Positions 1 to 59,725 of a DNA stretch of 59,725 bases are shown piece by piece; the stretch's first letter is position 1, and the number at the start of each line of letters is the position of its first letter. Below the pieces are notes generated by a model. That model was given only the letters and a program-made list of their open reading frames with translations, was not told the origin of the DNA and did no database searches. Both the position numbers and the translations under genes were made by a program. Source of the DNA: Bacteroidales bacterium (GTDB taxonomy: Bacteria; Bacteroidota; Bacteroidia; Bacteroidales; P3); assembly GCA_024400415.1 (NCBI GenBank), contig JAKSMS010000004.1, positions 1-59,725 of the forward strand, written 5' to 3'.

Positions 1-1
1 G

Positions 2-82
2 AATAAAGGGTTCTATGCCATCTTTAGGTCAAAAAATGAATTTATAGAACCCACCAAAAATATGAACACAACAAAAAGATAA
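2..82 (+). CDS. Possible 3' end of an upstream gene (partial)
   Basis: One frame is open from base 2 to a TAA at 80-82 and would encode the last 26 residues of a protein. Another frame runs to a TAG at 45-47. The open frame ends 5 nt before ftsY, which would suit an operon, but the stretch is too short to recognise and no family motif is visible. It may simply be spacer. Confidence 0.2.
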   Translation, partial: NKGFYAIFRSKNEFIEPTKNMNTTKR

Positions 83-87
83 TAACG

Positions 88-1050
88 ATGGGTATTTTTT
101 CTATTTTCAGCAAAAAGACAAAAGAGCAAGAGAAAGAGACTCTTGATCAGGGTTTGACTAAGACCAAAGAAACCTTTTTCTCCAAACTATCCAAAAGTAT
201 TCTTGGCAAGACCACCATCGACGACGAGGTCCTCGATAGCCTTGAGGAAACCCTCGTCACTTCTGATGTCGGAGTAGAGACCACGCTTAAGATTATCGCA
301 AACATCCAAGAGCGTGTTAAACGCGACAAATACCTCGGCACCAGCCAACTCAACAACATCCTCAAGGAGGAAATCTCCGCTCTACTCAAACAGACCAACA
401 ACCAATTCCCCGAAGATTTCGACTCCCCCATGCCTAAAAAGCCCTACGTGATCCTTGTCGTGGGAGTCAACGGCGTAGGCAAGACTACCACAATAGGCAA
501 GCTTGCATACCAATACAAGATGGCCGGTAAGAAGGTCATGCTCGGAGCCTCCGACACCTTCCGTGCCGCAGCCGTAGAACAGCTCCAGATTTGGGCCGAC
601 CGCGTAGAGGTGCCTATCGTACAGCAGGGCATGAATGCCGACCCAGCATCCGTAGCCTACGACACCCTTCAGTCCGCTCTCGCTAAGGATATCGACGTCG
701 TAATCATCGACACCGCAGGACGCTTACACAACAAGATCGGCCTCATGAACGAACTCACCAAGATCAAAAAGGTCATGCAGAAACTCGTCCCCGATGCTCC
801 ACACGAAGTGCTCCTCGTTCTCGATGCCTCCACTGGCCAGAATGCCATCGAACAGGCACGCCAGTTCACCGCTGCCACCGAGGTCAACGCCTTGGCTCTT
901 ACCAAGCTCGACGGCACAGCCAAGGGCGGCGTCATTATCGGCATCTCCGACCAATTCAAGATACCCGTTCGCTATATCGGACTCGGCGAGCAGATGACGG
1001 ATCTCCAACGTTTCCACGCCGAAGATTTCGTTGACTCCCTGTTCAAATAA
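88..1050 (+). CDS. ftsY: Signal recognition particle receptor FtsY
   Basis: SRP receptor GTPase (320 aa) that docks SRP-ribosome-nascent chain complexes at the inner membrane and hands them to SecYEG. The helical N domain (about 25-100) is followed by the G domain: P-loop GVNGVGKTT at 126-134, DTFRAAA at 156-162, DTAGR at 208-212, TKLDG at 272-276, then the GGVIIGI closing loop. The long acidic A domain of the E. coli protein is absent, leaving only about 20 charged residues, as is usual for short FtsY forms. The ATG follows a taataacg spacer without a strong Shine-Dalgarno, normal for this phylum. rimO starts 35 nt downstream and the two are probably co-transcribed up to the terminator at 2413. 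Confidence 0.97.
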   Translation: MGIFSIFSKKTKEQEKETLDQGLTKTKETFFSKLSKSILGKTTIDDEVLDSLEETLVTSDVGVETTLKIIANIQERVKRDKYLGTSQLNNILKEEISALLKQTNNQFPEDFDSPMPKKPYVILVVGVNGVGKTTTIGKLAYQYKMAGKKVMLGASDTFRAAAVEQLQIWADRVEVPIVQQGMNADPASVAYDTLQSALAKDIDVVIIDTAGRLHNKIGLMNELTKIKKVMQKLVPDAPHEVLLVLDASTGQNAIEQARQFTAATEVNALALTKLDGTAKGGVIIGISDQFKIPVRYIGLGEQMTDLQRFHAEDFVDSLFK

Positions 1051-1085
1051 AAAAAAACGCCTACTCATACTAATCCACAACTATC

Positions 1086-2390
1086 ATGAAAGTCAATATC
1101 ATCACGCTAGGATGCTCCAAAAATACGGCCGACTCTGAGCATGTGGCTGGCAATCTACGCCAAGCCGGACTCCAAGTCACTTTCGACTCAGCACGCACCG
1201 ATGCCGACATCATCGTGGTAAACACCTGCGGATTTATCGGCGACGCAAAAGAAGAATCGGTCAACACCCTTCTCGAACAGGTCGAGATCAAGATGCGAGG
1301 CCGCAAGAAGCGCCACCTTATTGCCGTCGGATGCCTCATTGAACGCTACAAAGAGGAGCTTCGCAAGGAAATACCCGAAATCGACGCTTTCTATGGCGTT
1401 CATGAATGGAACCAACTCTGCCAAGATATCATCTCACTCTACAATAGCACCCGTCTCAAAATCGACAACTTTGAGCATACGCGCCTACACTCCACCCCAC
1501 GCCACTACGCCTACCTCAAGATAGCTGAAGGCTGCAATCGCCGTTGCAGCTATTGCGCCATTCCGCTCATCCGCGGCGCTCACATCTCCCGCCCCATCGA
1601 AGCGATTGTATCAGAAGCCAAACAGATGGTGGCCGATGGCGCAAAAGAGCTCATCGTCATTGCCCAAGACACCACCTATTACGGTCTTGACCTCTATGGC
1701 GAACGCCGACTCGGAGACCTCCTTCGACAGCTAGCAGAGCAAAGTGGTGCCGAATGGATCCGACTCCACTATACCTACCCAACATCCTTCCCGCAGGATG
1801 CTATCGAGGTTATGAAGCAATACCCCAACATCTGCAACTACATCGACATACCTCTCCAGCACATCAACAGCCGCATCCTCCAGTCTATGCAGCGCGGCAT
1901 CGACCGTCAAGGCACCATCGACCTCCTCAATAAATTCCGAGAGATGATGCCCGATGTCGCCATCCGCACCACCTTCATAGCCGGCTACCCTACTGAGACC
2001 GAAGAAGAATTCGAGGAGCTAAAGGCATTTGTCAAAGAGGCTCGTTTCGACCGAATGGGAGTGTTTCCCTACTCTCCCGAAGAAGGCACCGCTGCCGAAC
2101 AGATTGGCGACGACGTCCCCGACGAAGAAAAACAGCGTCGCGTTTCTGAACTAATGGCTATCCAAGAACAGATATCCCTCGAAAAAAACGAAGCCAAGGT
2201 TGGGCGCACCTATAAAGTCATCCTCGACCGCATCGAAGACAACTACTACATCGGACGTACCGAATACGACTCTCCCGAAGTCGACGACGAGGTACTCATC
2301 CCAGCCACCTCACCCCTAAAGATTGGGGCATTCTATGAGGTGACTATCACTTCAGCCCTCGAAAACGACCTCTACGGCGAACTCCGATAG
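1086..2390 (+). CDS. rimO: Ribosomal protein S12 methylthiotransferase RimO
   Basis: Radical-SAM enzyme (434 aa) that methylthiolates the conserved aspartate of ribosomal protein S12. The N-terminal UPF0004 domain has the three cysteines for the auxiliary [4Fe-4S] cluster at C10, C48 and C82. The radical-SAM motif CxxxCxxC is at C150, C154 and C157 (EGCNRRCSYCAIP). The last 65 or so residues form a TRAM RNA-binding domain. The N-terminal LGCSKNTADSE and the HYAYLKIAEGC context favour RimO over the related MiaB. It sits 35 nt after ftsY, a common Bacteroidales pairing, and ends just before a strong terminator. Complete, with no anomalies. Confidence 0.96.
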   Translation: MKVNIITLGCSKNTADSEHVAGNLRQAGLQVTFDSARTDADIIVVNTCGFIGDAKEESVNTLLEQVEIKMRGRKKRHLIAVGCLIERYKEELRKEIPEIDAFYGVHEWNQLCQDIISLYNSTRLKIDNFEHTRLHSTPRHYAYLKIAEGCNRRCSYCAIPLIRGAHISRPIEAIVSEAKQMVADGAKELIVIAQDTTYYGLDLYGERRLGDLLRQLAEQSGAEWIRLHYTYPTSFPQDAIEVMKQYPNICNYIDIPLQHINSRILQSMQRGIDRQGTIDLLNKFREMMPDVAIRTTFIAGYPTETEEEFEELKAFVKEARFDRMGVFPYSPEEGTAAEQIGDDVPDEEKQRRVSELMAIQEQISLEKNEAKVGRTYKVILDRIEDNYYIGRTEYDSPEVDDEVLIPATSPLKIGAFYEVTITSALENDLYGELR

Positions 2391-2410
2391 ACGAAAGACC
2401 TATAGATACA

Positions 2411-2447
2411 ACGACAGACCCAGTATGAGGGTCTGTCGCTCTTTTTA
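2411..2447 (+). terminator. Rho-independent terminator after rimO
   Basis: A 9-bp perfect stem GACAGACCC/GGGTCTGTC with a 7-nt loop (2413-2437) is followed by gctcttttta. It ends the ftsY-rimO transcript. Confidence 0.85.
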
Positions 2448-2546
2448 TAGAGTATCTCCAAACCAATAAAACAACATTCTGAACAAATATTACTCCACGC
2501 TGGCCACGCTCAAATCACTATAAGCAATAAAAAATATAGAAATAAT

Positions 2547-2577
2547 TTTGCCAATCCGAAAAATATTAGTATCTTTG
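2547..2577 (+). promoter_or_regulatory. Promoter for DUF177-rpmF
   Basis: Bacteroidetes-type promoter: TTTG at 2547-2550, exactly 19 nt, then TATCTTTG at 2570-2577. Transcription should start near 2584, leaving a leader of about 15 nt before the ATG at 2600. Confidence 0.8.
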
Positions 2578-2599
2578 CAAACTTGTTAGAAGTGTGAAA

Positions 2600-3136
2600 A
2601 TGAACCGATACAAAGACACCGAAATACAATTCAGCGGGTTAAAATCAGGTAGTTACAACTACCACTATACCCTTAAAAAGGATTTTTTCGAGTCGATGGA
2701 AAACGAAATTTTGACCGATGGAAGGGTCGATTTCGAGGTAAAATTAGAGAAAACTGAACGAACTCTGATGTTCTATTTCACATTTTCCGGCCAGGTACTG
2801 ACCCAGTGCGATAGATGTTTAGGGGAGTTAGAGGTCAACGTGAGCGGTAACGAGATGCTCTGCGTCAAGTTCAGCGACACCGAGACTAGTGAAGAGGAAG
2901 ATGTGGTCTATTTGCCCGAAAAGGCATACTCGATAAACCTGGCACAATGGATGTACGAATATGTAGTAGTGGCCATGCCCATGCAGTGCGTACACCCAGA
3001 TGACGAGGATGGCAACCCGACCTGCGACCCCGAGATGCTCAAGTATCTCATCGACGAAGACCAGTTGCCCAGTGAAGAGGACGAGCCCACCACTGATCCG
3101 AGGTGGGATAAATTAAAAGAATTAAATAATAATTAA
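2600..3136 (+). CDS. YceD/DUF177 family protein
   Basis: DUF177 (YceD) protein of 178 aa, a family almost always encoded just before rpmF. In plants and some bacteria it is linked to 23S rRNA and large-subunit maturation. A QCDRC motif in the middle and a second MQC...TC pair further on could bind a metal. The C-terminus is strongly acidic. An in-frame GTG lies 6 nt upstream at 2594, but the ATG at 2600 is preferred. It is followed after 12 nt by rpmF, so the two form an operon driven by the promoter at 2547. The molecular role here is inferred from the family and the neighbour. Confidence 0.85.
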   Translation: MNRYKDTEIQFSGLKSGSYNYHYTLKKDFFESMENEILTDGRVDFEVKLEKTERTLMFYFTFSGQVLTQCDRCLGELEVNVSGNEMLCVKFSDTETSEEEDVVYLPEKAYSINLAQWMYEYVVVAMPMQCVHPDDEDGNPTCDPEMLKYLIDEDQLPSEEDEPTTDPRWDKLKELNNN

Positions 3137-3148
3137 AAAATAATAACT

Positions 3149-3334
3149 ATGCCACATCCGAAACACAGATTTTCTAAGACGAGAACTGCGAAGAGAAGAA
3201 CTCATGACAGCCTTAGCGCTGCCCAGCTGACCACCTGCAGCAACTGCGGTGCTCAGGTTATGTATCACCACGTATGCCCAGAATGCGGCTACTATCGTGG
3301 AAAACTCGCTATCGAAAAGAATACCGAGGCATAA
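3149..3334 (+). CDS. rpmF: 50S ribosomal protein L32
   Basis: Ribosomal protein bL32 (61 aa). The N-terminus is basic (MPHPKHRFSKTRTAKRR), followed by a zinc ribbon with TCSNC and CPEC pairs, i.e. the four-cysteine form. It lies 12 nt after the DUF177 gene and is closed by the terminator at 3357. In many Bacteroidales fabH follows; here a cobalamin riboswitch locus comes next instead. Confidence 0.97.
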   Translation: MPHPKHRFSKTRTAKRRTHDSLSAAQLTTCSNCGAQVMYHHVCPECGYYRGKLAIEKNTEA

Positions 3335-3356
3335 CCCGCTTCTCTCACAGAGACAC

Positions 3357-3391
3357 AAAAAACGGCCCATCTCAGATAGGCCGTTTTTTTT
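3357..3391 (+). terminator. Terminator after rpmF
   Basis: Stem AACGGCC/GGCCGTT with an 11-nt loop, directly followed by eight T residues (3361-3391). Confidence 0.9.
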
Positions 3392-3449
3392 ATTTCAAAG
3401 CACCATCTGCGCCCCAAGCAAACTCTCTCTAAAAAAAATCAGTATTTTT

Positions 3450-3480
3450 TTTGCGGTTTCAAAAAAAAATCGTAATTTTG
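3450..3480 (+). promoter_or_regulatory. Promoter of the cobalamin locus
   Basis: TTTG at 3450-3453, 19 nt, then TAATTTTG at 3473-3480. It lies just upstream of the riboswitch, so RNA starting near 3487 would include the whole aptamer. Confidence 0.75.
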
Positions 3481-3529
3481 CATCCGATTTGGTCGTTCTA
3501 TTTCGCATAGTGAGAACACATCAACACAC

Positions 3530-3715
3530 TAAGAAATAGAGCGTTAAAAGGGAAATAGGTGCAAATCCTATACTGTCCCGCAGCTGTGAGATTTCATAAA
3601 ATCCATGATCCACACCCCAAATCCAAAAAGCCACTGTATGGTGTCAAGCCATATGGGAAGGCCTGGATCAAGGAGAAATCAAGTCAGAAGACCTGCCTAA
3701 TCAAGTAATTTGTAA
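3530..3715 (+). ncRNA. Cobalamin (B12) riboswitch
   Basis: The conserved core is plain: GGGAAATAGGTGCAAATCC at 3550-3568, then the CCCGCAGCTGTGA segment at 3577-3589, and the B12 box GTCAGAAGACCTGCCT at 3683-3698. The arms between 3590 and 3680 fold into the variable P6-P8 region. It sits between a promoter and ORFs for a small exported peptide and a BtuG-like lipoprotein. Adenosylcobalamin or a related corrinoid should therefore repress the locus. The outer boundaries are approximate. Confidence 0.93.
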
Positions 3716-3739
3716 ATCCTCGAGGAAAGGATAAAAATT

Positions 3740-3940
3740 ATGAGAGATAGACTGAATGTTATAATGTTTTTGTGTTCGCTGTTGTCGACACCGGTTTTGG
3801 CCCAAAGCCAAGACACGGTGGGGCATCAGACGAGTTTCATCATTTCCTCATTCCGTCTATCTCTCGGCATCCCACTATTCTATTTCCCAATCTTAGGCCG
3901 TCCCAGACAAGTCGACCTCCAAAAACCATTCCTATCATGA
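3740..3940 (+). CDS. Small exported ORF in the btuB position
   Basis: A 66-codon ORF directly after the riboswitch, preceded by a purine-rich aggaaagga. Residues 1-22 form a convincing signal peptide ending in LAQ, followed by SQDTVGHQ and then about 35 residues without recognisable features. Its TGA overlaps the ATG of the BtuG-like gene (ATGA at 3937-3940), so translation may be coupled. In Bacteroides B12 loci this place is normally held by btuB, a TonB-dependent receptor of about 600-700 residues. The ORF may be what is left of btuB after an internal deletion, or a leader peptide that couples ribosomes into the lipoprotein gene. No plug or barrel motif survives, so this is inference. Confidence 0.5.
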   Translation: MRDRLNVIMFLCSLLSTPVLAQSQDTVGHQTSFIISSFRLSLGIPLFYFPILGRPRQVDLQKPFLS

Positions 3941-4998
3941 ATCATTATTCTCGTATCATTATAGCCTTCAGCAGCCTCGTCGCCTTGCTCTTCTCTGCTT
4001 GCACCAAAGAGCCTGATCCAACCACCACCGACGACCCCTCCAACCACTACGACCTCCTCGTACTCAACGAAGGACTTTGGGGCACCAATGATGGCAGCAT
4101 ATCCGCCATCAACACCGCCGAGGGCACAGTGGCCGCCGACCTCTTCTCTTCTGCCAACGGACGCGGCCTTGGCGATCTGGCACAAGACGCCGCGCGCTAC
4201 GGCAACAAACTCTACGTGGTGGTCTTTGGAAGCAACACCCTCGAGGTCTGCAACCCTTCCACACTCTCCAGCATCCGACAAATCAGCTTCGCAGGCCGAA
4301 GTCCTCGCTATATCGTCTTCCATGAGGACAAGGCCTACGTTAGCTGCTATAATAAATATATCTACCAAGTCGACACAGCCTCGCTCACCATCGTCGACAG
4401 CTGCCGTCTGTCCGGCATGCAGCCCGAAACCATGTGCATCCTCGGCACCAAACTCTACGTGGTCAATTCCTGGCAATACGACGCCAACGGCTCCCCTGAG
4501 TACGACAACACACTCTCCGTCGTCGACCTCGTATCATTCCAAGAAGAGCGCAAGATTACCGTAGGCCTCAACCCATTCAAAGTCATGCCCGTAGACAACA
4601 GCCACCTACTCGTTGGATACGCTGGCAACTATGGAAGCCAACCCTCCGGTGTCGAAATCATCAACCTCGCCGACGACTCTCGTACCGACCTCAACACACC
4701 AGCCTCAGGATTTGATATCTGCAACGGATACCTCTACACCTACTCCTTTAGCTACACCACCGGCCAAGCCGAATATTGGAAGACCGACCTTTCCACCCTC
4801 AGCAAGACCCAGCTGCCCATCGGATCTGGAGTCAAGACCGCCTACGGCATCAAGGTAGACCCAGCCACTGGCGACATCTACCTCACCGATTCCCAGCAGT
4901 TCCGTTCCAATGGCGACGTACGATGCTATTCCGCCTCCGGCACCCTCAAGTGGATCCTCGAGGTGGGCAAGGGACCCAGCAAAGTTATCATTCTTTAA
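3937..4998 (+). CDS. BtuG-like surface beta-propeller lipoprotein
   Basis: Predicted lipoprotein of 353 aa. The signal peptide ends in LLFSAC with the acylated cysteine at residue 21, followed by an acidic and threonine-rich linker. The body is a run of YVVVFGSNTLEV/IYQVDTASLTIVD-type blades, i.e. a YncE/DUF5074-like seven-bladed propeller. BtuG proteins of gut Bacteroides have this architecture; they capture cobalamin at the cell surface and pass it to BtuB. Position directly under a cobalamin riboswitch supports that assignment more than sequence alone. The ATG at 3937 is chosen because it gives a proper lipoprotein signal; a longer in-frame ORF begins upstream at 3772 but overlaps the small ORF and destroys the signal peptide. 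Confidence 0.75.
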   Translation: MNHYSRIIIAFSSLVALLFSACTKEPDPTTTDDPSNHYDLLVLNEGLWGTNDGSISAINTAEGTVAADLFSSANGRGLGDLAQDAARYGNKLYVVVFGSNTLEVCNPSTLSSIRQISFAGRSPRYIVFHEDKAYVSCYNKYIYQVDTASLTIVDSCRLSGMQPETMCILGTKLYVVNSWQYDANGSPEYDNTLSVVDLVSFQEERKITVGLNPFKVMPVDNSHLLVGYAGNYGSQPSGVEIINLADDSRTDLNTPASGFDICNGYLYTYSFSYTTGQAEYWKTDLSTLSKTQLPIGSGVKTAYGIKVDPATGDIYLTDSQQFRSNGDVRCYSASGTLKWILEVGKGPSKVIIL

Positions 4999-5031
4999 AC
5001 AAACATAAAAAACAAATAAAACTATAAATTG

Positions 5032-8000
5032 ATGAAAAGATTCTTATCATTTCTCTTGGGATTGATCCTAGCAGTCAACGTCTTCGCTCAGGTCAATCCT
5101 GCCGACCCGAGCAGTCAGTGCTACACCGGCCCTCGCGCTCAGGCCAAGACCACCACTGTCACCGCTTCCGATATCCAATATTGGATTGGAACCGGATCCA
5201 ACTCCGCTATCCTTGTAGTATCTTGGGCACCCACTGGCACCCCTAACTTCGCTTGGGGATTCCATTGGAATGGCACCATTACCGCCGACGCCATGATGGA
5301 CTCCATCGCCGAGGCCGACAGCCGCCTCTCTATCAACAACGGCGGTTCCACCGGCGGATTCGTTGACGAAATTGCCTATACCGACAACAACTACACCCTA
5401 TCCGGCCAGATTACAGGCGGTGGAGCAGGATACTGGATGTATGCTGCCAACAACGCATACGCCCCAGTAGGCATCTCCGGCTGGGACCTTCAGGACGGCG
5501 ACGTCATCGAATGGGCCTACACCGTTGACTGGTCAAACATGTACCCCCCCATCGTAGTCACCCCAGCCACCAACCCTAACGCCGGGACCAACCCTCCTTC
5601 AACCACTCCCGTTGATGCCACCATCGCCGAGTCCGACATCCTCTATTGGGTAGGCTCCGGCTCCAATTCTGCACGTTTCATCGTCAACTGGGCCGACACC
5701 TGTCTCGCGTGGGGCTACCACTTCAATGGCTCCAGCGTCAACCTCATCAACCTCATGGACAGCATCTCCGCTGCCGACCCACGCTTCAGCTACCACCTCG
5801 ACTGGGGCTTTGTGGATTCGATCAACTATGTTGAGAATGGCCGCACCTTCGCCGTGACGCCCAACCATTACTTCTCCATCAACAAGAATGGTGTCTACAC
5901 TGAAATGAGTGCCGATATAGTATCCGTTGCTAACGGTGAATACATCAAGTTCGGTGACGAGACCGTCAGCACTTGGCTCGACTCCACCTGGTATGGATCC
6001 TACTGGGCTCCAACCAACATGGTCTGGGAGGCACCTGTACACCCCGTGAGTGTGCCTGCCGTCATCGATGACCCTGACACCATCCAGGCTGTCGAGGCTG
6101 ACATCGCCGAGTCCGACATCCTCTATTGGGTAGGCACCGGATCCAACTCCGCTCGCCTTATCATCAACTGGGCCGATCCCGACACCGCACTCGCCTGGGG
6201 CTACCATTTCAACTCCGACAGCGTAAGCGTAAGCCAGATGCTTTCCGACATCGCTGCCGCCGACCCACGCCTCACCAAGAACGAAGCCAACTCCTTTGTC
6301 CTCGACCTCATCTTCACCGACGGCGCCACCACACTCCAGGGACTCGACAACAGCTACTGGATGTACAACGTCAACGGAGAATATGCCCCAGACTACATGA
6401 ACAACATCTACCTCCACAACGGCGACATGGCCAAGTTCGGCGACATGGAGTCGGCCACCGTCCTCACTTGGGATTATGGCTATCCTGCCACCTTCGTTTG
6501 GGAGCACGCAGTAACCCCAGTACCCGTTCCTACCATTATCACCCCAGAAGCTGCTGAGGCCGACATCGCCGAGTCCGACATCCTCTATTGGGTAGGCACC
6601 GGATCCAACTCCGCTCGCCTTATCATCAACTGGGCCGATCCCGACACCGCACTCGCCTGGGGCTACCATTTCAACTCCGACAGCGTAAGCGTAAGCCAGA
6701 TGCTTTCCGACATCGCTGCCGCCGACCCACGCCTCACCAAGAACGAAGCCAACTCCTTTGTCCTCGACCTCATCTTCACCGACGGCGCCACCACACTCCA
6801 GGGACTCGACAACAGCTACTGGATGTACAACGTCAACGGAGAATATGCCCCAGACTACATGAACAACATCTACCTCCACAACGGCGACATGGCCAAGTTC
6901 GGCGACATGGAGTCGGCCACCGTCCTCACTTGGGATTATGGCTATCCTGCCACCTTCGTTTGGGAGCACGCAGTAACCCCAGTACCCGTTCCTTCCAATA
7001 TCGCTCCAGAACCTGAAGAGGCCACCATCGCCGAGTCCGACATCCTCTTCTGGATCGGACAAGGCATCCACAACTACACCCTCATCGTCAACTGGGCCGA
7101 CACCGCACTTGCTTGGGGCTACCGCTCCTACATCGACTCCGTTTCCGTCAAGGAGGTTATGGACCAAGTCATGGTCAACGACCCACGCTTCAGCTACGTG
7201 GCCGCCGGCGGTTTCGTCAATGACATCTATTTCGTAGAGAACGGCGACACCCTCGCCATCACCCCTGGCCAGTACTGGAGCTACAACGTCAACGGCAATG
7301 CCGCACAGAACCTCTACACCACCCAATACCTCCACGACCACGACATGGCCAAGTGGGGCGACCCATCCGTAGCCACCGTCATCGACTCTGCCGAGTGGGG
7401 CGGCGTATGGTATCCTACCGAGCAGGTTTGGACCATGACCGTACATCCAGCCAGCGCTGCTGAGCCCGAGCACGGCCCATTCTGCGGCGCAGTAGGCAGC
7501 GAAGGCTGCAATGCCATCCCTGCCACCTCCAGTCAGATCGTAGCATGGGCTTCAGCCTGCACCCTCGACCTCGGCTATCAGAACATCGCCACCCAAGGTC
7601 CTCGCGTATCCTACGGCGAAGCCGCTGACGCCACCGGCGCCTGCGACACCGTCGACAACCTCTCCGTAGTATCCCTCGGCGACGGCGGTTCTGCCACCCT
7701 CACCTTCCAGGGCCACATCTACAACGGCGACGGTCCCGACTTCGCAGTTTACGAGAACGGCTTCGGCGACAGCTTCCTCGAGCTGGCCTTCGTAGAAGTA
7801 TCCTCCGACGGCGAGCACTTCGTCCGCTTCCCTGCCACCTCCCTCACCCAGACCATCGTCCAGGTTGGCGGCATCGGCACCCTCGACCCCACCAATATCA
7901 ACAACCTCGCCGGCAAATACCGTCACGGTTGGGGCACCCCATTCGACCTCGACGAGCTCCGCGATAGCGCCAACCTCGACATCAACCACATCACCCATGT

Positions 8001-8391
8001 GCGTATCGTCGACGTAGTAGGCTCCATCGATCCTCAATACGCCACCTACGACGCCTTCGGCCATATCGTCAACGACCCATGGCCTACTGAGAGCTACTCT
8101 AGCGGATTCGACCTCGACGGCATAGCCGTGATGCACCTCTCCAACGACACCGAGGACATCACCCTCGCCGAGGCAGAGCTCAGCCTCTATCCTAACCCAG
8201 CCGCCAGCAGCGTCCGCATCACCTATGGCAACGGCGAACCCTTCAACGCCTCCATCTACGACCTCTCCGGCCGACTGATGCTCCAGGCACAAGGCAGCGG
8301 CAGCACCGTAGTTAGCCTCAGCTCACTCAGCAACGGCGTCTACATGATCCGCATCCACGACCAAGTCACAAAACTCGTCGTACGCCACTAA
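5032..8391 (+). CDS. Repeat-containing T9SS surface protein of the B12 locus
   Basis: Secreted protein of 1119 aa. Signal peptide 1-20 (FLLGLILAVNVFAQ) is followed by five copies of a module of about 150 residues built round a SDIxYWVGxGSNxARxIxNWAD core and an LAWGYHF strand. Modules three and four (6103-6531 and 6565-6993) appear identical at DNA level. A cysteine-containing jelly-roll-like domain follows (about 815-1030, GDGPDFAVYENGF...VEVSSDGEHFVRF). The C-terminus is a T9SS sorting domain (SLYPNPAASSVRI ... LVVRH). It lies 33 nt after the BtuG-like gene, so it is probably under the same riboswitch and may take part in corrinoid capture; that role is inferred. A TTG lies immediately before the chosen ATG. 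The coding strand is very C-rich at third positions. Confidence 0.8.
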   Translation: MKRFLSFLLGLILAVNVFAQVNPADPSSQCYTGPRAQAKTTTVTASDIQYWIGTGSNSAILVVSWAPTGTPNFAWGFHWNGTITADAMMDSIAEADSRLSINNGGSTGGFVDEIAYTDNNYTLSGQITGGGAGYWMYAANNAYAPVGISGWDLQDGDVIEWAYTVDWSNMYPPIVVTPATNPNAGTNPPSTTPVDATIAESDILYWVGSGSNSARFIVNWADTCLAWGYHFNGSSVNLINLMDSISAADPRFSYHLDWGFVDSINYVENGRTFAVTPNHYFSINKNGVYTEMSADIVSVANGEYIKFGDETVSTWLDSTWYGSYWAPTNMVWEAPVHPVSVPAVIDDPDTIQAVEADIAESDILYWVGTGSNSARLIINWADPDTALAWGYHFNSDSVSVSQMLSDIAAADPRLTKNEANSFVLDLIFTDGATTLQGLDNSYWMYNVNGEYAPDYMNNIYLHNGDMAKFGDMESATVLTWDYGYPATFVWEHAVTPVPVPTIITPEAAEADIAESDILYWVGTGSNSARLIINWADPDTALAWGYHFNSDSVSVSQMLSDIAAADPRLTKNEANSFVLDLIFTDGATTLQGLDNSYWMYNVNGEYAPDYMNNIYLHNGDMAKFGDMESATVLTWDYGYPATFVWEHAVTPVPVPSNIAPEPEEATIAESDILFWIGQGIHNYTLIVNWADTALAWGYRSYIDSVSVKEVMDQVMVNDPRFSYVAAGGFVNDIYFVENGDTLAITPGQYWSYNVNGNAAQNLYTTQYLHDHDMAKWGDPSVATVIDSAEWGGVWYPTEQVWTMTVHPASAAEPEHGPFCGAVGSEGCNAIPATSSQIVAWASACTLDLGYQNIATQGPRVSYGEAADATGACDTVDNLSVVSLGDGGSATLTFQGHIYNGDGPDFAVYENGFGDSFLELAFVEVSSDGEHFVRFPATSLTQTIVQVGGIGTLDPTNINNLAGKYRHGWGTPFDLDELRDSANLDINHITHVRIVDVVGSIDPQYATYDAFGHIVNDPWPTESYSSGFDLDGIAVMHLSNDTEDITLAEAELSLYPNPAASSVRITYGNGEPFNASIYDLSGRLMLQAQGSGSTVVSLSSLSNGVYMIRIHDQVTKLVVRH
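6103..6993 (+). repeat. Perfect 462-bp internal tandem repeat
   Basis: Bases 6103-6531 and 6565-6993 match with a 462-bp period (154 codons) and no difference that I can see. This is a recent in-frame module duplication inside the T9SS protein gene. Confidence 0.9.
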
Positions 8392-8463
8392 GACGCACAC
8401 ACTATTACTCAAAGCATTATCAATAGGTTAAGTTCGGCCGATATCTATCGGCGCCGAACAACA

Positions 8464-8495
8464 AAAGGAGGCCCCCACGGCCTCCTTTATTTTTC
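8464..8495 (+). terminator. Terminator after the B12-locus surface protein
   Basis: Stem AAAGGAGGCC/GGCCTCCTTT with a short C-rich loop, then atttttc. Confidence 0.9.
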
Positions 8496-8558
8496 CCCAC
8501 ACACAATAAATAACGCCCACTGTGAGTTATTGACAGAAAATAAAACACATATCATACC

Positions 8559-9071
8559 ATGAGAAAGAACCTCATCCTACTCCTCCTGGCACTCGTTTGC
8601 ACCATGCCCGCTTACGCACAAAAGAAGAACAAGAAATCTTCCGCCCAGGCCAGCCAGCCCGTCGCCGTCACCTTCGTGGCCGCCAACAACGAAGAGTTCA
8701 TCCTCCACTTTGCCGGCCAGCGCATCAACAAAGAGCCGCAGACCCGCGTAGAGGTCACCGCCGACAAAGCACAGCTCAATGCCGACTACAACGTGCGCGT
8801 CGTCATCAAGAAGCCCCGAGTAGGTTCCGACATGGCTTTCTCCACCATCCGCATCACCAAGCTCGGCGAGGAATACGTCGTATGGGCCGACACCAAGCTC
8901 GACAAAGCCGAGCTCCTCACCCGCGACCAATACCGCCAGCGCACCACCCGCAAGGTAGCTCCCAACGCGCCTAAGCCCCACATCCAAGACCGCAGCAACA
9001 TCCGAGAAGCCATCGTAGCACCCGGCGAAATACTGCCCGACAACGTCATCATCCTCGAGAAGAAGCAGTAG
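8559..9071 (+). CDS. Small exported protein of unknown function
   Basis: 170 aa with a clear Sec signal peptide (residues 1-21, LLLLALVCTMPAYAQ) followed by a lysine-rich stretch (KKNKKSS). The rest looks like a compact beta-rich domain (VTFVAANNEEFILHFAGQRIN ... VRVVIKKPRV ... EEYVVWADTKLDKAELL) with no family I recognise. The PurL-like gene starts 9 nt after its stop, so the two are likely co-transcribed. No lipobox and no T9SS tail, so a periplasmic location is the simplest guess. Confidence 0.7.
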   Translation: MRKNLILLLLALVCTMPAYAQKKNKKSSAQASQPVAVTFVAANNEEFILHFAGQRINKEPQTRVEVTADKAQLNADYNVRVVIKKPRVGSDMAFSTIRITKLGEEYVVWADTKLDKAELLTRDQYRQRTTRKVAPNAPKPHIQDRSNIREAIVAPGEILPDNVIILEKKQ

Positions 9072-9080
9072 CCCCGCCCC

Positions 9081-9920
9081 ATGCCAGACGCCACTCCCAA
9101 CGCCGAGATCGTATCCCCCGACGTCGTAGAATCCATGGGCATCTCTCAGGCCGCATTCCAAGAAGTGCAGGCCATCATCGGACGCATGCCCACCATCGAA
9201 GAACTCTCCACACTCCTAGCCATGTGGAACGCCAACGGCCGCCAGCAGTCGCTCTACGGCTGGCTCCGCGGACAGCACCACGCCGTGGAGCGCCACGAAT
9301 ACCTCTATTCCGGCACCGACCAGGAATACCTCAAGATCCAAGAGCCCAAGATACGCCAGTGCCTCGATATCGCACGAGCCCTCTACCCTACCGCCGACCA
9401 GACCCTCAGCCTCATGCCCTTCCAGCCTGCTTCAGAAGTGTTCATGGTAGGCAATATCAATACCGACTTCCTCCACTCCACCTACGCAGAGCAGTTCCTC
9501 CACCTCGCCCACACCCCATTCTCCCTAGGCAGCGCCGAAGCCGACCTCTCCTACCACCACATGATCCTCGACGCACTCCTCGACAACCACACACTCCTAT
9601 CCAAGGCTCCCATCGCCAGCGGCGGACTCTTCCGCACACTCATCGAGTCTGGCCGCCAGCACCACATCGGCGTCGACATCCTCACCTGCCGAGAAGTACG
9701 CATCGACGCCTTCCTCTTCGGCGAAGAACCCGGGCGCATACTAGTCAGCATCCCCGACACCCAAGAAGACTTCTTCCTCCAAAAAATGGACGAAGCCCAG
9801 ATCAGCTGCGTGCTCCTAGGACGCACCACAAAAGGTCGAATCCTCATCGACGGATTCGACTTCGGACCCATCCAATCATATCTATATCATACAGCAAATC
9901 AAAAAGATACACCGCAATAA
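9081..9920 (+). CDS. Degenerate PurL-like protein (AIR synthase-related)
   Basis: 279 aa. Two segments match FGAM synthase (PurL) in order. Residues 22-62 resemble the PurL linker (IIGRMPTIEELSTLLAMWNANGRQQS, where true PurL reads LGRxPTxxELxMFxVMWSEHCSYKSS). Residues 175-260 resemble the C-terminal AIR-synthase domain (IASGGLFRTLIESG, FLFGEEPGRILVSIP, LGRTTKGRILIDG). The SEHCSYK catalytic histidine motif is lost, the ATP-binding AIRS_N domains and glutaminase domain are missing, and length is a quarter of a full PurL. It is therefore unlikely to make FGAM and may bind a nucleotide or phosphoribosyl ligand. It follows the exported-protein gene by 9 nt and precedes a LysE-type exporter. Confidence 0.6.
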   Translation: MPDATPNAEIVSPDVVESMGISQAAFQEVQAIIGRMPTIEELSTLLAMWNANGRQQSLYGWLRGQHHAVERHEYLYSGTDQEYLKIQEPKIRQCLDIARALYPTADQTLSLMPFQPASEVFMVGNINTDFLHSTYAEQFLHLAHTPFSLGSAEADLSYHHMILDALLDNHTLLSKAPIASGGLFRTLIESGRQHHIGVDILTCREVRIDAFLFGEEPGRILVSIPDTQEDFFLQKMDEAQISCVLLGRTTKGRILIDGFDFGPIQSYLYHTANQKDTPQ

Positions 9921-9930
9921 TAAACAAAAC

Positions 9931-9961
9931 TTTGCCAATTAGATAAAAAGTCGTATCTTTG
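9931..9961 (+). promoter_or_regulatory. Promoter of the LysE-type exporter gene
   Basis: TTTG at 9931-9934, 19 nt, then TATCTTTG at 9954-9961. The TTG at 9959 that would extend the ORF is part of the -7 element, so it cannot be the start. Transcription should begin near 9968. Confidence 0.85.
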
Positions 9962-9982
9962 CACGAAATTATAGAGCAAAAA

Positions 9983-10765
9983 GTGATACTCGTATACGGA
10001 ATCATACTAGGCATCTGCCTCTCGCTGTTCTTCAGTTTTGGGCCATCGTTCTTCTCGATGCTCCAAACCAGCGTACACTACGGATTCCGCCGATCCTATC
10101 CCTTTCCCCTCGGAGTCAGCGCCAGCGACATCGTCATCGTAGTGCTCATGATGACCGTCCTATCAGGCGTTGACATGAATGCCGTTATGCACAATGTGTG
10201 GGTGGCCAGCATCGCCGGCGTAGCCATCTTCTGCTGGGGCATCTACACCTTCAGCCGCAAGCGCCAAAATCCCCAAGAAGAAGGCAATGTCGTGCGCTTC
10301 CGCAAGCCCGAAGACCCCAGCCGCACATCCATGTTCCTCAAGGGATTCCTACTCAACTTCTTCAATCCCCTCATCTGGATCTACTGGATTTCCGTGCTCT
10401 CCATCGTCAGCGGACTCTTCGAGGCCGAGACCGTCTTCGACATCAAAGTCATGCTCTTCTTTGCCGGCATGCTAAGCGGATGCCTCTGCTTCGACCTCCT
10501 CAAATGCGCCGCAGCAGCAGCCCTCCAGCGCAAGCTCACCCCCGCCATCATCAACGGAGTCAACAAGTGCACAGGGGTTCTCCTCGCCATCTTTGCCGTC
10601 TACCTCGTCGTGTCCACCTTCTACTACAAGGCCCACCCCGAGATGGAACAGGAATCCAACGAGGTGCGATTCATCCGCGACGCCCTCACCACCGACACCG
10701 CCGCCAACAAGACCCTCAAGATCACCCTCCCAGTGTCATCCCGCACCTCCGACGCAACAGAATAG
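9983..10765 (+). CDS. LysE-family exporter
   Basis: Integral membrane protein of 260 aa with about six hydrophobic segments: VYGIILGICLSLFFSF, DIVIVVLMMTVLSG, WVASIAGVAIFCWGIY, FLLNFFNPLIWIYWISVLSIV, MLFFAGMLSGCLCFDLL and GVLLAIFAVYLVVS. The FLLNFFNPLIWIYW signature and the FGPSFFSMLQTSVHYGFRR loop are typical of the LysE/RhtB export family for amino acids or similar solutes; the substrate cannot be told. The GTG at 9983 is chosen because the upstream TTG lies inside the promoter. The charged C-terminal tail of about 40 residues is longer than usual. Its stop codon overlaps the left arm of the terminator. Confidence 0.85.
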   Translation: MILVYGIILGICLSLFFSFGPSFFSMLQTSVHYGFRRSYPFPLGVSASDIVIVVLMMTVLSGVDMNAVMHNVWVASIAGVAIFCWGIYTFSRKRQNPQEEGNVVRFRKPEDPSRTSMFLKGFLLNFFNPLIWIYWISVLSIVSGLFEAETVFDIKVMLFFAGMLSGCLCFDLLKCAAAAALQRKLTPAIINGVNKCTGVLLAIFAVYLVVSTFYYKAHPEMEQESNEVRFIRDALTTDTAANKTLKITLPVSSRTSDATE

Positions 10766-10805
10766 ACGGGCACATTCGGCGAAAAGCAAATCCCGTCTTT
10801 TATTT
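10764..10805 (+). terminator. Terminator after the LysE-type gene
   Basis: Stem AGACGGG/CCCGTCT with a long loop, followed by tttattt. The left arm includes the stop codon. Confidence 0.65.
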
Positions 10806-10878
10806 CTCTGGTAAACAATAAATTGCGGAGATAAACGTTGTTTGTAACAAAAAAACTCCGTTATGCCAGGAATCAGCC

Positions 10879-11133
10879 ATGCCAGCCAATCCATTGATAC
10901 TAAAGATCGTTGACGCGAAATATGTAGAAAATCTCACACTACTGCTGACATTCAACAACGGAGAACAGCGACTGTGCGACTTTCTCCCATTATCGTTGAA
11001 GGGTGTGTGCCAAAAACTGCAAGACCCAGACTATTTCAAATCCTTCCGGATTGACCCATTCTCGGTCGATTGGAACAATGAAATAGGCTTCGCCCCAGAA
11101 TTCCTATACAAACACAGCAAGCCCTCTTTTTAG
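10879..11133 (+). CDS. DUF2442 protein
   Basis: 84 aa matching the DUF2442 pattern: an N-terminal KIVDAKYVENLTLLLTFNNGEQRLCDFLP, then SLKGVCQKLQDPDYFKSFRIDPFSVDWNNEIGFAPEFLY. The family is small and of unknown function. It is often encoded beside DUF4160 in toxin-antitoxin-like pairs, but no partner is visible on either side. It lies at the edge of the repeat-rich accessory stretch. No clear promoter was identified. Confidence 0.75.
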   Translation: MPANPLILKIVDAKYVENLTLLLTFNNGEQRLCDFLPLSLKGVCQKLQDPDYFKSFRIDPFSVDWNNEIGFAPEFLYKHSKPSF

Positions 11134-11226
11134 TCATATACGCATTCGGTTCATCAGGTGTTTTTTCTTTTCACACCGAATCGACCGAATGAACCGAATC
11201 CTGCCGGAGTAGAGATGGCGGGTTTA
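11134..11226. other. Intergenic stretch with an ATTCGGT-type inverted repeat
   Basis: Between the DUF2442 gene and the first cassette tail. Bases 11157-11201 contain the reverse complement of the ATTCGGT-rich motif found at 15833-15879 and 16550-16587. The segment is also internally palindromic (ATTCGGTTCA near 11144, TGAACCGAAT near 11190). No coding signal. Confidence 0.6.
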
Positions 11227-11320
11227 GACAAAAACCGTAATCCACCCCAAGTAATGTATTAATGTTTTGATGTGTAAATGTGTAGAGTGACCTAGGTTTT
11301 TTTGCCGGTTTTTGTTTGAC
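11227..11320. mobile_element. Minimal cassette: two inverted tails, no hairpins
   Basis: Begins GACAAAAACCGTAATCCACC (11227) and ends TTGCCGGTTTTTGTTTGAC (11302-11320), the same left and right tails that bound the hairpin cassettes at 12801 and 13404. Only about 50 bp of AT-rich DNA lies between. It abuts the stop codon of the AAA ATPase gene. Confidence 0.6.
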
Positions 11321-12576
11321 TAAGAATCTTCCTGCCACTTATTGAAAGCCCGTACTTGTATGGTGTTACCTTTGTACACGATAGTGTCCTCTTTATCGAA
11401 AGTGATCAGCAAAAGATTATCACAATGCAATTCCTCCGCACATTCCACCAGTGCGGAGAGCTCGCGCTTGAGAGTCCGCTCGTTGCTTATATCGTATGAT
11501 ACTTGGATAAGCTGCTCTACATGAGTCCCTTTCCGGGTGACGAAATCCACCTCCTTATCATTACGTGAACGATAATAGAAGAGCGACTTCTCCTCGTCAT
11601 AGCCTCGGCGGCGCAGTTCCAGGAAGACATCATTTTCGAGCAGACGGCCGAGATTCTCGCTGAGATTGAATCCTGCACCCAGGACAAAGCCATTGTCCAC
11701 CACATACACTTTTCGCGGAGCCTTCAGCATGACCTTCAGCTTGTTATTGTATCGTGGCAGATAATAGAACAGGTAAGGCTCGTGCAGATAGCCACAGAAC
11801 TTCTTGACCGTATTCTCACTATTCATACCCAGATCTTCGCTCAGAGACAAGGTGGTAAACGGATTGCAGAAGTTGGAAAGCAAGTAGTTGGCGAGGTTAA
11901 ACAGTTCTGTCACCTTGCGTATCCTATGGCGCTGAGCCACATCCTTCGTAATGATCGATGTGAATAGCGTCTGCAGATAGTTCCCCGTCATCTGGCGGGC
12001 CTGCAGTGTCTCTGGATAGCCTCCCAGGCGAAGATACTCCTCATAGATGATCCTTGCCTTAGCCTCCTGCTCCGGCTGAATATCCTGAGCCGAAATCCCA
12101 GAATAGCTGAGTGTTTCAGACAAGCCGAACGGCAGCATCTCAATCTCCACATATCGCCCTGTCAGCACCGTGGCCATTTCGCTGCTCAACATCTTGGCAT
12201 TACTACCCGTAATGATCAGGTTGACGCCACGGCGATACAGCTTTGCGACCCACAAATCCCAGCCTTCGAGATTCTGCACCTCATCGAGCAACAGGTACTG
12301 ATAGGATGGATATACACTGTCAAGAGCCGACATCACAAGATCTTCATTCCAAAGAGAAAGCAGCTTGGGATCATCAAAATTAAGATATGCAAAACTATGG
12401 CCCCTCAGCATCATGAGCGCAAAGATGGACTTGCCGGCTCGCCGAGGACCCGTGATCAGCTTGATCTGCGGATTCTGCAAAAGAAGTGGAATGTCATAGC
12501 GCGATTGCCTGCGGATGTAGGGCAGAGATAGGAGCTGTTCGCATTCCTGACGTTGTTGCTTGATGGTCGTGAGCAT
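11320..12576 (-). CDS. AAA ATPase of the DUF4143 type
   Basis: 418 aa. The N-terminal AAA domain has Walker A GPRRAGKS (about 45-52), Walker B YLLLDEVQNLEGW and a sensor-like LIITGSNAKMLSSEMATVLTGR. The C-terminal half resembles DUF4143, with an EVDFVTRKG motif reminiscent of restriction-like nucleases (EKSLFYYRSRNDKEVDFVT). Such ATPases are scattered, frequently duplicated accessory genes of uncertain role. The ATG at 12576 is chosen because the promoter -7 element lies at 12603-12610, which excludes the upstream codon at 12615. It is flanked on both sides by the right-hand tail of the hairpin cassettes (11302 and 12753), so it may have travelled as cargo; that is inference. Confidence 0.8.
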   Translation of the reverse strand: MLTTIKQQRQECEQLLSLPYIRRQSRYDIPLLLQNPQIKLITGPRRAGKSIFALMMLRGHSFAYLNFDDPKLLSLWNEDLVMSALDSVYPSYQYLLLDEVQNLEGWDLWVAKLYRRGVNLIITGSNAKMLSSEMATVLTGRYVEIEMLPFGLSETLSYSGISAQDIQPEQEAKARIIYEEYLRLGGYPETLQARQMTGNYLQTLFTSIITKDVAQRHRIRKVTELFNLANYLLSNFCNPFTTLSLSEDLGMNSENTVKKFCGYLHEPYLFYYLPRYNNKLKVMLKAPRKVYVVDNGFVLGAGFNLSENLGRLLENDVFLELRRRGYDEEKSLFYYRSRNDKEVDFVTRKGTHVEQLIQVSYDISNERTLKRELSALVECAEELHCDNLLLITFDKEDTIVYKGNTIQVRAFNKWQEDS

Positions 12577-12602
12577 AGTCTGTATTGATATAAATGACGG
12601 TG

Positions 12603-12634
12603 CAAAGTTACACAATTTTTCTCAAATAGACAAG
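12603..12634 (-). promoter_or_regulatory. Promoter of the AAA ATPase gene
   Basis: On the minus strand, CTTG at 12634-12631 and TAACTTTG at 12610-12603, 20 nt apart. The predicted leader is under 20 nt. Confidence 0.65.
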
Positions 12635-12752
12635 CGTACTGCGGAAAAAAGTACAAAATATCCGCACTACAACGTTAAAAGTGCGCATTTTTGCTGGTAA
12701 AAGACAAATAGAATTCCCCCGCGCTTTCACTTTCAGATTGCGCAGGTTTTTT

Positions 12753-12771
12753 GCCGGTTTTTGTTTACAGT
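12753..12771. repeat. Solo right-hand cassette tail
   Basis: GCCGGTTTTTGTTTAC plus the spacer agtagaaacatgaattatc, identical to the junction at 13356-13400 between the two cassettes. Together with the left tail at 11227 it brackets the AAA ATPase gene. Confidence 0.6.
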
Positions 12772-12800
12772 AGAAACATGAATTATCACGAACAAGTTTT

Positions 12801-13371
12801 GACAAAAACCGTAATCCACCCCTTGGGATTGATGCAGATGCCTCTGTCGAGCCATCGATGGTGCAGCCGCCTGAAAATCCTTAAGCAAGCTTAGATATTT
12901 TCATCCGCCTGCCCCATCACCCTATCGGGTCTGCATCATTCCCAAGGCGATAAACAGAAATAAACCTTTCGTCTGTACATTGTGACCAATAGTCGTGTTG
13001 GAGCAAATGTTTATTATAGGTTACCTCTAAAAATTGCTTTCAGGAGATTTCTGTTCTATTTGAGATAGATTCAGCTGATGAGCGAAGGCGCATAGCGGGC
13101 TATGCAACTGAGTGAAACAGTTGAAGATATCCAAATAGGGCAGAAATATCGAAAAGTTTTTTTTAATTCCATTTTTCATGTAAAACGGGAATTTTTAGAG
13201 GTTACCTATAGTTTATCGCCTTGGATAGGATGACGGTTTTCCAAAGGAAAGTGATGGCATGGGTGCGAGAATTTGTCTGAATGCCAGCATTCTAGGAAAT
13301 TCTTGTGCTCATGGCATCAGGTGGTGCAAACCACCATCCTATCCAAGGGGTTTGTGCCGGTTTTTGTTTAC
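12801..13371. mobile_element. Hairpin cassette 1 (no gene, MITE inside)
   Basis: A 571-bp unit from GACAAAAACCG (12801) to CGGTTTTTGTTTAC (13371), whose ends are inverted repeats continuing into CCACCCCTTGG / CCAAGGGGTTT. A long hairpin stands at each end: left 12821-12947 (CCTTGGGATTGATGCAG paired with CTGCATCATTCCCAAGG) and right 13219-13348 (CCTTGGATAGGATG paired with CATCCTATCCAAGG, with nested arms GATGGCATG and CATGGCATC). Without the MITE only about 80 bp lies between the hairpins, and it contains a remnant matching the 3' end of the GxxExxY gene of cassette 2. This is cassette 2 with its cargo deleted. Confidence 0.75.
13019..13206. mobile_element. 188-bp MITE with TATA target duplication
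   Basis: Ends GGTTACCTCTAAAAATT and AATTTTTAGAGGTTACC form a 17-bp inverted repeat with one central mismatch, flanked on both sides by TATA (13015-13018 and 13207-13210). The interior is itself a long imperfect hairpin (TTTCTGTTCTATTTG...CAAATAGGGCAGAAA). There is no ORF. The matching position of cassette 2 (14080-14105) lacks it, showing the empty site. Confidence 0.8.
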
Positions 13372-13403
13372 AGTAGAAACATGAATTATCACGAACAAGT
13401 TTT

Positions 13404-14260
13404 GACAAAAACCGTAATCCACCCCTTGGGATTGATGCAGATGCCTCTGTCGAGCCATCGATGGTGCAGCCGCCTGAAAATCCTTAAGCAAGCTTAGATA
13501 TTTTCATCCGCCTGCCCCATCACCCTATCGGGTCTGCATCATTCCCAAGGCGATAAACCGAAATAAACATTCGTCAGAACATGTACATTGTGTCGGTGTC
13601 TGTGTCGAGATAGTAATGCTCGCTCTGATCTCGCATTGGTGCAAAATTCCATAGGACGCCTATGCGGGTTTTGGTGAGTCGCATGTAGTTCCATAGTTGT
13701 TGCCTATGGTCTGGACATAGAGACTCCACAGCCTTGCACTCAACGAATGCCTTTTCCTTCACATAGAAGTCAACATAGTGTTTATGATTTATCCGCTTGC
13801 CATGGAACTCAACCGAGAAGTAGTACTCACGAGCAAACGGCTTGATATTGCGTTCTTCTAGAACAATCTCCAACGCATCCTGATACATGTATTCATTGAG
13901 GAATGGACCTAATTCCCTGTGAACTTCCTGGCAGCAGCCGTTTAGTTCATAACACCATTGCTTCAGTTTCTGGCATAGGTCAGGATCTCTATCTGCCAAC
14001 CTTTCGATCTTATGGTTTCTCATTTTCTTGCAAGCACTACTTTTCTACACAAACGCACTCTCCAATGAATTATTGCGACGGAGGAATGGTTTATTTTGGT
14101 TTATCGCCTTGGATAGGATGACGACTTTCCTAAGGAAAGTGATGGCATGGGTGCAAGAATTTGTCTGAATGCCCGCATTCAAGGAAATTCTTGTGCTCAT
14201 GGCATCAGGTGGTGCAAACCACCATCCTATACAAGGGGTTTATGCCCGGTTTTTGTTTAC
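13404..14260. mobile_element. Hairpin cassette 2 carrying a GxxExxY gene
   Basis: An 857-bp unit with the same tails as cassette 1: left GACAAAAACCG at 13404, right CGGTTTTTGTTTAC ending at 14260. Left hairpin 13424-13550 and right hairpin 14107-14236 are nearly identical to those of cassette 1. Between them lies one gene on the minus strand (13574-14023). It begins 34 bp after cassette 1, separated by the same spacer seen before cassette 1. Confidence 0.75.
13574..14023 (-). CDS. GxxExxY family PD-(D/E)XK nuclease-like protein
   Basis: 149 aa of the GxxExxY (PDDEXK_3) family. The family motif region is HRELGPFLNEYMYQDALEIVL (E44, Y47). The PD-(D/E)XK core is visible as D85 in HYVDFYV and E95-x-K97 in AFVECKAVESL, followed by the conserved QLWNYMRLTKTRIGVLWNF helix and strand. 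Residues needed for metal-dependent nuclease activity are thus present, though activity is unproven for most of the family. The first glycine of the motif is shifted relative to the usual GxxExxY spacing, and the N-terminus carries about 25 extra residues. It is the only gene within hairpin cassette 2 and reads from the right hairpin towards the left. Confidence 0.8.
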   Translation of the reverse strand: MRNHKIERLADRDPDLCQKLKQWCYELNGCCQEVHRELGPFLNEYMYQDALEIVLEERNIKPFAREYYFSVEFHGKRINHKHYVDFYVKEKAFVECKAVESLCPDHRQQLWNYMRLTKTRIGVLWNFAPMRDQSEHYYLDTDTDTMYMF

Positions 14261-14409
14261 AGTTCAGTCGTAAAACATCCACACATATGGCGCAGATTAT
14301 TCCGTTTTCCCCAAGATATTGGCAACTTGAGCGATTTTTGGCGATGTACATCAATCTTGGAATCTTAAAATCTTCAAGACGAGGCTATTACAATAAAGAT
14401 TAAGCTTTT
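14261..14409. other. Sequence between cassette 2 and the TTACCGCCA repeats
   Basis: A frame from an ATG at 14287 encodes 38 residues (MAQIIPFSPRYWQLERFLAM...) ending at a TAA at 14401. It has no recognisable family and no promoter, and may be the remnant of a longer gene. I do not call it a gene. Confidence 0.35.
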
Positions 14410-14487
14410 TTACCGCCAGGTTACCGCCATTTTCGCCAAGTTACCGCCAAATTACCGCCAAATTTGGAGAGTTTTTTGGCGGCAACT
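14410..14487. repeat. TTACCGCCA short repeats with an inverted copy
   Basis: TTACCGCCA occurs at 14410, 14420, 14441 and 14452 with a divergent TTTCGCCAA at 14431, i.e. every 10-11 bp. Inverted forms TTGGCGGC and CTTGGCGA follow at 14476-14492. Helical-phase spacing is typical of protein-binding iterons, but no binding protein is encoded nearby. Confidence 0.6.
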
Positions 14488-14552
14488 TGGCGAGACAAAT
14501 ACCCAACTTACTGAATATCAAATTACTTTACCAAATTAACCAAAATTATGGC

Positions 14553-14899
14553 AAAAATTGCTCCAGAAATGGTGTGTTAGTGGCTGCGCCACATGGGTTG
14601 ATGGGTTAGTGGCTGCGCCATATGTGTTGATGTGTCCAAAATCGCACTCTTGACAACTATCTGAACTTATTTTTGCGTCAAGAAATACTAAGCCGCAGAA
14701 GTAGAGGTACTTACACAAAAAAAGTAGCCTTCATTAACGAAAAGTTAACGAAAAATTTAGGTTATTTTTTTCGTTAACTTTTCGTCAACTTTTCGTTAAC
14801 TACATCCAACAGTCTGATAATCAAATTTAAGGCAAAAATTGCACCAGAAATGGTGTGTTAGTGGCTGCGCCACATGGGTTGATGGGTTGATGTGTTTGG
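14553..14899. repeat. Pair of about 65-bp direct repeats round a TTAACG palindrome
   Basis: GTGTGTTAGTGGCTGCGCC and its flanks occur at about 14553-14620 and 14831-14895. Between them, 14733-14800 is an inverted repeat built from GTTAACGAAAAG units on one side and CTTTTCGTTAAC units on the other. Heptamers of the TTGAACC type follow at 14920-14985. No coding signal in this stretch. Confidence 0.6.
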
Positions 14900-14989
14900 C
14901 GTAAGGTGTATGGTAGAACTTTGAACTTTGATCCTTGAACCAGCCGCCTGCGGCTTTGAACCATTGAACCTTGAACTTTGAACGATTCT

Positions 14990-15234
14990 AAACAGAGCGT
15001 CAGAAAACTCGTTTTCTAGACCGGAGTGCAAAATCGTCATGAGGCGAAGCCGAGTAACTCCAGCCGCCTTGCGGCTCTAGCACTTCTCCGTCCTATCTAG
15101 GGACTTTCTCCGGCTTATCTGGCGGTCAACTCCGATAAAGAACCCCGGAGAAAGCCCACCGGATGGGTCCAGTTACCCCGCGGCTGGAGATTGGCGATTG
15201 GCTGTTGGATATTTACTATTTGCCATTTGCTAAC
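14990..15234. other. Non-coding stretch with a GGCGATTGGC palindrome
   Basis: No ORF with coding character. Bases 15192-15250 hold inverted arms GGCGATTGGC and GGCCAATCGC, a degenerate hairpin type also seen at 18974-19030. The rest is GC-rich and locally palindromic (GAAAAC...GTTTTC near 15004). Confidence 0.4.
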
Positions 15235-15746
15235 GGCCAATCGCTAACTGCTAATCGCACATTGATAATCCCGCGAAGAGTGAAAGGGTAAAAGTCTGGT
15301 GTTGGCTGAAGGTGGGCGAAGAGCGCGAAAACGCTGTTGCTGCGCTCGCGTATAAGATTTTTTGCCTACAATATTACCCAACTCATACGATAATATAGTC
15401 GCAAACCCCGGCGAGCGAAGCAATGCCGCTTTGCGCTCTTCGCAAGCCTTCTTGAAAACGTCTAAAAACTTTTATCTTTTTACCCTTCGCGGGATATTAA
15501 CACCATGATATTCAGAACTGACTTACAAATTCAACAACTCTCGGGCAGCTGCCGAGATTTTCTGTTTGATTTTCAGTAAGATGTTTAGTGGATTTTTGAG
15601 ACCCAGCGGGGCGATTCTCTATAAAAAGAATTTACTCCAGGTATTTTAAGTCAGATTTCTAACACCGAGAACCAACCAAAGATTTTAAGTGGGATTTTTA
15701 ATATCTGACAAAAAATCTGAATAAAATCCGACTGATAATGATGGGG
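15235..15746. repeat. Structured 512-bp repeat, copy 1
   Basis: Closely matches 15881-16394. The first 270 bp fold on themselves: CCCGCGAAG...CTTCGCGGG at the ends, and GGCGAAGAGCGC with GCGCTCTTCGC inside. The second half has CTCGGGCAGCTGCCGAG. Stop codons occur in all frames. No promoter or transposase is visible. Confidence 0.75.
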
Positions 15747-15880
15747 GAAAATTATTTAAGAGAGCGCCCTTCGGGCTTAAAATCTCCTGAAAATCAAACT
15801 AAAATCTAAAAAAAAAATCCATAGTAATGATTCGGTTTATTCGATCGATTCGGTGTGAAGAAAAAAAAAGACACCTAATG

Positions 15881-16394
15881 GGCCAATCGCTAACTACTAA
15901 TTGCTCATTAAATCTCCCACGAAGAGTGAAAGGTTAAAAGTTGGGCTCTGTTTGAAGGTGGGCGAAGTGCGCGAAAACGCTGTTGCTGCGCTCGCGTATA
16001 AGATTTTTTTGTCTACAATATTACCCAACTCATACGATAATATAGTCGCAAACCCCGGCGAGCGAAGCAATGCCGCTTTGCGCTCTTCGCAAGCCTTCTT
16101 GAAAACGTCTAAAAACTTTTATCTTTTTACCCTTCGCGGGATATTAACACCATGATATTCAGAACTGACTTACAAATTCAACAACTCTCGGGCAGCTGCT
16201 GAGATTTTCTGTTTGATTTTCAGTAAGATGTTTAGTGGATTTTTGAGCCCCAGCGGGGCGATTCTCTAAAAAAAGAATTTACTCCAGGCATTTTAAGTCA
16301 GATTTCTAACACCGAGAACCAACCAAAGATTTTAGGTGGGATTTTTAATATCTGACAAAAAATCTGAATAAAATCCGACTGATAATGATGGGGA
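15881..16394. repeat. Structured 512-bp repeat, copy 2
   Basis: Direct repeat of 15235-15746 about 646 bp downstream, differing by scattered substitutions and small indels. Both copies are followed by a segment containing ATCCATAGTAATGATTCGGT (15816 and 16540). After copy 2 that segment is displaced by about 150 bp of unique sequence. Confidence 0.75.
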
Positions 16395-16656
16395 CTGAAA
16401 GAAATGTCCAGAAATTGCCCAGAAATAAACCTTTGTGAACATTATTTCTGATTAATTTCTGACAATTTCTTTTAGTCCTAATGTTTTGCATTGCAAAACG
16501 AGGGTATGTTTGGACAACACATACATAGTTACTAAAAAAAATCCATAGTAATGATTCGGTCCATTCGGTCGATTCGGTGTGAAGAAACGCTCCGCGCCAC
16601 ACTCTGCCCCGCTCCTCGCCCCTCCACTGGAGGGTGCGCGTGCTACGCTTGCGTGC
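16395..16656. other. Unique tail of the repeat region
   Basis: Holds CAGAAATTGCCCAGAAAT-type short repeats (16410-16470) and the ATTCGGT-rich motif at 16550-16587, then GC-rich sequence. No gene. Confidence 0.4.
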
Positions 16657-16693
16657 CTAAAGAAGAAGGGTCTGCGCGGTGTGCGCAGACCCT
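16657..16693 (-). terminator. Terminator after the mutase gene
   Basis: On the minus strand, an 11-bp stem AGGGTCTGCGC/GCGCAGACCCT (16667-16693) followed by TCTTCTTTA. The T-tract is interrupted but the stem is strong. Confidence 0.7.
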
Positions 16694-16724
16694 AGCTATG
16701 ATTGATTCTGGGCTTTGTGCTTGA

Positions 16725-18875
<2,151 letters not shown>

Positions 18876-18917
18876 TATCAGTAGGTTATATTATTATCAT
18901 ATATATATAGTAATTTG

Positions 18918-18949
18918 CAAATATAAGCAAAATTATTGGATATAGCAAC
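18918..18949 (-). promoter_or_regulatory. Promoter of mutB
   Basis: On the minus strand, GTTG at 18949-18946, then TATATTTG at 18925-18918, 20 nt apart. The leader would be about 35 nt. Confidence 0.7.
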
Positions 18950-18973
18950 TTTTTCGGCGAAAAGTTTGAGAAA

Positions 18974-19030
18974 AGCGGTTGGCAGTTGGCCTTTGGCAAT
19001 TAGCAAACCGCAAATAGCCAACCGCAAACC
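18974..19030. repeat. Degenerate GCGGTTGGC hairpin
   Basis: GCGGTTGGC (18975) pairs with GCCAACCGC (19017), with further GGC/GCC arms between. Same style as 15192-15250. It lies between the rplS terminator and the mutB promoter. Confidence 0.45.
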
Positions 19031-19032
19031 GC

Positions 19033-19060
19033 AAAAAAGGCGGCCTTGCGGCCGCCTTTT
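19033..19060 (-). terminator. Terminator of the thrS-rplS operon
   Basis: Stem AAAAGGCGGCC/GGCCGCCTTTT with a TTGC loop; on the minus strand it runs into six T residues. Confidence 0.9.
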
Positions 19061-19087
19061 GATCCAATATATCTAACGGGAGAGGGC

Positions 19088-19441
19088 TTAGTGCTTTTTC
19101 TCCTTGATACGAGCTTTCTTACCGGTGAGGTTGCGCAGATAGAAGATGCGAGCACGGCGCACAGCACCACGCTTGTTGATGTCGATCTGCTCGATGAATG
19201 GAGAAGCGAATGGGAAGATTCTCTCTACGCCTACACCATTGGTGACCTTGCGGACAGTAAAGGTTTCAGTGGAACCGCTTCCGCTGCGCTGTAAAACAAC
19301 GCCCTGGAAGTTCTGGATACGTTCTTTGTTTCCTTCTTTGATCTTGTAGTGAACAGTGATGGTATCGCCAGCCTTGAACTCAGGGAACTCTTTGCGTTCA
19401 ACCAAGTTCTCTACGTATTGCATTAATTCAGTTTTTCCCAT
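19088..19441 (-). CDS. rplS: 50S ribosomal protein L19
   Basis: Ribosomal protein bL19 (117 aa), which sits at the 30S-50S interface. Typical features are [31 protein letters not shown], the [52 protein letters not shown] tail and normal length. It starts 27 nt after the rplT stop and is followed by the operon terminator, so it seems to be the last gene of the thrS-infC-rpmI-rplT operon. Elsewhere rplS is usually encoded with trmD or alone. Confidence 0.97.
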
Positions 19442-19468
19442 GATAATTTCGTTTTTAAGAGTTTACTA

Positions 19469-19813
19469 CTATTTTACCATCTTTACAACTGCGGTGAAGG
19501 CCTCTGGATGATTCATAGCGAGATCGGCGAGGACTTTGCGGTTGAGTTCGATATTGTTTTTGTGAAGTTCGCCCATAAATACAGAATAGGAAATACCATT
19601 CATGCGGCAACCTGCATTGATACGGTTGATCCACAGTGCGCGGAATTCTCTCTTCTTGTTCTTTCTATCACGGTAAGCGTAGGTCTGACCTTTCTCCCAC
19701 TTGTTCTTGGCTACAGTCCAAACGTTTTTACCTCTTCCCCAATAACCTTTGGTACGGTTGAGGATTTTCTTTCTGCGAGCTCTTGAAGCTACAGCATTTA
19801 CTGATCTTGGCAT
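19469..19813 (-). CDS. rplT: 50S ribosomal protein L20
   Basis: Ribosomal protein bL20 (114 aa), needed for early 50S assembly. The basic N-terminal arm [42 protein letters not shown] and the globular end ([40 protein letters not shown]) are standard. In other bacteria L20 represses its own operon by binding a leader structure. The 92-nt gap to rpmI upstream contains GCCGGTGGC...GCCGGGC pairing that could be such a site, but I cannot show it. Confidence 0.97.
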
Positions 19814-19905
19814 AAAAAATTAAATTTGTTTTCGTTTAAGCGCCAGCCGGTGGCATCACTGCCGGGCTGAACTTAGGTGCGTTAAACAATGGTTAATAAC
19901 TCCGA

Positions 19906-20100
19906 TTATTTAAGAAGCATGCGCTTTACTCTCTTCTCGTCGTCGCGGCTTACCAGTGCGGTATGGTCGAGATTACGTTTCTGAGTGGTCTCTTTCTTAG
20001 TCAGGATGTGGCTATGATAAGCATGCTTTCTCTTGATTTTGCCGGTGCCGGTGAAGTCGAAACGCTTTCTAGCAGCGGCCTTAGTTTTCATTTTTGGCAT
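19906..20100 (-). CDS. rpmI: 50S ribosomal protein L35
   Basis: Ribosomal protein bL35 (64 aa), beginning [36 protein letters not shown], typical for the family. It lies between infC (145 nt upstream) and rplT. The infC-rpmI gap at 20101-20245 contains two GC-rich hairpins (GCCGACTGCC...GGCAGACTGGC and GGTGCAGCGCTGCGGCTGACGGACC) that could be an L20-type regulatory leader; this is inference. Confidence 0.97.
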
Positions 20101-20245
20101 TACTTTACTGTTTTTAGAGTTTTACTAATATATGTTTGATATACTGGATTCTATCTTCCATAGCACGAGCCGACTGCCGTTGTGGCAGACTGGCTGGGTG
20201 TGCTGGTATGTGGTGCAGCGCTGCGGCTGACGGACCTCTCCCCTA

Positions 20246-20806
20246 CTATTTCTTGGGGGCGATGATCATGAGCATGCGCTTGCCTTCGAGGCGCGGCATG
20301 GCCTCGGGCTTGCCGTATTCGAGCAGTGCCTCGGCAAACTTGAGCAGCTGGGTCTCTCCCTGCTCTTTGTAGAGGATGGAGCGGCCTTTGAAGAACACGT
20401 CCACCTTTACCTTGTTGCCTTCCTGGAGGAACTTGATGGCATGCTTGAGCTTGAAGTCGAAATCGTGCTCGTCGGTCTGCGGACTGAGGCGGATCTCTTT
20501 GATCACGATCTTGGTAGAGTTGGCCTTCATTTCCTTCTGCTTCTTCTTGATCTCGTAGAGGAACTTCTGGTACTCTATGACTTTGCACACTGGCGGGTTG
20601 GCGTTGGGGGATATCTCCACGAGGTCCAGTCCCTGGTCGTAGGCCAGCTTGATGGCCTCTTTGATGGGATAGATGGTTGGCTCCATGCCTTCGCCTACTA
20701 CGCGCACCATAGGTGAGGTGATGCGCTCGTTGATGCGGTGTTCGGGTTCTTTCTTAACAGGTCCGCGGCCGCGTCCTGCCTGAGGTTTGAAAGGTGTTGC
20801 TATAAT
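20246..20806 (-). CDS. infC: Translation initiation factor IF-3, AUU start
   Basis: IF-3 (186 aa) binds the 30S subunit and checks start-codon pairing. An ATG at 20710 would give only 154 residues and cut off the conserved N-terminal RINERI segment. Reading upstream in frame gives [31 protein letters not shown] back to an ATT at 20806-20804, just inside a TAG. A GGAGAA Shine-Dalgarno stands 6-8 nt before that ATT. infC is the classic gene that uses AUU so that IF-3 can repress its own translation, so ATT is the likely start. The rest is standard, including [20 protein letters not shown] and the [12 protein letters not shown] and [13 protein letters not shown] segments. Confidence 0.92.
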
Positions 20807-20913
20807 TTGTTTCTCCTATGTTTTCGTTGCCAGGGGTCATCCTTGGTCCCTTTCAACGATGGTTAATATTCTGTTTCAGGCCGTGGCCTGTATCTTTATT
20901 CTTTAATCTATTA

Positions 20914-22857
20914 CTATAGTCTGTCTACCATTACGGCGGATATCTCATCTTCGATCATCTTGGCGAAGGCCTGAGGGGTCATGGCGCCGAGGTCTCCTGC
21001 GCCCTGGCGGCGTACGCTGATGGTGCCTTCGTTGACTTCCTTCTCGCCAAGGATGAGCATGTAGGGGTACTTCATGAGTTCGGCGTCGCGGATTTTGCGG
21101 CCGATCTTCTCGTCGCGCTCGTCGATGGTGCCGCGGAGGTCCATCATCTCGAGAGCCTTCTTCATCTCGTGGGCTGCCTCGGTGTATTTCTCGCTAACGG
21201 GGAGAATGATGAACTGGTCGGGGGTGAGCCAGATTGGGAACTTGCCGGCGGTGTGCTCGATGAGCACGGCCACGAAACGTTCCATGGAGCCGAATGGGGC
21301 ACGGTGGATCATGACTGGACGGTGCTTCTGGTTGTCGGAGCCTACGTATTCGAGGTCGAAGCGCTCCGGCAGGTTGTAGTCTACCTGGATGGTGCCGAGC
21401 TGCCAGCGGCGGCCGAGGGCGTCCTTGACCATGAAGTCGAGCTTAGGACCATAGAATGCGGCTTCGCCGGTCTCCTTGCGGGCCTTGATGCCTTTCTCCT
21501 CGCAGGCTTCGATGATGGCCTGTTCTGCCTTGGCCCAATTCTCGTCGGTGCCTACGTATTTGGTCTTGTTGTCGGGATCGCGGAGCGAGATCTGAGCCTC
21601 CCAGTTGTCGAAGCTGAGGGCCTTGAAGATGATCTGGATGATCTCCATAACCTTGATGAATTCCTCCTTCACCTGGTCCTGACGGCAGAAGATGTGGGCG
21701 TCGTCCTGAGTGAACGAACGCACGCGGGTGAGGCCGTGGAGTTCGCCGCTCTGCTCGTAACGGTACACGGTACCGAACTCGGCGCAGCGGAATGGGAGGT
21801 CTTTATAAGAACGGGGCTCGTTCTTGAACACCATGCAGTGGTGTGGGCAGTTCATTGGTTTGAGCAGGTATTCCTCGCCCTCTTCTGGAGTGGTGATGGG
21901 GCGGAAGGAGTCGGCGCCGTAGTGCTCCCAGTGGCCTGAGGTGACGTAGAGCTGCTTGCCGCCGATGTGCGGAGTGATGACCTGCTGATAGCCGTAGCGC
22001 TTCTGGATCTTGGTGAGGTAGTCCTGAAGGCGGAGACGGAGATCGGTGCCTTTGGGCAGCCATACTGGGAGGCCTTTGCCGATCATGTCGTTGAACATAT
22101 AGAGGCCGAGTTCTTTGCCAATCTTGCGGTGGTCGCGCTTCTTGGCCTCTTCGAGCATGACGAGGTATTCGTCGAGTTCGCTCTTCTTAGGGAAGCTGAT
22201 GGCATAGATACGGGTGAGCTGCTTGCGCTTCTCGTCGCCGCGCCAATAGGCGCCGGCGAGGCTGAGGCACTTCACGGCCTTGATGGCGCTGAAGTCCACG
22301 AGGTGCGGACCGCGGCAGAGGTCGGTGAAGTTGCCGCTCTCGTAGAAGGATATGGTTCCGTCTTCGAGGGCGTCGATGAGTTCGAGCTTGTATATCTCTT
22401 CCTTCTTGCCGAAGAAGTCGAGGGCCTCGGCCTTGGTGACATCACGACGAGTGATGGCGGTCTTGGCGCTTACGAGTTCCTGCATCTTCTTCTCGATCTT
22501 GGCGAAGTCGTCGCTGGTGACCTGATAGTCCATGAAGTCGATGTCGTAGTAGAAGCCGTTCTCGATGGAAGGTCCGATACCGAACTTGATGCCAGGATAG
22601 AGTTCCTGGAGTGCGGTGGCCAAAAGGTGGGCACTGGTGTGCCAGAAGGTCGACTTGCCCTCCTCGTCGTTCCAGGTGAGGAGCTGTACGGAGGCATCCT
22701 CATTGATAGGGCGATAGAGTTCGAGAACCTTGCCGTTTACCTTAGCGGCGAGCACTTTGCGTGCGAGGCCTTCGCTGATGCTTTTGGCGATATCGAGAGC
22801 GGTTACGCCAGCCTCATACTGACGCATTGAACCATCTGGAAGAGTAATATTTATCAT
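20914..22857 (-). CDS. thrS: Threonyl-tRNA synthetase
   Basis: Class II synthetase of 647 aa charging tRNA-Thr. It has the N-terminal TGS domain ([23 protein letters not shown]), the editing domain with the [16 protein letters not shown] zinc-site histidines, the catalytic core with motif 2 ([35 protein letters not shown]), the MNCPHHC zinc ligand region, motif 3 in the [18 protein letters not shown] segment, and the anticodon-binding domain. The ATG at 22857 is chosen because an upstream in-frame codon adds only a poorly conserved MHAMLLYRK extension. First gene of the thrS-infC-rpmI-rplT-rplS operon. A -7-like TATATTTG at 22967-22960 implies a leader of about 95 nt. Confidence 0.97.
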
Positions 22858-23031
22858 AGTCTTTATTAGTTTTCTATACAACAACATTGCGTGCAACTAG
22901 CGACCACTCAAGAACTTACAACCATCCTTGCAGTAGTGCTGACACACTTTTTCAATCTGCAAATATACAACTTTATTTGAGATTCGGCGTTTTTTTCGCA
23001 ATTATTATTTTTCTACTTATAGAATCGAGCG

Positions 23032-23667
23032 CTAGATAATGAGGTCTTTGAGACCGAGTTTGGGAACCACATGGGTGCCATCTTCCTCTCGGTAGTAGCT
23101 GTGCGAATCCCCCTCTCCTATCTCTTTGAGGCGGAACTTTTCGATGCTCTTGCCGATGGCGATGACGGCCACGGGTTCATAGGGCAGAGCGAGGACCTCA
23201 GTGAGCTTGGCCTTGTTAAATGCGGCCATGATAAGGCCGTTGAGACCCATCTCGGTAGCTCGCAACAGGATGCTCTGGCTGACGATGCCGAGATCGAAAT
23301 AGACCATGGGGTCGGGGGCCTTGGTGGAGCATACCACTATGAAGGACTCAGGCTCGGTGCCAGGAAATGGAAGATGTAGTTCGGGTAGGGCGGCACCCAT
23401 CTTGATGAGGGGCAGCACCTTGTCGGCGCCCGAGTCTTTGGTCACCAGACGGAAGCGGAGCACTTGCTGATTGCGGCCCGATGGGCACTTCTGGGCAACC
23501 GTAACGATCTTTTCTAACCGGTCACGCGTAACAACGAAGTTTTTGTCGTAGCCGCGAGTGGAGCGATTCTTGGTGAGGAGTTCATCGAGAGTATGCCCTA
23601 TATGCTTGACCACCTTCTTGGTGCCGAAGGCTTTGTCGAACTGCTTTTCGAGATAATTATCTGCCAT
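23032..23667 (-). CDS. Nitroreductase-family flavoprotein
   Basis: 211 aa of the FMN-dependent nitroreductase superfamily. Visible family features are the N-terminal TKNRSTRGYDKNFVVTRDRLEKIVTVAQKCPSGRNQQVLRFRLVT substrate/FMN region, the YFDLGIVSQSILLRATEMGLNGLIMAAFNKAKL helix, and the EPVAVIAIGKSIEKFRL strand. Substrate unknown; members reduce nitro compounds, quinones or flavins with NAD(P)H. It is divergently oriented to the exported-protein gene at 23823. A TACTTTTG -7-like element is at 23719-23712. Confidence 0.85.
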   Translation of the reverse strand: MADNYLEKQFDKAFGTKKVVKHIGHTLDELLTKNRSTRGYDKNFVVTRDRLEKIVTVAQKCPSGRNQQVLRFRLVTKDSGADKVLPLIKMGAALPELHLPFPGTEPESFIVVCSTKAPDPMVYFDLGIVSQSILLRATEMGLNGLIMAAFNKAKLTEVLALPYEPVAVIAIGKSIEKFRLKEIGEGDSHSYYREEDGTHVVPKLGLKDLII

Positions 23668-23727
23668 AATAAAGGATTAATACATTATTAGGTTTTCATA
23701 TTTTTGTTTTGCAAAAGTACACTTTTT

Positions 23728-23758
23728 TCTTGGGATTAAGAAAAAAAACGTAACTTTG
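23728..23758 (+). promoter_or_regulatory. Promoter of the 23823 exported protein gene
   Basis: TCTTG at 23728-23732, then TAACTTTG at 23751-23758. It partly overlaps the region from which the nitroreductase gene must be transcribed in the other direction. Confidence 0.65.
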
Positions 23759-23822
23759 CACCAATAACCAACGCGCAACACATACGCAAATCATAGAATA
23801 ATAACCAATAAAATAATAACTT

Positions 23823-24827
23823 ATGAAAAAAGTAGTACTTTTGTGTGCAGTAGCAATGATGACAACTTTAGGCGCTCACGCCCAGTTGGGAAACATGCTT
23901 AACAAAGCCGCTCAAAAGGCTGGTCAAAAGGCTGGAGAATCGGCCGCCAACGCCGTAATGGACAGACTCGGATTTGGAAAAGCCCAGAACAAGTCGAACA
24001 CCAACACCAATGCCAATACCAACTCAGGAACCCTCAACTTCAAAGGCAACCACTCGGCAAATGACGCTGAAATGGACCACATCCCTACCATCCAGGAACT
24101 GATGGACCAGATGCCTGCATTCCCTACCACTGCCCAGCTTGTCGACTACAAGAATGCCGAAGCTAACGAGATGACCCTTAAGATGATGACCAGCCCTGTG
24201 ACCATGTTCCGCACCCAAATAGCAACCCTGTCTGTTCAGGCACTTGCCCTTGGCTATTCCGACATGGACAGTGCACGCGTAGCCAGCCTTGCCACCCAGT
24301 ATACCGGCCTCACTGCCGAAGAAATCAAGGCCATGGAGAACATGACTGACGAACAGCAGGAAGCCTTCATGATGGCCTACTACCAGTCTGGCCGTGCCGA
24401 CATGGCTCGCCAGAATGCTGCCGAAAAGGCTGGAAAATACGCAGAGATGATTGCCGGCCAAGTAGAGCAGTTTGATGCCGTGAACGACAAGGTTGACGAG
24501 ATCTACAAAAACGCCCACAAGCTGATGAAGCCCATCTATGAGAAATATGCAAAGCAGCTGGAGAACGCCGAAGGGAAAGCCTACAATCGCCTGATGGCAG
24601 AATACTACAGCAAGATTGTCGACATGCAGCGCAGCGCTGTAGAGCAGGCCATGATGGTTCGCAAGAGCCAGCAGCTGCCTATCGCCGAAAAGATTGAGAA
24701 AGTAAACGAAGGCATCCGCAAGAGCGACCCAACCGCCATCGTGCCCAACTACGTGCAGCTCTTCGCCACCTCCTACTTCAGCGAGATCGAGAAGCTGTTC
24801 GAAGTGCCAACATACTTTGAAGACTAA
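23823..24827 (+). CDS. Exported helical protein of unknown function
   Basis: 334 aa. Residues 1-20 are a Sec signal peptide (VVLLCAVAMMTTLGAHAQ). A short glycine/alanine-rich, amphipathic stretch follows (LNKAAQKAGQKAGESAANAVMDRLGF), then an asparagine/threonine-rich linker (NTNTNANTNSG). The remainder is strongly alpha-helical and methionine-rich (EIKAMENMTDEQQEAFMMAYY, LENAEGKAYNRLMAEYYSKIVDMQRSAVEQAMM). No lipobox, no T9SS tail, so probably periplasmic. I do not recognise a family. It has its own promoter and terminator. Confidence 0.7.
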   Translation: MKKVVLLCAVAMMTTLGAHAQLGNMLNKAAQKAGQKAGESAANAVMDRLGFGKAQNKSNTNTNANTNSGTLNFKGNHSANDAEMDHIPTIQELMDQMPAFPTTAQLVDYKNAEANEMTLKMMTSPVTMFRTQIATLSVQALALGYSDMDSARVASLATQYTGLTAEEIKAMENMTDEQQEAFMMAYYQSGRADMARQNAAEKAGKYAEMIAGQVEQFDAVNDKVDEIYKNAHKLMKPIYEKYAKQLENAEGKAYNRLMAEYYSKIVDMQRSAVEQAMMVRKSQQLPIAEKIEKVNEGIRKSDPTAIVPNYVQLFATSYFSEIEKLFEVPTYFED

Positions 24828-24850
24828 TTCCTTATTTCGGACTTTAGATA

Positions 24851-24888
24851 AAAAAGACGACCTCCTTCTGGGAGGTCATCTTTTTTTT
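24851..24888 (+). terminator. Bidirectional terminator between convergent genes
   Basis: AAAAAGAcGACCTCC pairs with GGGAGGTCaTCTTTTT around a short loop. Eight T follow on the plus strand and six on the minus strand, so it can end both the 23823 gene and the minus-strand gene that stops at 24905. Confidence 0.85.
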
Positions 24889-24904
24889 GTCTGCAAGTGA
24901 GGCC

Positions 24905-25450
24905 TTATCGCTTCAGCACCTCGCTCGTGATGCCGAGGTCGAGACATTCGCGATAGACCGCAACGGCATCAACGATAGACTGAGCGCTCCTGTACACCGA
25001 AAAGGATATGGTGTAGCGGCCGCCCTCAACGAGGTCTAGCACCAGCTGGTCGGGCTGCGCGTCGATGCCCTCTTTGTTGTAGGTGAAGCCCACGCGGGCC
25101 AACTGCTCCCATGGAAGAGAGATTTCTTTGGTCTCGGCCTTCTGCTTTGCGCCGGTTGCCGACCAGCGCATGGCACCGACAATGCTCAGGCCGCTAGGGC
25201 CCACCCCGATATGGTTGCGCCACTCAGACGAGAGCACAAGAAACAGCGCGATGCCCGCCACTACTCCAGACGTAGGAAGCAGCATGATAAGCCAAAACAC
25301 CACTGATCCCAACCCGTCGGAAGCCCAATAGGAGATAAAGATGTAGCACATATAGGCGCTCAGCGCAGTCCAGATTCCCGGCAGCAACGCACTGAACCAT
25401 TTGTACCCAGATGAGGTTCTAAAAATGACCGAAGCAGTTTTGTCGTTCAT
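24905..25450 (-). CDS. Small two-TM membrane protein
   Basis: 181 aa. Two hydrophobic segments near the N-terminus (KWFSALLPGIWTALSAYMCYIFISYW, about 18-43, and VVFWLIMLLPTSGVVAGIALFLVL, about 50-73). A soluble beta-rich domain follows (HIGVGPSGLSIVGAMRW ... ISLPWEQLARVGFTYNK ... LVLDLVEGGRYTISFSVY). This order looks like the YcxB/PH-like membrane proteins that place a PH-type domain in the cytoplasm, but the match is only by eye. It stops convergently with the 23823 gene and begins just after the aspS terminator. Confidence 0.6.
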   Translation of the reverse strand: MNDKTASVIFRTSSGYKWFSALLPGIWTALSAYMCYIFISYWASDGLGSVVFWLIMLLPTSGVVAGIALFLVLSSEWRNHIGVGPSGLSIVGAMRWSATGAKQKAETKEISLPWEQLARVGFTYNKEGIDAQPDQLVLDLVEGGRYTISFSVYRSAQSIVDAVAVYRECLDLGITSEVLKR

Positions 25451-25460
25451 ATATATACTT

Positions 25461-25494
25461 TATATTAATAAGCAGCCCACCGAGATGGGCTGCT
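25461..25494 (-). terminator. Terminator after aspS
   Basis: Stem AGCAGCCCA/TGGGCTGCT with a 6-nt loop, followed on the minus strand by TATTAATATA. AT-rich rather than a pure T-run. Confidence 0.7.
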
Positions 25495-25523
25495 CTTGTA
25501 TTCGCTATTATCGAAGCGGATTC

Positions 25524-27284
25524 TTATTTGTTGATCGGACGGATGTCGAGGAAGAGCTCGTCGAGCTGTTCCTGAGCGATAGGCGATGGACTGCCGCTCA
25601 TCACATCGCGACCGGAGTTGTTCTTCGGGAAGGCGATGAAGTCGCGGATGGTATCTACGCCGCCGAAGAGGGAGCACAGACGGTCGAAGCCGAAGGCCAG
25701 GCCAGCGTGAGGTGGCGCGCCATAGGTGAAGGCATCCATGAGGAATCCGAACTGGGCGTAGGCGCTCTCGTCGGTGAAGCCGAGCATGTGGAACATCTTG
25801 TTCTGCACATTGCGGTCGTGGATACGGATAGATCCGCCGCCGATCTCGGTGCCGTTGAGCACGATATCGTAGGCGTTGGCGCGAATCTCGCCCCAGCGTG
25901 AAGGATCGTCGAGGAGTGACTCGTCTTCTGGCTTAGGAGCGGTGAATGGGTGATGCATAGCGTAGAAGCGCTGGGTCTCGTCGTCCCATTCGAGCAGTGG
26001 GAAGTCGATAACCCAGAGTGGTGCATACTCGTTGGGGTTGCGCAGGCCGAGCTGGCTGCCCATCTCGAGACGCAGGGCGCAGAGCTGCACGCGGGTCTTC
26101 ATGGCTGGGCCGCAGAGGATGAGCATGAGGTCGCCAGGCTTGGCGCCGAACTTGTCGGCGATGGCCTTGAGGTCTTCTGGGGTATAGAACTTATCCACGG
26201 AGCTCTTGAAGCTGCCGTCGGCGTTGTATTTGATGTACACCATTCCGCCGGCGCCCACCTGAGGACGCTTAACGAAATCGGTGAGGGCGTCGAGCTGCTT
26301 GCGGGTATATTCGGCGCAGCCTTCTGCGTTGATACCCACTACGAGGTCGGCACCGTCGAAGAGGCCGAAGCCCTTGCCCTTGGCCACGTCGTTGAGTTCA
26401 ACGAACTTCATGCCGAAGCGGATATCAGGCTTGTCGGAGCCGTAGTATTTCATGGCATCGTGCCAGGTCATGCGTGGGAAGTCGCCAAACTCCATGCCCT
26501 TCTCCTCTTTGAAGAGATGCTTCAAGAGGCCTTCGAAGGTGTTGAGCACGTCCTCCTGCTCCACAAACGACATCTCGCAGTCGATCTGGGTGAATTCGGG
26601 CTGACGGTCGGCGCGGAGGTCCTCATCGCGGAAGCAGCGCACGATCTGGAAGTAGCGGTCCATGCCGGCCACCATGAGGAGCTGCTTGTACTGCTGAGGG
26701 CTCTGAGGCAGGGCGTAGAACTCGCCAGGGTTCATGCGTGAAGGCACCACGAAGTCGCGTGCGCCTTCAGGGGTAGACTTGATGAGCATTGGGGTCTCGA
26801 TCTCGAGAAAGTTGAGGTTGCTCAAGTAGTTGCGGGTAAGCATGGCCATACAGTGGCGCAACTCGAGGTTCTGACGCACGGGATTGCGACGGATGTCGAG
26901 GTAGCGGTACTTCATGCGGATGTCGTCGCCGCCATCGGAATTGTCCTCGATGGTGAATGGAGGCGTCTTAGCCTCGTTGAGGATATTGAGTTCGGAAACC
27001 TCGATTTCGATCTCGCCGGTAGCGATCTTGGTGTTCTTGCTAGCGCGCTCGATCACCTTGCCGGTGGCCTGGACCACGAATTCGCGACCCAGTTTGCGTG
27101 CCTGCTCGCAGAGAGCGGCGTTGGTTTCCATATTGAAGGCGAGCTGGGTGATGCCGTAGCGGTCACGCAGGTCTACGAAAGTCATGCCGCCGAGGTCGCG
27201 TGAGCGCTGTACCCAGCCGCTCAGGGTTACCACCTGGCCGACATGGCCGATATTCAGTTCTCCACAAGTGTGTGTTCTGTACAT
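25524..27284 (-). CDS. aspS: Aspartyl-tRNA synthetase
   Basis: Class II synthetase of 586 aa. N-terminal OB fold for the anticodon ([35 protein letters not shown]), catalytic core with motif 2 ([30 protein letters not shown]), a bacterial insertion (GAD) domain, and motif 3 ([15 protein letters not shown]). Full bacterial length and domain order; discriminating versus non-discriminating behaviour cannot be told by eye. It begins 39 nt after the 836-residue membrane protein gene and may share its transcript. It is closed by the terminator at 25461. Confidence 0.97.
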
Positions 27285-27323
27285 CGTGTGATTAGATATT
27301 ATGAGTTATTATTTTTGAGTTTT

Positions 27324-29834
27324 CTATTCTTCTGCAGCAGGCGTCTCTTCGGCTGGTGCGGGCTCCACGTACTTGTGTACGATAAAGCGTGCCTTGAAGA
27401 CGGTGTCCTGCTTGAGCTGGAACTGGCGCTTCCAGATGATGGAGTCGCGCTGGCCGTCGACAGACTTGTTGGCCACGTCTTCCCAGCAGTCGAACACGAT
27501 AGTGTCCTTGGTCTCAGGATCCACATAGCCGTTCTGGTTGAGCACCTCTACGGTATAGGTCTTGAGGTCCTTCTTGTGGGTGTCGGCGCCGCTAACCAGC
27601 TTGCTGGTCTCGATGTTCTCCTGGTTGGTCTCTACTGCGATGTCATAGTACTTGGCATAAGGGCCGAGGTGGAACATGAACATGATCACCCAAACGATGC
27701 CGACCATGACGGCAAAGGTAACCACCCAGCGGAGCACCTTCTTCCACATAGGGGTCTTCTCCATGAATGGGTCGGAGGCCTGGTTGAAGTCGAGCTTAGG
27801 ATACTTGGCCATAGAGGTGAGGGTCTGGCCGAACATGATGTTGACGAGCACCTTGCTGTTGATGGCCCATCCGTTGGCGTTGAGCACGGGGCCGAGGTTG
27901 CGCTTGCGCAGCTTGGTCCAGGCGATGAACATCGAAGGACCCGAGGTGCCGATAATGGCCACAGCCAAGAGGATGAAGAGGTTGTACCATGGGTCGATGA
28001 TAGCCATGATGGCGCTACCGATCATACCTAACGCCATACCGATGGCGGCAAAGATACCGGCAAACTTAGCAATATCGAATGGTGCTGGGCCAGCGGCCTT
28101 AGGCTGCGGGGCGCCGTTGGGGTTCTGCTGGGCGGCAGTCATGCCATCCTTGGTGCTGTTGATGGCGGAGTCGGTCTTGGCGGTAAGGCTCTGCATCGAC
28201 TTGGCCTCTTTCTCGGCGGCAGACTTGTTGATCTTCTCGGTGATGAAGTTGCCGAGCTTGCGGTAGGGGCTCCAGAATGCCTGGCGTATGCTCACGGGAT
28301 TGTCCACGATCTTGGTCACCACGGCGTCCCAGTCCTGACCCTGACGGTCATAGAAGATGGCGTTCTTGCCCACGCGCATATTGTCCACGTCGCCGTCGGT
28401 AAGCACGGCCACGATGTTCATGGTCTTGTTGAGCACCTTGCTGGTGCAGGTGCAGTAGATGAGGTACATGCCGCTGAGGCTTGCCATCTCGGCCTGCTTG
28501 GCCATATCCTCCACGCGGATGCAGAGGTCGAGGCAGCGCTGGTCGATATAGAGCTGTCCGCACTGGAAGATGGCCTCGAAGCCCTCTCGGCGGATATAGA
28601 AGTCGCGGAAAGTGACATAGTTGCGCAACAGTTTGTAGAAGTCGCGCTTGAGGAAGAGCAGCTTGTCCACCTCGGCGATGGCGTTCACCTCGTCGGCCAC
28701 GGCCAGATCCTGGTCGATAAGTGCCTGGAGGTCGGCCTGGCGGTTCTCAGCCAATATCTTGTCCACAGCCTCGATGCCGAGCTCTTCAACCTCAGAACCG
28801 GCCTTGGCGCCGTTCCAAGCCACGTAGGCGTCGAACTTGGCCACGATGGCATTCCATTCGGATTCGGTAAAGCTCTCCTTGCCTTCAAACTCCTTGTCGA
28901 GCACGAGGGCCTTCACCTTGTCGAAGGCGGCACGCCAGGTAGGGTTGACCTGGCCATTCATCAGCATCACGCACTCCTTAGTGGGGCGGGCCAATGGGTA
29001 GGTAGCAATCTCGTCGGCACAGGTAAGCAGGTCGTTGCCGCTGATGGCCTCGATCTTGGCCACCTGCACGTCGAGGGCGGCAGCAGCCTCCTCGTCGAAG
29101 GCGATAAGCTTGCAGCGCATGAAGTAGTCGGCCATCTTAGCCTTGATAGCCTCTACGGCTGCGAGGGCGTCCACGGTAGCGTCGCCGTAAGGCAGCTCGC
29201 TTTCGGCAGCGTGGCACCAGGCGGCGTAGTCGGCACAGGCCTGATAGAATTTCTCAAGGATTTCCTGGTTGATGCCCTGCTCGCCGCTGCGGTCGTCAAC
29301 AGTGCCGCACTTCTCCATGACGGAGGCTATCACAGCCTTGAGGGCCTCGTCGTCAGTAGTGGCAGGAGTGATGATGCCGTCGCCGTTGAAGCGGGTCTTG
29401 CTGAAGATGGCGATGCTGTCGGAGGTGTCGGCGATGGTGATCTCGTCGCGATCCACGCCGAGCGACTGGAGGATGTTCTCAGCCACGTTCTTGAGGCGCT
29501 TGCCGTTGTCGGTATCGGCAAAGTCGCTGAACTTCACGCCGTCGCGGTTTTCGAGCAGCACGTCGGGATTGCCCAGTATGTCGCAAAGCCAGTTGGCGGT
29601 ATTCACCACCTCGTTGACGCGGATTTTGCCGTCGCCGTCAGCGTCCATGAGCTGGAGGGTCTTCTCGCAGAACTCAAGGCCCTTGGTAGGGCAGCTGAGC
29701 ACCGTCCAGAGTTTCTGATCGAGCTCGCCGAGGTGACGGATATCCTCACCTGTCTCGATATTGACGCGCATCACGCCGCCAACAGAGCTGTACTTCCACT
29801 CGTAACTATCTTTCTTCAAAGGAATTAAAGCCAT
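27324..29834 (-). CDS. Large EF-hand protein with C-terminal membrane domain
   Basis: 836 aa, not a family I can name. Near the N-terminus is a canonical EF-hand loop, DADGDGKIRVNE (64-75), with Asp at 1, 3 and 5 and Glu at 12; a weaker DTDNGKRL element follows near 115. Residues 100-585 are mainly helical and acidic. There is no signal peptide. Two hydrophobic segments lie at about 588-612 and 617-640 (FAGIFAAIGMALGMIGSAIMAII and NLFILLAVAIIGTSGPSMFIAW) and a third at about 698-722 (VLRWVVTFAVMVGIVWVIMFMF). A charged C-terminal domain and an EE-rich tail follow. The large helical part is probably cytoplasmic and membrane-anchored. It ends 39 nt before aspS. Confidence 0.7.
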   Translation of the reverse strand: MALIPLKKDSYEWKYSSVGGVMRVNIETGEDIRHLGELDQKLWTVLSCPTKGLEFCEKTLQLMDADGDGKIRVNEVVNTANWLCDILGNPDVLLENRDGVKFSDFADTDNGKRLKNVAENILQSLGVDRDEITIADTSDSIAIFSKTRFNGDGIITPATTDDEALKAVIASVMEKCGTVDDRSGEQGINQEILEKFYQACADYAAWCHAAESELPYGDATVDALAAVEAIKAKMADYFMRCKLIAFDEEAAAALDVQVAKIEAISGNDLLTCADEIATYPLARPTKECVMLMNGQVNPTWRAAFDKVKALVLDKEFEGKESFTESEWNAIVAKFDAYVAWNGAKAGSEVEELGIEAVDKILAENRQADLQALIDQDLAVADEVNAIAEVDKLLFLKRDFYKLLRNYVTFRDFYIRREGFEAIFQCGQLYIDQRCLDLCIRVEDMAKQAEMASLSGMYLIYCTCTSKVLNKTMNIVAVLTDGDVDNMRVGKNAIFYDRQGQDWDAVVTKIVDNPVSIRQAFWSPYRKLGNFITEKINKSAAEKEAKSMQSLTAKTDSAINSTKDGMTAAQQNPNGAPQPKAAGPAPFDIAKFAGIFAAIGMALGMIGSAIMAIIDPWYNLFILLAVAIIGTSGPSMFIAWTKLRKRNLGPVLNANGWAINSKVLVNIMFGQTLTSMAKYPKLDFNQASDPFMEKTPMWKKVLRWVVTFAVMVGIVWVIMFMFHLGPYAKYYDIAVETNQENIETSKLVSGADTHKKDLKTYTVEVLNQNGYVDPETKDTIVFDCWEDVANKSVDGQRDSIIWKRQFQLKQDTVFKARFIVHKYVEPAPAEETPAAEE

Positions 29835-29867
29835 ATTTACACTTTTTATATTATACTAAATAAAATG

Positions 29868-29899
29868 CAAATATACGCAAAAATCTGAAAGAAACCAAA
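29868..29899 (-). promoter_or_regulatory. Promoter of the EF-hand protein gene
   Basis: On the minus strand, TTTG at 29899-29896, then TATATTTG at 29875-29868, 20 nt apart. The leader is about 25-30 nt. Confidence 0.7.
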
Positions 29900-29968
29900 A
29901 AAAATGCAGTCTCACCTCCAGATTGCCTAATAATCGGCAACTTTTGCCTACCTCTGGCATAATGGCAG

Positions 29969-30067
29969 CATATGTGCTATATATGTGCTATATATGTGCT
30001 ATATTTCTGCTATCTCTATAGCATAGGACATATATAGCACATATATAGCACAAATATAGCACATATG
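29969..30067. repeat. AT-rich palindromic element, copy 1
   Basis: A 99-bp near-perfect palindrome: three CATATGTGCTATATATGTGC-type units on the left and ATATAGCACATATATAGCAC on the right, round an asymmetric core containing CTGCTATCTCTATAG. The core is the reverse complement of the core of copy 2 at 45930. It lies between the stop of the minus-strand helicase gene and the promoter at 29868; nothing else is visible in this 321-bp gap. Confidence 0.85.
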
Positions 30068-30155
30068 AAGGAGATTAGTCACAGATAGAGCACATTATGG
30101 CCAGTAATTATGACGGAATGAATCAGGGATGGGACTATGGCTGACCGCGCGTCGG

Positions 30156-32006
30156 CTAGAGCCAGATGGCAGCGTCGTCGAAGGGATCGAACTGATGGTG
30201 AGGCATTTGGCGGAAGAAGCCCACGCAGGCTTCGAGGTCGGCCTTGAGCTGGGGCGAGGGGTCCTGGTCGAGCAGTTGTTCGGCAACGGAGAAATATTTA
30301 TTGTTGGCGATTACGATGGTCTTGATGCGCGCACGGGTGACTGCCACGTTGAGGCGATGGTAGTCGTAGATGAATTCAAGTCGGTCTTCTTGCTCGAGGG
30401 GATTGCAGTTGGCCAGAGTGTAGATGATATAGTCGCGTTCCTGGCCCTGCATGCGGTCTACGGTGTCGACGAAGAGCTCTTCCACCTTGCGCTCGTCGAG
30501 GATGCCGCGCTCATAGACCGACTTGCGCACCATGCGCACCTGTGCCCTATAGGGCGTAAGGATGCCTATCTGGCTGAGGGGCACGCCGTTGCCAAGCAGG
30601 TCGGACACCAGATCGGCCACCACTCCTGCTTCGTAAGGGGAATGGCCGATGCCGTCGAACTCGTCGTGGAGGAAGAGCAGGGCGCTCTCTTCTCCGGCCA
30701 GCAGCGAGGCGTGGCTGCCGTAGCAATGGAACTGGGCGAAGGGCTTTGCGACGGGCACTTCGGAATGGAGCCTTCCGTGATAGAAGAGGCGGTTGGGCAC
30801 CTCGAGCAGCTGGGCGTTGAGGCGATACGACACATCGAGCAGGGTCAGCGCCTCGGGGTAGCGGTCGGCGAGGAAGCGGAAGATGCTGCAGGCGAACATG
30901 TCGTTGCCGGTGTCGGCGGGTATGATGGGGCTGAGCTGCTGGTGGTCGCCCACAAAGATGATGCGGCGGCACTTGCTCATCACCGCAACGGCCATGGGGA
31001 TGCTCATCTGCGACGCTTCATCGACCACGGCGTAGTCGAATATCCAGCCGTCGAGCTTGCGGCTCTTGGGATAGCAGAGGGCATAGGGGGTGGCGCCGAT
31101 GACGATGCCGTCTTGGCTCAGTTCCAGACTGGACTTATAGTCGGAAACGCGCAGGCGAGTCTTGCGGGTGATGTGTGGATTCTGGAGTATTTCCGATGCC
31201 TGATAGCGTTCGCCGAGCTTGACCACCTTGGAGGGGTCTTGGAGGAGTCGGGCGGTGTGGTCGAGGCAGTTGTTGATAGCCGTGTGGGTTGGGCCGCTCA
31301 CCATCACGCAGCATCCTCGCGCCACGAGTTGCTGGCAGAGTCGCGCTATGGTGTGGGTCTTGCCAGTGCCCGGAGGGCCTTGGATGAGGTGGATATAGTC
31401 GGTTGCCAACGACTTGCTGACGGCCTCCTGCTGCGAAGGATTGAGTCCCTGGCAATCGGTAAGGGCATCTATGGCGCCGTGGGCGGGACGATAGGCGCCG
31501 TCCAACACTTGGGATATGCGCCGCTCGGTATCGGGATTGGCCTTGAGGAAGTCGGCAACGGTCTTGAGCATCTGATAGGTGGCGGAATTCTCTGCCTCGT
31601 CTACCTGCCAGCCTACGCGCTGGATATCAGATGTATTCATCACGCTCTGAGCGCGCTCGTAGGCGTTGGGCTGGAGCACGAAATGGCGCACCGAGTCTTG
31701 CACCACCTCCATCTTGAAGCGGTATTGTCCGCGGGAGAGCCACACCGAGCTGCCCTCTCTAAAGCCCGACAGGTTGCCCCAGGTGTGGACATGCGCTGCC
31801 CGAATGTAGGCGCACCCCTCGGGGAGCGGCTGGCAGTAGGCATCGGGAGCGCCGTCGTAGAACTCGAAATCGACTATGAGATTGATCATCGAATGGCCTT
31901 TGAGCACGCGGTCGGCGATAGGCATGGCCGTGTGCTGGTCGAACTCTTCTTTCTGAAGGGCGGCCTGTACGTCGAGGGCTGTGCTATATTGGTCGATAAG
32001 GTTCAT
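30156..32006 (-). CDS. SF1B helicase of the UPF1/Dna2 type
   Basis: 616 aa. Helicase motifs in order: motif I GPPGTGKT at 210-217, motif II DEAS at 329-332, motif III GDHQQLSP at 353-360, motif IV in the GILTPYRAQVRMV segment (481-493), motif V VDTVDRMQGQERD at 513-525, and motif VI NVAVTRAR at 553-560. These define an SF1B 5'-3' helicase of the UPF1/Dna2 group. The first 180 residues form an extra domain that I cannot identify. There is no nuclease domain. Its ATG lies 9 nt after the stop of the 1429-residue helicase-nuclease, so the two are almost certainly one transcript and probably one pathway. Confidence 0.85.
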   Translation of the reverse strand: MNLIDQYSTALDVQAALQKEEFDQHTAMPIADRVLKGHSMINLIVDFEFYDGAPDAYCQPLPEGCAYIRAAHVHTWGNLSGFREGSSVWLSRGQYRFKMEVVQDSVRHFVLQPNAYERAQSVMNTSDIQRVGWQVDEAENSATYQMLKTVADFLKANPDTERRISQVLDGAYRPAHGAIDALTDCQGLNPSQQEAVSKSLATDYIHLIQGPPGTGKTHTIARLCQQLVARGCCVMVSGPTHTAINNCLDHTARLLQDPSKVVKLGERYQASEILQNPHITRKTRLRVSDYKSSLELSQDGIVIGATPYALCYPKSRKLDGWIFDYAVVDEASQMSIPMAVAVMSKCRRIIFVGDHQQLSPIIPADTGNDMFACSIFRFLADRYPEALTLLDVSYRLNAQLLEVPNRLFYHGRLHSEVPVAKPFAQFHCYGSHASLLAGEESALLFLHDEFDGIGHSPYEAGVVADLVSDLLGNGVPLSQIGILTPYRAQVRMVRKSVYERGILDERKVEELFVDTVDRMQGQERDYIIYTLANCNPLEQEDRLEFIYDYHRLNVAVTRARIKTIVIANNKYFSVAEQLLDQDPSPQLKADLEACVGFFRQMPHHQFDPFDDAAIWL

Positions 32007-32015
32007 TGCCGGGGG

Positions 32016-35000
32016 TTATTGGTTGAGGCTGATGGTGTCGAGGATGGCCTTGACTTCGCGTTCGCGATAGTTTTCGAGGCGGATGGTATAGTAGCGCGGA
32101 TAGTCGGGATGGAGCACACAGAGCATCATATGCTCCACCTTGATATCATAACGTTTTTCAAGGATATATTTATAGAAGCTTTGCTGGAGCTCGTACTGAT
32201 AATAGCTAGAGGCGTCGAGGTGGTCGAGTATCGATAGTCCGCGGCCATGACCGTACTTGCGGATATGGCCGTCGTCCATGATGAGGTGGATGGAGCGCTT
32301 CCAGTCCACCATGATATAGGCGCCGTCGCGCTTGCGGCGGAAGAGGGCATCTACCGTGCCCGCCACGTTGTATTCGGGCAAGAACACCATCTTCTCGGCA
32401 TCTACGAAATCGAGTCCCGGCTGGAGTTTGTCGCGGTAGAAATCCATGAAATAGCCAAACTCCGTCGAGTCATTGTGGATGGTTTCCCCTTTGAGGAAAT
32501 GCTCGATGTCGGCATGGAGGTCGGTGCCGCGCCCGGAGGCATCGGCTTGGAGCTGCGCCAGTTCCTCTCGGAGTTCCTCTATGGGCCTATTTTCTTGAGC
32601 AGCACGACGTTCGAGGTAAGACTCGGTATCGAATGGGAAGAATCGACTGATGAGTGTGGTGACCGACGTATAGTCGGCCGATCCGCTGCGATTCGCCTCG
32701 GGAGCGTAGGTGTGGCTATCCTCGTCGAAGAGCAGTTCGGCGGGGTCTGGCGACTCCCCTACCCTCACCCGGCGGCCGAAGTCATAAGGCGGAAACACCG
32801 GCAGGGAGAGGTACTGCTCGCGGAGCTGTTCGCGCTGCCAGCGCAGCGCCTGGACGGCATCCCAGCGAGGCTCGAAGGCCAGATTAGACACCCGCGGAAC
32901 CACGCCGTTGAAAGCCGAATTGACCAAGTCGTGGAGATACATCAGGCACTCGTATTCCTGCATACGCACTTGGCGCTCGGAGAAGCGGACCACCATCCAT
33001 CCATTGGCAGCAAAGAACTGGTCGCGCACACGGTCGTAGCGATTGCCGGCCTCATGGGTAGCATAGCGATAGACGCCGTCATAGGGAGCGTCGATCTCCA
33101 CATCGATAAAAAGGTTGACCGACTGGTTGTATATCACGATGGCAGGCTCGTAGGGGCGGCTGTTGCCGGGAACGGCCAGGTGCAGTTCATCCGAGAAGAA
33201 CACCCCCACGAGGGTCTGCTTGATAGATTCATAGAAGCTTTTGGCCAGCACGCCGCGCACCTGGGATCGTCCTCTGCGAGGCAGCAAAAGGGGCGTGCCC
33301 AAGGCGGTGTTGGTCACCAAAGGATAAGACTCATTCTGAGCCAGCGCAGGATTGGGATGATAGAGCACTACGGGCGACTCTTTCTGCTGAAAAGGCGGCT
33401 GCGACTCCACTATCGTGCACGGCTGGGCCACATCAGCCACGAAGGGGCCATAAGCAGCTGCCTCCACACGAGACTTGGAGCGCGACATCAACTCCTCGAA
33501 GGCTGGTTTGTTGCCCAACAGAAGGTGGATATCGGCCAACTGTAGCAAGGCAGCCTCATAATCGGCATCGAGGCTTACGGCCTGCTCCAGATAGGGCACG
33601 GCGTCGCACAAACGACCCAGTTGGCGGAGCTTGACTCCCGAGCGATAAGCCTGCTGGGCAGTACGGGTTTCGGGCGTTGACGGCTGAGAGGCAAGCTGCC
33701 ATTTGCCGTCGCGACGGGCATACCAGTAGAACTGGTCGGCAATACTCTTTAGGAATGGCGTCGGCTGCTGGGTGCAGGCTATGCAGAGCCGCTTCTTGGC
33801 ACGCGACAGCGCCACATAAAATTTTCGGGCATCTTCCTGTACCAAGTCTAGCGTGTTGCTCTTGGTATGGGGATACTTATCCTGGTTGGCTTCGAAGATA
33901 ATCACCGACTCAAACTCCAGTCCTTTAGCCTTGTGGACCGTAGAAACGAAGAACTGCTCTTTGAGGCTCTGGCTGCCGCACAGGTCGGCCTCCTTGCAGG
34001 TAAGCAAGTCGCCGTTGTAATGCGACAACTGCTCTTTGAGCGAGGTGTAGCGCACCGGATTTATCACATCTTCAGTAAGGTAGTCCACGATATAATGCCA
34101 TTTGTCGAGGGGCTTTATCAGACCCTCCTTGACCATGGCTTGATAGGTTTCTTCGAGTTCTCTTACCAAGAGCGGCTTCTCAATAGCCTCGGGCTCTTGT
34201 TCGTAGAGCCGCCCATAGGTATGCAGATAGAATGGTCCATAACGCTGATTCACCTTGCGGGCCACCGAGCGGTTGCGCGACTGCTTCCAAAACTGCTGTT
34301 GTCGGAAGAGCTGCGGCTCGGCATGGACGCGGCAATAGTCGAGGAGCGACTTGGTGGCCATGATATCATCGTCGGCCATATGGCTGTTGGCGCCTTCTAG
34401 GTGGAGAGACTCCAGCAGGCGCTCTAGGGTATAATGGCGCTGGCGGGGTTCCACCAGACGGATATATTTCAGCGTGTCGTAGTATTCAGGGCAGAGGGTT
34501 TTAAGATCCACCTCTGGACAATCACGACGCAGGTTATAGTCGAGAATATGGTAGTCGTATTCCACATTGTGTCCCACAAGCACACATCCGTTGCAATAGT
34601 CGAGGAACTTCATCAGGCCCTCCCTTCGACCCACATGGGGATTCTGGCCATAGGCTTCCACCATTGGATTCACCTTATCGCCTTTAAGCACCGGAGGGAT
34701 TTCCTTGTTGATTTCAAGAAATATGTTGAACGACGATCCTTCAACCAACTGGTTGCCACGCACCTTAACAGCCGCAATCTGGATAATCTCGTCCTCGTAG
34801 ACGTCGAGGCCAGTAGTCTCGGTATCGAAGATGACGATCTCGCGATGATCGTAGGCGAAAGAGAACTGCTGCAGGTAGGTAGAATCCTTATAATAGATAA
34901 AGTCGGTGGGTATCATGCCGTTTTTGCGCAAGTCGCGCATGAAGTCGCGGGCTTCGGTGTAGCGGTCGATGATGCCCGAATGATAGAGCAGTTTGGCCCA

Positions 35001-36305
35001 CGAGGTGAATCCGCCCTCGTTCTGAGCTATTGCCAGGTGAGAAAAAAGGGTCTGCACCGTAGGGGTTGAGAATAGGTCGGTGCCCGAAATCTTGAAGTGA
35101 GGAATGCCTTGTTGAAGGAATGCTTCGCTGACTTTGTCAGCATGCATATTGTAAGGCACCACAACGGCGATCCGGCCAGGCTCTTTCTTGCTATACCCGA
35201 TAGCCTGGCGCACCACCTGGGAATACTCCTCCTGAATGGTATCGGCCTGCAACACATAGAGCGTGTCGCGCGAGGACTCATCCACATTGCTAGTGCCGGG
35301 CAGCACGGCAGGATCAATATTTAGCTGCTGTACCGCATAGGCATTAACCACGTCGAGCAAGTATTTGGGCGAACGATAATTTCGATGCAGGCGGTGGAGA
35401 TTGCCCTGACAGCGCTGCTTGAGCATCTCGAGGGTTTCCATCTTGGCGCCAATGAACGAAAAGATGGCCTGCTGCTCATCGCCAAGATAGACCACCGTGA
35501 AATCCTCTTGAGCTGTAAAGAGGTCGACGATGGCCAACTGCGCCGGACTCAGATCCTGTACCTCATCGACCTGTATCCAGCGATAGCGGTGATAGTCGGA
35601 CAAGCGATGGGTCTCTTCATAGGTGCGCACAATCAGGTCGTCATAATCCAGCATATCGTTCTCGACCTTGTAGCGTTCGTAGGATAGCGCCAACCGGATC
35701 AATCGGGCAGCCTGGGACATGGCATAGTCTTCTATGCGCATCCAAAGCGTATCAATATTATCATACACATACCCTTCATCCTCTCCGGTAGACCCTTTGA
35801 GGAAGGCCATGGTACGAGCCACCTGTTGGAGTGCTTCGGCATGCAGCATCTCCCCTTCGGGGACGCCTTGCGCCTTCTGACGGAGGGCGTGCTGGAGGTT
35901 GACCACGAAATGAGGGCTCACCCCTTGACTCCACGTGGCGTCCACCAGCTCGGCGGCCAAATCACGGATGATATTGTCGAAGTCGAACTCATCGATGATG
36001 GCGGTATTCTGCGGGATGAGCGCCTGTTCGAAAAGGAATGTGGCACACAATCTATGCACGTTGCCGATAAAGAGGTCGCTAGGCACAGGTTCGCCCGTAT
36101 GGCGCACCACGCGTTCCTGCATTCCTTTTGCGGCACGATTGGTAAAGGTGAGGCACGCCATATCGGCAAATGCCACGCCCTGTTCATGAGCACGTTCTAT
36201 ACGGCGGGTAAGGATGTCGGTCTTGCCGCATCCTGGAGGGGCCAATATCAGATGATAGCCCCCGATGGCATCGATAGCCTCTTGTTGATACTCGTCGTAT
36301 TGCAA
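32016..36305 (-). CDS. UvrD-like helicase with embedded DnaQ exonuclease and two nuclease-like domains
   Basis: 1429 aa. SF1A motifs: Q-motif and Walker A (PPGCGKT, 23-29), DEVQD 247-251, GDEQQ 275-279, NYRS 309-312, motif V VSTVHKAKGLEF 788-799, motif VI ARKFYVALSRAKKRL 826-840. Between motifs IV and V sits a complete DEDDh exonuclease: DTETTG 494-499, HNVEYD 579-584, HMADDD 642-647. After the helicase come TPR-like helices (about 885-945), a DUF559/Vsr-like segment (IDVEID 1067-1072, RVRDQFFAANGWMVVRFSERQV) and a RecB-type PD-(D/E)XK domain (H1264, D1319, D1334-x-K1336, then YQYELQQSFYKY). The start is TTG at 36305, the only codon between the upstream in-frame stop and the Q-motif that fits. 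Pairing with the next helicase suggests DNA repair or anti-invader processing; that role is inferred. Confidence 0.85.
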   Translation of the reverse strand: MQYDEYQQEAIDAIGGYHLILAPPGCGKTDILTRRIERAHEQGVAFADMACLTFTNRAAKGMQERVVRHTGEPVPSDLFIGNVHRLCATFLFEQALIPQNTAIIDEFDFDNIIRDLAAELVDATWSQGVSPHFVVNLQHALRQKAQGVPEGEMLHAEALQQVARTMAFLKGSTGEDEGYVYDNIDTLWMRIEDYAMSQAARLIRLALSYERYKVENDMLDYDDLIVRTYEETHRLSDYHRYRWIQVDEVQDLSPAQLAIVDLFTAQEDFTVVYLGDEQQAIFSFIGAKMETLEMLKQRCQGNLHRLHRNYRSPKYLLDVVNAYAVQQLNIDPAVLPGTSNVDESSRDTLYVLQADTIQEEYSQVVRQAIGYSKKEPGRIAVVVPYNMHADKVSEAFLQQGIPHFKISGTDLFSTPTVQTLFSHLAIAQNEGGFTSWAKLLYHSGIIDRYTEARDFMRDLRKNGMIPTDFIYYKDSTYLQQFSFAYDHREIVIFDTETTGLDVYEDEIIQIAAVKVRGNQLVEGSSFNIFLEINKEIPPVLKGDKVNPMVEAYGQNPHVGRREGLMKFLDYCNGCVLVGHNVEYDYHILDYNLRRDCPEVDLKTLCPEYYDTLKYIRLVEPRQRHYTLERLLESLHLEGANSHMADDDIMATKSLLDYCRVHAEPQLFRQQQFWKQSRNRSVARKVNQRYGPFYLHTYGRLYEQEPEAIEKPLLVRELEETYQAMVKEGLIKPLDKWHYIVDYLTEDVINPVRYTSLKEQLSHYNGDLLTCKEADLCGSQSLKEQFFVSTVHKAKGLEFESVIIFEANQDKYPHTKSNTLDLVQEDARKFYVALSRAKKRLCIACTQQPTPFLKSIADQFYWYARRDGKWQLASQPSTPETRTAQQAYRSGVKLRQLGRLCDAVPYLEQAVSLDADYEAALLQLADIHLLLGNKPAFEELMSRSKSRVEAAAYGPFVADVAQPCTIVESQPPFQQKESPVVLYHPNPALAQNESYPLVTNTALGTPLLLPRRGRSQVRGVLAKSFYESIKQTLVGVFFSDELHLAVPGNSRPYEPAIVIYNQSVNLFIDVEIDAPYDGVYRYATHEAGNRYDRVRDQFFAANGWMVVRFSERQVRMQEYECLMYLHDLVNSAFNGVVPRVSNLAFEPRWDAVQALRWQREQLREQYLSLPVFPPYDFGRRVRVGESPDPAELLFDEDSHTYAPEANRSGSADYTSVTTLISRFFPFDTESYLERRAAQENRPIEELREELAQLQADASGRGTDLHADIEHFLKGETIHNDSTEFGYFMDFYRDKLQPGLDFVDAEKMVFLPEYNVAGTVDALFRRKRDGAYIMVDWKRSIHLIMDDGHIRKYGHGRGLSILDHLDASSYYQYELQQSFYKYILEKRYDIKVEHMMLCVLHPDYPRYYTIRLENYREREVKAILDTISLNQ

Positions 36306-36321
36306 TAGTCGAAGATTCTAT

Positions 36322-38007
36322 CTATTCCACAAAAAGCACACCCGAGACGCACCAATGCGAAATACTGCCTCCCATAGGATCGCCCTGAGGGATAGCCACA
36401 GTAACAGTATGACGGCCGGGGACCATCTTGCCAAGGTCGAAGTAAGTAGGCTGGGTAGCAGTACCCGGGCACCAACCGCTGCGGCTATAGTCGCTGCTGG
36501 TAAGTCCGTCCCAGGCGTTGCCGCTCACGGGATTCCACTCGCGATAGCGGCCGCAGTCGCAACGCCAAGGGGTATATACGAATGAGGATTTGCCGTCGAT
36601 GATCAGGGTATTGGGCTTCTGGTTAAACTCGTCGCCGCCGCCCCAGCCGCCGTGGCCGGTAGTGATATAGCGGAGAGTCACGTGCTCAGCGCCTTCTGGG
36701 ATATCGAATTCCACTTTGAGGCTGTCGCTGCCAAACATCTGGCCATAGTTCTGGCCAGCCATTTCCAGCACGTTGGTGGTAGTAAAGAGGGGTATAATCT
36801 CGCGATAGCGTGGCATCACCTCCCCCATCACGTAGTCGCCAGGATAGCTCTTAAGGTCGAGGGTCACCTTGTGTCCGCCGCCATCATAGTTGCCAATCCA
36901 GATGCCGATCCACACATCGCCGCTGAGGAGGTCGCTCAGTTCGGTAACGTCCTGCTTATAGTAGTTTTCATCGCGCCACTCAAGACCGTCGATCTTGACG
37001 CGGTCGTTGAAATGACGGACGCCAAAAGAGGTGAAGAATCGCATCAGTTCCACGATAGGTTCATAGGTCTCGGTGCGCACCACTCCCTGGTAGGTCTTGT
37101 CGTCACGACCTTTCAATATTGGCAGGCTGTCAGGGTGCTGTGCTACTCCTTCAAGGAAAGTATTCTTCATTCTGTGAGGAATCACAAACACACAACCCGT
37201 GCGGTCATAGGCATCGCCGTTGCTGTGCTGATGCAGTTCCATATAATGCTGGTAGTGGGCTGGCAGCTGAGGCAGATTGATGCGCTTGAGGGCCAGGGTG
37301 CCGCCGGCGAAATGCATCACCGAGTCGAATGGCAGTTCGCCCTTCACCACTGCTTTTTCCTTACCCCAGCAGAGCTGCACATCGTCGAATATGCGAGTAG
37401 TCTGCACCAGATGGTCGGTCTGGATGCGGTCCATTTCGCGAGGGCTGATGCGGATGGGGTTCTTGGCCTCGGCCACTGGTGCCAGCTTGGCCTTGCTGTG
37501 TTTGCCCAGTTCCATCAGCTTCTGTCCGTTGCGCCAGAATTCAAGCAGCACGCCGTCCAGGCGGCCATAGCTAGGCATAGGGGTCACCGTGTAGCGGGTG
37601 CCCGTAGCCACAACAAATTCCAGCTTATTAGAATTGATAGAGGTCACATACTTCACCTTATTCTTGCCCATAGACACGGTGTCCCATTTGATGGTGCTCA
37701 TAGGCATCACGGCACGGTATACCTCATTGGGATAAGCGATCTCATAGATGAGCGAATCCATGGCATAGTCGGCGATAGTGCGGGTAGCAGAGTAACCCGG
37801 GATGGGGGTTCCCTCCAGAGGGGCGCTTTGGCTATACACGCGGTCGTCAATGCGGGTGATTGTGCGGAAGCTGGTGTCCACATGGTGCGAGTCGTAGCCA
37901 TACATATTATATACAAAGGTGTTGGACTTGTCATAATTTTGGGCGCCGGCGTGCAGTGCTGCTAGGGCAAAGAGCGCCAACATCAGATTCTTGCTTATCT
38001 TCTTTAT
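36322..38007 (-). CDS. PNGase F-like secreted amidase
   Basis: 561 aa from the ATG at 38007, which gives a clean signal peptide (MIKKISKNLMLALFALAALHAGAQ); the ORF extends upstream to 38070 but that part overlaps the promoter. The C-terminal half has the hallmarks of peptide-N-glycosidase F: TTGHGGWGGGDEFN (449-462), a WRCDCGRYREWNPVSG strand and SDYSRSGWCPG (about 505-515). PNGase F removes N-glycans from glycoprotein asparagines. The N-terminal part (about 25-270) is longer and unlike the E. meningoseptica enzyme, so the specificity may differ. There is no T9SS tail. The stop is 16 nt before the helicase-nuclease start, so read-through into those genes is likely. Confidence 0.75.
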   Translation of the reverse strand: MKKISKNLMLALFALAALHAGAQNYDKSNTFVYNMYGYDSHHVDTSFRTITRIDDRVYSQSAPLEGTPIPGYSATRTIADYAMDSLIYEIAYPNEVYRAVMPMSTIKWDTVSMGKNKVKYVTSINSNKLEFVVATGTRYTVTPMPSYGRLDGVLLEFWRNGQKLMELGKHSKAKLAPVAEAKNPIRISPREMDRIQTDHLVQTTRIFDDVQLCWGKEKAVVKGELPFDSVMHFAGGTLALKRINLPQLPAHYQHYMELHQHSNGDAYDRTGCVFVIPHRMKNTFLEGVAQHPDSLPILKGRDDKTYQGVVRTETYEPIVELMRFFTSFGVRHFNDRVKIDGLEWRDENYYKQDVTELSDLLSGDVWIGIWIGNYDGGGHKVTLDLKSYPGDYVMGEVMPRYREIIPLFTTTNVLEMAGQNYGQMFGSDSLKVEFDIPEGAEHVTLRYITTGHGGWGGGDEFNQKPNTLIIDGKSSFVYTPWRCDCGRYREWNPVSGNAWDGLTSSDYSRSGWCPGTATQPTYFDLGKMVPGRHTVTVAIPQGDPMGGSISHWCVSGVLFVE

Positions 38008-38034
38008 CATAGGATTATATATCTTTTGGAGATG

Positions 38035-38065
38035 CAAAGATACACATTTTTTTCGAATCCGCAAC
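38035..38065 (-). promoter_or_regulatory. Promoter of the PNGase F-like gene
   Basis: On the minus strand, TTG at 38064-38062 and TATCTTTG at 38042-38035, 19 nt apart. No other promoter or terminator is obvious down to 30156, so it may also drive both helicase genes. Confidence 0.7.
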
Positions 38066-38070
38066 AACAA

Positions 38071-38106
38071 AAATAAACAAAGGGGCTTCCAGGCGGAAAC
38101 CCCTTT
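38071..38106 (-). terminator. Terminator of the 2429-residue protein gene
   Basis: AAAGGGGcTTCC pairs with GGAAaCCCCTTT (38079-38106); on the minus strand it runs into GTTTATTTTTG. Confidence 0.8.
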
Positions 38107-38154
38107 GGGGTATTGTGTTTCGTCAAACAGTCTGATGACTGCTATCAGAAAACC

Positions 38155-41100
38155 TTATCTTACGATAAGTTTGCGAACAGAGCTGATGCCCTCGCCGAGA
38201 ACACGTACGAAGTAGGTGCCCTGTGCGAGACCTTCAACATTCATGGTCTTAACGCAGTCGCTGCCGCAGTTCATCACGTCGCGAGTGATCTCGCGGCCGT
38301 TCATGTCTACAACGGTGATTACAACTTCACCTTCTACGCCGCGGAGGCTGATGGTGGTGTTGCCAGCGGTTGGGTTAGGATAGATGCTGAGGCTGTAGTT
38401 GCCTTCAACGCCGTCGATGCCCTGGCTGTTGCCGAGGGTCTGGAACTGCTGTACTGGCGACCAGTCAGAGGTGATACCGTCAGCGCACTTAGCACGAACA
38501 TAAACGTCGTAGCGGCTGTCGGCCTGGAGGCCGGTGATCACATAAGTGGTGGTGGTAGCAGCAACGGTTACGCCCTGGCCTTCTGCGAAGTCCATCTCGC
38601 CGTAGGAAACTTCCCATGCGGTCTCGTTGGCTCCTGCGGTCCAGGTAACCTTAGCGCCGGAAGTGGTGATGTCGGTAACGTTTACGTTGCTAACTGCCTG
38701 GCAGCTGGTGGTGGTGAAGGTAACGGTGTCGCTCCAGTCGCTGCCGAAGTTAGCAGCGCACATAGCCTGAACGGCTACAGAGTACTGGGTGTTGTCATAG
38801 AGGCCGTTGATAGTTGCAGGGTTGGTGCGAACGGTATCCATGATGTTGGTGGTAGCGTTGAATACGTTTACTACCCAAGCCTGAGCGATGCTCTGAGCGT
38901 CGTTGGTCCAAGCCACGGTGATGCTGTTCACGGTAGCGTTAGAGGTTACAACGTTGGTAGGAGCGAAGCATGGGAGGCTGTCGGTGGTGAAAGTACCCTC
39001 GCGCCATGAAGAGGTGCCAGTGGTGTCGCAAACGCTACGTACACGGTAGCTGTAGCTGGTGCTTGGCATGAGGCCGGTGAAGGTGTAGGAAGTACCCACA
39101 ACGGCTACCTCAGCAGGCCAGATTGCATTGCTGGTCTCAACAACTGCTACTTCGTAAGAATCAGCGCTGCCAGACCAAGAGATGGTGGCACCCTCGAAGG
39201 TTACGTTAGCAACAGGCTGGAGTGATGGAGCAGCGCAACCAGAACCGCAAGCTACGAGCTGCATCTCTGGATAGTAGGAATAAACTGCGTTGATCTCCCA
39301 ATCAGAGTAGAAGTCGGTTGGGTCGATAGCATCGTCATCGTCGTACCAAGAGAGGGTTACGTTGCCGTTAGCAGCGCGAGTTCCCCAAGTGTAGGATGAG
39401 CCATTGTAGGCACCAGAATGGTCGTAGATGATCATCATCAGGTTGCCAACGCCGCTGTAGTCGTAAGCGGTGTCGAACAAGAAGGTGTTCCAACCGGTCT
39501 CAGCATTCAGAGAGCCACTGTAAACGTGAACGGCCTGGCTGAGGTCGAGCAGATCGTAATCATATTCATCATCGAAGGTGCTCTTGGTAGTAGGCTGGAT
39601 GTAGATATCCACATCATTCTTGGAGGTAGTTGGGGTTGAGTAGTTGTAATAGAAGTTTACAGCTGCAAAACTGGTAGCTACTCCGCCGAGAGAAGCGCTG
39701 TCGAGGATGATCTCAGTAGTAGAGTTGTTGTAGTAGTTGTTAACAGGAACATAGTAGCTTGAGCCAACGCTTGCGGCTGGGTCGCCGAAGCCAACGAATG
39801 CTGCATCGTCGCAGAATGCGGTTGCTACAGTACCCATCTTCCAGCTGCCGGTATCGCCGTCAGAGCAGATAGGACGTACGTAAACGTCATACTGAGTCAT
39901 AGCTGCAAGGCCAGCAATGGTGTAAGGATGAGCGGCTACGATAGCGCGAGTACCAGTACCAAGCTGGAATCCGTTAGCGCCATACTCAACCTCCCACTGA
40001 GCAGCGGTGCCGCGCTCAGTCCAGTCTACGTCAACGCTGGTGGTGCTTGCTGCAGAAGCAGTAATACCGCCTACAGCAGGACAAGTGTTGCTTACGCAGT
40101 TCACATTGAGTGCAAAGCCGCTATACTGGACGCTACCATCGCAATGGAAGTAGATAGTGATAGCGCCGTCGGCAGCCTCAGAAACAACGTCGATATTACC
40201 AGTGCCTTCGTACTGGCCAAGGAGGGTACCATTGGTGCCAACGCCCTCATAGATGTAGAGGTGGTCGCAGCAGCTCTCGGTGTTGTAGCTACCGGTAAGC
40301 TGAATAGCATGGCCAGCACTTTCTGGATAAAGCACTACGTAGTCGTCAGAAGAAGCTGAATAGTCGCCATCGCCGCCATTGTCGAGAATGGTGCCGCCGC
40401 ACATGCGGAGGGTATCGGTCTGGCCCTGACGCATGGTCCAGGTACCAGGTACAGCATGAGCTGGTCCTACCCAAGCGCTGGTGTCGCCAGCCTGGCAGAT
40501 GGTGCGGATGTAGAAGTAGTAGTCCTGACCGGAGGTGAGGCCGGTGAAGGTATAAGGATTAGAAGTAACTACGGTGCCTGATACTGGGGTGAATGGAACG
40601 GTGTCCATTGCAATCTCCCACTCGTCAGCAGGACGCAGGTCGCGCCAACCGAGGGTTATGCTGGTAGCAGTGTTGCCAGTAGCAGCGAAGTTCTGGGTTG
40701 GGAGACAGCTTGGGATGCGGTCTACTACGATATCGTCGATGTAGTTGTAAGAGTAGTCGTAGTTGTAGGTATTGATGTTGTGGAGCATGATGTACTTGCC
40801 AGTTCCCTGATAGCCTGCCAGGTAGATGGTGAAGGCCTCAGCAGCAGAAGTACTAACGCAGTTGATGGTGTCGAGTGGCACATAGGTGCTGTCAAGCACG
40901 TTGGTGTCGCAAACACCGATCTCGAGCTGGTAAGAAGCAGAGGTCTGAGTAACCTTAAGGCTGATCTGGAGAGAGTCAACTGGGATACCCATTGCTGGGA
41001 GTGCCACATGGCCGGTGTAGTACATATAGAGCACATACTGGCCGCTGGTAGCGTAAGAAGTGCTGTTGTATACACGAGGCTGGTTGGTGCTAGATCCTAC

Positions 41101-44100
41101 GGTGTTGAACTCAGCGAGGTTCCAGCAGTTAGGCAGCACGCCATAGTTGTCGCCAGAGCCGGCAGAAACAACGTTGTCGAAGTTCATCACGTATGGGAAG
41201 GTAGTGATCTCACCGCAACCGGTCTGGAACAGACAGGCTGGAGCAGCTGAAGAGGTGTCGCCGGAAGCAGCGCATACGGTGTATACGAGTGCCTGGTAAA
41301 CGGTACCAGGAACAAGTCCGGTGAGGGTGTAGCTGTTGGTGGTGGTAGTGGCGATGGTGCCAGTGCCAGGAACGAATCCGCGCAAGCCGTACTCGATGAT
41401 GTAGCTGGTAGCAAGGCTGCCGGCAGCATCCCAAGTGAGGTCAGCGGCAACGTCGGTAACGTTAGAAGCAGCTACGTTGGCAGCTGATGCGCAAGAAGGA
41501 ATGAGCTCGATAACTACATCGTCGATGAAGGTGTAGTTAACGGCCTGGTTGCTGAAGAACATTACGCGGGCACCAGACTCGGTAACGTCGCTCAGTGGAA
41601 TGGTGAAGTAGCTGCAAGAAGTGAGGCTGTCAGCGCTCGAGCGGTAAACGGTGTCGAGGGCTACGAAGCCGTTAACAGTACCGTCGGTGGTGTAGCCAAC
41701 ATACATGTATGCGTTGGTGTCGCCGGCTACCATAGCGAAGCGGAGCTGGCAGCTGCTGAGTGGAGCAGCAACCTCAGGCATGATGAAGTAGCCACCCTGC
41801 CAGAAGAGTGCGTACTGGTTTTCAGCACCGGTAAGACGGATTACGTAAGGAACTGCATAGGTGGTCACACTTGGATCGAGAGCACCTGCAGTGTAGCAAG
41901 GCTGATCGAATACGCCGGTAGACATACCCTCAAAGTCCATAACTACAGGGAGAGCCATAGGACCGCAAGCGGTACGGAACTGCTTGTTGTCAGCGATGGT
42001 GGTGTCGGTGCAGATAGAGCTTACGCGAACATCGTAAACGGTGTTAGCGTCGAGGTTGCTGATGGTGTAGTTGGTATTGGTGGTGCTAGCAATAGCGGTA
42101 GCAAATACATCCTCAGTAGCCTTCTTGTACTCAACCTTCCAAGCGGTCTCGTTGAGGCCTGGAATCCAGTAGATGTCGAGGCTGCTAGGAGTAGCGTTTG
42201 CAAGATAGGTAGCAGGTGCTACGCAGGTAACGTTAGGATCGCAAGAGAAGAAGTAGATGTTGGCACGGTTCTGAGTGCGGCTGCTTGCTGAATTAGAAGT
42301 AACAGATGCAGTAAGAGGGTTGCTGTCCTGATACTTGTACAGAGTGCGATAAGCAGTACCCGCAGTACTCAGTGAGTAGAAACCGGTAGCGGTGTGGCTT
42401 GCGCCAGCAGGCTGGTTCATGAAGGCAGCCACGCAGATGTTGCTTACACCGTCCCATACGAAGTTGGTGTCGAAGGTATATTCAACAACGCCGGAGGTTC
42501 CGATGGCGTGAGCCTGTGGAGCAACCACCTGGGTGAGGTCTGACAGAGGCACCCAGTTTGAAGCTGAAGTACCAGCGAACTCGTCCAGAGTAGTGTGGCC
42601 GATATACATGGAGAATTCCTTAGCGTAGGAGTTGCTAGCGGTATATTCGAAAGCAGCACCGTTGATAGGACCGGCCTGGAGACCCATGGCGCGGAGTTCA
42701 GCAGCGGTGTAGATCTGCTCTGCGAAAGAGTTGCCCCAACCGCTATATACGAAAGCGCCAGAAACCTGGCTGGTGCCGTTGCCTGAGAAATCAGTGTAGG
42801 AGCAGCCAACAGGGTTGGTGAGGAACGATACCATTGCACCATTAGTGATGAAGGTGTCGCAAGCTGGAACGATAGTAGCAGTGTAGTTGGTCTGTGGCAG
42901 GAGGCCGCCGATAGCGGTGTCGAGGCCATGAACCATGAATACCTGAGGCTGTGCAGCGGCGTTGTCGTCGTTGGTCAGGGTCAGGGTGTAGGTGTCAGGA
43001 ACGAACTCAGCAACGTTTACCTGATAGGTCCACTGGAAGTGGGCAGAAGCAGGACGAATATCGTTTACGCGGAAGGTGCTGATAGATGGGCAGCTCAGGA
43101 GGGTGTGGAAGTTGGCCATGCGAGAAACGCTGGAGTCACCGCCGCAGATAGCCTTCACATATACGTCATAGCTGGTGTTAGGAGTAAGGCCGTTGATGGT
43201 CTCGGTGGTGCTGTAGGCAACAATAGAAGTACCCTGTCCCTCGGTGAAGCCGGCAGGACCGTACTCAATGTTCCATGCGCCAGCGGTAGCCTCCTCATCC
43301 ATTACGATGTTGATTTCAGCAGTGGTAGAGGTGGTGTTGGCAATTACGCGCTGTGGGCGTGAGCAGTTTGGCAGATCCACGCAGCGAACGCTCAGCTGGA
43401 AGCCGTCGCGCTGAACAGATCCGTCAGAACTGAACACGATAGTGAAAGCGCCATTATCAGAAATGATAGGGCCAAAGGTCTGGAGAGCATCAACGCCATA
43501 GTCGTTGAAGACTGGAGTTCCCACCTCGCCAACGCCGTCGTAGATTCTCAGATAGTCATAGGTGCTCTCGGTATAAGAAGAACCGTTGATCTGGAGAGTC
43601 TGGGTTGAAGGATCGGTTGGGAACACAACGAGGCGGTCGTTGCTGTAAGCAGCATAAGCGCCTTCAGGGCCGCCGTTGTCGAAGATGGTAACGGCACAAG
43701 AGCGGAGGGTGTCAACAGCACCGGCAGTCATGGTATAGGCTGCAGGGGTGAAGTTGAGAGGACCGCGCCAGTAGCTTACATCGCCGCCGCAGTTTGCGCG
43801 CACGTACATACTATAAGTAGAGTCTGGTGAGAAGGCTCCGATGTACACGGTGTCGTAAACGGTCTCGAAAGCAGACTCATCGGTAGGAGCCACGCCGTCG
43901 GTGCAAACGTATACGTCCCAAGTGGTAGCGTCGCCCATCTCGGTCCAGCTTACGGTTACGCTGTCAGCATTAGATGCAGACACAAGCTGCAGGAAGTCTA
44001 CCTGTGGACAGGTTGGGATGTAGTCCACCATCACGTTGTCGAGGTAGAAATAGTTGTAGCAGTAGTTAGATGTGCCAAAGGTGCCAGGAACACCTGAGAA

Positions 44101-45444
44101 GAAGGTGATATATCCGCCAGTGCCATCATAGTTTGACAGAGGAATCTCGAAGTGGTGGATTGAGCTAGCAGCCTCGCCACGGAGATTGATATAGCGGATG
44201 GTATCGAAGGTAGAAATATCGGTAGGATCGCTCATCACGCCCACATACACCTCAGAAGTGTAGTAGTCGTAAACAGAGCCGTAGCGACGAATGTCGAAGC
44301 TTACCATCAGGTTGGTGAGGTCCTCTTCAAACAGTGGCATAGAAGCCCACTCATAGGTAGGAGCAGTGCTGGCTGAAGATGGATGATAAGCATACCAGTA
44401 GAGGCTGTTGCCTGAGATGGCATTGGTGGTAGAAGGATAAGGATACTGGGTGGTAGTACCCATTACATTCTTATACCAGCAAGGGTCGATGCTGGAGCCA
44501 GAAGTGTTGCCGTAGCTATCGAAGTTCTCGGTATAAGGGAGAGAATCTATAGGCACAGGGACGCAAGCGGTGCGGAACTGGCCATAGATATACGAGCTGG
44601 TCTCAGAGCCGCAAGCAGAGGCGAGAGCCACATAATAGATAGTGTTAGCCTCAAGGTTGGTGAGGGAGATAGAGTTGGTGTAGACGTTCTGAACGTTCAC
44701 GCCATTGCCGCCCACGAAAGAAACGGTGTCCCACTCAACAACGAAGCCAGGAGTGTTGCCCTGGAACCAGGTCAGGTCGATCTGGTCGCTGGTGATAGCA
44801 GAAGCCATAAGGCCGTTTGGCAATGGGCAAAGCACCTCAGAGATAGACACATTGTCGATGCAGCCTGAAGGAGCAGAACCGCCAGAGCCGTCGTTGGCCC
44901 AAACGATTACCATGCGATAGTCGCCAGCCTCGAGGCCAGCCTCAACAGAAACAGTCTGCCAAGAGGAAGAGCCATTGAGCTTGCCGCCCAGGCTAGTCCA
45001 GCCAGTGATGCTGCCAGCGGTAACGAAGGAGTAAGCGCTGGTGGTACCCGGAGGATAGGAGCCAGCAGTAAAAGTGGTAGTTGCAGGAACCACGAACACC
45101 TTCATAGCGTCGTAGCTGCTCTCACCATAGCACTTCCAATCAAACGAGAAGCCATAGATGGCATCGTTTGATACGGTAAAGTCATGGTAAGCATAGGTGC
45201 AAGAGATGCTGCCAGTGTTGTAGGTAGCACCACTACCATTGGTGATGTAGAGTGACTTCTGGCCGCCATTGTTGGTAGCGTCGCCGATCACCCAGTGATT
45301 AGTCTGGGAACCATTGACAAATACCCACTCGGCAGTGTCAGAGTCATTCTCAAAATCGCAAGTGAAAGGCAAGGTCTGAGCCTGGAGAGTCCAAGTCAGC
45401 GCCATTGCGGCCACAAGCGTCAAAGTTTGTAAAAACTTTTTCAT
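38155..45444 (-). CDS. Giant modular T9SS protein with FN3 and CUB-like domains
   Basis: 2429 aa. Signal peptide 1-22 (FLQTLTLVAAMALTWTLQAQ). The body has about eleven fibronectin type III-like modules, each opening with a cysteine (CPLPNGLMA, CSRPQRVIA, CAAPSLQPV, CFAPTNVVT). They alternate with four jelly-roll modules of the cleaved-adhesin/MAM kind (LPFTCDFEN, LPYTENFDS, LPVVMDFEG, FPYVMNFDN). Two modules look like CUB domains: SCAVTIFDNGG...YDYLRIYDGVGEVG...FSSDGSVQRDGF and a CCDHLYIYEGVG...FHCDGSVQYSGF copy. The end is a T9SS sorting domain (LSIYPNPTAGNTTISL ... VRKLIVR). Probably a cell-surface or released adhesin. The promoter is at 45564-45595. Confidence 0.85.
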   Translation of the reverse strand: MKKFLQTLTLVAAMALTWTLQAQTLPFTCDFENDSDTAEWVFVNGSQTNHWVIGDATNNGGQKSLYITNGSGATYNTGSISCTYAYHDFTVSNDAIYGFSFDWKCYGESSYDAMKVFVVPATTTFTAGSYPPGTTSAYSFVTAGSITGWTSLGGKLNGSSSWQTVSVEAGLEAGDYRMVIVWANDGSGGSAPSGCIDNVSISEVLCPLPNGLMASAITSDQIDLTWFQGNTPGFVVEWDTVSFVGGNGVNVQNVYTNSISLTNLEANTIYYVALASACGSETSSYIYGQFRTACVPVPIDSLPYTENFDSYGNTSGSSIDPCWYKNVMGTTTQYPYPSTTNAISGNSLYWYAYHPSSASTAPTYEWASMPLFEEDLTNLMVSFDIRRYGSVYDYYTSEVYVGVMSDPTDISTFDTIRYINLRGEAASSIHHFEIPLSNYDGTGGYITFFSGVPGTFGTSNYCYNYFYLDNVMVDYIPTCPQVDFLQLVSASNADSVTVSWTEMGDATTWDVYVCTDGVAPTDESAFETVYDTVYIGAFSPDSTYSMYVRANCGGDVSYWRGPLNFTPAAYTMTAGAVDTLRSCAVTIFDNGGPEGAYAAYSNDRLVVFPTDPSTQTLQINGSSYTESTYDYLRIYDGVGEVGTPVFNDYGVDALQTFGPIISDNGAFTIVFSSDGSVQRDGFQLSVRCVDLPNCSRPQRVIANTTSTTAEINIVMDEEATAGAWNIEYGPAGFTEGQGTSIVAYSTTETINGLTPNTSYDVYVKAICGGDSSVSRMANFHTLLSCPSISTFRVNDIRPASAHFQWTYQVNVAEFVPDTYTLTLTNDDNAAAQPQVFMVHGLDTAIGGLLPQTNYTATIVPACDTFITNGAMVSFLTNPVGCSYTDFSGNGTSQVSGAFVYSGWGNSFAEQIYTAAELRAMGLQAGPINGAAFEYTASNSYAKEFSMYIGHTTLDEFAGTSASNWVPLSDLTQVVAPQAHAIGTSGVVEYTFDTNFVWDGVSNICVAAFMNQPAGASHTATGFYSLSTAGTAYRTLYKYQDSNPLTASVTSNSASSRTQNRANIYFFSCDPNVTCVAPATYLANATPSSLDIYWIPGLNETAWKVEYKKATEDVFATAIASTTNTNYTISNLDANTVYDVRVSSICTDTTIADNKQFRTACGPMALPVVMDFEGMSTGVFDQPCYTAGALDPSVTTYAVPYVIRLTGAENQYALFWQGGYFIMPEVAAPLSSCQLRFAMVAGDTNAYMYVGYTTDGTVNGFVALDTVYRSSADSLTSCSYFTIPLSDVTESGARVMFFSNQAVNYTFIDDVVIELIPSCASAANVAASNVTDVAADLTWDAAGSLATSYIIEYGLRGFVPGTGTIATTTTNSYTLTGLVPGTVYQALVYTVCAASGDTSSAAPACLFQTGCGEITTFPYVMNFDNVVSAGSGDNYGVLPNCWNLAEFNTVGSSTNQPRVYNSTSYATSGQYVLYMYYTGHVALPAMGIPVDSLQISLKVTQTSASYQLEIGVCDTNVLDSTYVPLDTINCVSTSAAEAFTIYLAGYQGTGKYIMLHNINTYNYDYSYNYIDDIVVDRIPSCLPTQNFAATGNTATSITLGWRDLRPADEWEIAMDTVPFTPVSGTVVTSNPYTFTGLTSGQDYYFYIRTICQAGDTSAWVGPAHAVPGTWTMRQGQTDTLRMCGGTILDNGGDGDYSASSDDYVVLYPESAGHAIQLTGSYNTESCCDHLYIYEGVGTNGTLLGQYEGTGNIDVVSEAADGAITIYFHCDGSVQYSGFALNVNCVSNTCPAVGGITASAASTTSVDVDWTERGTAAQWEVEYGANGFQLGTGTRAIVAAHPYTIAGLAAMTQYDVYVRPICSDGDTGSWKMGTVATAFCDDAAFVGFGDPAASVGSSYYVPVNNYYNNSTTEIILDSASLGGVATSFAAVNFYYNYSTPTTSKNDVDIYIQPTTKSTFDDEYDYDLLDLSQAVHVYSGSLNAETGWNTFLFDTAYDYSGVGNLMMIIYDHSGAYNGSSYTWGTRAANGNVTLSWYDDDDAIDPTDFYSDWEINAVYSYYPEMQLVACGSGCAAPSLQPVANVTFEGATISWSGSADSYEVAVVETSNAIWPAEVAVVGTSYTFTGLMPSTSYSYRVRSVCDTTGTSSWREGTFTTDSLPCFAPTNVVTSNATVNSITVAWTNDAQSIAQAWVVNVFNATTNIMDTVRTNPATINGLYDNTQYSVAVQAMCAANFGSDWSDTVTFTTTSCQAVSNVNVTDITTSGAKVTWTAGANETAWEVSYGEMDFAEGQGVTVAATTTTYVITGLQADSRYDVYVRAKCADGITSDWSPVQQFQTLGNSQGIDGVEGNYSLSIYPNPTAGNTTISLRGVEGEVVITVVDMNGREITRDVMNCGSDCVKTMNVEGLAQGTYFVRVLGEGISSVRKLIVR
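38177..38720. repeat. 544-bp segment identical to 46194-46737
   Basis: Matches the 3' end of the 2745-residue protein gene with no difference that I can see. It covers the last FN3 module and the sorting domain. Three scattered mismatches appear in the 17 bp before it and frequent ones after it, so the boundaries are sharp. Confidence 0.85.
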
Positions 45445-45563
45445 GATTTTGACTTTTTGGTTAATAATATAGTGAACTTGATTTTTATTTACAGCTTAAA
45501 TATTTAATTCATAAACAATTACAGCGACATTTATCGAAACTCGATAAAGCGCTAACAAGTGGG

Positions 45564-45595
45564 CAAATTTACATAGATTCTTTCAAAAAACCAAA
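45564..45595 (-). promoter_or_regulatory. Promoter of the 2429-residue protein gene
   Basis: On the minus strand, TTTG at 45595-45592 and TAAATTTG at 45571-45564, 20 nt apart. It implies a leader of about 110 nt. Confidence 0.65.
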
Positions 45596-45886
45596 TTTTT
45601 CAGCCTTTTTTTTACCCAAGTCAAGCAAAAAGCCTCTAAAAACAAAACACAGCGACCACAAAGTCCCCACCATGACACAAGTCACAACATCCAGCCGACA
45701 AAACCCTAACACCTCGCATAAACACAATACTCACGGCATTTCCGCCACCCACGCTTCGACCGCCAAAAACAAGAGGAAAAAGCAACTAAAATATCATTTA
45801 AAAAAAATATACAGAAAAAAGCAGCGCCATACCGTCAGCGCATACACCCCCAAAAAGCCCACCACTACCGCCCCCATCCCTCACCC
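45596..45886. other. Non-coding stretch upstream of the giant gene
   Basis: Low-complexity, A- and C-rich plus strand with no coding character in either direction. Open frames here have no start context or family match. Confidence 0.4.
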
Positions 45887-45931
45887 ATAAATGGCCCACA
45901 AATGGCCCATAAATGGTTCATAAATGGCTTA
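45887..45931. repeat. Tandem 11-bp AAATGGCCCAT repeats
   Basis: Four consecutive 11-bp units (AAATGGCCCAC, AAATGGCCCAT, AAATGGTTCAT, AAATGGCTTAT) running directly into the palindromic element. Confidence 0.8.
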
Positions 45932-46039
45932 TATGTGCTATATATGTGCTATATATGTGCTATATATGTGCTATATATGTCCTATTCTATAGAGATAGCA
46001 GATATATAGCACATATATAGCACATATATAGCACATATA
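45930..46039. repeat. AT-rich palindromic element, copy 2
   Basis: About 110 bp. Four TATATGTGCTA units are followed by a core with CCTATTCTATAGAGATAGCAG, then three or more TATATAGCACA units. The core is the reverse complement of copy 1 (29969-30067) with two mismatches. Confidence 0.85.
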
Positions 46040-46108
46040 ACAGCAATTATCTAGAGATAAACAGGTTATAAGGCTGAATCATTTCTGCCCACACCAAGCC
46101 TTGCAACA

Positions 46109-46140
46109 AGAAAAAGGGGGAGTCCGGAATGGACTCCCCC
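46109..46140 (-). terminator. Terminator of the 2745-residue protein gene
   Basis: Perfect stem GGGGGAGTCC/GGACTCCCCC with a GGAAT loop; on the minus strand it runs into TTTTTCTTG. Confidence 0.9.
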
Positions 46141-46171
46141 TTGGGGATTATAGCGCCTTAGAGCGCCGAGC

Positions 46172-49100
46172 TTATCTTACGACAAGCTTGCGGACAGAGC
46201 TGATGCCCTCGCCGAGAACACGTACGAAGTAGGTGCCCTGTGCGAGACCTTCAACATTCATGGTCTTAACGCAGTCGCTGCCGCAGTTCATCACGTCGCG
46301 AGTGATCTCGCGGCCGTTCATGTCTACAACGGTGATTACAACTTCACCTTCTACGCCGCGGAGGCTGATGGTGGTGTTGCCAGCGGTTGGGTTAGGATAG
46401 ATGCTGAGGCTGTAGTTGCCTTCAACGCCGTCGATGCCCTGGCTGTTGCCGAGGGTCTGGAACTGCTGTACTGGCGACCAGTCAGAGGTGATACCGTCAG
46501 CGCACTTAGCACGAACATAAACGTCGTAGCGGCTGTCGGCCTGGAGGCCGGTGATCACATAAGTGGTGGTGGTAGCAGCAACGGTTACGCCCTGGCCTTC
46601 TGCGAAGTCCATCTCGCCGTAGGAAACTTCCCATGCGGTCTCGTTGGCTCCTGCGGTCCAGGTAACCTTAGCGCCGGAAGTGGTGATGTCGGTAACGTTT
46701 ACGTTGCTAACTGCCTGGCAGCTGGTGGTGGTGAAGGAAATGGTATCGCTCCAGTCGCTGCTTACGAGGGCTGCGCACTGGGACTTCACAGCCACGTGGT
46801 ACTCGGTGTTGTCGTAGAGACCGGTGATGGTGGCTGGGTTGGTGCGAACGGTATCCATGATGTTGGTGGTAGCATTGAATACGTTCACGATCCAAGTCTG
46901 AGCGTTGCTCTGTGAGCCGTTGGTCCAAGCCACGGAGATGCTGTTCACGGTAGCGTTGGAGGTGGTGACGTTGGTAGGAGCGAAGCATGGGAGGTCGGCA
47001 GTGGTGAAGGAGCCTTCGGTCCACATAGAGGTGGCTGCAGAGTCGCAGATCTGGCGCACGCGGTAGTCGTACTCAGTGTTGGGGTACAGAGCGGTGGCGT
47101 GGAAGAGCGGAGAGGTGATGGCGGTAGCAACAGGCCAATCCTCGCCATGAACGGTGAGGGCAACCTCGTAGCCGATGCCGGTGCCAGCCCAGCTGAGGTC
47201 GGCAGACTCGTAGTCGACATTAGAAACAGTCACGACAGGAGCAGCGCAAACGTTGCTGGAGGTGAGCTCGATATCGTCGATGCAGACGCTGTAGAAGGAG
47301 GTGTTGTAGTACCACTTGAAGGCCACATACTGAGCGCTAGCAGGAACGCCCTCGAAGCTTACGGTGTCGTAAACGCCTACGCCAGCGGCCTGGTTGCCTG
47401 TAGATGAATGATAGGTAGCGGAAGAGGCTGGGATGGAGCGGATAGGCACGAAGTCATCCATAGACTCGCCAGTCATGTAGCCGACGGAGAGCACGCCGTA
47501 GGTGTTGCTCTCGGTGCACATCCAGTAGCTGAGGGTGAGGCTGTTTACAGGCTCAGCGGTGTAAGGCAGACGGAGTATCTTGGTGTCGCCGTAGGTCTCG
47601 GAACCTGAGGTCATAATCACAGCGTTGGTGTCGTGAGCGTACCAGTAGGTGCCGCTGTTCACCACGTGAGGAATGTAGAGGTCGCTAGTACCGTTAGAGA
47701 GGCCTACCCAGCACTCTGGGAGTACGCCGGCAGCATTGTAGGCTACAGAGCCGGTAACGAGGCCGGAGAAGTTCTCGCGGATGGTATCGGCAGCAGAGTA
47801 GATGTTGCAGACGGTAGAGAAACGGATACCTACAGAGCTTGGACTCTGGAGGGTAGCGGAGCAATCCTTGAGTACCCAGAATGCATACTCAGTGTTGGAG
47901 TTGAGGCCTGCAAGGGTATAGGAGTTGCCGGTGGTGGTGATGGTCTGGTTCATGCTTGGAGTACCAGGATATTCACGATAAACGATGGTGTAGTTGGCAG
48001 TGCTCTCGCCGCTCCAGTGGAGGGTGGCAGAGGTGGTGCCGAGATTGTCGACATACAGGTCGTAAGGACGCTGACAAGCCATCTGTTCGATAGTGATATC
48101 ATCGATAGCGGCAGGACCATTCTCGAATGGATGGGTGGAGGCGGTAGCCTGGTTGAACCAGTAGAAGGCCACGCGCTGCACACCGGAGATGTTGTCGAAG
48201 TAAGCCTCATAGGTAGCCCAAGAGGTGTCGCGACGTACCAAGCGGATGTTTACATCGTTGATGTGGCCCCATGGAGTCATCAGGCCGGTAGCGGAAGACA
48301 CAACCGAGATAGCAGGATCGGCAAGGATTACCGAAACGCCATCGTATGCGCCATCGGTAGAACCGCCGACAGAGGCCTTGAAGGTAAGGGTAAATGAGCT
48401 TGGGTTAGGACCAAAGTCAACATCGCGATAAGCTACTGCATTCACGATCTGAGAGAGGTTGGTGCCCACGGTGGCGCCGTTGTTGGCAGAGATGTACATG
48501 GAGTACTGACCCTGGCCGGCAGCGGCAGTGCCACGATACCAAGCGACGTTGTTGTTGGATGAGGTCTGCCAGCTGTTCCACTCGGCTGCGTTCTCGAAGT
48601 CGTAGGAATAAGGCAGAGAAGCAGGAATCTGGGTAGTGGCGAAATGACCTGGCTCGCGAGAAGGCATAGCGGTATCGCCAAGCTGGCAGAGCGACTTAAC
48701 AACATAGGTATAGAAGGTGCTTGGGGTGAGGCCGTTGATGATAACGCTGTTGGTAGCGGATGAGGTGGTGCTGACAGCAGCAGGATCGTTATCAGGCCAG
48801 TACTCTACCACATAGCCAGCAGCATAGGCGGTGTCGGACCATGAGAGGACAGCACTATTGGTAGTAACGGCGGTGCAGCCAAGGGCGAATGCTCTTGGGC
48901 AGGCAGAACCGCGGTCGATAGTGATATCATCGATGTAGGCATACTGAGCTGAGGACTGACGGGTCATCATGAAGGCTACATAGTGGCCGTTGCTGGTGTT
49001 GCCAGCGAGGTCGATGGTGTAGAACTGATGCTCGGTGGTGAAGTGGAACGAACCCGATGGCACGAAGGTGCTAGGATCGGTAGGATCGCTAAGGATACCC

Positions 49101-52100
49101 ACCTGCACTTCACTATTGGAGTAGGTAGAGCTGGATATACGGCCCCAGAAGGACACCTCGATGCTGGAGGTTGGGATGGTGGCGTCGATTTCAGGCAGCA
49201 CGGCCATCAGGGTGTCACCATAGGTGCCGGTGGTGGTAGGACTGTAGAAATAGAGCACATTAGAGCCGCTGTGAGCGTAAGTGGTGGTGTTGTTAATATA
49301 AGGATAGTAGTCGTAGGTGGTACCATCGTTGTAGCGGGTCCAGCAGTATGGGAGTGGCGAAGAGGTACCAGTAGCGTCGCCCTCGAAGGTGTAGGTGAGA
49401 GGCAGGTTGGTAATTGGTGCACACAAGGTATGGAAGTAGGTTGGAACAGACCAATCGCTGGTGTCGCCGATGCCGCAGATTACTCTTGCATAGGCTGCAT
49501 AGTGGGTGCTAGGAGCGAGACCAGTAACCTGAACTGCAGCAGCATTTGTCGGAGTGATGATACCATCAGCCGGGTCGCCACCGTAAGGCACCAAGGATAC
49601 CTCATAGCCCATTGGGTCGGCCATGCGGTCGGTGAAGGTGATGTAGGCGCTGTTGGTGGTGATAGTAGAATCGACAACAGCCACATTAGCTGGGCGACGG
49701 CAGTTGCTCATGCGTACTACTTCGATATTATCGATGTAGGCATAGCTGTAGGAAGCGGTGCCGGTGAATGGCTGAGGAGGCAGCAGCAGTGTGATGAATC
49801 GGCCACGACCTGCATACTGATCGAAGGAAACCTCAAAGCTGCGTACGGTGCCGGAAGCATCGTTGCGCATGTCGAAGTAGGCCACGGTGTCGAAGGTAGA
49901 GATATCGTCAGGATCAACCATCACACCGACGTAGATCTCGGTGGTGTAGTTGGCCGAGGTGCTGCTATAGCGCTTCATGTCGAAGCGGAACTCTACGCTG
50001 TCGAGAGGTGCGTTCACCATTGGGAGCGATGCCCAGTCGTAGTAGGCAGTACTGGTGGCAGTAGAAGGACGATAGGAGTAGAAGTAGAGACCGCGAGTGC
50101 TGTTGATACCTGCGGTGCTAGATGGATAAGGATACTGGGTAGTAGTACCTACAGCATGGCGGGTCCAGCAAGGATCGATAGGGCTGGTAGAGCTGCTAGC
50201 ATAAGACTCGAAGTCCTCGGTGTAAGGCAGGTCTACTGGAGCACAAGGAGTGGTGAAGCTGTATACCACCGACCAGTCGCTCATGCTGCCGCTGCCACAG
50301 TTCTGGCGTGCCCAGAAGTAGTAGGTGGTATTGGCGCTGAGTCCGGTGAGCATCACGCTATCGCCGGTAATAGAGGTTGTGGCGGCAGTGCTGTCGAACT
50401 GGTTGTTGGTGCTGAGGATATACTCATAAGAACCGTTAGATTCGCCAGTCCAGTGCACCTCGGCATAGCTGTCAGAGATAGTGGCCAACGAGTAGTTCAT
50501 AGGACGCTCGCAAGATGGAATCTCAGAGCAGATGTTGAAGGCCAGGTTGGTACGATAGTTGTAGCGGGTAGCGGTGAAGTTGGCGGTAGTAGCAGAGCTA
50601 CGATAGCCAGCGCAGCTGAGATAGTCGGGAGAAGTAGAAGTATAGTAGAAAGTAGCGCTTGCGGTAGGAGCAGAACTACGTACGAAGCGTACGAGGAGAT
50701 TGCCGGTGCCATTATAATGGAATGCGCTGTCGAGAGGAATCTCAACCCACTGCTCTGCAACAGCTACGATAGAGCCGCTGTATACCTCGGTCATGCCCGA
50801 GAAAAGGGCAGCGGTATCGCCAGCGATAGAAGTGGTGGCGAAACCAGCAAAGTCGGTCTCCTTCATGTAGATCTTCACGTTTGGAGTAGTACCGCCGGTA
50901 GCACCGCAATGGAGCGAGATGCTATTGATGGTGTTGTTGCCACTCAGCCCCATGGATACCATTTCGTCAGCAGTATAGATAGCTGCGCTGTAGCCCGATG
51001 GGTAAGAGGTGTAGTTGTACATGGTGTAGGTATAGGCGCTGGAGGTACCGTTACCGATAGTGTCGAGGATGTTGGCAAAGCCGTCGCCGCAATCCAGCAG
51101 AGTGCGGAAAGAGGCAATAGCCGACCACTCTGGATTACCATCACAGTTAGCAGTCACAGCATAATAGTACCGAGTGTAAGGAGTGAGGCTGGTCAGGGTA
51201 GCTGTGGTGTCATAAACCGTCACGGTAGTGGTGCAGGTGGCTGGATCGAAATCGGCATCGGTGGAGTAGGCTACGGTGTAGCTGTTCACGTTCTCGCTAG
51301 GATTGTGCCAAGCCAGGTCTGCAGAGTAGGCAGTCACGTTCTCAGCAACAAGATTGGTGCTGCGACGGCAGGCTGGGATGGGGTCGACGATCACATCGTC
51401 CACGCGAATATAGTTGGTAGAGAAGCCCAGGCCGCTGGTGGTAGGAGCCATGATGGCGATAAAGCCGCCATTGCCAGTATAGCTGTCGAAGAAGATCTCG
51501 TTGTCGACAATGGCATTGACGCCAGCCGCACCGTTATCAACCACCTGATAAGGCTCGAAGGTGTTGATGTCATGAGGATTGCTCATCACGCCGACAACTA
51601 CGCGGGAACCATAAGTAGAGCTGATAGTGGAGTAGTTCCTGGTCTTGAAGCGCAAACGAAGCTGGTCGATAGAAGTCTCAAACAAAGGCAGTGCAGCATA
51701 GCTATAGTATGACGATGTGCTATAGAAATAAAGGCTGATATTGCCAGAGATTGCTGAGGTTGAATAAGGATAAGGATAAGCAGTAGAACTGGTGGTACCC
51801 TTTACCCAACATGGGCTGATGCTGTTAGTTGAGCCCGATGAGTAGGTCTCGAAGTCCTCTACGTAAGGCAGAGAATCGATGGCTGCGCAAGCGGTAAGCA
51901 CCTGGATTGGGAATGATGGGTAAGACTGCTCGCCGCCGCAGTCGGCCACCACGAATACCTCATAAGTGGTGAGAGGCTGGAGTTCGGCAGTGGTAGTGAA
52001 GCTGGTGGTGTTCACCATCTCGGGAGTTACGGTGTCGGGATCGAAGCCTGGCATGCCGTAGTACACGAGGTAGCTGCCCACGTTGGCAGTATCGGTCCAT

Positions 52101-54409
52101 GAGATGGAGAATCCGTCAGAGGAAACGCCGCTAACGGCCACATTCATCGGAGTGGCGCAGTTGCTGCCCTCGTAGAGCTGGATGTCGTCGAGATAGAGAT
52201 AGGCAGCAGAGCTGGTAGTGTAGCGAGGATACTTCAGTGCCACATAGCTGCCGTAGCCGGTATAGTTGCGCAGACTAACGGTATAGAGCTGATAGGTCTG
52301 CTGGTCCACGTTAATGGTCTGGATCGGGGTAAAGGTCGAGGTATCGGCCGGATCAATCATCACACCAACAATAAGCGGGTTAGTATTGGTGCCATAACGA
52401 GCAAAGAAGCTGAACTCGAGATTTGAGATTGGAGTCTCAACAGTGTCCACTGGAGGCAGCACCATATACTCATTGTCGGCATAGGTGGCGGTGGTGGAGC
52501 GATAGAAATACATATACTTGGTACCAGAGTGAGCACTGGTAGTAGAAGTGTTCACGTATGGGTAGTAGTTGGAGGTACCAGTAGCATCGTTGATGCGGGT
52601 GAAGCAGTTGGGAAAAGCTGCACTCGTGCCGGTAGCATAGCTTTCGAAGTCGTTGCTATAAGGCAGCGAGAGGGTACCGCAAGCCGTAGAGAATGCCACA
52701 TAGGCTGCAGTGCTGCTATCAGTGCCGCACACAGAGGTGATATAAGCGCCATAGTTGGTACCCGAAGCCAGGCCGGTGAGGGTGAATGGTGTGCCATAGG
52801 CAGACACCTCTGTGCCCTGTCCCTGCTGGAATCCGGCAGGACCATACTCTACAACCCACTCCGAAGCCGAAGAGGTCCAGTCGAGGTCAACCGAATGCTC
52901 GGTGGCATTGGTGGCGGAGATGTTTTCTGGACGCACGCAGCTAGGCAGATAGTCTACCACGATGTCGTCGACATAGGTATAGCTGGCTGCAGACGAAGAG
53001 GAACGGATGGCAAGATGAGTGCCATTGCCGGTATAGGACGACATTGGAACTTCGAAATATTCCCAGGTGCTAGTGTTGTTGACATTTACCAGTGCCAAGG
53101 TGTCGAAAGTGGAGAGGTCGTCGGGATTGGTCATAACACCCACGATGAGGTGGCCATAGTTGGCAGAAGTCTTATAGGCCCAGAAACTCAGCTGCAGCTG
53201 GTTCAGATCCTCCTCAAAGTCTGGCAGCACTGCCCATGAATCTATCGTAGAGGTGCTGTAGAAGTAGAGGCCGTAGCCGCCGCTATGCTTATTGGTTGAT
53301 GATGGGTAGGGATAGAGGGTGGTAGTTCCGAACTGATAGCGCTCCCAGCAATTGCTGATAGCATAGGCGGCACCGCTACCGGTAGCGTCTTCAAAGCCAT
53401 AAGCATAGGGCAGTGAGTCGCCAGGAACTGCTATGCAGCGAGTGGTGGTAGAAAGCATGCGTACGCTGCTAGAGTCGCCAGCACCGCAGAGTGCCCTTAC
53501 GGTAAACACGTAGTCGGTGGAAGGGGTAAGGTTGTCGAAGGTGTAGGTGGTGGCGTAGGTCTCCGTCTCGTTGGTACCGTCAGACACCAGCCAGGAAGAC
53601 TCGGTTCCACGTGGGGTCCAGCCTACGGTTACAGAAGTAGCTCCAATGTCGGAGATTGCAAAGTCGGCAGGAGCCGGACAGGTCATGCTAGGACGAGAGA
53701 ACTCGTAGTAGCGACCGGGAGTGAACCAGGTTCCCGAAGGGAAAGTGGTAGAGGTATAGCCGTTGGTGAAGGTCTGCGCAGCGGCGTCGGAGGTAATCAC
53801 CCAACCGTCGGTAGCGTCAACGCAGAGACCTGGCTGGCGAGCCACAGCAGGCTGAGTGGTAATGGAATTGCCAGAAATGGCAATGAGGATGCGGCCCGTG
53901 TGGTAGAGCTGAACCTGCCAGCTGAGCACCTGGTCACGAGAGGTAGTGGTGTAGGTGCTGGTGGCGAATTCGATCACCATCACAGAGTCGCCAGCAGCAT
54001 TCACGGTATGCACTGCATACACATGGCCGTTAGGTCCAAGGAAGCCATCACAACCCAGCATGTTGATCTTAGGATTGTTGACAGCAGCATTCGTAGCCGT
54101 AAAAGGCGACGAGTAATTGCCAGTTCCGGTCACGGAACTTCCCAACTTCAGGTTGCCATCGGCATTAACTGAAAACTGTGTGTAGTCGTTCTCTCCGAAT
54201 GGGAATGTAAATCCCAGATCGTGGACCGTAGACACGCCATAGTCGCCGGCACTTGCTGCAATAAGCGAAGTAGAGCCTGATGGCAGTGTGATCCATTTCG
54301 AAGCGTCTACACCCGTAGAAAAGCCGTACTCCGAAAGGGACTGCGCTTGGGAGGCCCAAGGCAGTGCCAATACGGCTACGAGCATCAAAGTTTGTAGAAA
54401 CTTTTTCAT
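46172..54409 (-). CDS. Giant modular T9SS protein with FN3 and jelly-roll domains
   Basis: 2745 aa. Signal peptide 1-22 (FLQTLMLVAVLALPWASQAQ), very like that of the 2429-residue neighbour. A distinct N-terminal domain of about 220 residues follows (YGFSTGVDASKWITL ... GFTFPFGENDYTQFSVNADGNLKLG). Then about eleven FN3-like modules alternate with seven cleaved-adhesin/MAM-like jelly rolls (LPYAYGFED, LPYSNDFES, LPYVEDFET, LPYTEDFES, LPLTYTFEG, LPYSYDFEN, IRENFSGLV). The terminal FN3 module and T9SS sorting domain are identical to those of the neighbour except for one residue. No CUB-like module is seen. Probably a surface adhesin or polymer-binding protein. A TATATTTG element lies at 54534-54527, implying a leader of about 115 nt. 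Confidence 0.85.
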   Translation of the reverse strand: MKKFLQTLMLVAVLALPWASQAQSLSEYGFSTGVDASKWITLPSGSTSLIAASAGDYGVSTVHDLGFTFPFGENDYTQFSVNADGNLKLGSSVTGTGNYSSPFTATNAAVNNPKINMLGCDGFLGPNGHVYAVHTVNAAGDSVMVIEFATSTYTTTSRDQVLSWQVQLYHTGRILIAISGNSITTQPAVARQPGLCVDATDGWVITSDAAAQTFTNGYTSTTFPSGTWFTPGRYYEFSRPSMTCPAPADFAISDIGATSVTVGWTPRGTESSWLVSDGTNETETYATTYTFDNLTPSTDYVFTVRALCGAGDSSSVRMLSTTTRCIAVPGDSLPYAYGFEDATGSGAAYAISNCWERYQFGTTTLYPYPSSTNKHSGGYGLYFYSTSTIDSWAVLPDFEEDLNQLQLSFWAYKTSANYGHLIVGVMTNPDDLSTFDTLALVNVNNTSTWEYFEVPMSSYTGNGTHLAIRSSSSAASYTYVDDIVVDYLPSCVRPENISATNATEHSVDLDWTSSASEWVVEYGPAGFQQGQGTEVSAYGTPFTLTGLASGTNYGAYITSVCGTDSSTAAYVAFSTACGTLSLPYSNDFESYATGTSAAFPNCFTRINDATGTSNYYPYVNTSTTSAHSGTKYMYFYRSTTATYADNEYMVLPPVDTVETPISNLEFSFFARYGTNTNPLIVGVMIDPADTSTFTPIQTINVDQQTYQLYTVSLRNYTGYGSYVALKYPRYTTSSAAYLYLDDIQLYEGSNCATPMNVAVSGVSSDGFSISWTDTANVGSYLVYYGMPGFDPDTVTPEMVNTTSFTTTAELQPLTTYEVFVVADCGGEQSYPSFPIQVLTACAAIDSLPYVEDFETYSSGSTNSISPCWVKGTTSSTAYPYPYSTSAISGNISLYFYSTSSYYSYAALPLFETSIDQLRLRFKTRNYSTISSTYGSRVVVGVMSNPHDINTFEPYQVVDNGAAGVNAIVDNEIFFDSYTGNGGFIAIMAPTTSGLGFSTNYIRVDDVIVDPIPACRRSTNLVAENVTAYSADLAWHNPSENVNSYTVAYSTDADFDPATCTTTVTVYDTTATLTSLTPYTRYYYAVTANCDGNPEWSAIASFRTLLDCGDGFANILDTIGNGTSSAYTYTMYNYTSYPSGYSAAIYTADEMVSMGLSGNNTINSISLHCGATGGTTPNVKIYMKETDFAGFATTSIAGDTAALFSGMTEVYSGSIVAVAEQWVEIPLDSAFHYNGTGNLLVRFVRSSAPTASATFYYTSTSPDYLSCAGYRSSATTANFTATRYNYRTNLAFNICSEIPSCERPMNYSLATISDSYAEVHWTGESNGSYEYILSTNNQFDSTAATTSITGDSVMLTGLSANTTYYFWARQNCGSGSMSDWSVVYSFTTPCAPVDLPYTEDFESYASSSTSPIDPCWTRHAVGTTTQYPYPSSTAGINSTRGLYFYSYRPSTATSTAYYDWASLPMVNAPLDSVEFRFDMKRYSSTSANYTTEIYVGVMVDPDDISTFDTVAYFDMRNDASGTVRSFEVSFDQYAGRGRFITLLLPPQPFTGTASYSYAYIDNIEVVRMSNCRRPANVAVVDSTITTNSAYITFTDRMADPMGYEVSLVPYGGDPADGIITPTNAAAVQVTGLAPSTHYAAYARVICGIGDTSDWSVPTYFHTLCAPITNLPLTYTFEGDATGTSSPLPYCWTRYNDGTTYDYYPYINNTTTYAHSGSNVLYFYSPTTTGTYGDTLMAVLPEIDATIPTSSIEVSFWGRISSSTYSNSEVQVGILSDPTDPSTFVPSGSFHFTTEHQFYTIDLAGNTSNGHYVAFMMTRQSSAQYAYIDDITIDRGSACPRAFALGCTAVTTNSAVLSWSDTAYAAGYVVEYWPDNDPAAVSTTSSATNSVIINGLTPSTFYTYVVKSLCQLGDTAMPSREPGHFATTQIPASLPYSYDFENAAEWNSWQTSSNNNVAWYRGTAAAGQGQYSMYISANNGATVGTNLSQIVNAVAYRDVDFGPNPSSFTLTFKASVGGSTDGAYDGVSVILADPAISVVSSATGLMTPWGHINDVNIRLVRRDTSWATYEAYFDNISGVQRVAFYWFNQATASTHPFENGPAAIDDITIEQMACQRPYDLYVDNLGTTSATLHWSGESTANYTIVYREYPGTPSMNQTITTTGNSYTLAGLNSNTEYAFWVLKDCSATLQSPSSVGIRFSTVCNIYSAADTIRENFSGLVTGSVAYNAAGVLPECWVGLSNGTSDLYIPHVVNSGTYWYAHDTNAVIMTSGSETYGDTKILRLPYTAEPVNSLTLSYWMCTESNTYGVLSVGYMTGESMDDFVPIRSIPASSATYHSSTGNQAAGVGVYDTVSFEGVPASAQYVAFKWYYNTSFYSVCIDDIELTSSNVCAAPVVTVSNVDYESADLSWAGTGIGYEVALTVHGEDWPVATAITSPLFHATALYPNTEYDYRVRQICDSAATSMWTEGSFTTADLPCFAPTNVTTSNATVNSISVAWTNGSQSNAQTWIVNVFNATTNIMDTVRTNPATITGLYDNTEYHVAVKSQCAALVSSDWSDTISFTTTSCQAVSNVNVTDITTSGAKVTWTAGANETAWEVSYGEMDFAEGQGVTVAATTTTYVITGLQADSRYDVYVRAKCADGITSDWSPVQQFQTLGNSQGIDGVEGNYSLSIYPNPTAGNTTISLRGVEGEVVITVVDMNGREITRDVMNCGSDCVKTMNVEGLAQGTYFVRVLGEGISSVRKLVVR
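46194..46737. repeat. 544-bp segment identical to 38177-38720
   Basis: Second copy of the shared 3' segment, same orientation, 8017 bp away. Confidence 0.85.
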
Positions 54410-54596
54410 AATAGATGTTTTTGGGTTAATAAATTACGTTAATTGTTTTCTATCAAATAATAAACTAAATATTTCTCAGCAACTTATACAACATGTGATG
54501 TTATTACACAAAGAACTATTCTGCTGCAAATATACACTTTTTTTTCTAAAGAAAAAAGAAATCCATATAAAAACCACCTTTTTGCAACAGCAATAA

Positions 54597-54627
54597 TAAA
54601 AAAAAAGCCGCACCAAAAAGGCGCGGC
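54597..54627 (-). terminator. Terminator of the HU-like gene
   Basis: On the minus strand, stem GCCGCGCC/GGTGCGGC (one G-U pair) with a T-rich loop, then nine T. Confidence 0.85.
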
Positions 54628-54657
54628 ATATATAGCTGACAGGATTGCAATCTTGGA

Positions 54658-54948
54658 TTATTCCACCACGACTGCATCCTTAACCTTCTCCTTGAATTCT
54701 TTGCAAGGCTTGAAGGCGGGAATAAAATGCTCAGGTACAACAAGGGCTGTATTCTGAGTGATGTTGCGACCAATCTTGGTGTTGCGCTTCTTGATATAGA
54801 AGGTGCCGAAGCCTCTAAGATACACGTTCTCACCTTCACTCATATTGGTTTTAATGGTCTGCATGAGTTCTTCTAGGATTACCTGTACGGCCAGGCGCTC
54901 AATTCCTACAGTCTCATGAATTTCGTTGATAATATCGGACTTGGTCAT
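54658..54948 (-). CDS. HU/IHF-family DNA-binding protein
   Basis: 96 aa, a histone-like dimer subunit that bends DNA. The N-terminal helices are MTKSDIINEIHETVGIERLAVQVILEELMQTIKTNMSEGENVYLRGFGTFYIKKR, followed by the DNA-binding arm (KIGRNITQNTALVVPEHFIPAFKPCKEFKEKV). The arm tip carries valine-proline as in HU/IHF proteins. HU versus IHF cannot be decided by eye. It has its own terminator and a TATCTTTG -7 element at 54985-54978, so it is monocistronic. Confidence 0.92.
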   Translation of the reverse strand: MTKSDIINEIHETVGIERLAVQVILEELMQTIKTNMSEGENVYLRGFGTFYIKKRNTKIGRNITQNTALVVPEHFIPAFKPCKEFKEKVKDAVVVE

Positions 54949-54977
54949 AACTTTATATATTTTTTCGTTTGAGAGTG

Positions 54978-55010
54978 CAAAGATACAACTTTTTTTTTGA
55001 TTTTGAACAA
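54978..55010 (-). promoter_or_regulatory. Promoter of the HU-like gene
   Basis: TATCTTTG on the minus strand at 54985-54978; TTG at 55010-55008 is 22 nt upstream, slightly wide. Leader about 25 nt. Confidence 0.55.
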
Positions 55011-55178
55011 TTTCTATATTTTTTTATAATTTTTCACATCTTTATCTAGAATCACAACCCACCATTCAACTCAATGGAAGATCATTCCAAAACAAGATAG
55101 TTCACTCTAATATTTTCCAAAACCAGACTACGTTTATATTACAACACTTTTCTCAATCATCATTTTTTGGCCGCTCTA

Positions 55179-56837
55179 CTAGAAGCTGGTTTCAAGTATG
55201 TAGTCGCCACTAGAATCGACCCACTCGCCGTCCACATATCCAAGCTTAGCGGCCTCTTTGAAATACTTGTCGCCAAGATGCTTTGACTTCGTCACGCCCT
55301 TTCCCTCAGAATAGTAGACGCCCAAAGCGTACAGGGCTGGAGGATAGCCCAAATCGGCCGATTTCTTATACCATTCGAAAGCGAGGCTGTCGCTCTGTTC
55401 TACGCCATTTCCAGCAGCATAAGCGCTGGCCAGGTTGAACTGCGCACTAGGATTATTCTGATTGGCCGCATTCGTCCACCATGTCACCGCATCGGCATAC
55501 GACTGGCGAACCACCGTGCCTAAGGAATAAAGGTTCCCCATAGCATTCTGAGCACGCGAATACCCATAGTCTGCGGCCAGCCAGATATATTTGGTTGCCT
55601 CCACCATCGAGGGGGCAACTCCTAAACCGCGACGATAGCACATACCGATGGCAAAAAGTGCCTCAGGAAGACCCTGTTCGGCCGCTTTGCGAAAATTGGC
55701 AAAGGCCAGCTCTGGGTTGAAGTGGTCGGTTTTTTCCTGTTCGTAATAAACGCCTAAGTTATATTGAGCCTCCACGCTGCCGCTTTCAGCAGCCATAGTC
55801 CACCAGCGGATGCACTCCTTTTCAGATTTTGCCACTCCCTCTCCTATATGGTAGAACATTCCCATATTGAATTGGGCTCCAGCAAATCCGTTGGATGCAG
55901 CACGATTGTACCAGTTGATTGCCTCCTTGACGTCGCGGGTCACGCCATAGCCCTTGTCGTAGCACACGGCCACGTGGTATTGTGCCAGGGCATTGTTCTG
56001 CTTTGCAGCCTTCATGAACAAGGCAAAGGCCTCTGTATAGGACTGCTGAACCCCTACTCCTCTGAAATAGAGGGATCCCAGCTTATTCTGCGATTTATCA
56101 TAGCCCTTGCTGGCTGTCTTGGTGAGCAGACTTACAGCCGAAGCCTCTGACTTTTCCACTCCTGTGCCTTCCAAATAGCAAATCGCCAGGTTGAACTGAG
56201 CCTGCACCAATCCTTGAGCAGCAGCCTTGCGATACCAGCGAACAGCTTCATAGTCGCTTTGGTCTTCGCCATTAGTGGTTTGGTAGTACAGCGCCAGGTT
56301 GAACTGTGCCTGTGCATCACCTTCCTCTGCAGCCTTGCGCCACCAATCCACAGCCATCTTATCCGACTGAACCACCCCATGACCCATCTTATACATCACG
56401 CCTACCGAAAAAGCGGCCACAGAAACACCTTGCTCCGAAGCAGCACGATACCAATAAAAAGCCTCTTTGTAGGACTGCTCCACACCTACACCGTGGTCAT
56501 AGCTCCATCCTAGATTATACTGAGCCTTCTTTTCGCCCAATTCCGCAGCCTGAAGATAGTATCCCGCAGCAAGGGTTGTCGACCGATCTACTCCAAAACC
56601 GTTGTAGTAGAACACGCCCAAATAGTAAAGCGCCTCGGGATTGTTTCTATCGGCCAGTTCGCGCAAAATGACTAACGCTTGGTCGTATTTCTGCTCTTTA
56701 TAAAATGACAACACCTGTTGGATGCTATCGTTGGCATCTACAGATGCCTGAGGCTGAGTGGAACCAGGGGTAGCAGCAGCCTCTCGGGGCAGCTGGATCA
56801 ATACCACTAATGCCAAAAATATTAGTATCTGCTTCAT
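55179..56837 (-). CDS. Exported Sel1-repeat protein
   Basis: 552 aa from the ATG at 56837. Signal peptide 1-23 (MKQILIFLALVVLIQLPREAAA), then thirteen Sel1-like repeats of about 36 residues following the pattern AQYNLGxxYxxGxGVxxSxxEAxxWYxKAAxxGxxx, ending in a short tail (DSSGDYILETSF). Sel1 repeats are TPR-like alpha-solenoids that bind proteins; bacterial exported forms include HcpA-like proteins. The array fills almost the whole protein with no catalytic domain. The ORF could start 39 nt earlier, but that would begin at or before the predicted transcription start, so 56837 is preferred. Confidence 0.88.
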   Translation of the reverse strand: MKQILIFLALVVLIQLPREAAATPGSTQPQASVDANDSIQQVLSFYKEQKYDQALVILRELADRNNPEALYYLGVFYYNGFGVDRSTTLAAGYYLQAAELGEKKAQYNLGWSYDHGVGVEQSYKEAFYWYRAASEQGVSVAAFSVGVMYKMGHGVVQSDKMAVDWWRKAAEEGDAQAQFNLALYYQTTNGEDQSDYEAVRWYRKAAAQGLVQAQFNLAICYLEGTGVEKSEASAVSLLTKTASKGYDKSQNKLGSLYFRGVGVQQSYTEAFALFMKAAKQNNALAQYHVAVCYDKGYGVTRDVKEAINWYNRAASNGFAGAQFNMGMFYHIGEGVAKSEKECIRWWTMAAESGSVEAQYNLGVYYEQEKTDHFNPELAFANFRKAAEQGLPEALFAIGMCYRRGLGVAPSMVEATKYIWLAADYGYSRAQNAMGNLYSLGTVVRQSYADAVTWWTNAANQNNPSAQFNLASAYAAGNGVEQSDSLAFEWYKKSADLGYPPALYALGVYYSEGKGVTKSKHLGDKYFKEAAKLGYVDGEWVDSSGDYILETSF

Positions 56838-56873
56838 ATGTTTTTCTATAATACCATATCTTTTTTCAAGCCA

Positions 56874-56906
56874 CAAATATATGATTTTTTATACAATTAC
56901 GACAAA
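56874..56906 (-). promoter_or_regulatory. Promoter of the Sel1-repeat gene
   Basis: On the minus strand, TTTG at 56906-56903 and TATATTTG at 56881-56874, 21 nt apart. Leader about 30 nt. Confidence 0.65.
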
Positions 56907-57053
56907 AAAATAACACAATTTTCTAACCACGCAATCAATTCATAGTGACTATCAACAATATACACAGCTGCAATAATACATACAGCCGTTCAAAATATGC
57001 GCATTTTCATCACAAAAAAGGCCCTCAGACCCCCCTCGCACTCAAAAATCGGC

Positions 57054-59309
57054 TTAGCGCACAATTATCTCGTCGCAGAAAATCCAGCACGGATTCCCTA
57101 CCGCACGATGCCAGTCAGGAATCTCTGGTAATGGGTGTGCCACCACTTTTACGTATCGCGCCTTGGCATTGATGTTTTCAAGTCTATAGTGATGGATATC
57201 AGGTCGCGACAACTCCTCTGGGTTATACCCCTCTATGCTTCCTGCTCGATGCCATCGCTTTCCGTCCGTTGAGAGAAACACATCCACGCTTTCTGGCGCA
57301 AATATCCACGACAGTGGAAAGAAGAAAAAATCAGTAGAAACCTCATTGATACGCTGTTTCTTCTTCAAATCTAGCGTAGCCTCCATTTCCGTACCATAGA
57401 ATCCAAGCCAGTTATAGTTGTAGTTCAGCAAGCCGCACACACCGTCCACCAAGCCTTTGGCTCCGCCAGCCGCATATTTCTTGTCTGGATGGCGCTTGAG
57501 CTTGATTTTTGCATGGAGCGCTAAGTTCTCTTGCGAACACTTTTCGATATAGTTTCTGATGTCGGCACGATACTGTTCGGGCGTACGCCCCATCTCCACC
57601 AGGCAGTCCACTCCAAAGCGATGGCAATCCTCCACAAACCGATCCGCCCTTTCTACCATCTCCTGGTTCAGCGTCCGAGACTTACCTTTGAAGAAGGTCA
57701 GATCGTCGCTCACCTGGCTCATAGAGAGTTCCAACACCGCATAGTCTAGCGACAGTTCCAAATAGCGTATACGCGCCCTATAAGCCGAATCATCCCCTAC
57801 CTTATCGTAGGCGTCAGCTAACATAGATTGGTACTTCCTAATCTGTTCTGGACTCAGATACCCCTCTACCCCATTGATCGGATATCCATAGATATCCAAG
57901 CGGAGGCCCGACTCATTCAGAGAACGATGCATCTCGCGGTAGAACTCCATAACCGGATGCGCTGCAGGACCATAATATCCCTGGCAAAAATCTTTCGTAA
58001 GAGAATCCACATCCTCATCCACGTTCCACATCAGTTTGGCCAGAAGATAATTGCGCAGCTCCATCCAAGATGTCTTGCAATCTGCGCCCGTGCCTTGCTC
58101 AAACATCATCCGCACACCATTATCCTTAAAGAACTTCAGATTAGGCTGAAGCACCTGAAGGTTCGGGAAGGGATCCATCATGTTGCGGAACTGAGCCACA
58201 TAGTCCCACATGAAGATATTGTCCGTCTTCGACGCCCAGTTCCTCATATCGTCGCGAAACGACTGCTCCTTGGGCGAAGTTGGCAGAGGTGCCTCACGGC
58301 CACACTCAATAGAGCAGAACATGATGTTCACGTTCTTCCTAGGCTTGATATCCGAAGCTGGAGCCTGGCGAGTGAACTGGTAGCCCAGCGTGGAGATAGC
58401 CTTATCGGGGAATCGTTCGGCCACCTGGTTGATGAAATGAACCAGCGTACCCGATGGTCCGCCATAAAGAGAATCCATCTGGCGGCACTTCTCGCAAGTA
58501 CACACATTGTAATTATCGTTATTGCTCACGCTCCAAATCGAAGCAGCAGGGTTGAGCCTCATCATAGAGTCGAGATTCCGGCAAAGCACCTCGAGCACCT
58601 CGGGGTTAGAGAGGCAGAGTTGGCCATCCTTCACCCTCCTACCCGACACCTCTGAGAACCATTCAGGGTGAGCGTCAAAAAAGCGTTCTGGAGGCACCAG
58701 ATGCCGAAAAGTATGAACAAACATACCCCAGTCACGATGAAGATCTTGATTATTATGCAGATGATAATAGTCGGCATACAGCTGGCTATGGTTAGGATAA
58801 TAGTAGAGAACGTCGCGGAAAGCAAACGAAGGATTCTCCACCACGTCAATCTTCGGAAGGCGCATATCCGAGTGTTGCGGCAGCACCACTGCTGATGGTG
58901 TGTACACCCTAAGTCCGAGATAGTGCTCCAAGAAATAATACACTCCATAGAGCACCCCCTTGTCAACGTTGGAATATATATATACATTGCCACGATCAGT
59001 CAGCAGCAAAAAGCCATCGTCGCGCAATTCCTCATCACGGATTATCTCAGCGTCAGTCCATCGAGTCTTACCTAAAAAGAAAGCCTTCCTGTTAGCCTGA
59101 TATTCATTCTCACGAACCACCTCAAGTAGAGCGCCCGTAGACTGATAGAAAAAATGCTGTAGCGTAGTAGCAGCACAGTTCTCCACACTGTCTGCATCTT
59201 GGCGCAGCACTACAACATAATTCGAAGAACCATCTTCCACCAACATCTGCTGACCCAAAACATTCAAGGCCCAAAAGGATAATAAAAACAGAACAAACAA
59301 TCGTTTCAT
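57054..59309 (-). CDS. DUF4838 glycosidase-like exported protein with F5/8-type C domain
   Basis: 751 aa. Signal peptide 1-19 (LFVLFLLSFWALNVLGQ). Residues 20-140 resemble the N-terminal domain of alpha-glucuronidases (ATTLQHFFYQSTGALLEVVRENE ... GVLYGVYYFLEHYLGLRVYTP). The middle is a DUF4838 domain with the typical SVSNNDNYNVCTCEKCRQMDSLYGGPSGTLVHFINQVAE segment (about 258-296) in a (beta/alpha)8-type fold. The C-terminal 140 residues look like an F5/8-type C carbohydrate-binding domain (ATLDLKKKQRINEVSTDFFFF...VDVFLSTDGKRWHRAGSI). Such proteins occur in Bacteroidetes glycan loci, but their substrates are largely unknown. No T9SS tail. It is the first gene after the rRNA operon terminator, with a TACATTTG -7 element at 59336-59329. 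Confidence 0.85.
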   Translation of the reverse strand: MKRLFVLFLLSFWALNVLGQQMLVEDGSSNYVVVLRQDADSVENCAATTLQHFFYQSTGALLEVVRENEYQANRKAFFLGKTRWTDAEIIRDEELRDDGFLLLTDRGNVYIYSNVDKGVLYGVYYFLEHYLGLRVYTPSAVVLPQHSDMRLPKIDVVENPSFAFRDVLYYYPNHSQLYADYYHLHNNQDLHRDWGMFVHTFRHLVPPERFFDAHPEWFSEVSGRRVKDGQLCLSNPEVLEVLCRNLDSMMRLNPAASIWSVSNNDNYNVCTCEKCRQMDSLYGGPSGTLVHFINQVAERFPDKAISTLGYQFTRQAPASDIKPRKNVNIMFCSIECGREAPLPTSPKEQSFRDDMRNWASKTDNIFMWDYVAQFRNMMDPFPNLQVLQPNLKFFKDNGVRMMFEQGTGADCKTSWMELRNYLLAKLMWNVDEDVDSLTKDFCQGYYGPAAHPVMEFYREMHRSLNESGLRLDIYGYPINGVEGYLSPEQIRKYQSMLADAYDKVGDDSAYRARIRYLELSLDYAVLELSMSQVSDDLTFFKGKSRTLNQEMVERADRFVEDCHRFGVDCLVEMGRTPEQYRADIRNYIEKCSQENLALHAKIKLKRHPDKKYAAGGAKGLVDGVCGLLNYNYNWLGFYGTEMEATLDLKKKQRINEVSTDFFFFPLSWIFAPESVDVFLSTDGKRWHRAGSIEGYNPEELSRPDIHHYRLENINAKARYVKVVAHPLPEIPDWHRAVGNPCWIFCDEIIVR

Positions 59310-59328
59310 AACTCTAGTAACGCAGAAT

Positions 59329-59356
59329 CAAATGTATTATTACTTTTTCACTCCAA
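59329..59356 (-). promoter_or_regulatory. Possible promoter of the DUF4838 gene
   Basis: TACATTTG on the minus strand at 59336-59329, with TTTG about 17-18 nt upstream, slightly close. Leader about 15 nt. Confidence 0.45.
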
Positions 59357-59437
59357 ACTATTTATTAGTTAGCAGCATATTTGGCTGTTGGAATAGGTGC
59401 TAGTTTACTAGATGTCTAGTTAACTAGTCTGCTAGGA
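59357..59437. other. Short intergenic stretch with CTAG palindromes
   Basis: Contains CTAGTTAACTAG (59417-59428) flanked by further CTAG tetramers at 59409 and 59432. No coding signal. Confidence 0.3.
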
Positions 59438-59472
59438 TAAAAAAAAGAAAGGAGACTCTTTCGAATCTCCTT
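59438..59472 (-). terminator. rRNA operon terminator
   Basis: On the minus strand, stem AAGGAGA/TCTCCTT round a 10-nt loop, followed by TCTTTTTTTT. It stands about 12 nt after the 5S rRNA. Confidence 0.85.
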
Positions 59473-59483
59473 CTTAGATAAGA

Positions 59484-59592
59484 TTGGCGGCGACCTACTT
59501 TTCCACAAATAAATGCAGTATCATCGGCGATGTTGGGCTTAACGACTCTGTTCGGAATGGGAAGAGGTGAACACCAACTCTATAACCACCAA
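59484..59592 (-). rRNA. rrf: 5S ribosomal RNA
   Basis: About 109 nt on the minus strand. It starts near GGTGGTTATAGAG, contains the conserved CCCATTCCGAACAGAG loop (complement of 59550-59565) and ends GTAGGTCGCCGCC, which closes the terminal helix with the 5' GGUGG. Ends are approximate to a few bases. Confidence 0.9.
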
Positions 59593-59703
59593 AATGTTCT
59601 TTTGGCCTCCTTGCGGAAACCAATGACAACACATTGGTCTGAGACATATATGAGCTGCTCCTTTGGAGCCTGGGTTACAGCCGCGAGGGCTGTGACCCGA
59701 CGG

Positions 59704-59725
59704 AAAGTCTTCGGGTAATTAGTAC
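59704..59725 (-). rRNA. rrl: 23S ribosomal RNA, 3' end (partial)
   Basis: The last bases of the window read GTACTAATTACCCGAAGAC on the minus strand, the conserved 3' end of 23S rRNA. The rest lies beyond the window. The exact 3' terminus is estimated. The spacer to 5S (59593-59703) folds into a hairpin with GGGTCACAGCC and GGCTGTAACCC arms. Confidence 0.8.

Follow-up and report, generated by a model that had tools for sequence, protein, structure and literature searches.

The window, a stretch of 59,725 nucleotides from a Bacteroidales MAG (coded G000), raises the question of what a series of hairpin-bounded cassettes represents, how such units could spread, and what a nuclease gene does inside one of them. 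Two tandem units, at 12800-13371 (unit 1) and 13403-14260 (unit 2), each have inverted ends of about 160 nt that fold as cloverleafs, and unit 2 encloses a single GxxExxY (PF13366/TIGR04256) nuclease gene. The features, with coordinates and strand, are:

11222..11319, no strand: hairpin-less remnant consisting of a left tail (11227-11248) and a right tail (11291-11319) only; repeat families D5 and D7
12740..12768, plus: lone right tail upstream of an ATPase gene, followed by a 32-nt spacer (12769-12800)
12800..12959, minus (the outward strand): left end of unit 1, with tail 12801-12822, cloverleaf hairpin 12821-12947 and inner foot GGCGATAAAC
13019..13206, no strand: unrelated MITE of about 190 bp with inverted ends GGTTACCTCTAAAAATT, inserted in unit 1
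13207..13371, plus: right end of unit 1, with inner foot, hairpin 13219-13348 and tail to 13371
13372..13403, no strand: 32-nt spacer identical to the one preceding unit 1, part of a tandem duplication; repeat family D1
13403..13562, minus: left end of unit 2, with tail 13404-13425, hairpin 13424-13550 and inner foot
13574..14023, minus: GxxExxY / PDDEXK_3 nuclease gene, 149 aa, matching PF13366 and TIGR04256
14095..14260, plus: right end of unit 2, with inner foot, hairpin 14107-14236 and tail to 14260

A sequence-only reading had pointed to recurrent tails and inverted hairpins, and both are borne out. The left tail occurs as an exact 22-mer at 11227, 12801 and 13404 (expected mean 0.00 in 100 shuffles); the right tails are exact at 12753 and 13356, with one mismatch at 14245 and two at 11304 (0.40 expected). 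The four hairpins, in map order, are far more stable than shuffled sequences (z -5.77, -8.55, -5.77 and -9.28). Left and right hairpins lie in inverted orientation, and each is a branched cloverleaf, not a plain hairpin. The four ends score 157.2, 141, 156.8 and 144.1 bits against R1, a model for which all four were among the 11 ends used. The spacers between cassettes are indeed identical, because 12745-12968 and 13348-13571 form a 224-nt tandem duplication (98%); the right ends of the two units match at 91%. The proposal that the first cassette is the second with its gene deleted holds as regards gene loss, but unit 1 is more than an emptied copy. Inside it lies an apparent remnant of the 3' end of the gene (local alignment score 53 against a maximum of 35 in 200 shuffles, about 16 nt of the aligned stretch being the end's own inner foot) together with the MITE, which has 99% copies on contigs C6 and C63 and partial matches on further contigs of the MAG. 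The array would have arisen by local duplication of one unit, followed by gene loss and MITE insertion in unit 1. A 93-nt remnant without hairpin, with its borders at the tails 11227 and 11304, adjoins the stop codon of an ATPase gene of the AAA_14-DUF4143 type (ORF 11320-12615); as the tail at 12753 is found on the upstream side of this ORF, tail remnants bracket a second gene too.

Local duplication thus accounts for part of the array itself, and every R1 match in G000 falls within it, but the family is not confined to this locus. Ends are present in G062, G087, G578-G580 and, at lower scores, G432 and G398, so that local duplication alone, to which tails and hairpins restricted to this locus would have pointed, is rejected. 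Relatives of the unit occur in several gut bacteria and are multi-copy in G062, which belongs to the genus of the window, and in Bacteroidaceae, Paludibacteraceae and Bacteroidales MAGs. In seven genomes picked for having hits, R1 yields 4-17 match rows each, some rows being the complementary strand of one hairpin. In six of these genomes the matches are spread over two or more contigs. Inverted doublets of hairpins are dispersed in six genomes, whereas in G000 they are found in the window array alone. The dispersal over contigs of other genomes makes the locus more than a local duplication. Across the order, the R1 search found ends in 3 of 393 genomes (7 candidates scored per genome) and in 1 of 41 (71 candidates scored); within the genus and family, searches by DNA sequence or by pattern returned only G000 and G062 (2/120, 1/120 and 2/190) and missed G087. 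A viral origin of the ends is rejected: viral contigs, scanned twice by pattern, yielded 43 and 34 loci, none a credible element after screening, and blastn of the left end against plasmids and phages found nothing. A tail-less pair of ends in G398, 7.3 kb apart, surrounds phage-like genes.

Each end consists of an inner foot (GGTTTATnnnGGTTTATCGCC at its fullest), a cloverleaf hairpin and an outer foot or tail (GGTTTATnnnGGTTTTTGTC); read by eye, GTTTATCGCC and GGTTTTTGTC feet stand around cloverleafs of 130 nt. Raw hairpin energies track G+C. Across aligned ends the letters of the hairpin vary and the pairing is preserved, with 93.6% of cells paired and 28 of 43 pairs changed on both sides; on four of five measures none of 500 shuffles was as high, and on the fifth 25 of 500 were. 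In all 48 chosen ends the outward-read strand folds more stably (28/28 and 20/20). Of these ends 47 are distinct, L326 and L327 being nearly identical, and for L201 the orientation comes from the model only. The 16 model matches that remain show the same preference in 15 cases, L329 being the exception. The outward strand also has more G-U pairs than the other strand in both chosen sets (142 vs 25 and 97 vs 20). GCTTGC, the CUUG tetraloop form, occurs on the outward strand in 32 of the 48 ends and GCAAGC in none. The better folding of the outward strand suggests that each end acts as a folded single strand. Together with conserved pairing, conserved feet and dispersal, it seems that this outward-read fold is what is recognised.

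The same strand preference could mean that the ends act as RNA, outward transcripts whose cloverleaf serves as an sRNA or in processing or termination, with spread by ordinary recombination. G-U richness (142 of 1494 pairs with RNA parameters) and the GCTTGC bias are compatible with this. However, Rfam 15 gives no match at gathering score for 7 loci, so that a known structured RNA is rejected, and its three sub-threshold matches are two miRNAs and one lncRNA. Moreover, inverted paired copies, conserved outer tails and hairpin-less tail remnants resemble mobile ends, not genes. An RNA role is therefore considered improbable.

Fourteen complete units could be compared, of which three contain the nuclease gene and 11, of about 250-535 bp, do not. 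As the sequence-only reading had stated for the cassettes, no transposase or recombinase was seen when the ORFs of the units were read by eye, and the tailed pairs read showed no gene other than GxxExxY. Target duplications, which that reading had proposed to look for, are absent at the tails of the 14 units (the mean shared word is 4.57, and 4.39 with shuffled partners; 59/200), and neither an empty site nor a transposition event was seen. In G578, the limits of similarity between copies coincide with the tails to within a few nt. Copies in G580 and G579 stay alike for about 60 and 29 nt past a tail, and at L333/L144 a second inverted repeat lies outside the tails, with an 11-nt direct repeat flanking it in turn. 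In these cases the unit may exceed the tail-to-tail interval, with a target duplication beyond the reach of the 14-unit comparison. Such extended copies and the direct repeat, like the inverted ends, short gene-less copies and dispersal, would suit MITEs of a classical DDE transposon, with long terminal inverted repeats that fold by chance. This origin is very unlikely: apart from the lack of duplications at the tails, pairing on one strand is kept despite letter change, which a transposase binding double-stranded DNA would not need, and a single element can have unlike hairpins on its two sides.

The nuclease of unit 2 belongs to the GxxExxY / PDDEXK_3 family, scoring above curated cut-offs with PF13366 (99.9 bits, cut-off 22, E 1.5e-28) and TIGR04256 (94.7 bits, cut-off 35, E 4.7e-27). 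The D...E-x-K signature expected of a PD-(D/E)XK enzyme is intact, D85, E95 and K97 being invariant across 35 aligned sequences. The gene is under purifying selection (dN 0.08, dS about 2.2 by YN00; not computable by NG86). No function is stated in the two family models. PADLOC has no match for the protein, and a role as a defence gene is thus not supported. T7 endonuclease I, also a PD-(D/E)XK enzyme, is a nuclease of cruciforms and Holliday junctions. Its profile matches the catalytic D..ExK stretch weakly (E 0.026 and 0.082, to 0.11); the match is not significant and no stronger with 35 sequences, a lead and not homology. An AlphaFold model built from 3 sequences was poor (pLDDT 43.7).

Whether GxxExxY genes generally lie between such hairpins was a check that the sequence-only reading had proposed; they do among the closest relatives and mostly do not among the more distant loci compared. 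The three closest nucleases (100, 86 and 59% identity) all lie between inverted ends, in the window, G579 (L117) and G087 (L340), so that ends and this subfamily co-occur in three genomes; at L340 the hairpin letters are wholly different, yet the nuclease is still enclosed. Below 59% identity, R1 ends adjoin only one of 47 loci, L357. The GxxExxY loci compared were 29 of the many matches in the order, where 210 of 393 genomes have one at E 0.001, and 11 in the genus besides the window, with flanks of at most 1.5 kb. Conversely, G062, which is 71% complete, has 15 R1 match rows and no GxxExxY match at E 0.001, and the best nucleases of G578 and G580 reach 37% and 38%. Since 11 of the 14 units are gene-less and G062 has no GxxExxY match, the nuclease is not needed in cis; with G578 and G580 also without a close nuclease, it may be a passenger.

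These observations could be explained by non-autonomous elements moved in trans by another enzyme, a Y1/HUH transposase or ssDNA recombinase, with the GxxExxY gene as cargo between the ends. Strand-specific folded ends and the absence of target duplication at the tails suit single-strand transposition, and the many gene-less copies, including those in genomes without a close nuclease, suit mobilisation in trans. The evidence against it is that Y1_Tnp (PF01797) has no match in G000, G062 and G398, which are incomplete MAGs, and that the three Y1 loci in G432 and G509 have no R1 end in the stretches examined; the PF01797 search of these five genomes thus gives no support to a RAYT acting in trans. 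Moreover, three genomes have GxxExxY genes between the ends, and the tailed pairs read showed nothing else inside. Mobilisation by such an enzyme is judged less likely than not.

The explanation preferred here, held at slightly below even confidence, is a REPtron-like miniature mobile unit of Bacteroidales in which a PD-(D/E)XK nuclease, presumably acting on the ends, replaces the Y1 transposase. Each copy would be bounded by two inverted ends of about 160 nt, and the folded outward strand of each end would be the recognised form. Movement may proceed, as proposed for REPs and REPINs, by cutting and rejoining at the feet while the DNA is single-stranded or cruciform, leaving no target-site duplication. 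The minority of copies with a GxxExxY nuclease would correspond to REPtrons carrying a RAYT transposase, and the nuclease would most likely bind or cut the folded end or cruciform, both in cis and in trans. The elements form a further class of miniature mobile DNA, distinguished by ends that are conserved as cloverleaf folds of one strand; if the preferred reading is correct, they would show that a PD-(D/E)XK nuclease can fill the place of a tyrosine transposase in REP systems.

REPINs and REPtrons are described as having inverted hairpin pairs, dispersed miniature units, clusters and, in some copies, a dedicated gene flanked by the hairpins (PMC3116915, PMC3733652), with REP stems of 20-40 bp (PMC3733652). 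The window-type element likewise has inverted hairpin pairs, dispersal, clusters and gene-bearing copies. In contrast to those stems, its hairpins are cloverleafs of about 130 nt, alignments A1 and A4, read by eye, show no conserved GTAG column, and its gene encodes a PD-(D/E)XK nuclease instead of a RAYT, a Y1 tyrosine transposase. TIRtrons have a single RAYT-like gene (TIRYT) between long terminal inverted repeats, which in some species form repeat families as well (PMC3733652). The arrangement of one gene between long inverted repeats is similar, but the enzyme is unrelated and the ends here are conserved as one-strand folds. Integron cassettes are gene cassettes with folded one-strand recombination sites, the attC hairpins. 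They resemble the present units in combining a gene unit with a folded one-strand site, and differ in having one attC each, all in one orientation, against two inverted ends per unit; no integrase was seen in the units read here. The description of the element as new holds for the searches made, in which no description was found, and the literature searched contained no link of the GxxExxY family to palindromic repeats.

The carriage of the nuclease by some hairpin-bounded copies suggests that the GxxExxY family may work on folded DNA repeats. Distant members lie within 300 nt of a long palindrome in 11 of 29 loci and have one on both sides in 5, three of the 29 having a broken or cut frame (L248, L249 and L257). 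The corresponding values for control ORFs are 23 and 0 of 320, the controls being every ORF of at least 100 aa within at most the initial 20 kb of contig 1 in those genomes, unmatched for intergenic length. Further sets were mostly negative (1/10 genus, 0/8 same-genome, 1/1 viral and 0/4 plasmid loci) under a rule that detects 10 of 17 known ends and misses L340. Near flanks reach z -4 or below at 25 of 41 loci and far flanks at 7, in a comparison that mixes intergenic with coding DNA, leaves out seven loci as too short and is given no weight here. The link between GxxExxY genes and flanking palindromes is partial but significant. These palindromes are mostly plain hairpins without steady strand bias, and no second copies of them turned up in stretches of up to 20 kb sampled from the genomes concerned. 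A wider proposal, more speculative than the preferred reading of the element, is that palindromic repeat families have their dedicated nucleases in the GxxExxY proteins. These would fill the RAYT/REP role in a second way, on a PD-(D/E)XK basis, and would recognise strand-specific folded or cruciform DNA; the window element, with its cloverleaf ends, would be the most elaborate form of this arrangement. For a family found in about half of the sampled genomes of the order, the palindrome link offers a candidate function, the structure-specific cutting of repeat hairpins. Two apparent copies of a GxxExxY gene in G265 are one 10-kb region assembled twice and so are rejected as proof of mobility; a palindromic repeat of 79 bp adjoining the gene has a different number of copies in the twin assemblies.

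Dispersal among genomes, ends that fold in a strand-specific manner, conserved feet and recurrent carriage of one nuclease subfamily characterise the element family represented in the window, which is contig 34 of a 1.84 Mb MAG (81% complete). The positions of tails, hairpins and spacers given in the sequence-only reading were borne out, and the hairpins fold far below shuffled sequences. The array is organised as follows.

11320-12615, minus strand: AAA_14-DUF4143 ATPase gene, with tail-only remnants of the element on either side
12800-13371: unit 1, a tandem copy of unit 2
13019-13206: MITE of about 190 bp in unit 1, with ends GGTTACCTCTAAAAATT, unrelated to the element
13403-14260: unit 2, enclosing a single gene, which codes for a 149-aa GxxExxY / PDDEXK_3 nuclease

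Unit 1 had been described as unit 2 with its gene deleted. It is indeed a tandem copy, the left end and spacer being 98% identical between units and the right ends 91%. However, a reduced remnant of the nuclease gene is likely to persist in its interior, and the unrelated MITE is inserted there. Copies of this MITE (99%) are present on two other contigs of the same MAG (L003, L004 and L007 are the loci concerned), with partial matches on further contigs, and the copies are perhaps bordered by short TA-rich target duplications. For the ATPase, PDC-S01, a candidate defence family, is a strong match (E 1.1e-105). Immediately to the right of unit 2 (14410-14890), short palindromes and direct repeats are clustered, including TTACCGCCA units, a TTAACGAAAAGTTAACG palindrome and a 71-nt direct repeat at 94%. 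Two more long palindromes of the window (29968-30057 and 45949-46042) have 20/20 complementary arm positions.

Left and right hairpin types are accommodated by a single alignment and a single fold, in which 93.6% of cells are paired and 28 of 43 pairs show changes on both sides. The covariation score is 0.524, against 0.208 in shuffles; no shuffle in 500 reaches the observed value on four measures, and 25 in 500 do so for the number of further pair types. A foot flanks the hairpin on each side, GGTTTATnnnGGTTTATCGCC on the inner and GGTTTATnnnGGTTTTTGTC on the outer; the two resemble each other, and their sequences vary. Read outward from the interior of the element, the strand is more stable than its complement at all 28 ends of a first set and all 20 of a second; the same holds for 15 of the 16 matches to R1, the covariance model of the cloverleaf ends, that fall outside both sets (the exception being L329). 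The outward strand also carries more G-U pairs in the two sets, with RNA parameters (142 vs 25 and 97 vs 20) as with DNA parameters (67 vs 8 and 35 vs 5). Since the outward strand folds better in every set of ends, the two ends of one element show the fold on opposite strands. This bias points to single-stranded recognition of the ends, which may concern DNA or RNA.

Ends of this kind, first noted at the window locus, were searched for beyond it and found in other genomes, for example G062, of the same genus, and at loci L096, L117 and L144. Used as a DNA query against 120 genus genomes, the left end matched G062 alone besides the window genome, in inverted pairs separated by 2.8 kb; the right end matched no other genome of these 120. 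Among 190 family genomes, the inner-foot pattern is present in G062 and in G000, the genome of the window. The G062 elements are gene-less, measure 403-461 bp and have the layout seen in the window, some being clustered and some single. Pattern scans covered at least 118 loci from genome contigs and 43 from viral contigs (158 of 161 testable when screened together); among the screened matches listed, three are true elements, each from genome contigs: L096 (Paludibacteraceae MAG, horse faeces), L117 (Bacteroidaceae MAG, horse faeces) and L144 (Bacteroidales MAG). R1, built from 11 ends and then run on seven genomes selected for having hits, gave 8 match rows in G000 (all within the window), 15 in G062, 4 in G432, 6 in G398, 17 in G578, 15 in G579 and 12 in G580; these totals include complementary-strand rows of a single hairpin. 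Mutual similarity of the G578 copies starts and stops within a few nucleotides of the tails. For the G580 and G579 copies the similarity extends about 60 and 29 nt, respectively, beyond one tail. The G398 hairpins (L337, L338, L201 and L205) lack tails and have only the core fold in common with other ends. One lies just 3' of a RecA-like ORF and another 7 kb off, past phage-like ORFs (ORFs named by eye); others are near contig ends, adjoining a common leader.

At L117 the same gene is found, again enclosed by inverted ends of this type, and its product is 86% identical to the window nuclease. The two genes differ at 95 nucleotides, 69 of them in third codon positions, with dN 0.08 and dS about 2.2 (YN00; NG86 gave no dS), so selection maintains the gene. 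The nuclease that ranks next in similarity (59%, L340 in genome G087) sits exactly between two outward R1 matches (E 1e-9 and 4e-6) with very different letters. Of 47 GxxExxY loci with lower similarity (29 order-wide, 10 from the genus and 8 from chosen genomes), one has adjoining R1 matches: at L357, in G432, the gene stands between two hairpins that share one orientation. For the second GxxExxY gene of G432, hairpins lie about 2.1 kb away. An extra cloverleaf beside the GxxExxY gene of G578 (L352, 1292-1452), missed by R1, was spotted by eye and folded.

The nearest known concept, from the portions of PMC3116915 and PMC3733652 concerned, is that of REPINs and of REPtrons / TIRtrons, respectively. 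Searches of open-licence papers on GxxExxY / PDDEXK_3, on Bacteroidales miniature inverted-repeat hairpins and on REPINs in Bacteroidetes found no description of the element, and the GxxExxY passage in PMC8934634 is unrelated to it. The ends may undergo cutting and rejoining as folded DNA, with the GxxExxY nuclease as a possible partner enzyme, in the way that RAYT, a Y1 tyrosine transposase, serves REPs. The nuclease gene is carried by 3 of 14 complete units. As first reported, no transposase was found when the ORFs of the examined units were read, and a Y1 gene was found in neither G000 nor G062. With the GxxExxY profile, T7 endonuclease I ranks first among solved structures, at non-significant values (E 0.026 and 0.082). 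It speaks against the partner role that G062, G578 and G580, which have no close nuclease, contain numerous gene-less copies. Target duplications were sought at the element tails and not found; at L144/L333 an 11-nt direct repeat lies further out than the tails.

The sequence-only reading had also asked whether GxxExxY genes are generally flanked by such hairpins. Under a rule for long palindromes that does not depend on sequence, 11 of 29 order-wide loci have one within 300 nt of the gene (8 upstream, 8 downstream, 5 both). The same holds for 23 of 320 control ORFs taken from these genomes, none of which has palindromes on both sides (Fisher p 1.5e-5 and 2.8e-6). For controls of 100-250 aa, the values are 4/110 and 0/110. 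In several loci (L241, L247, L262) the palindromes on the two sides are close copies of one another. Rates were low in further sets (genus loci 1/10, chosen genomes 0/8, viral 1/1, plasmid 0/4), although these rates are lower bounds, as the rule recovers no more than 10 of the 17 known cloverleaf ends and misses both ends of L340. The association is partial, and the palindromes beside distant genes are plain rather than cloverleaf. In G265 (L389, L390) a GxxExxY gene is followed directly, on its downstream side, by an array of a 79-bp CACGAATT-type palindromic repeat; this 10-kb region was assembled twice, with different copy numbers of the repeat.
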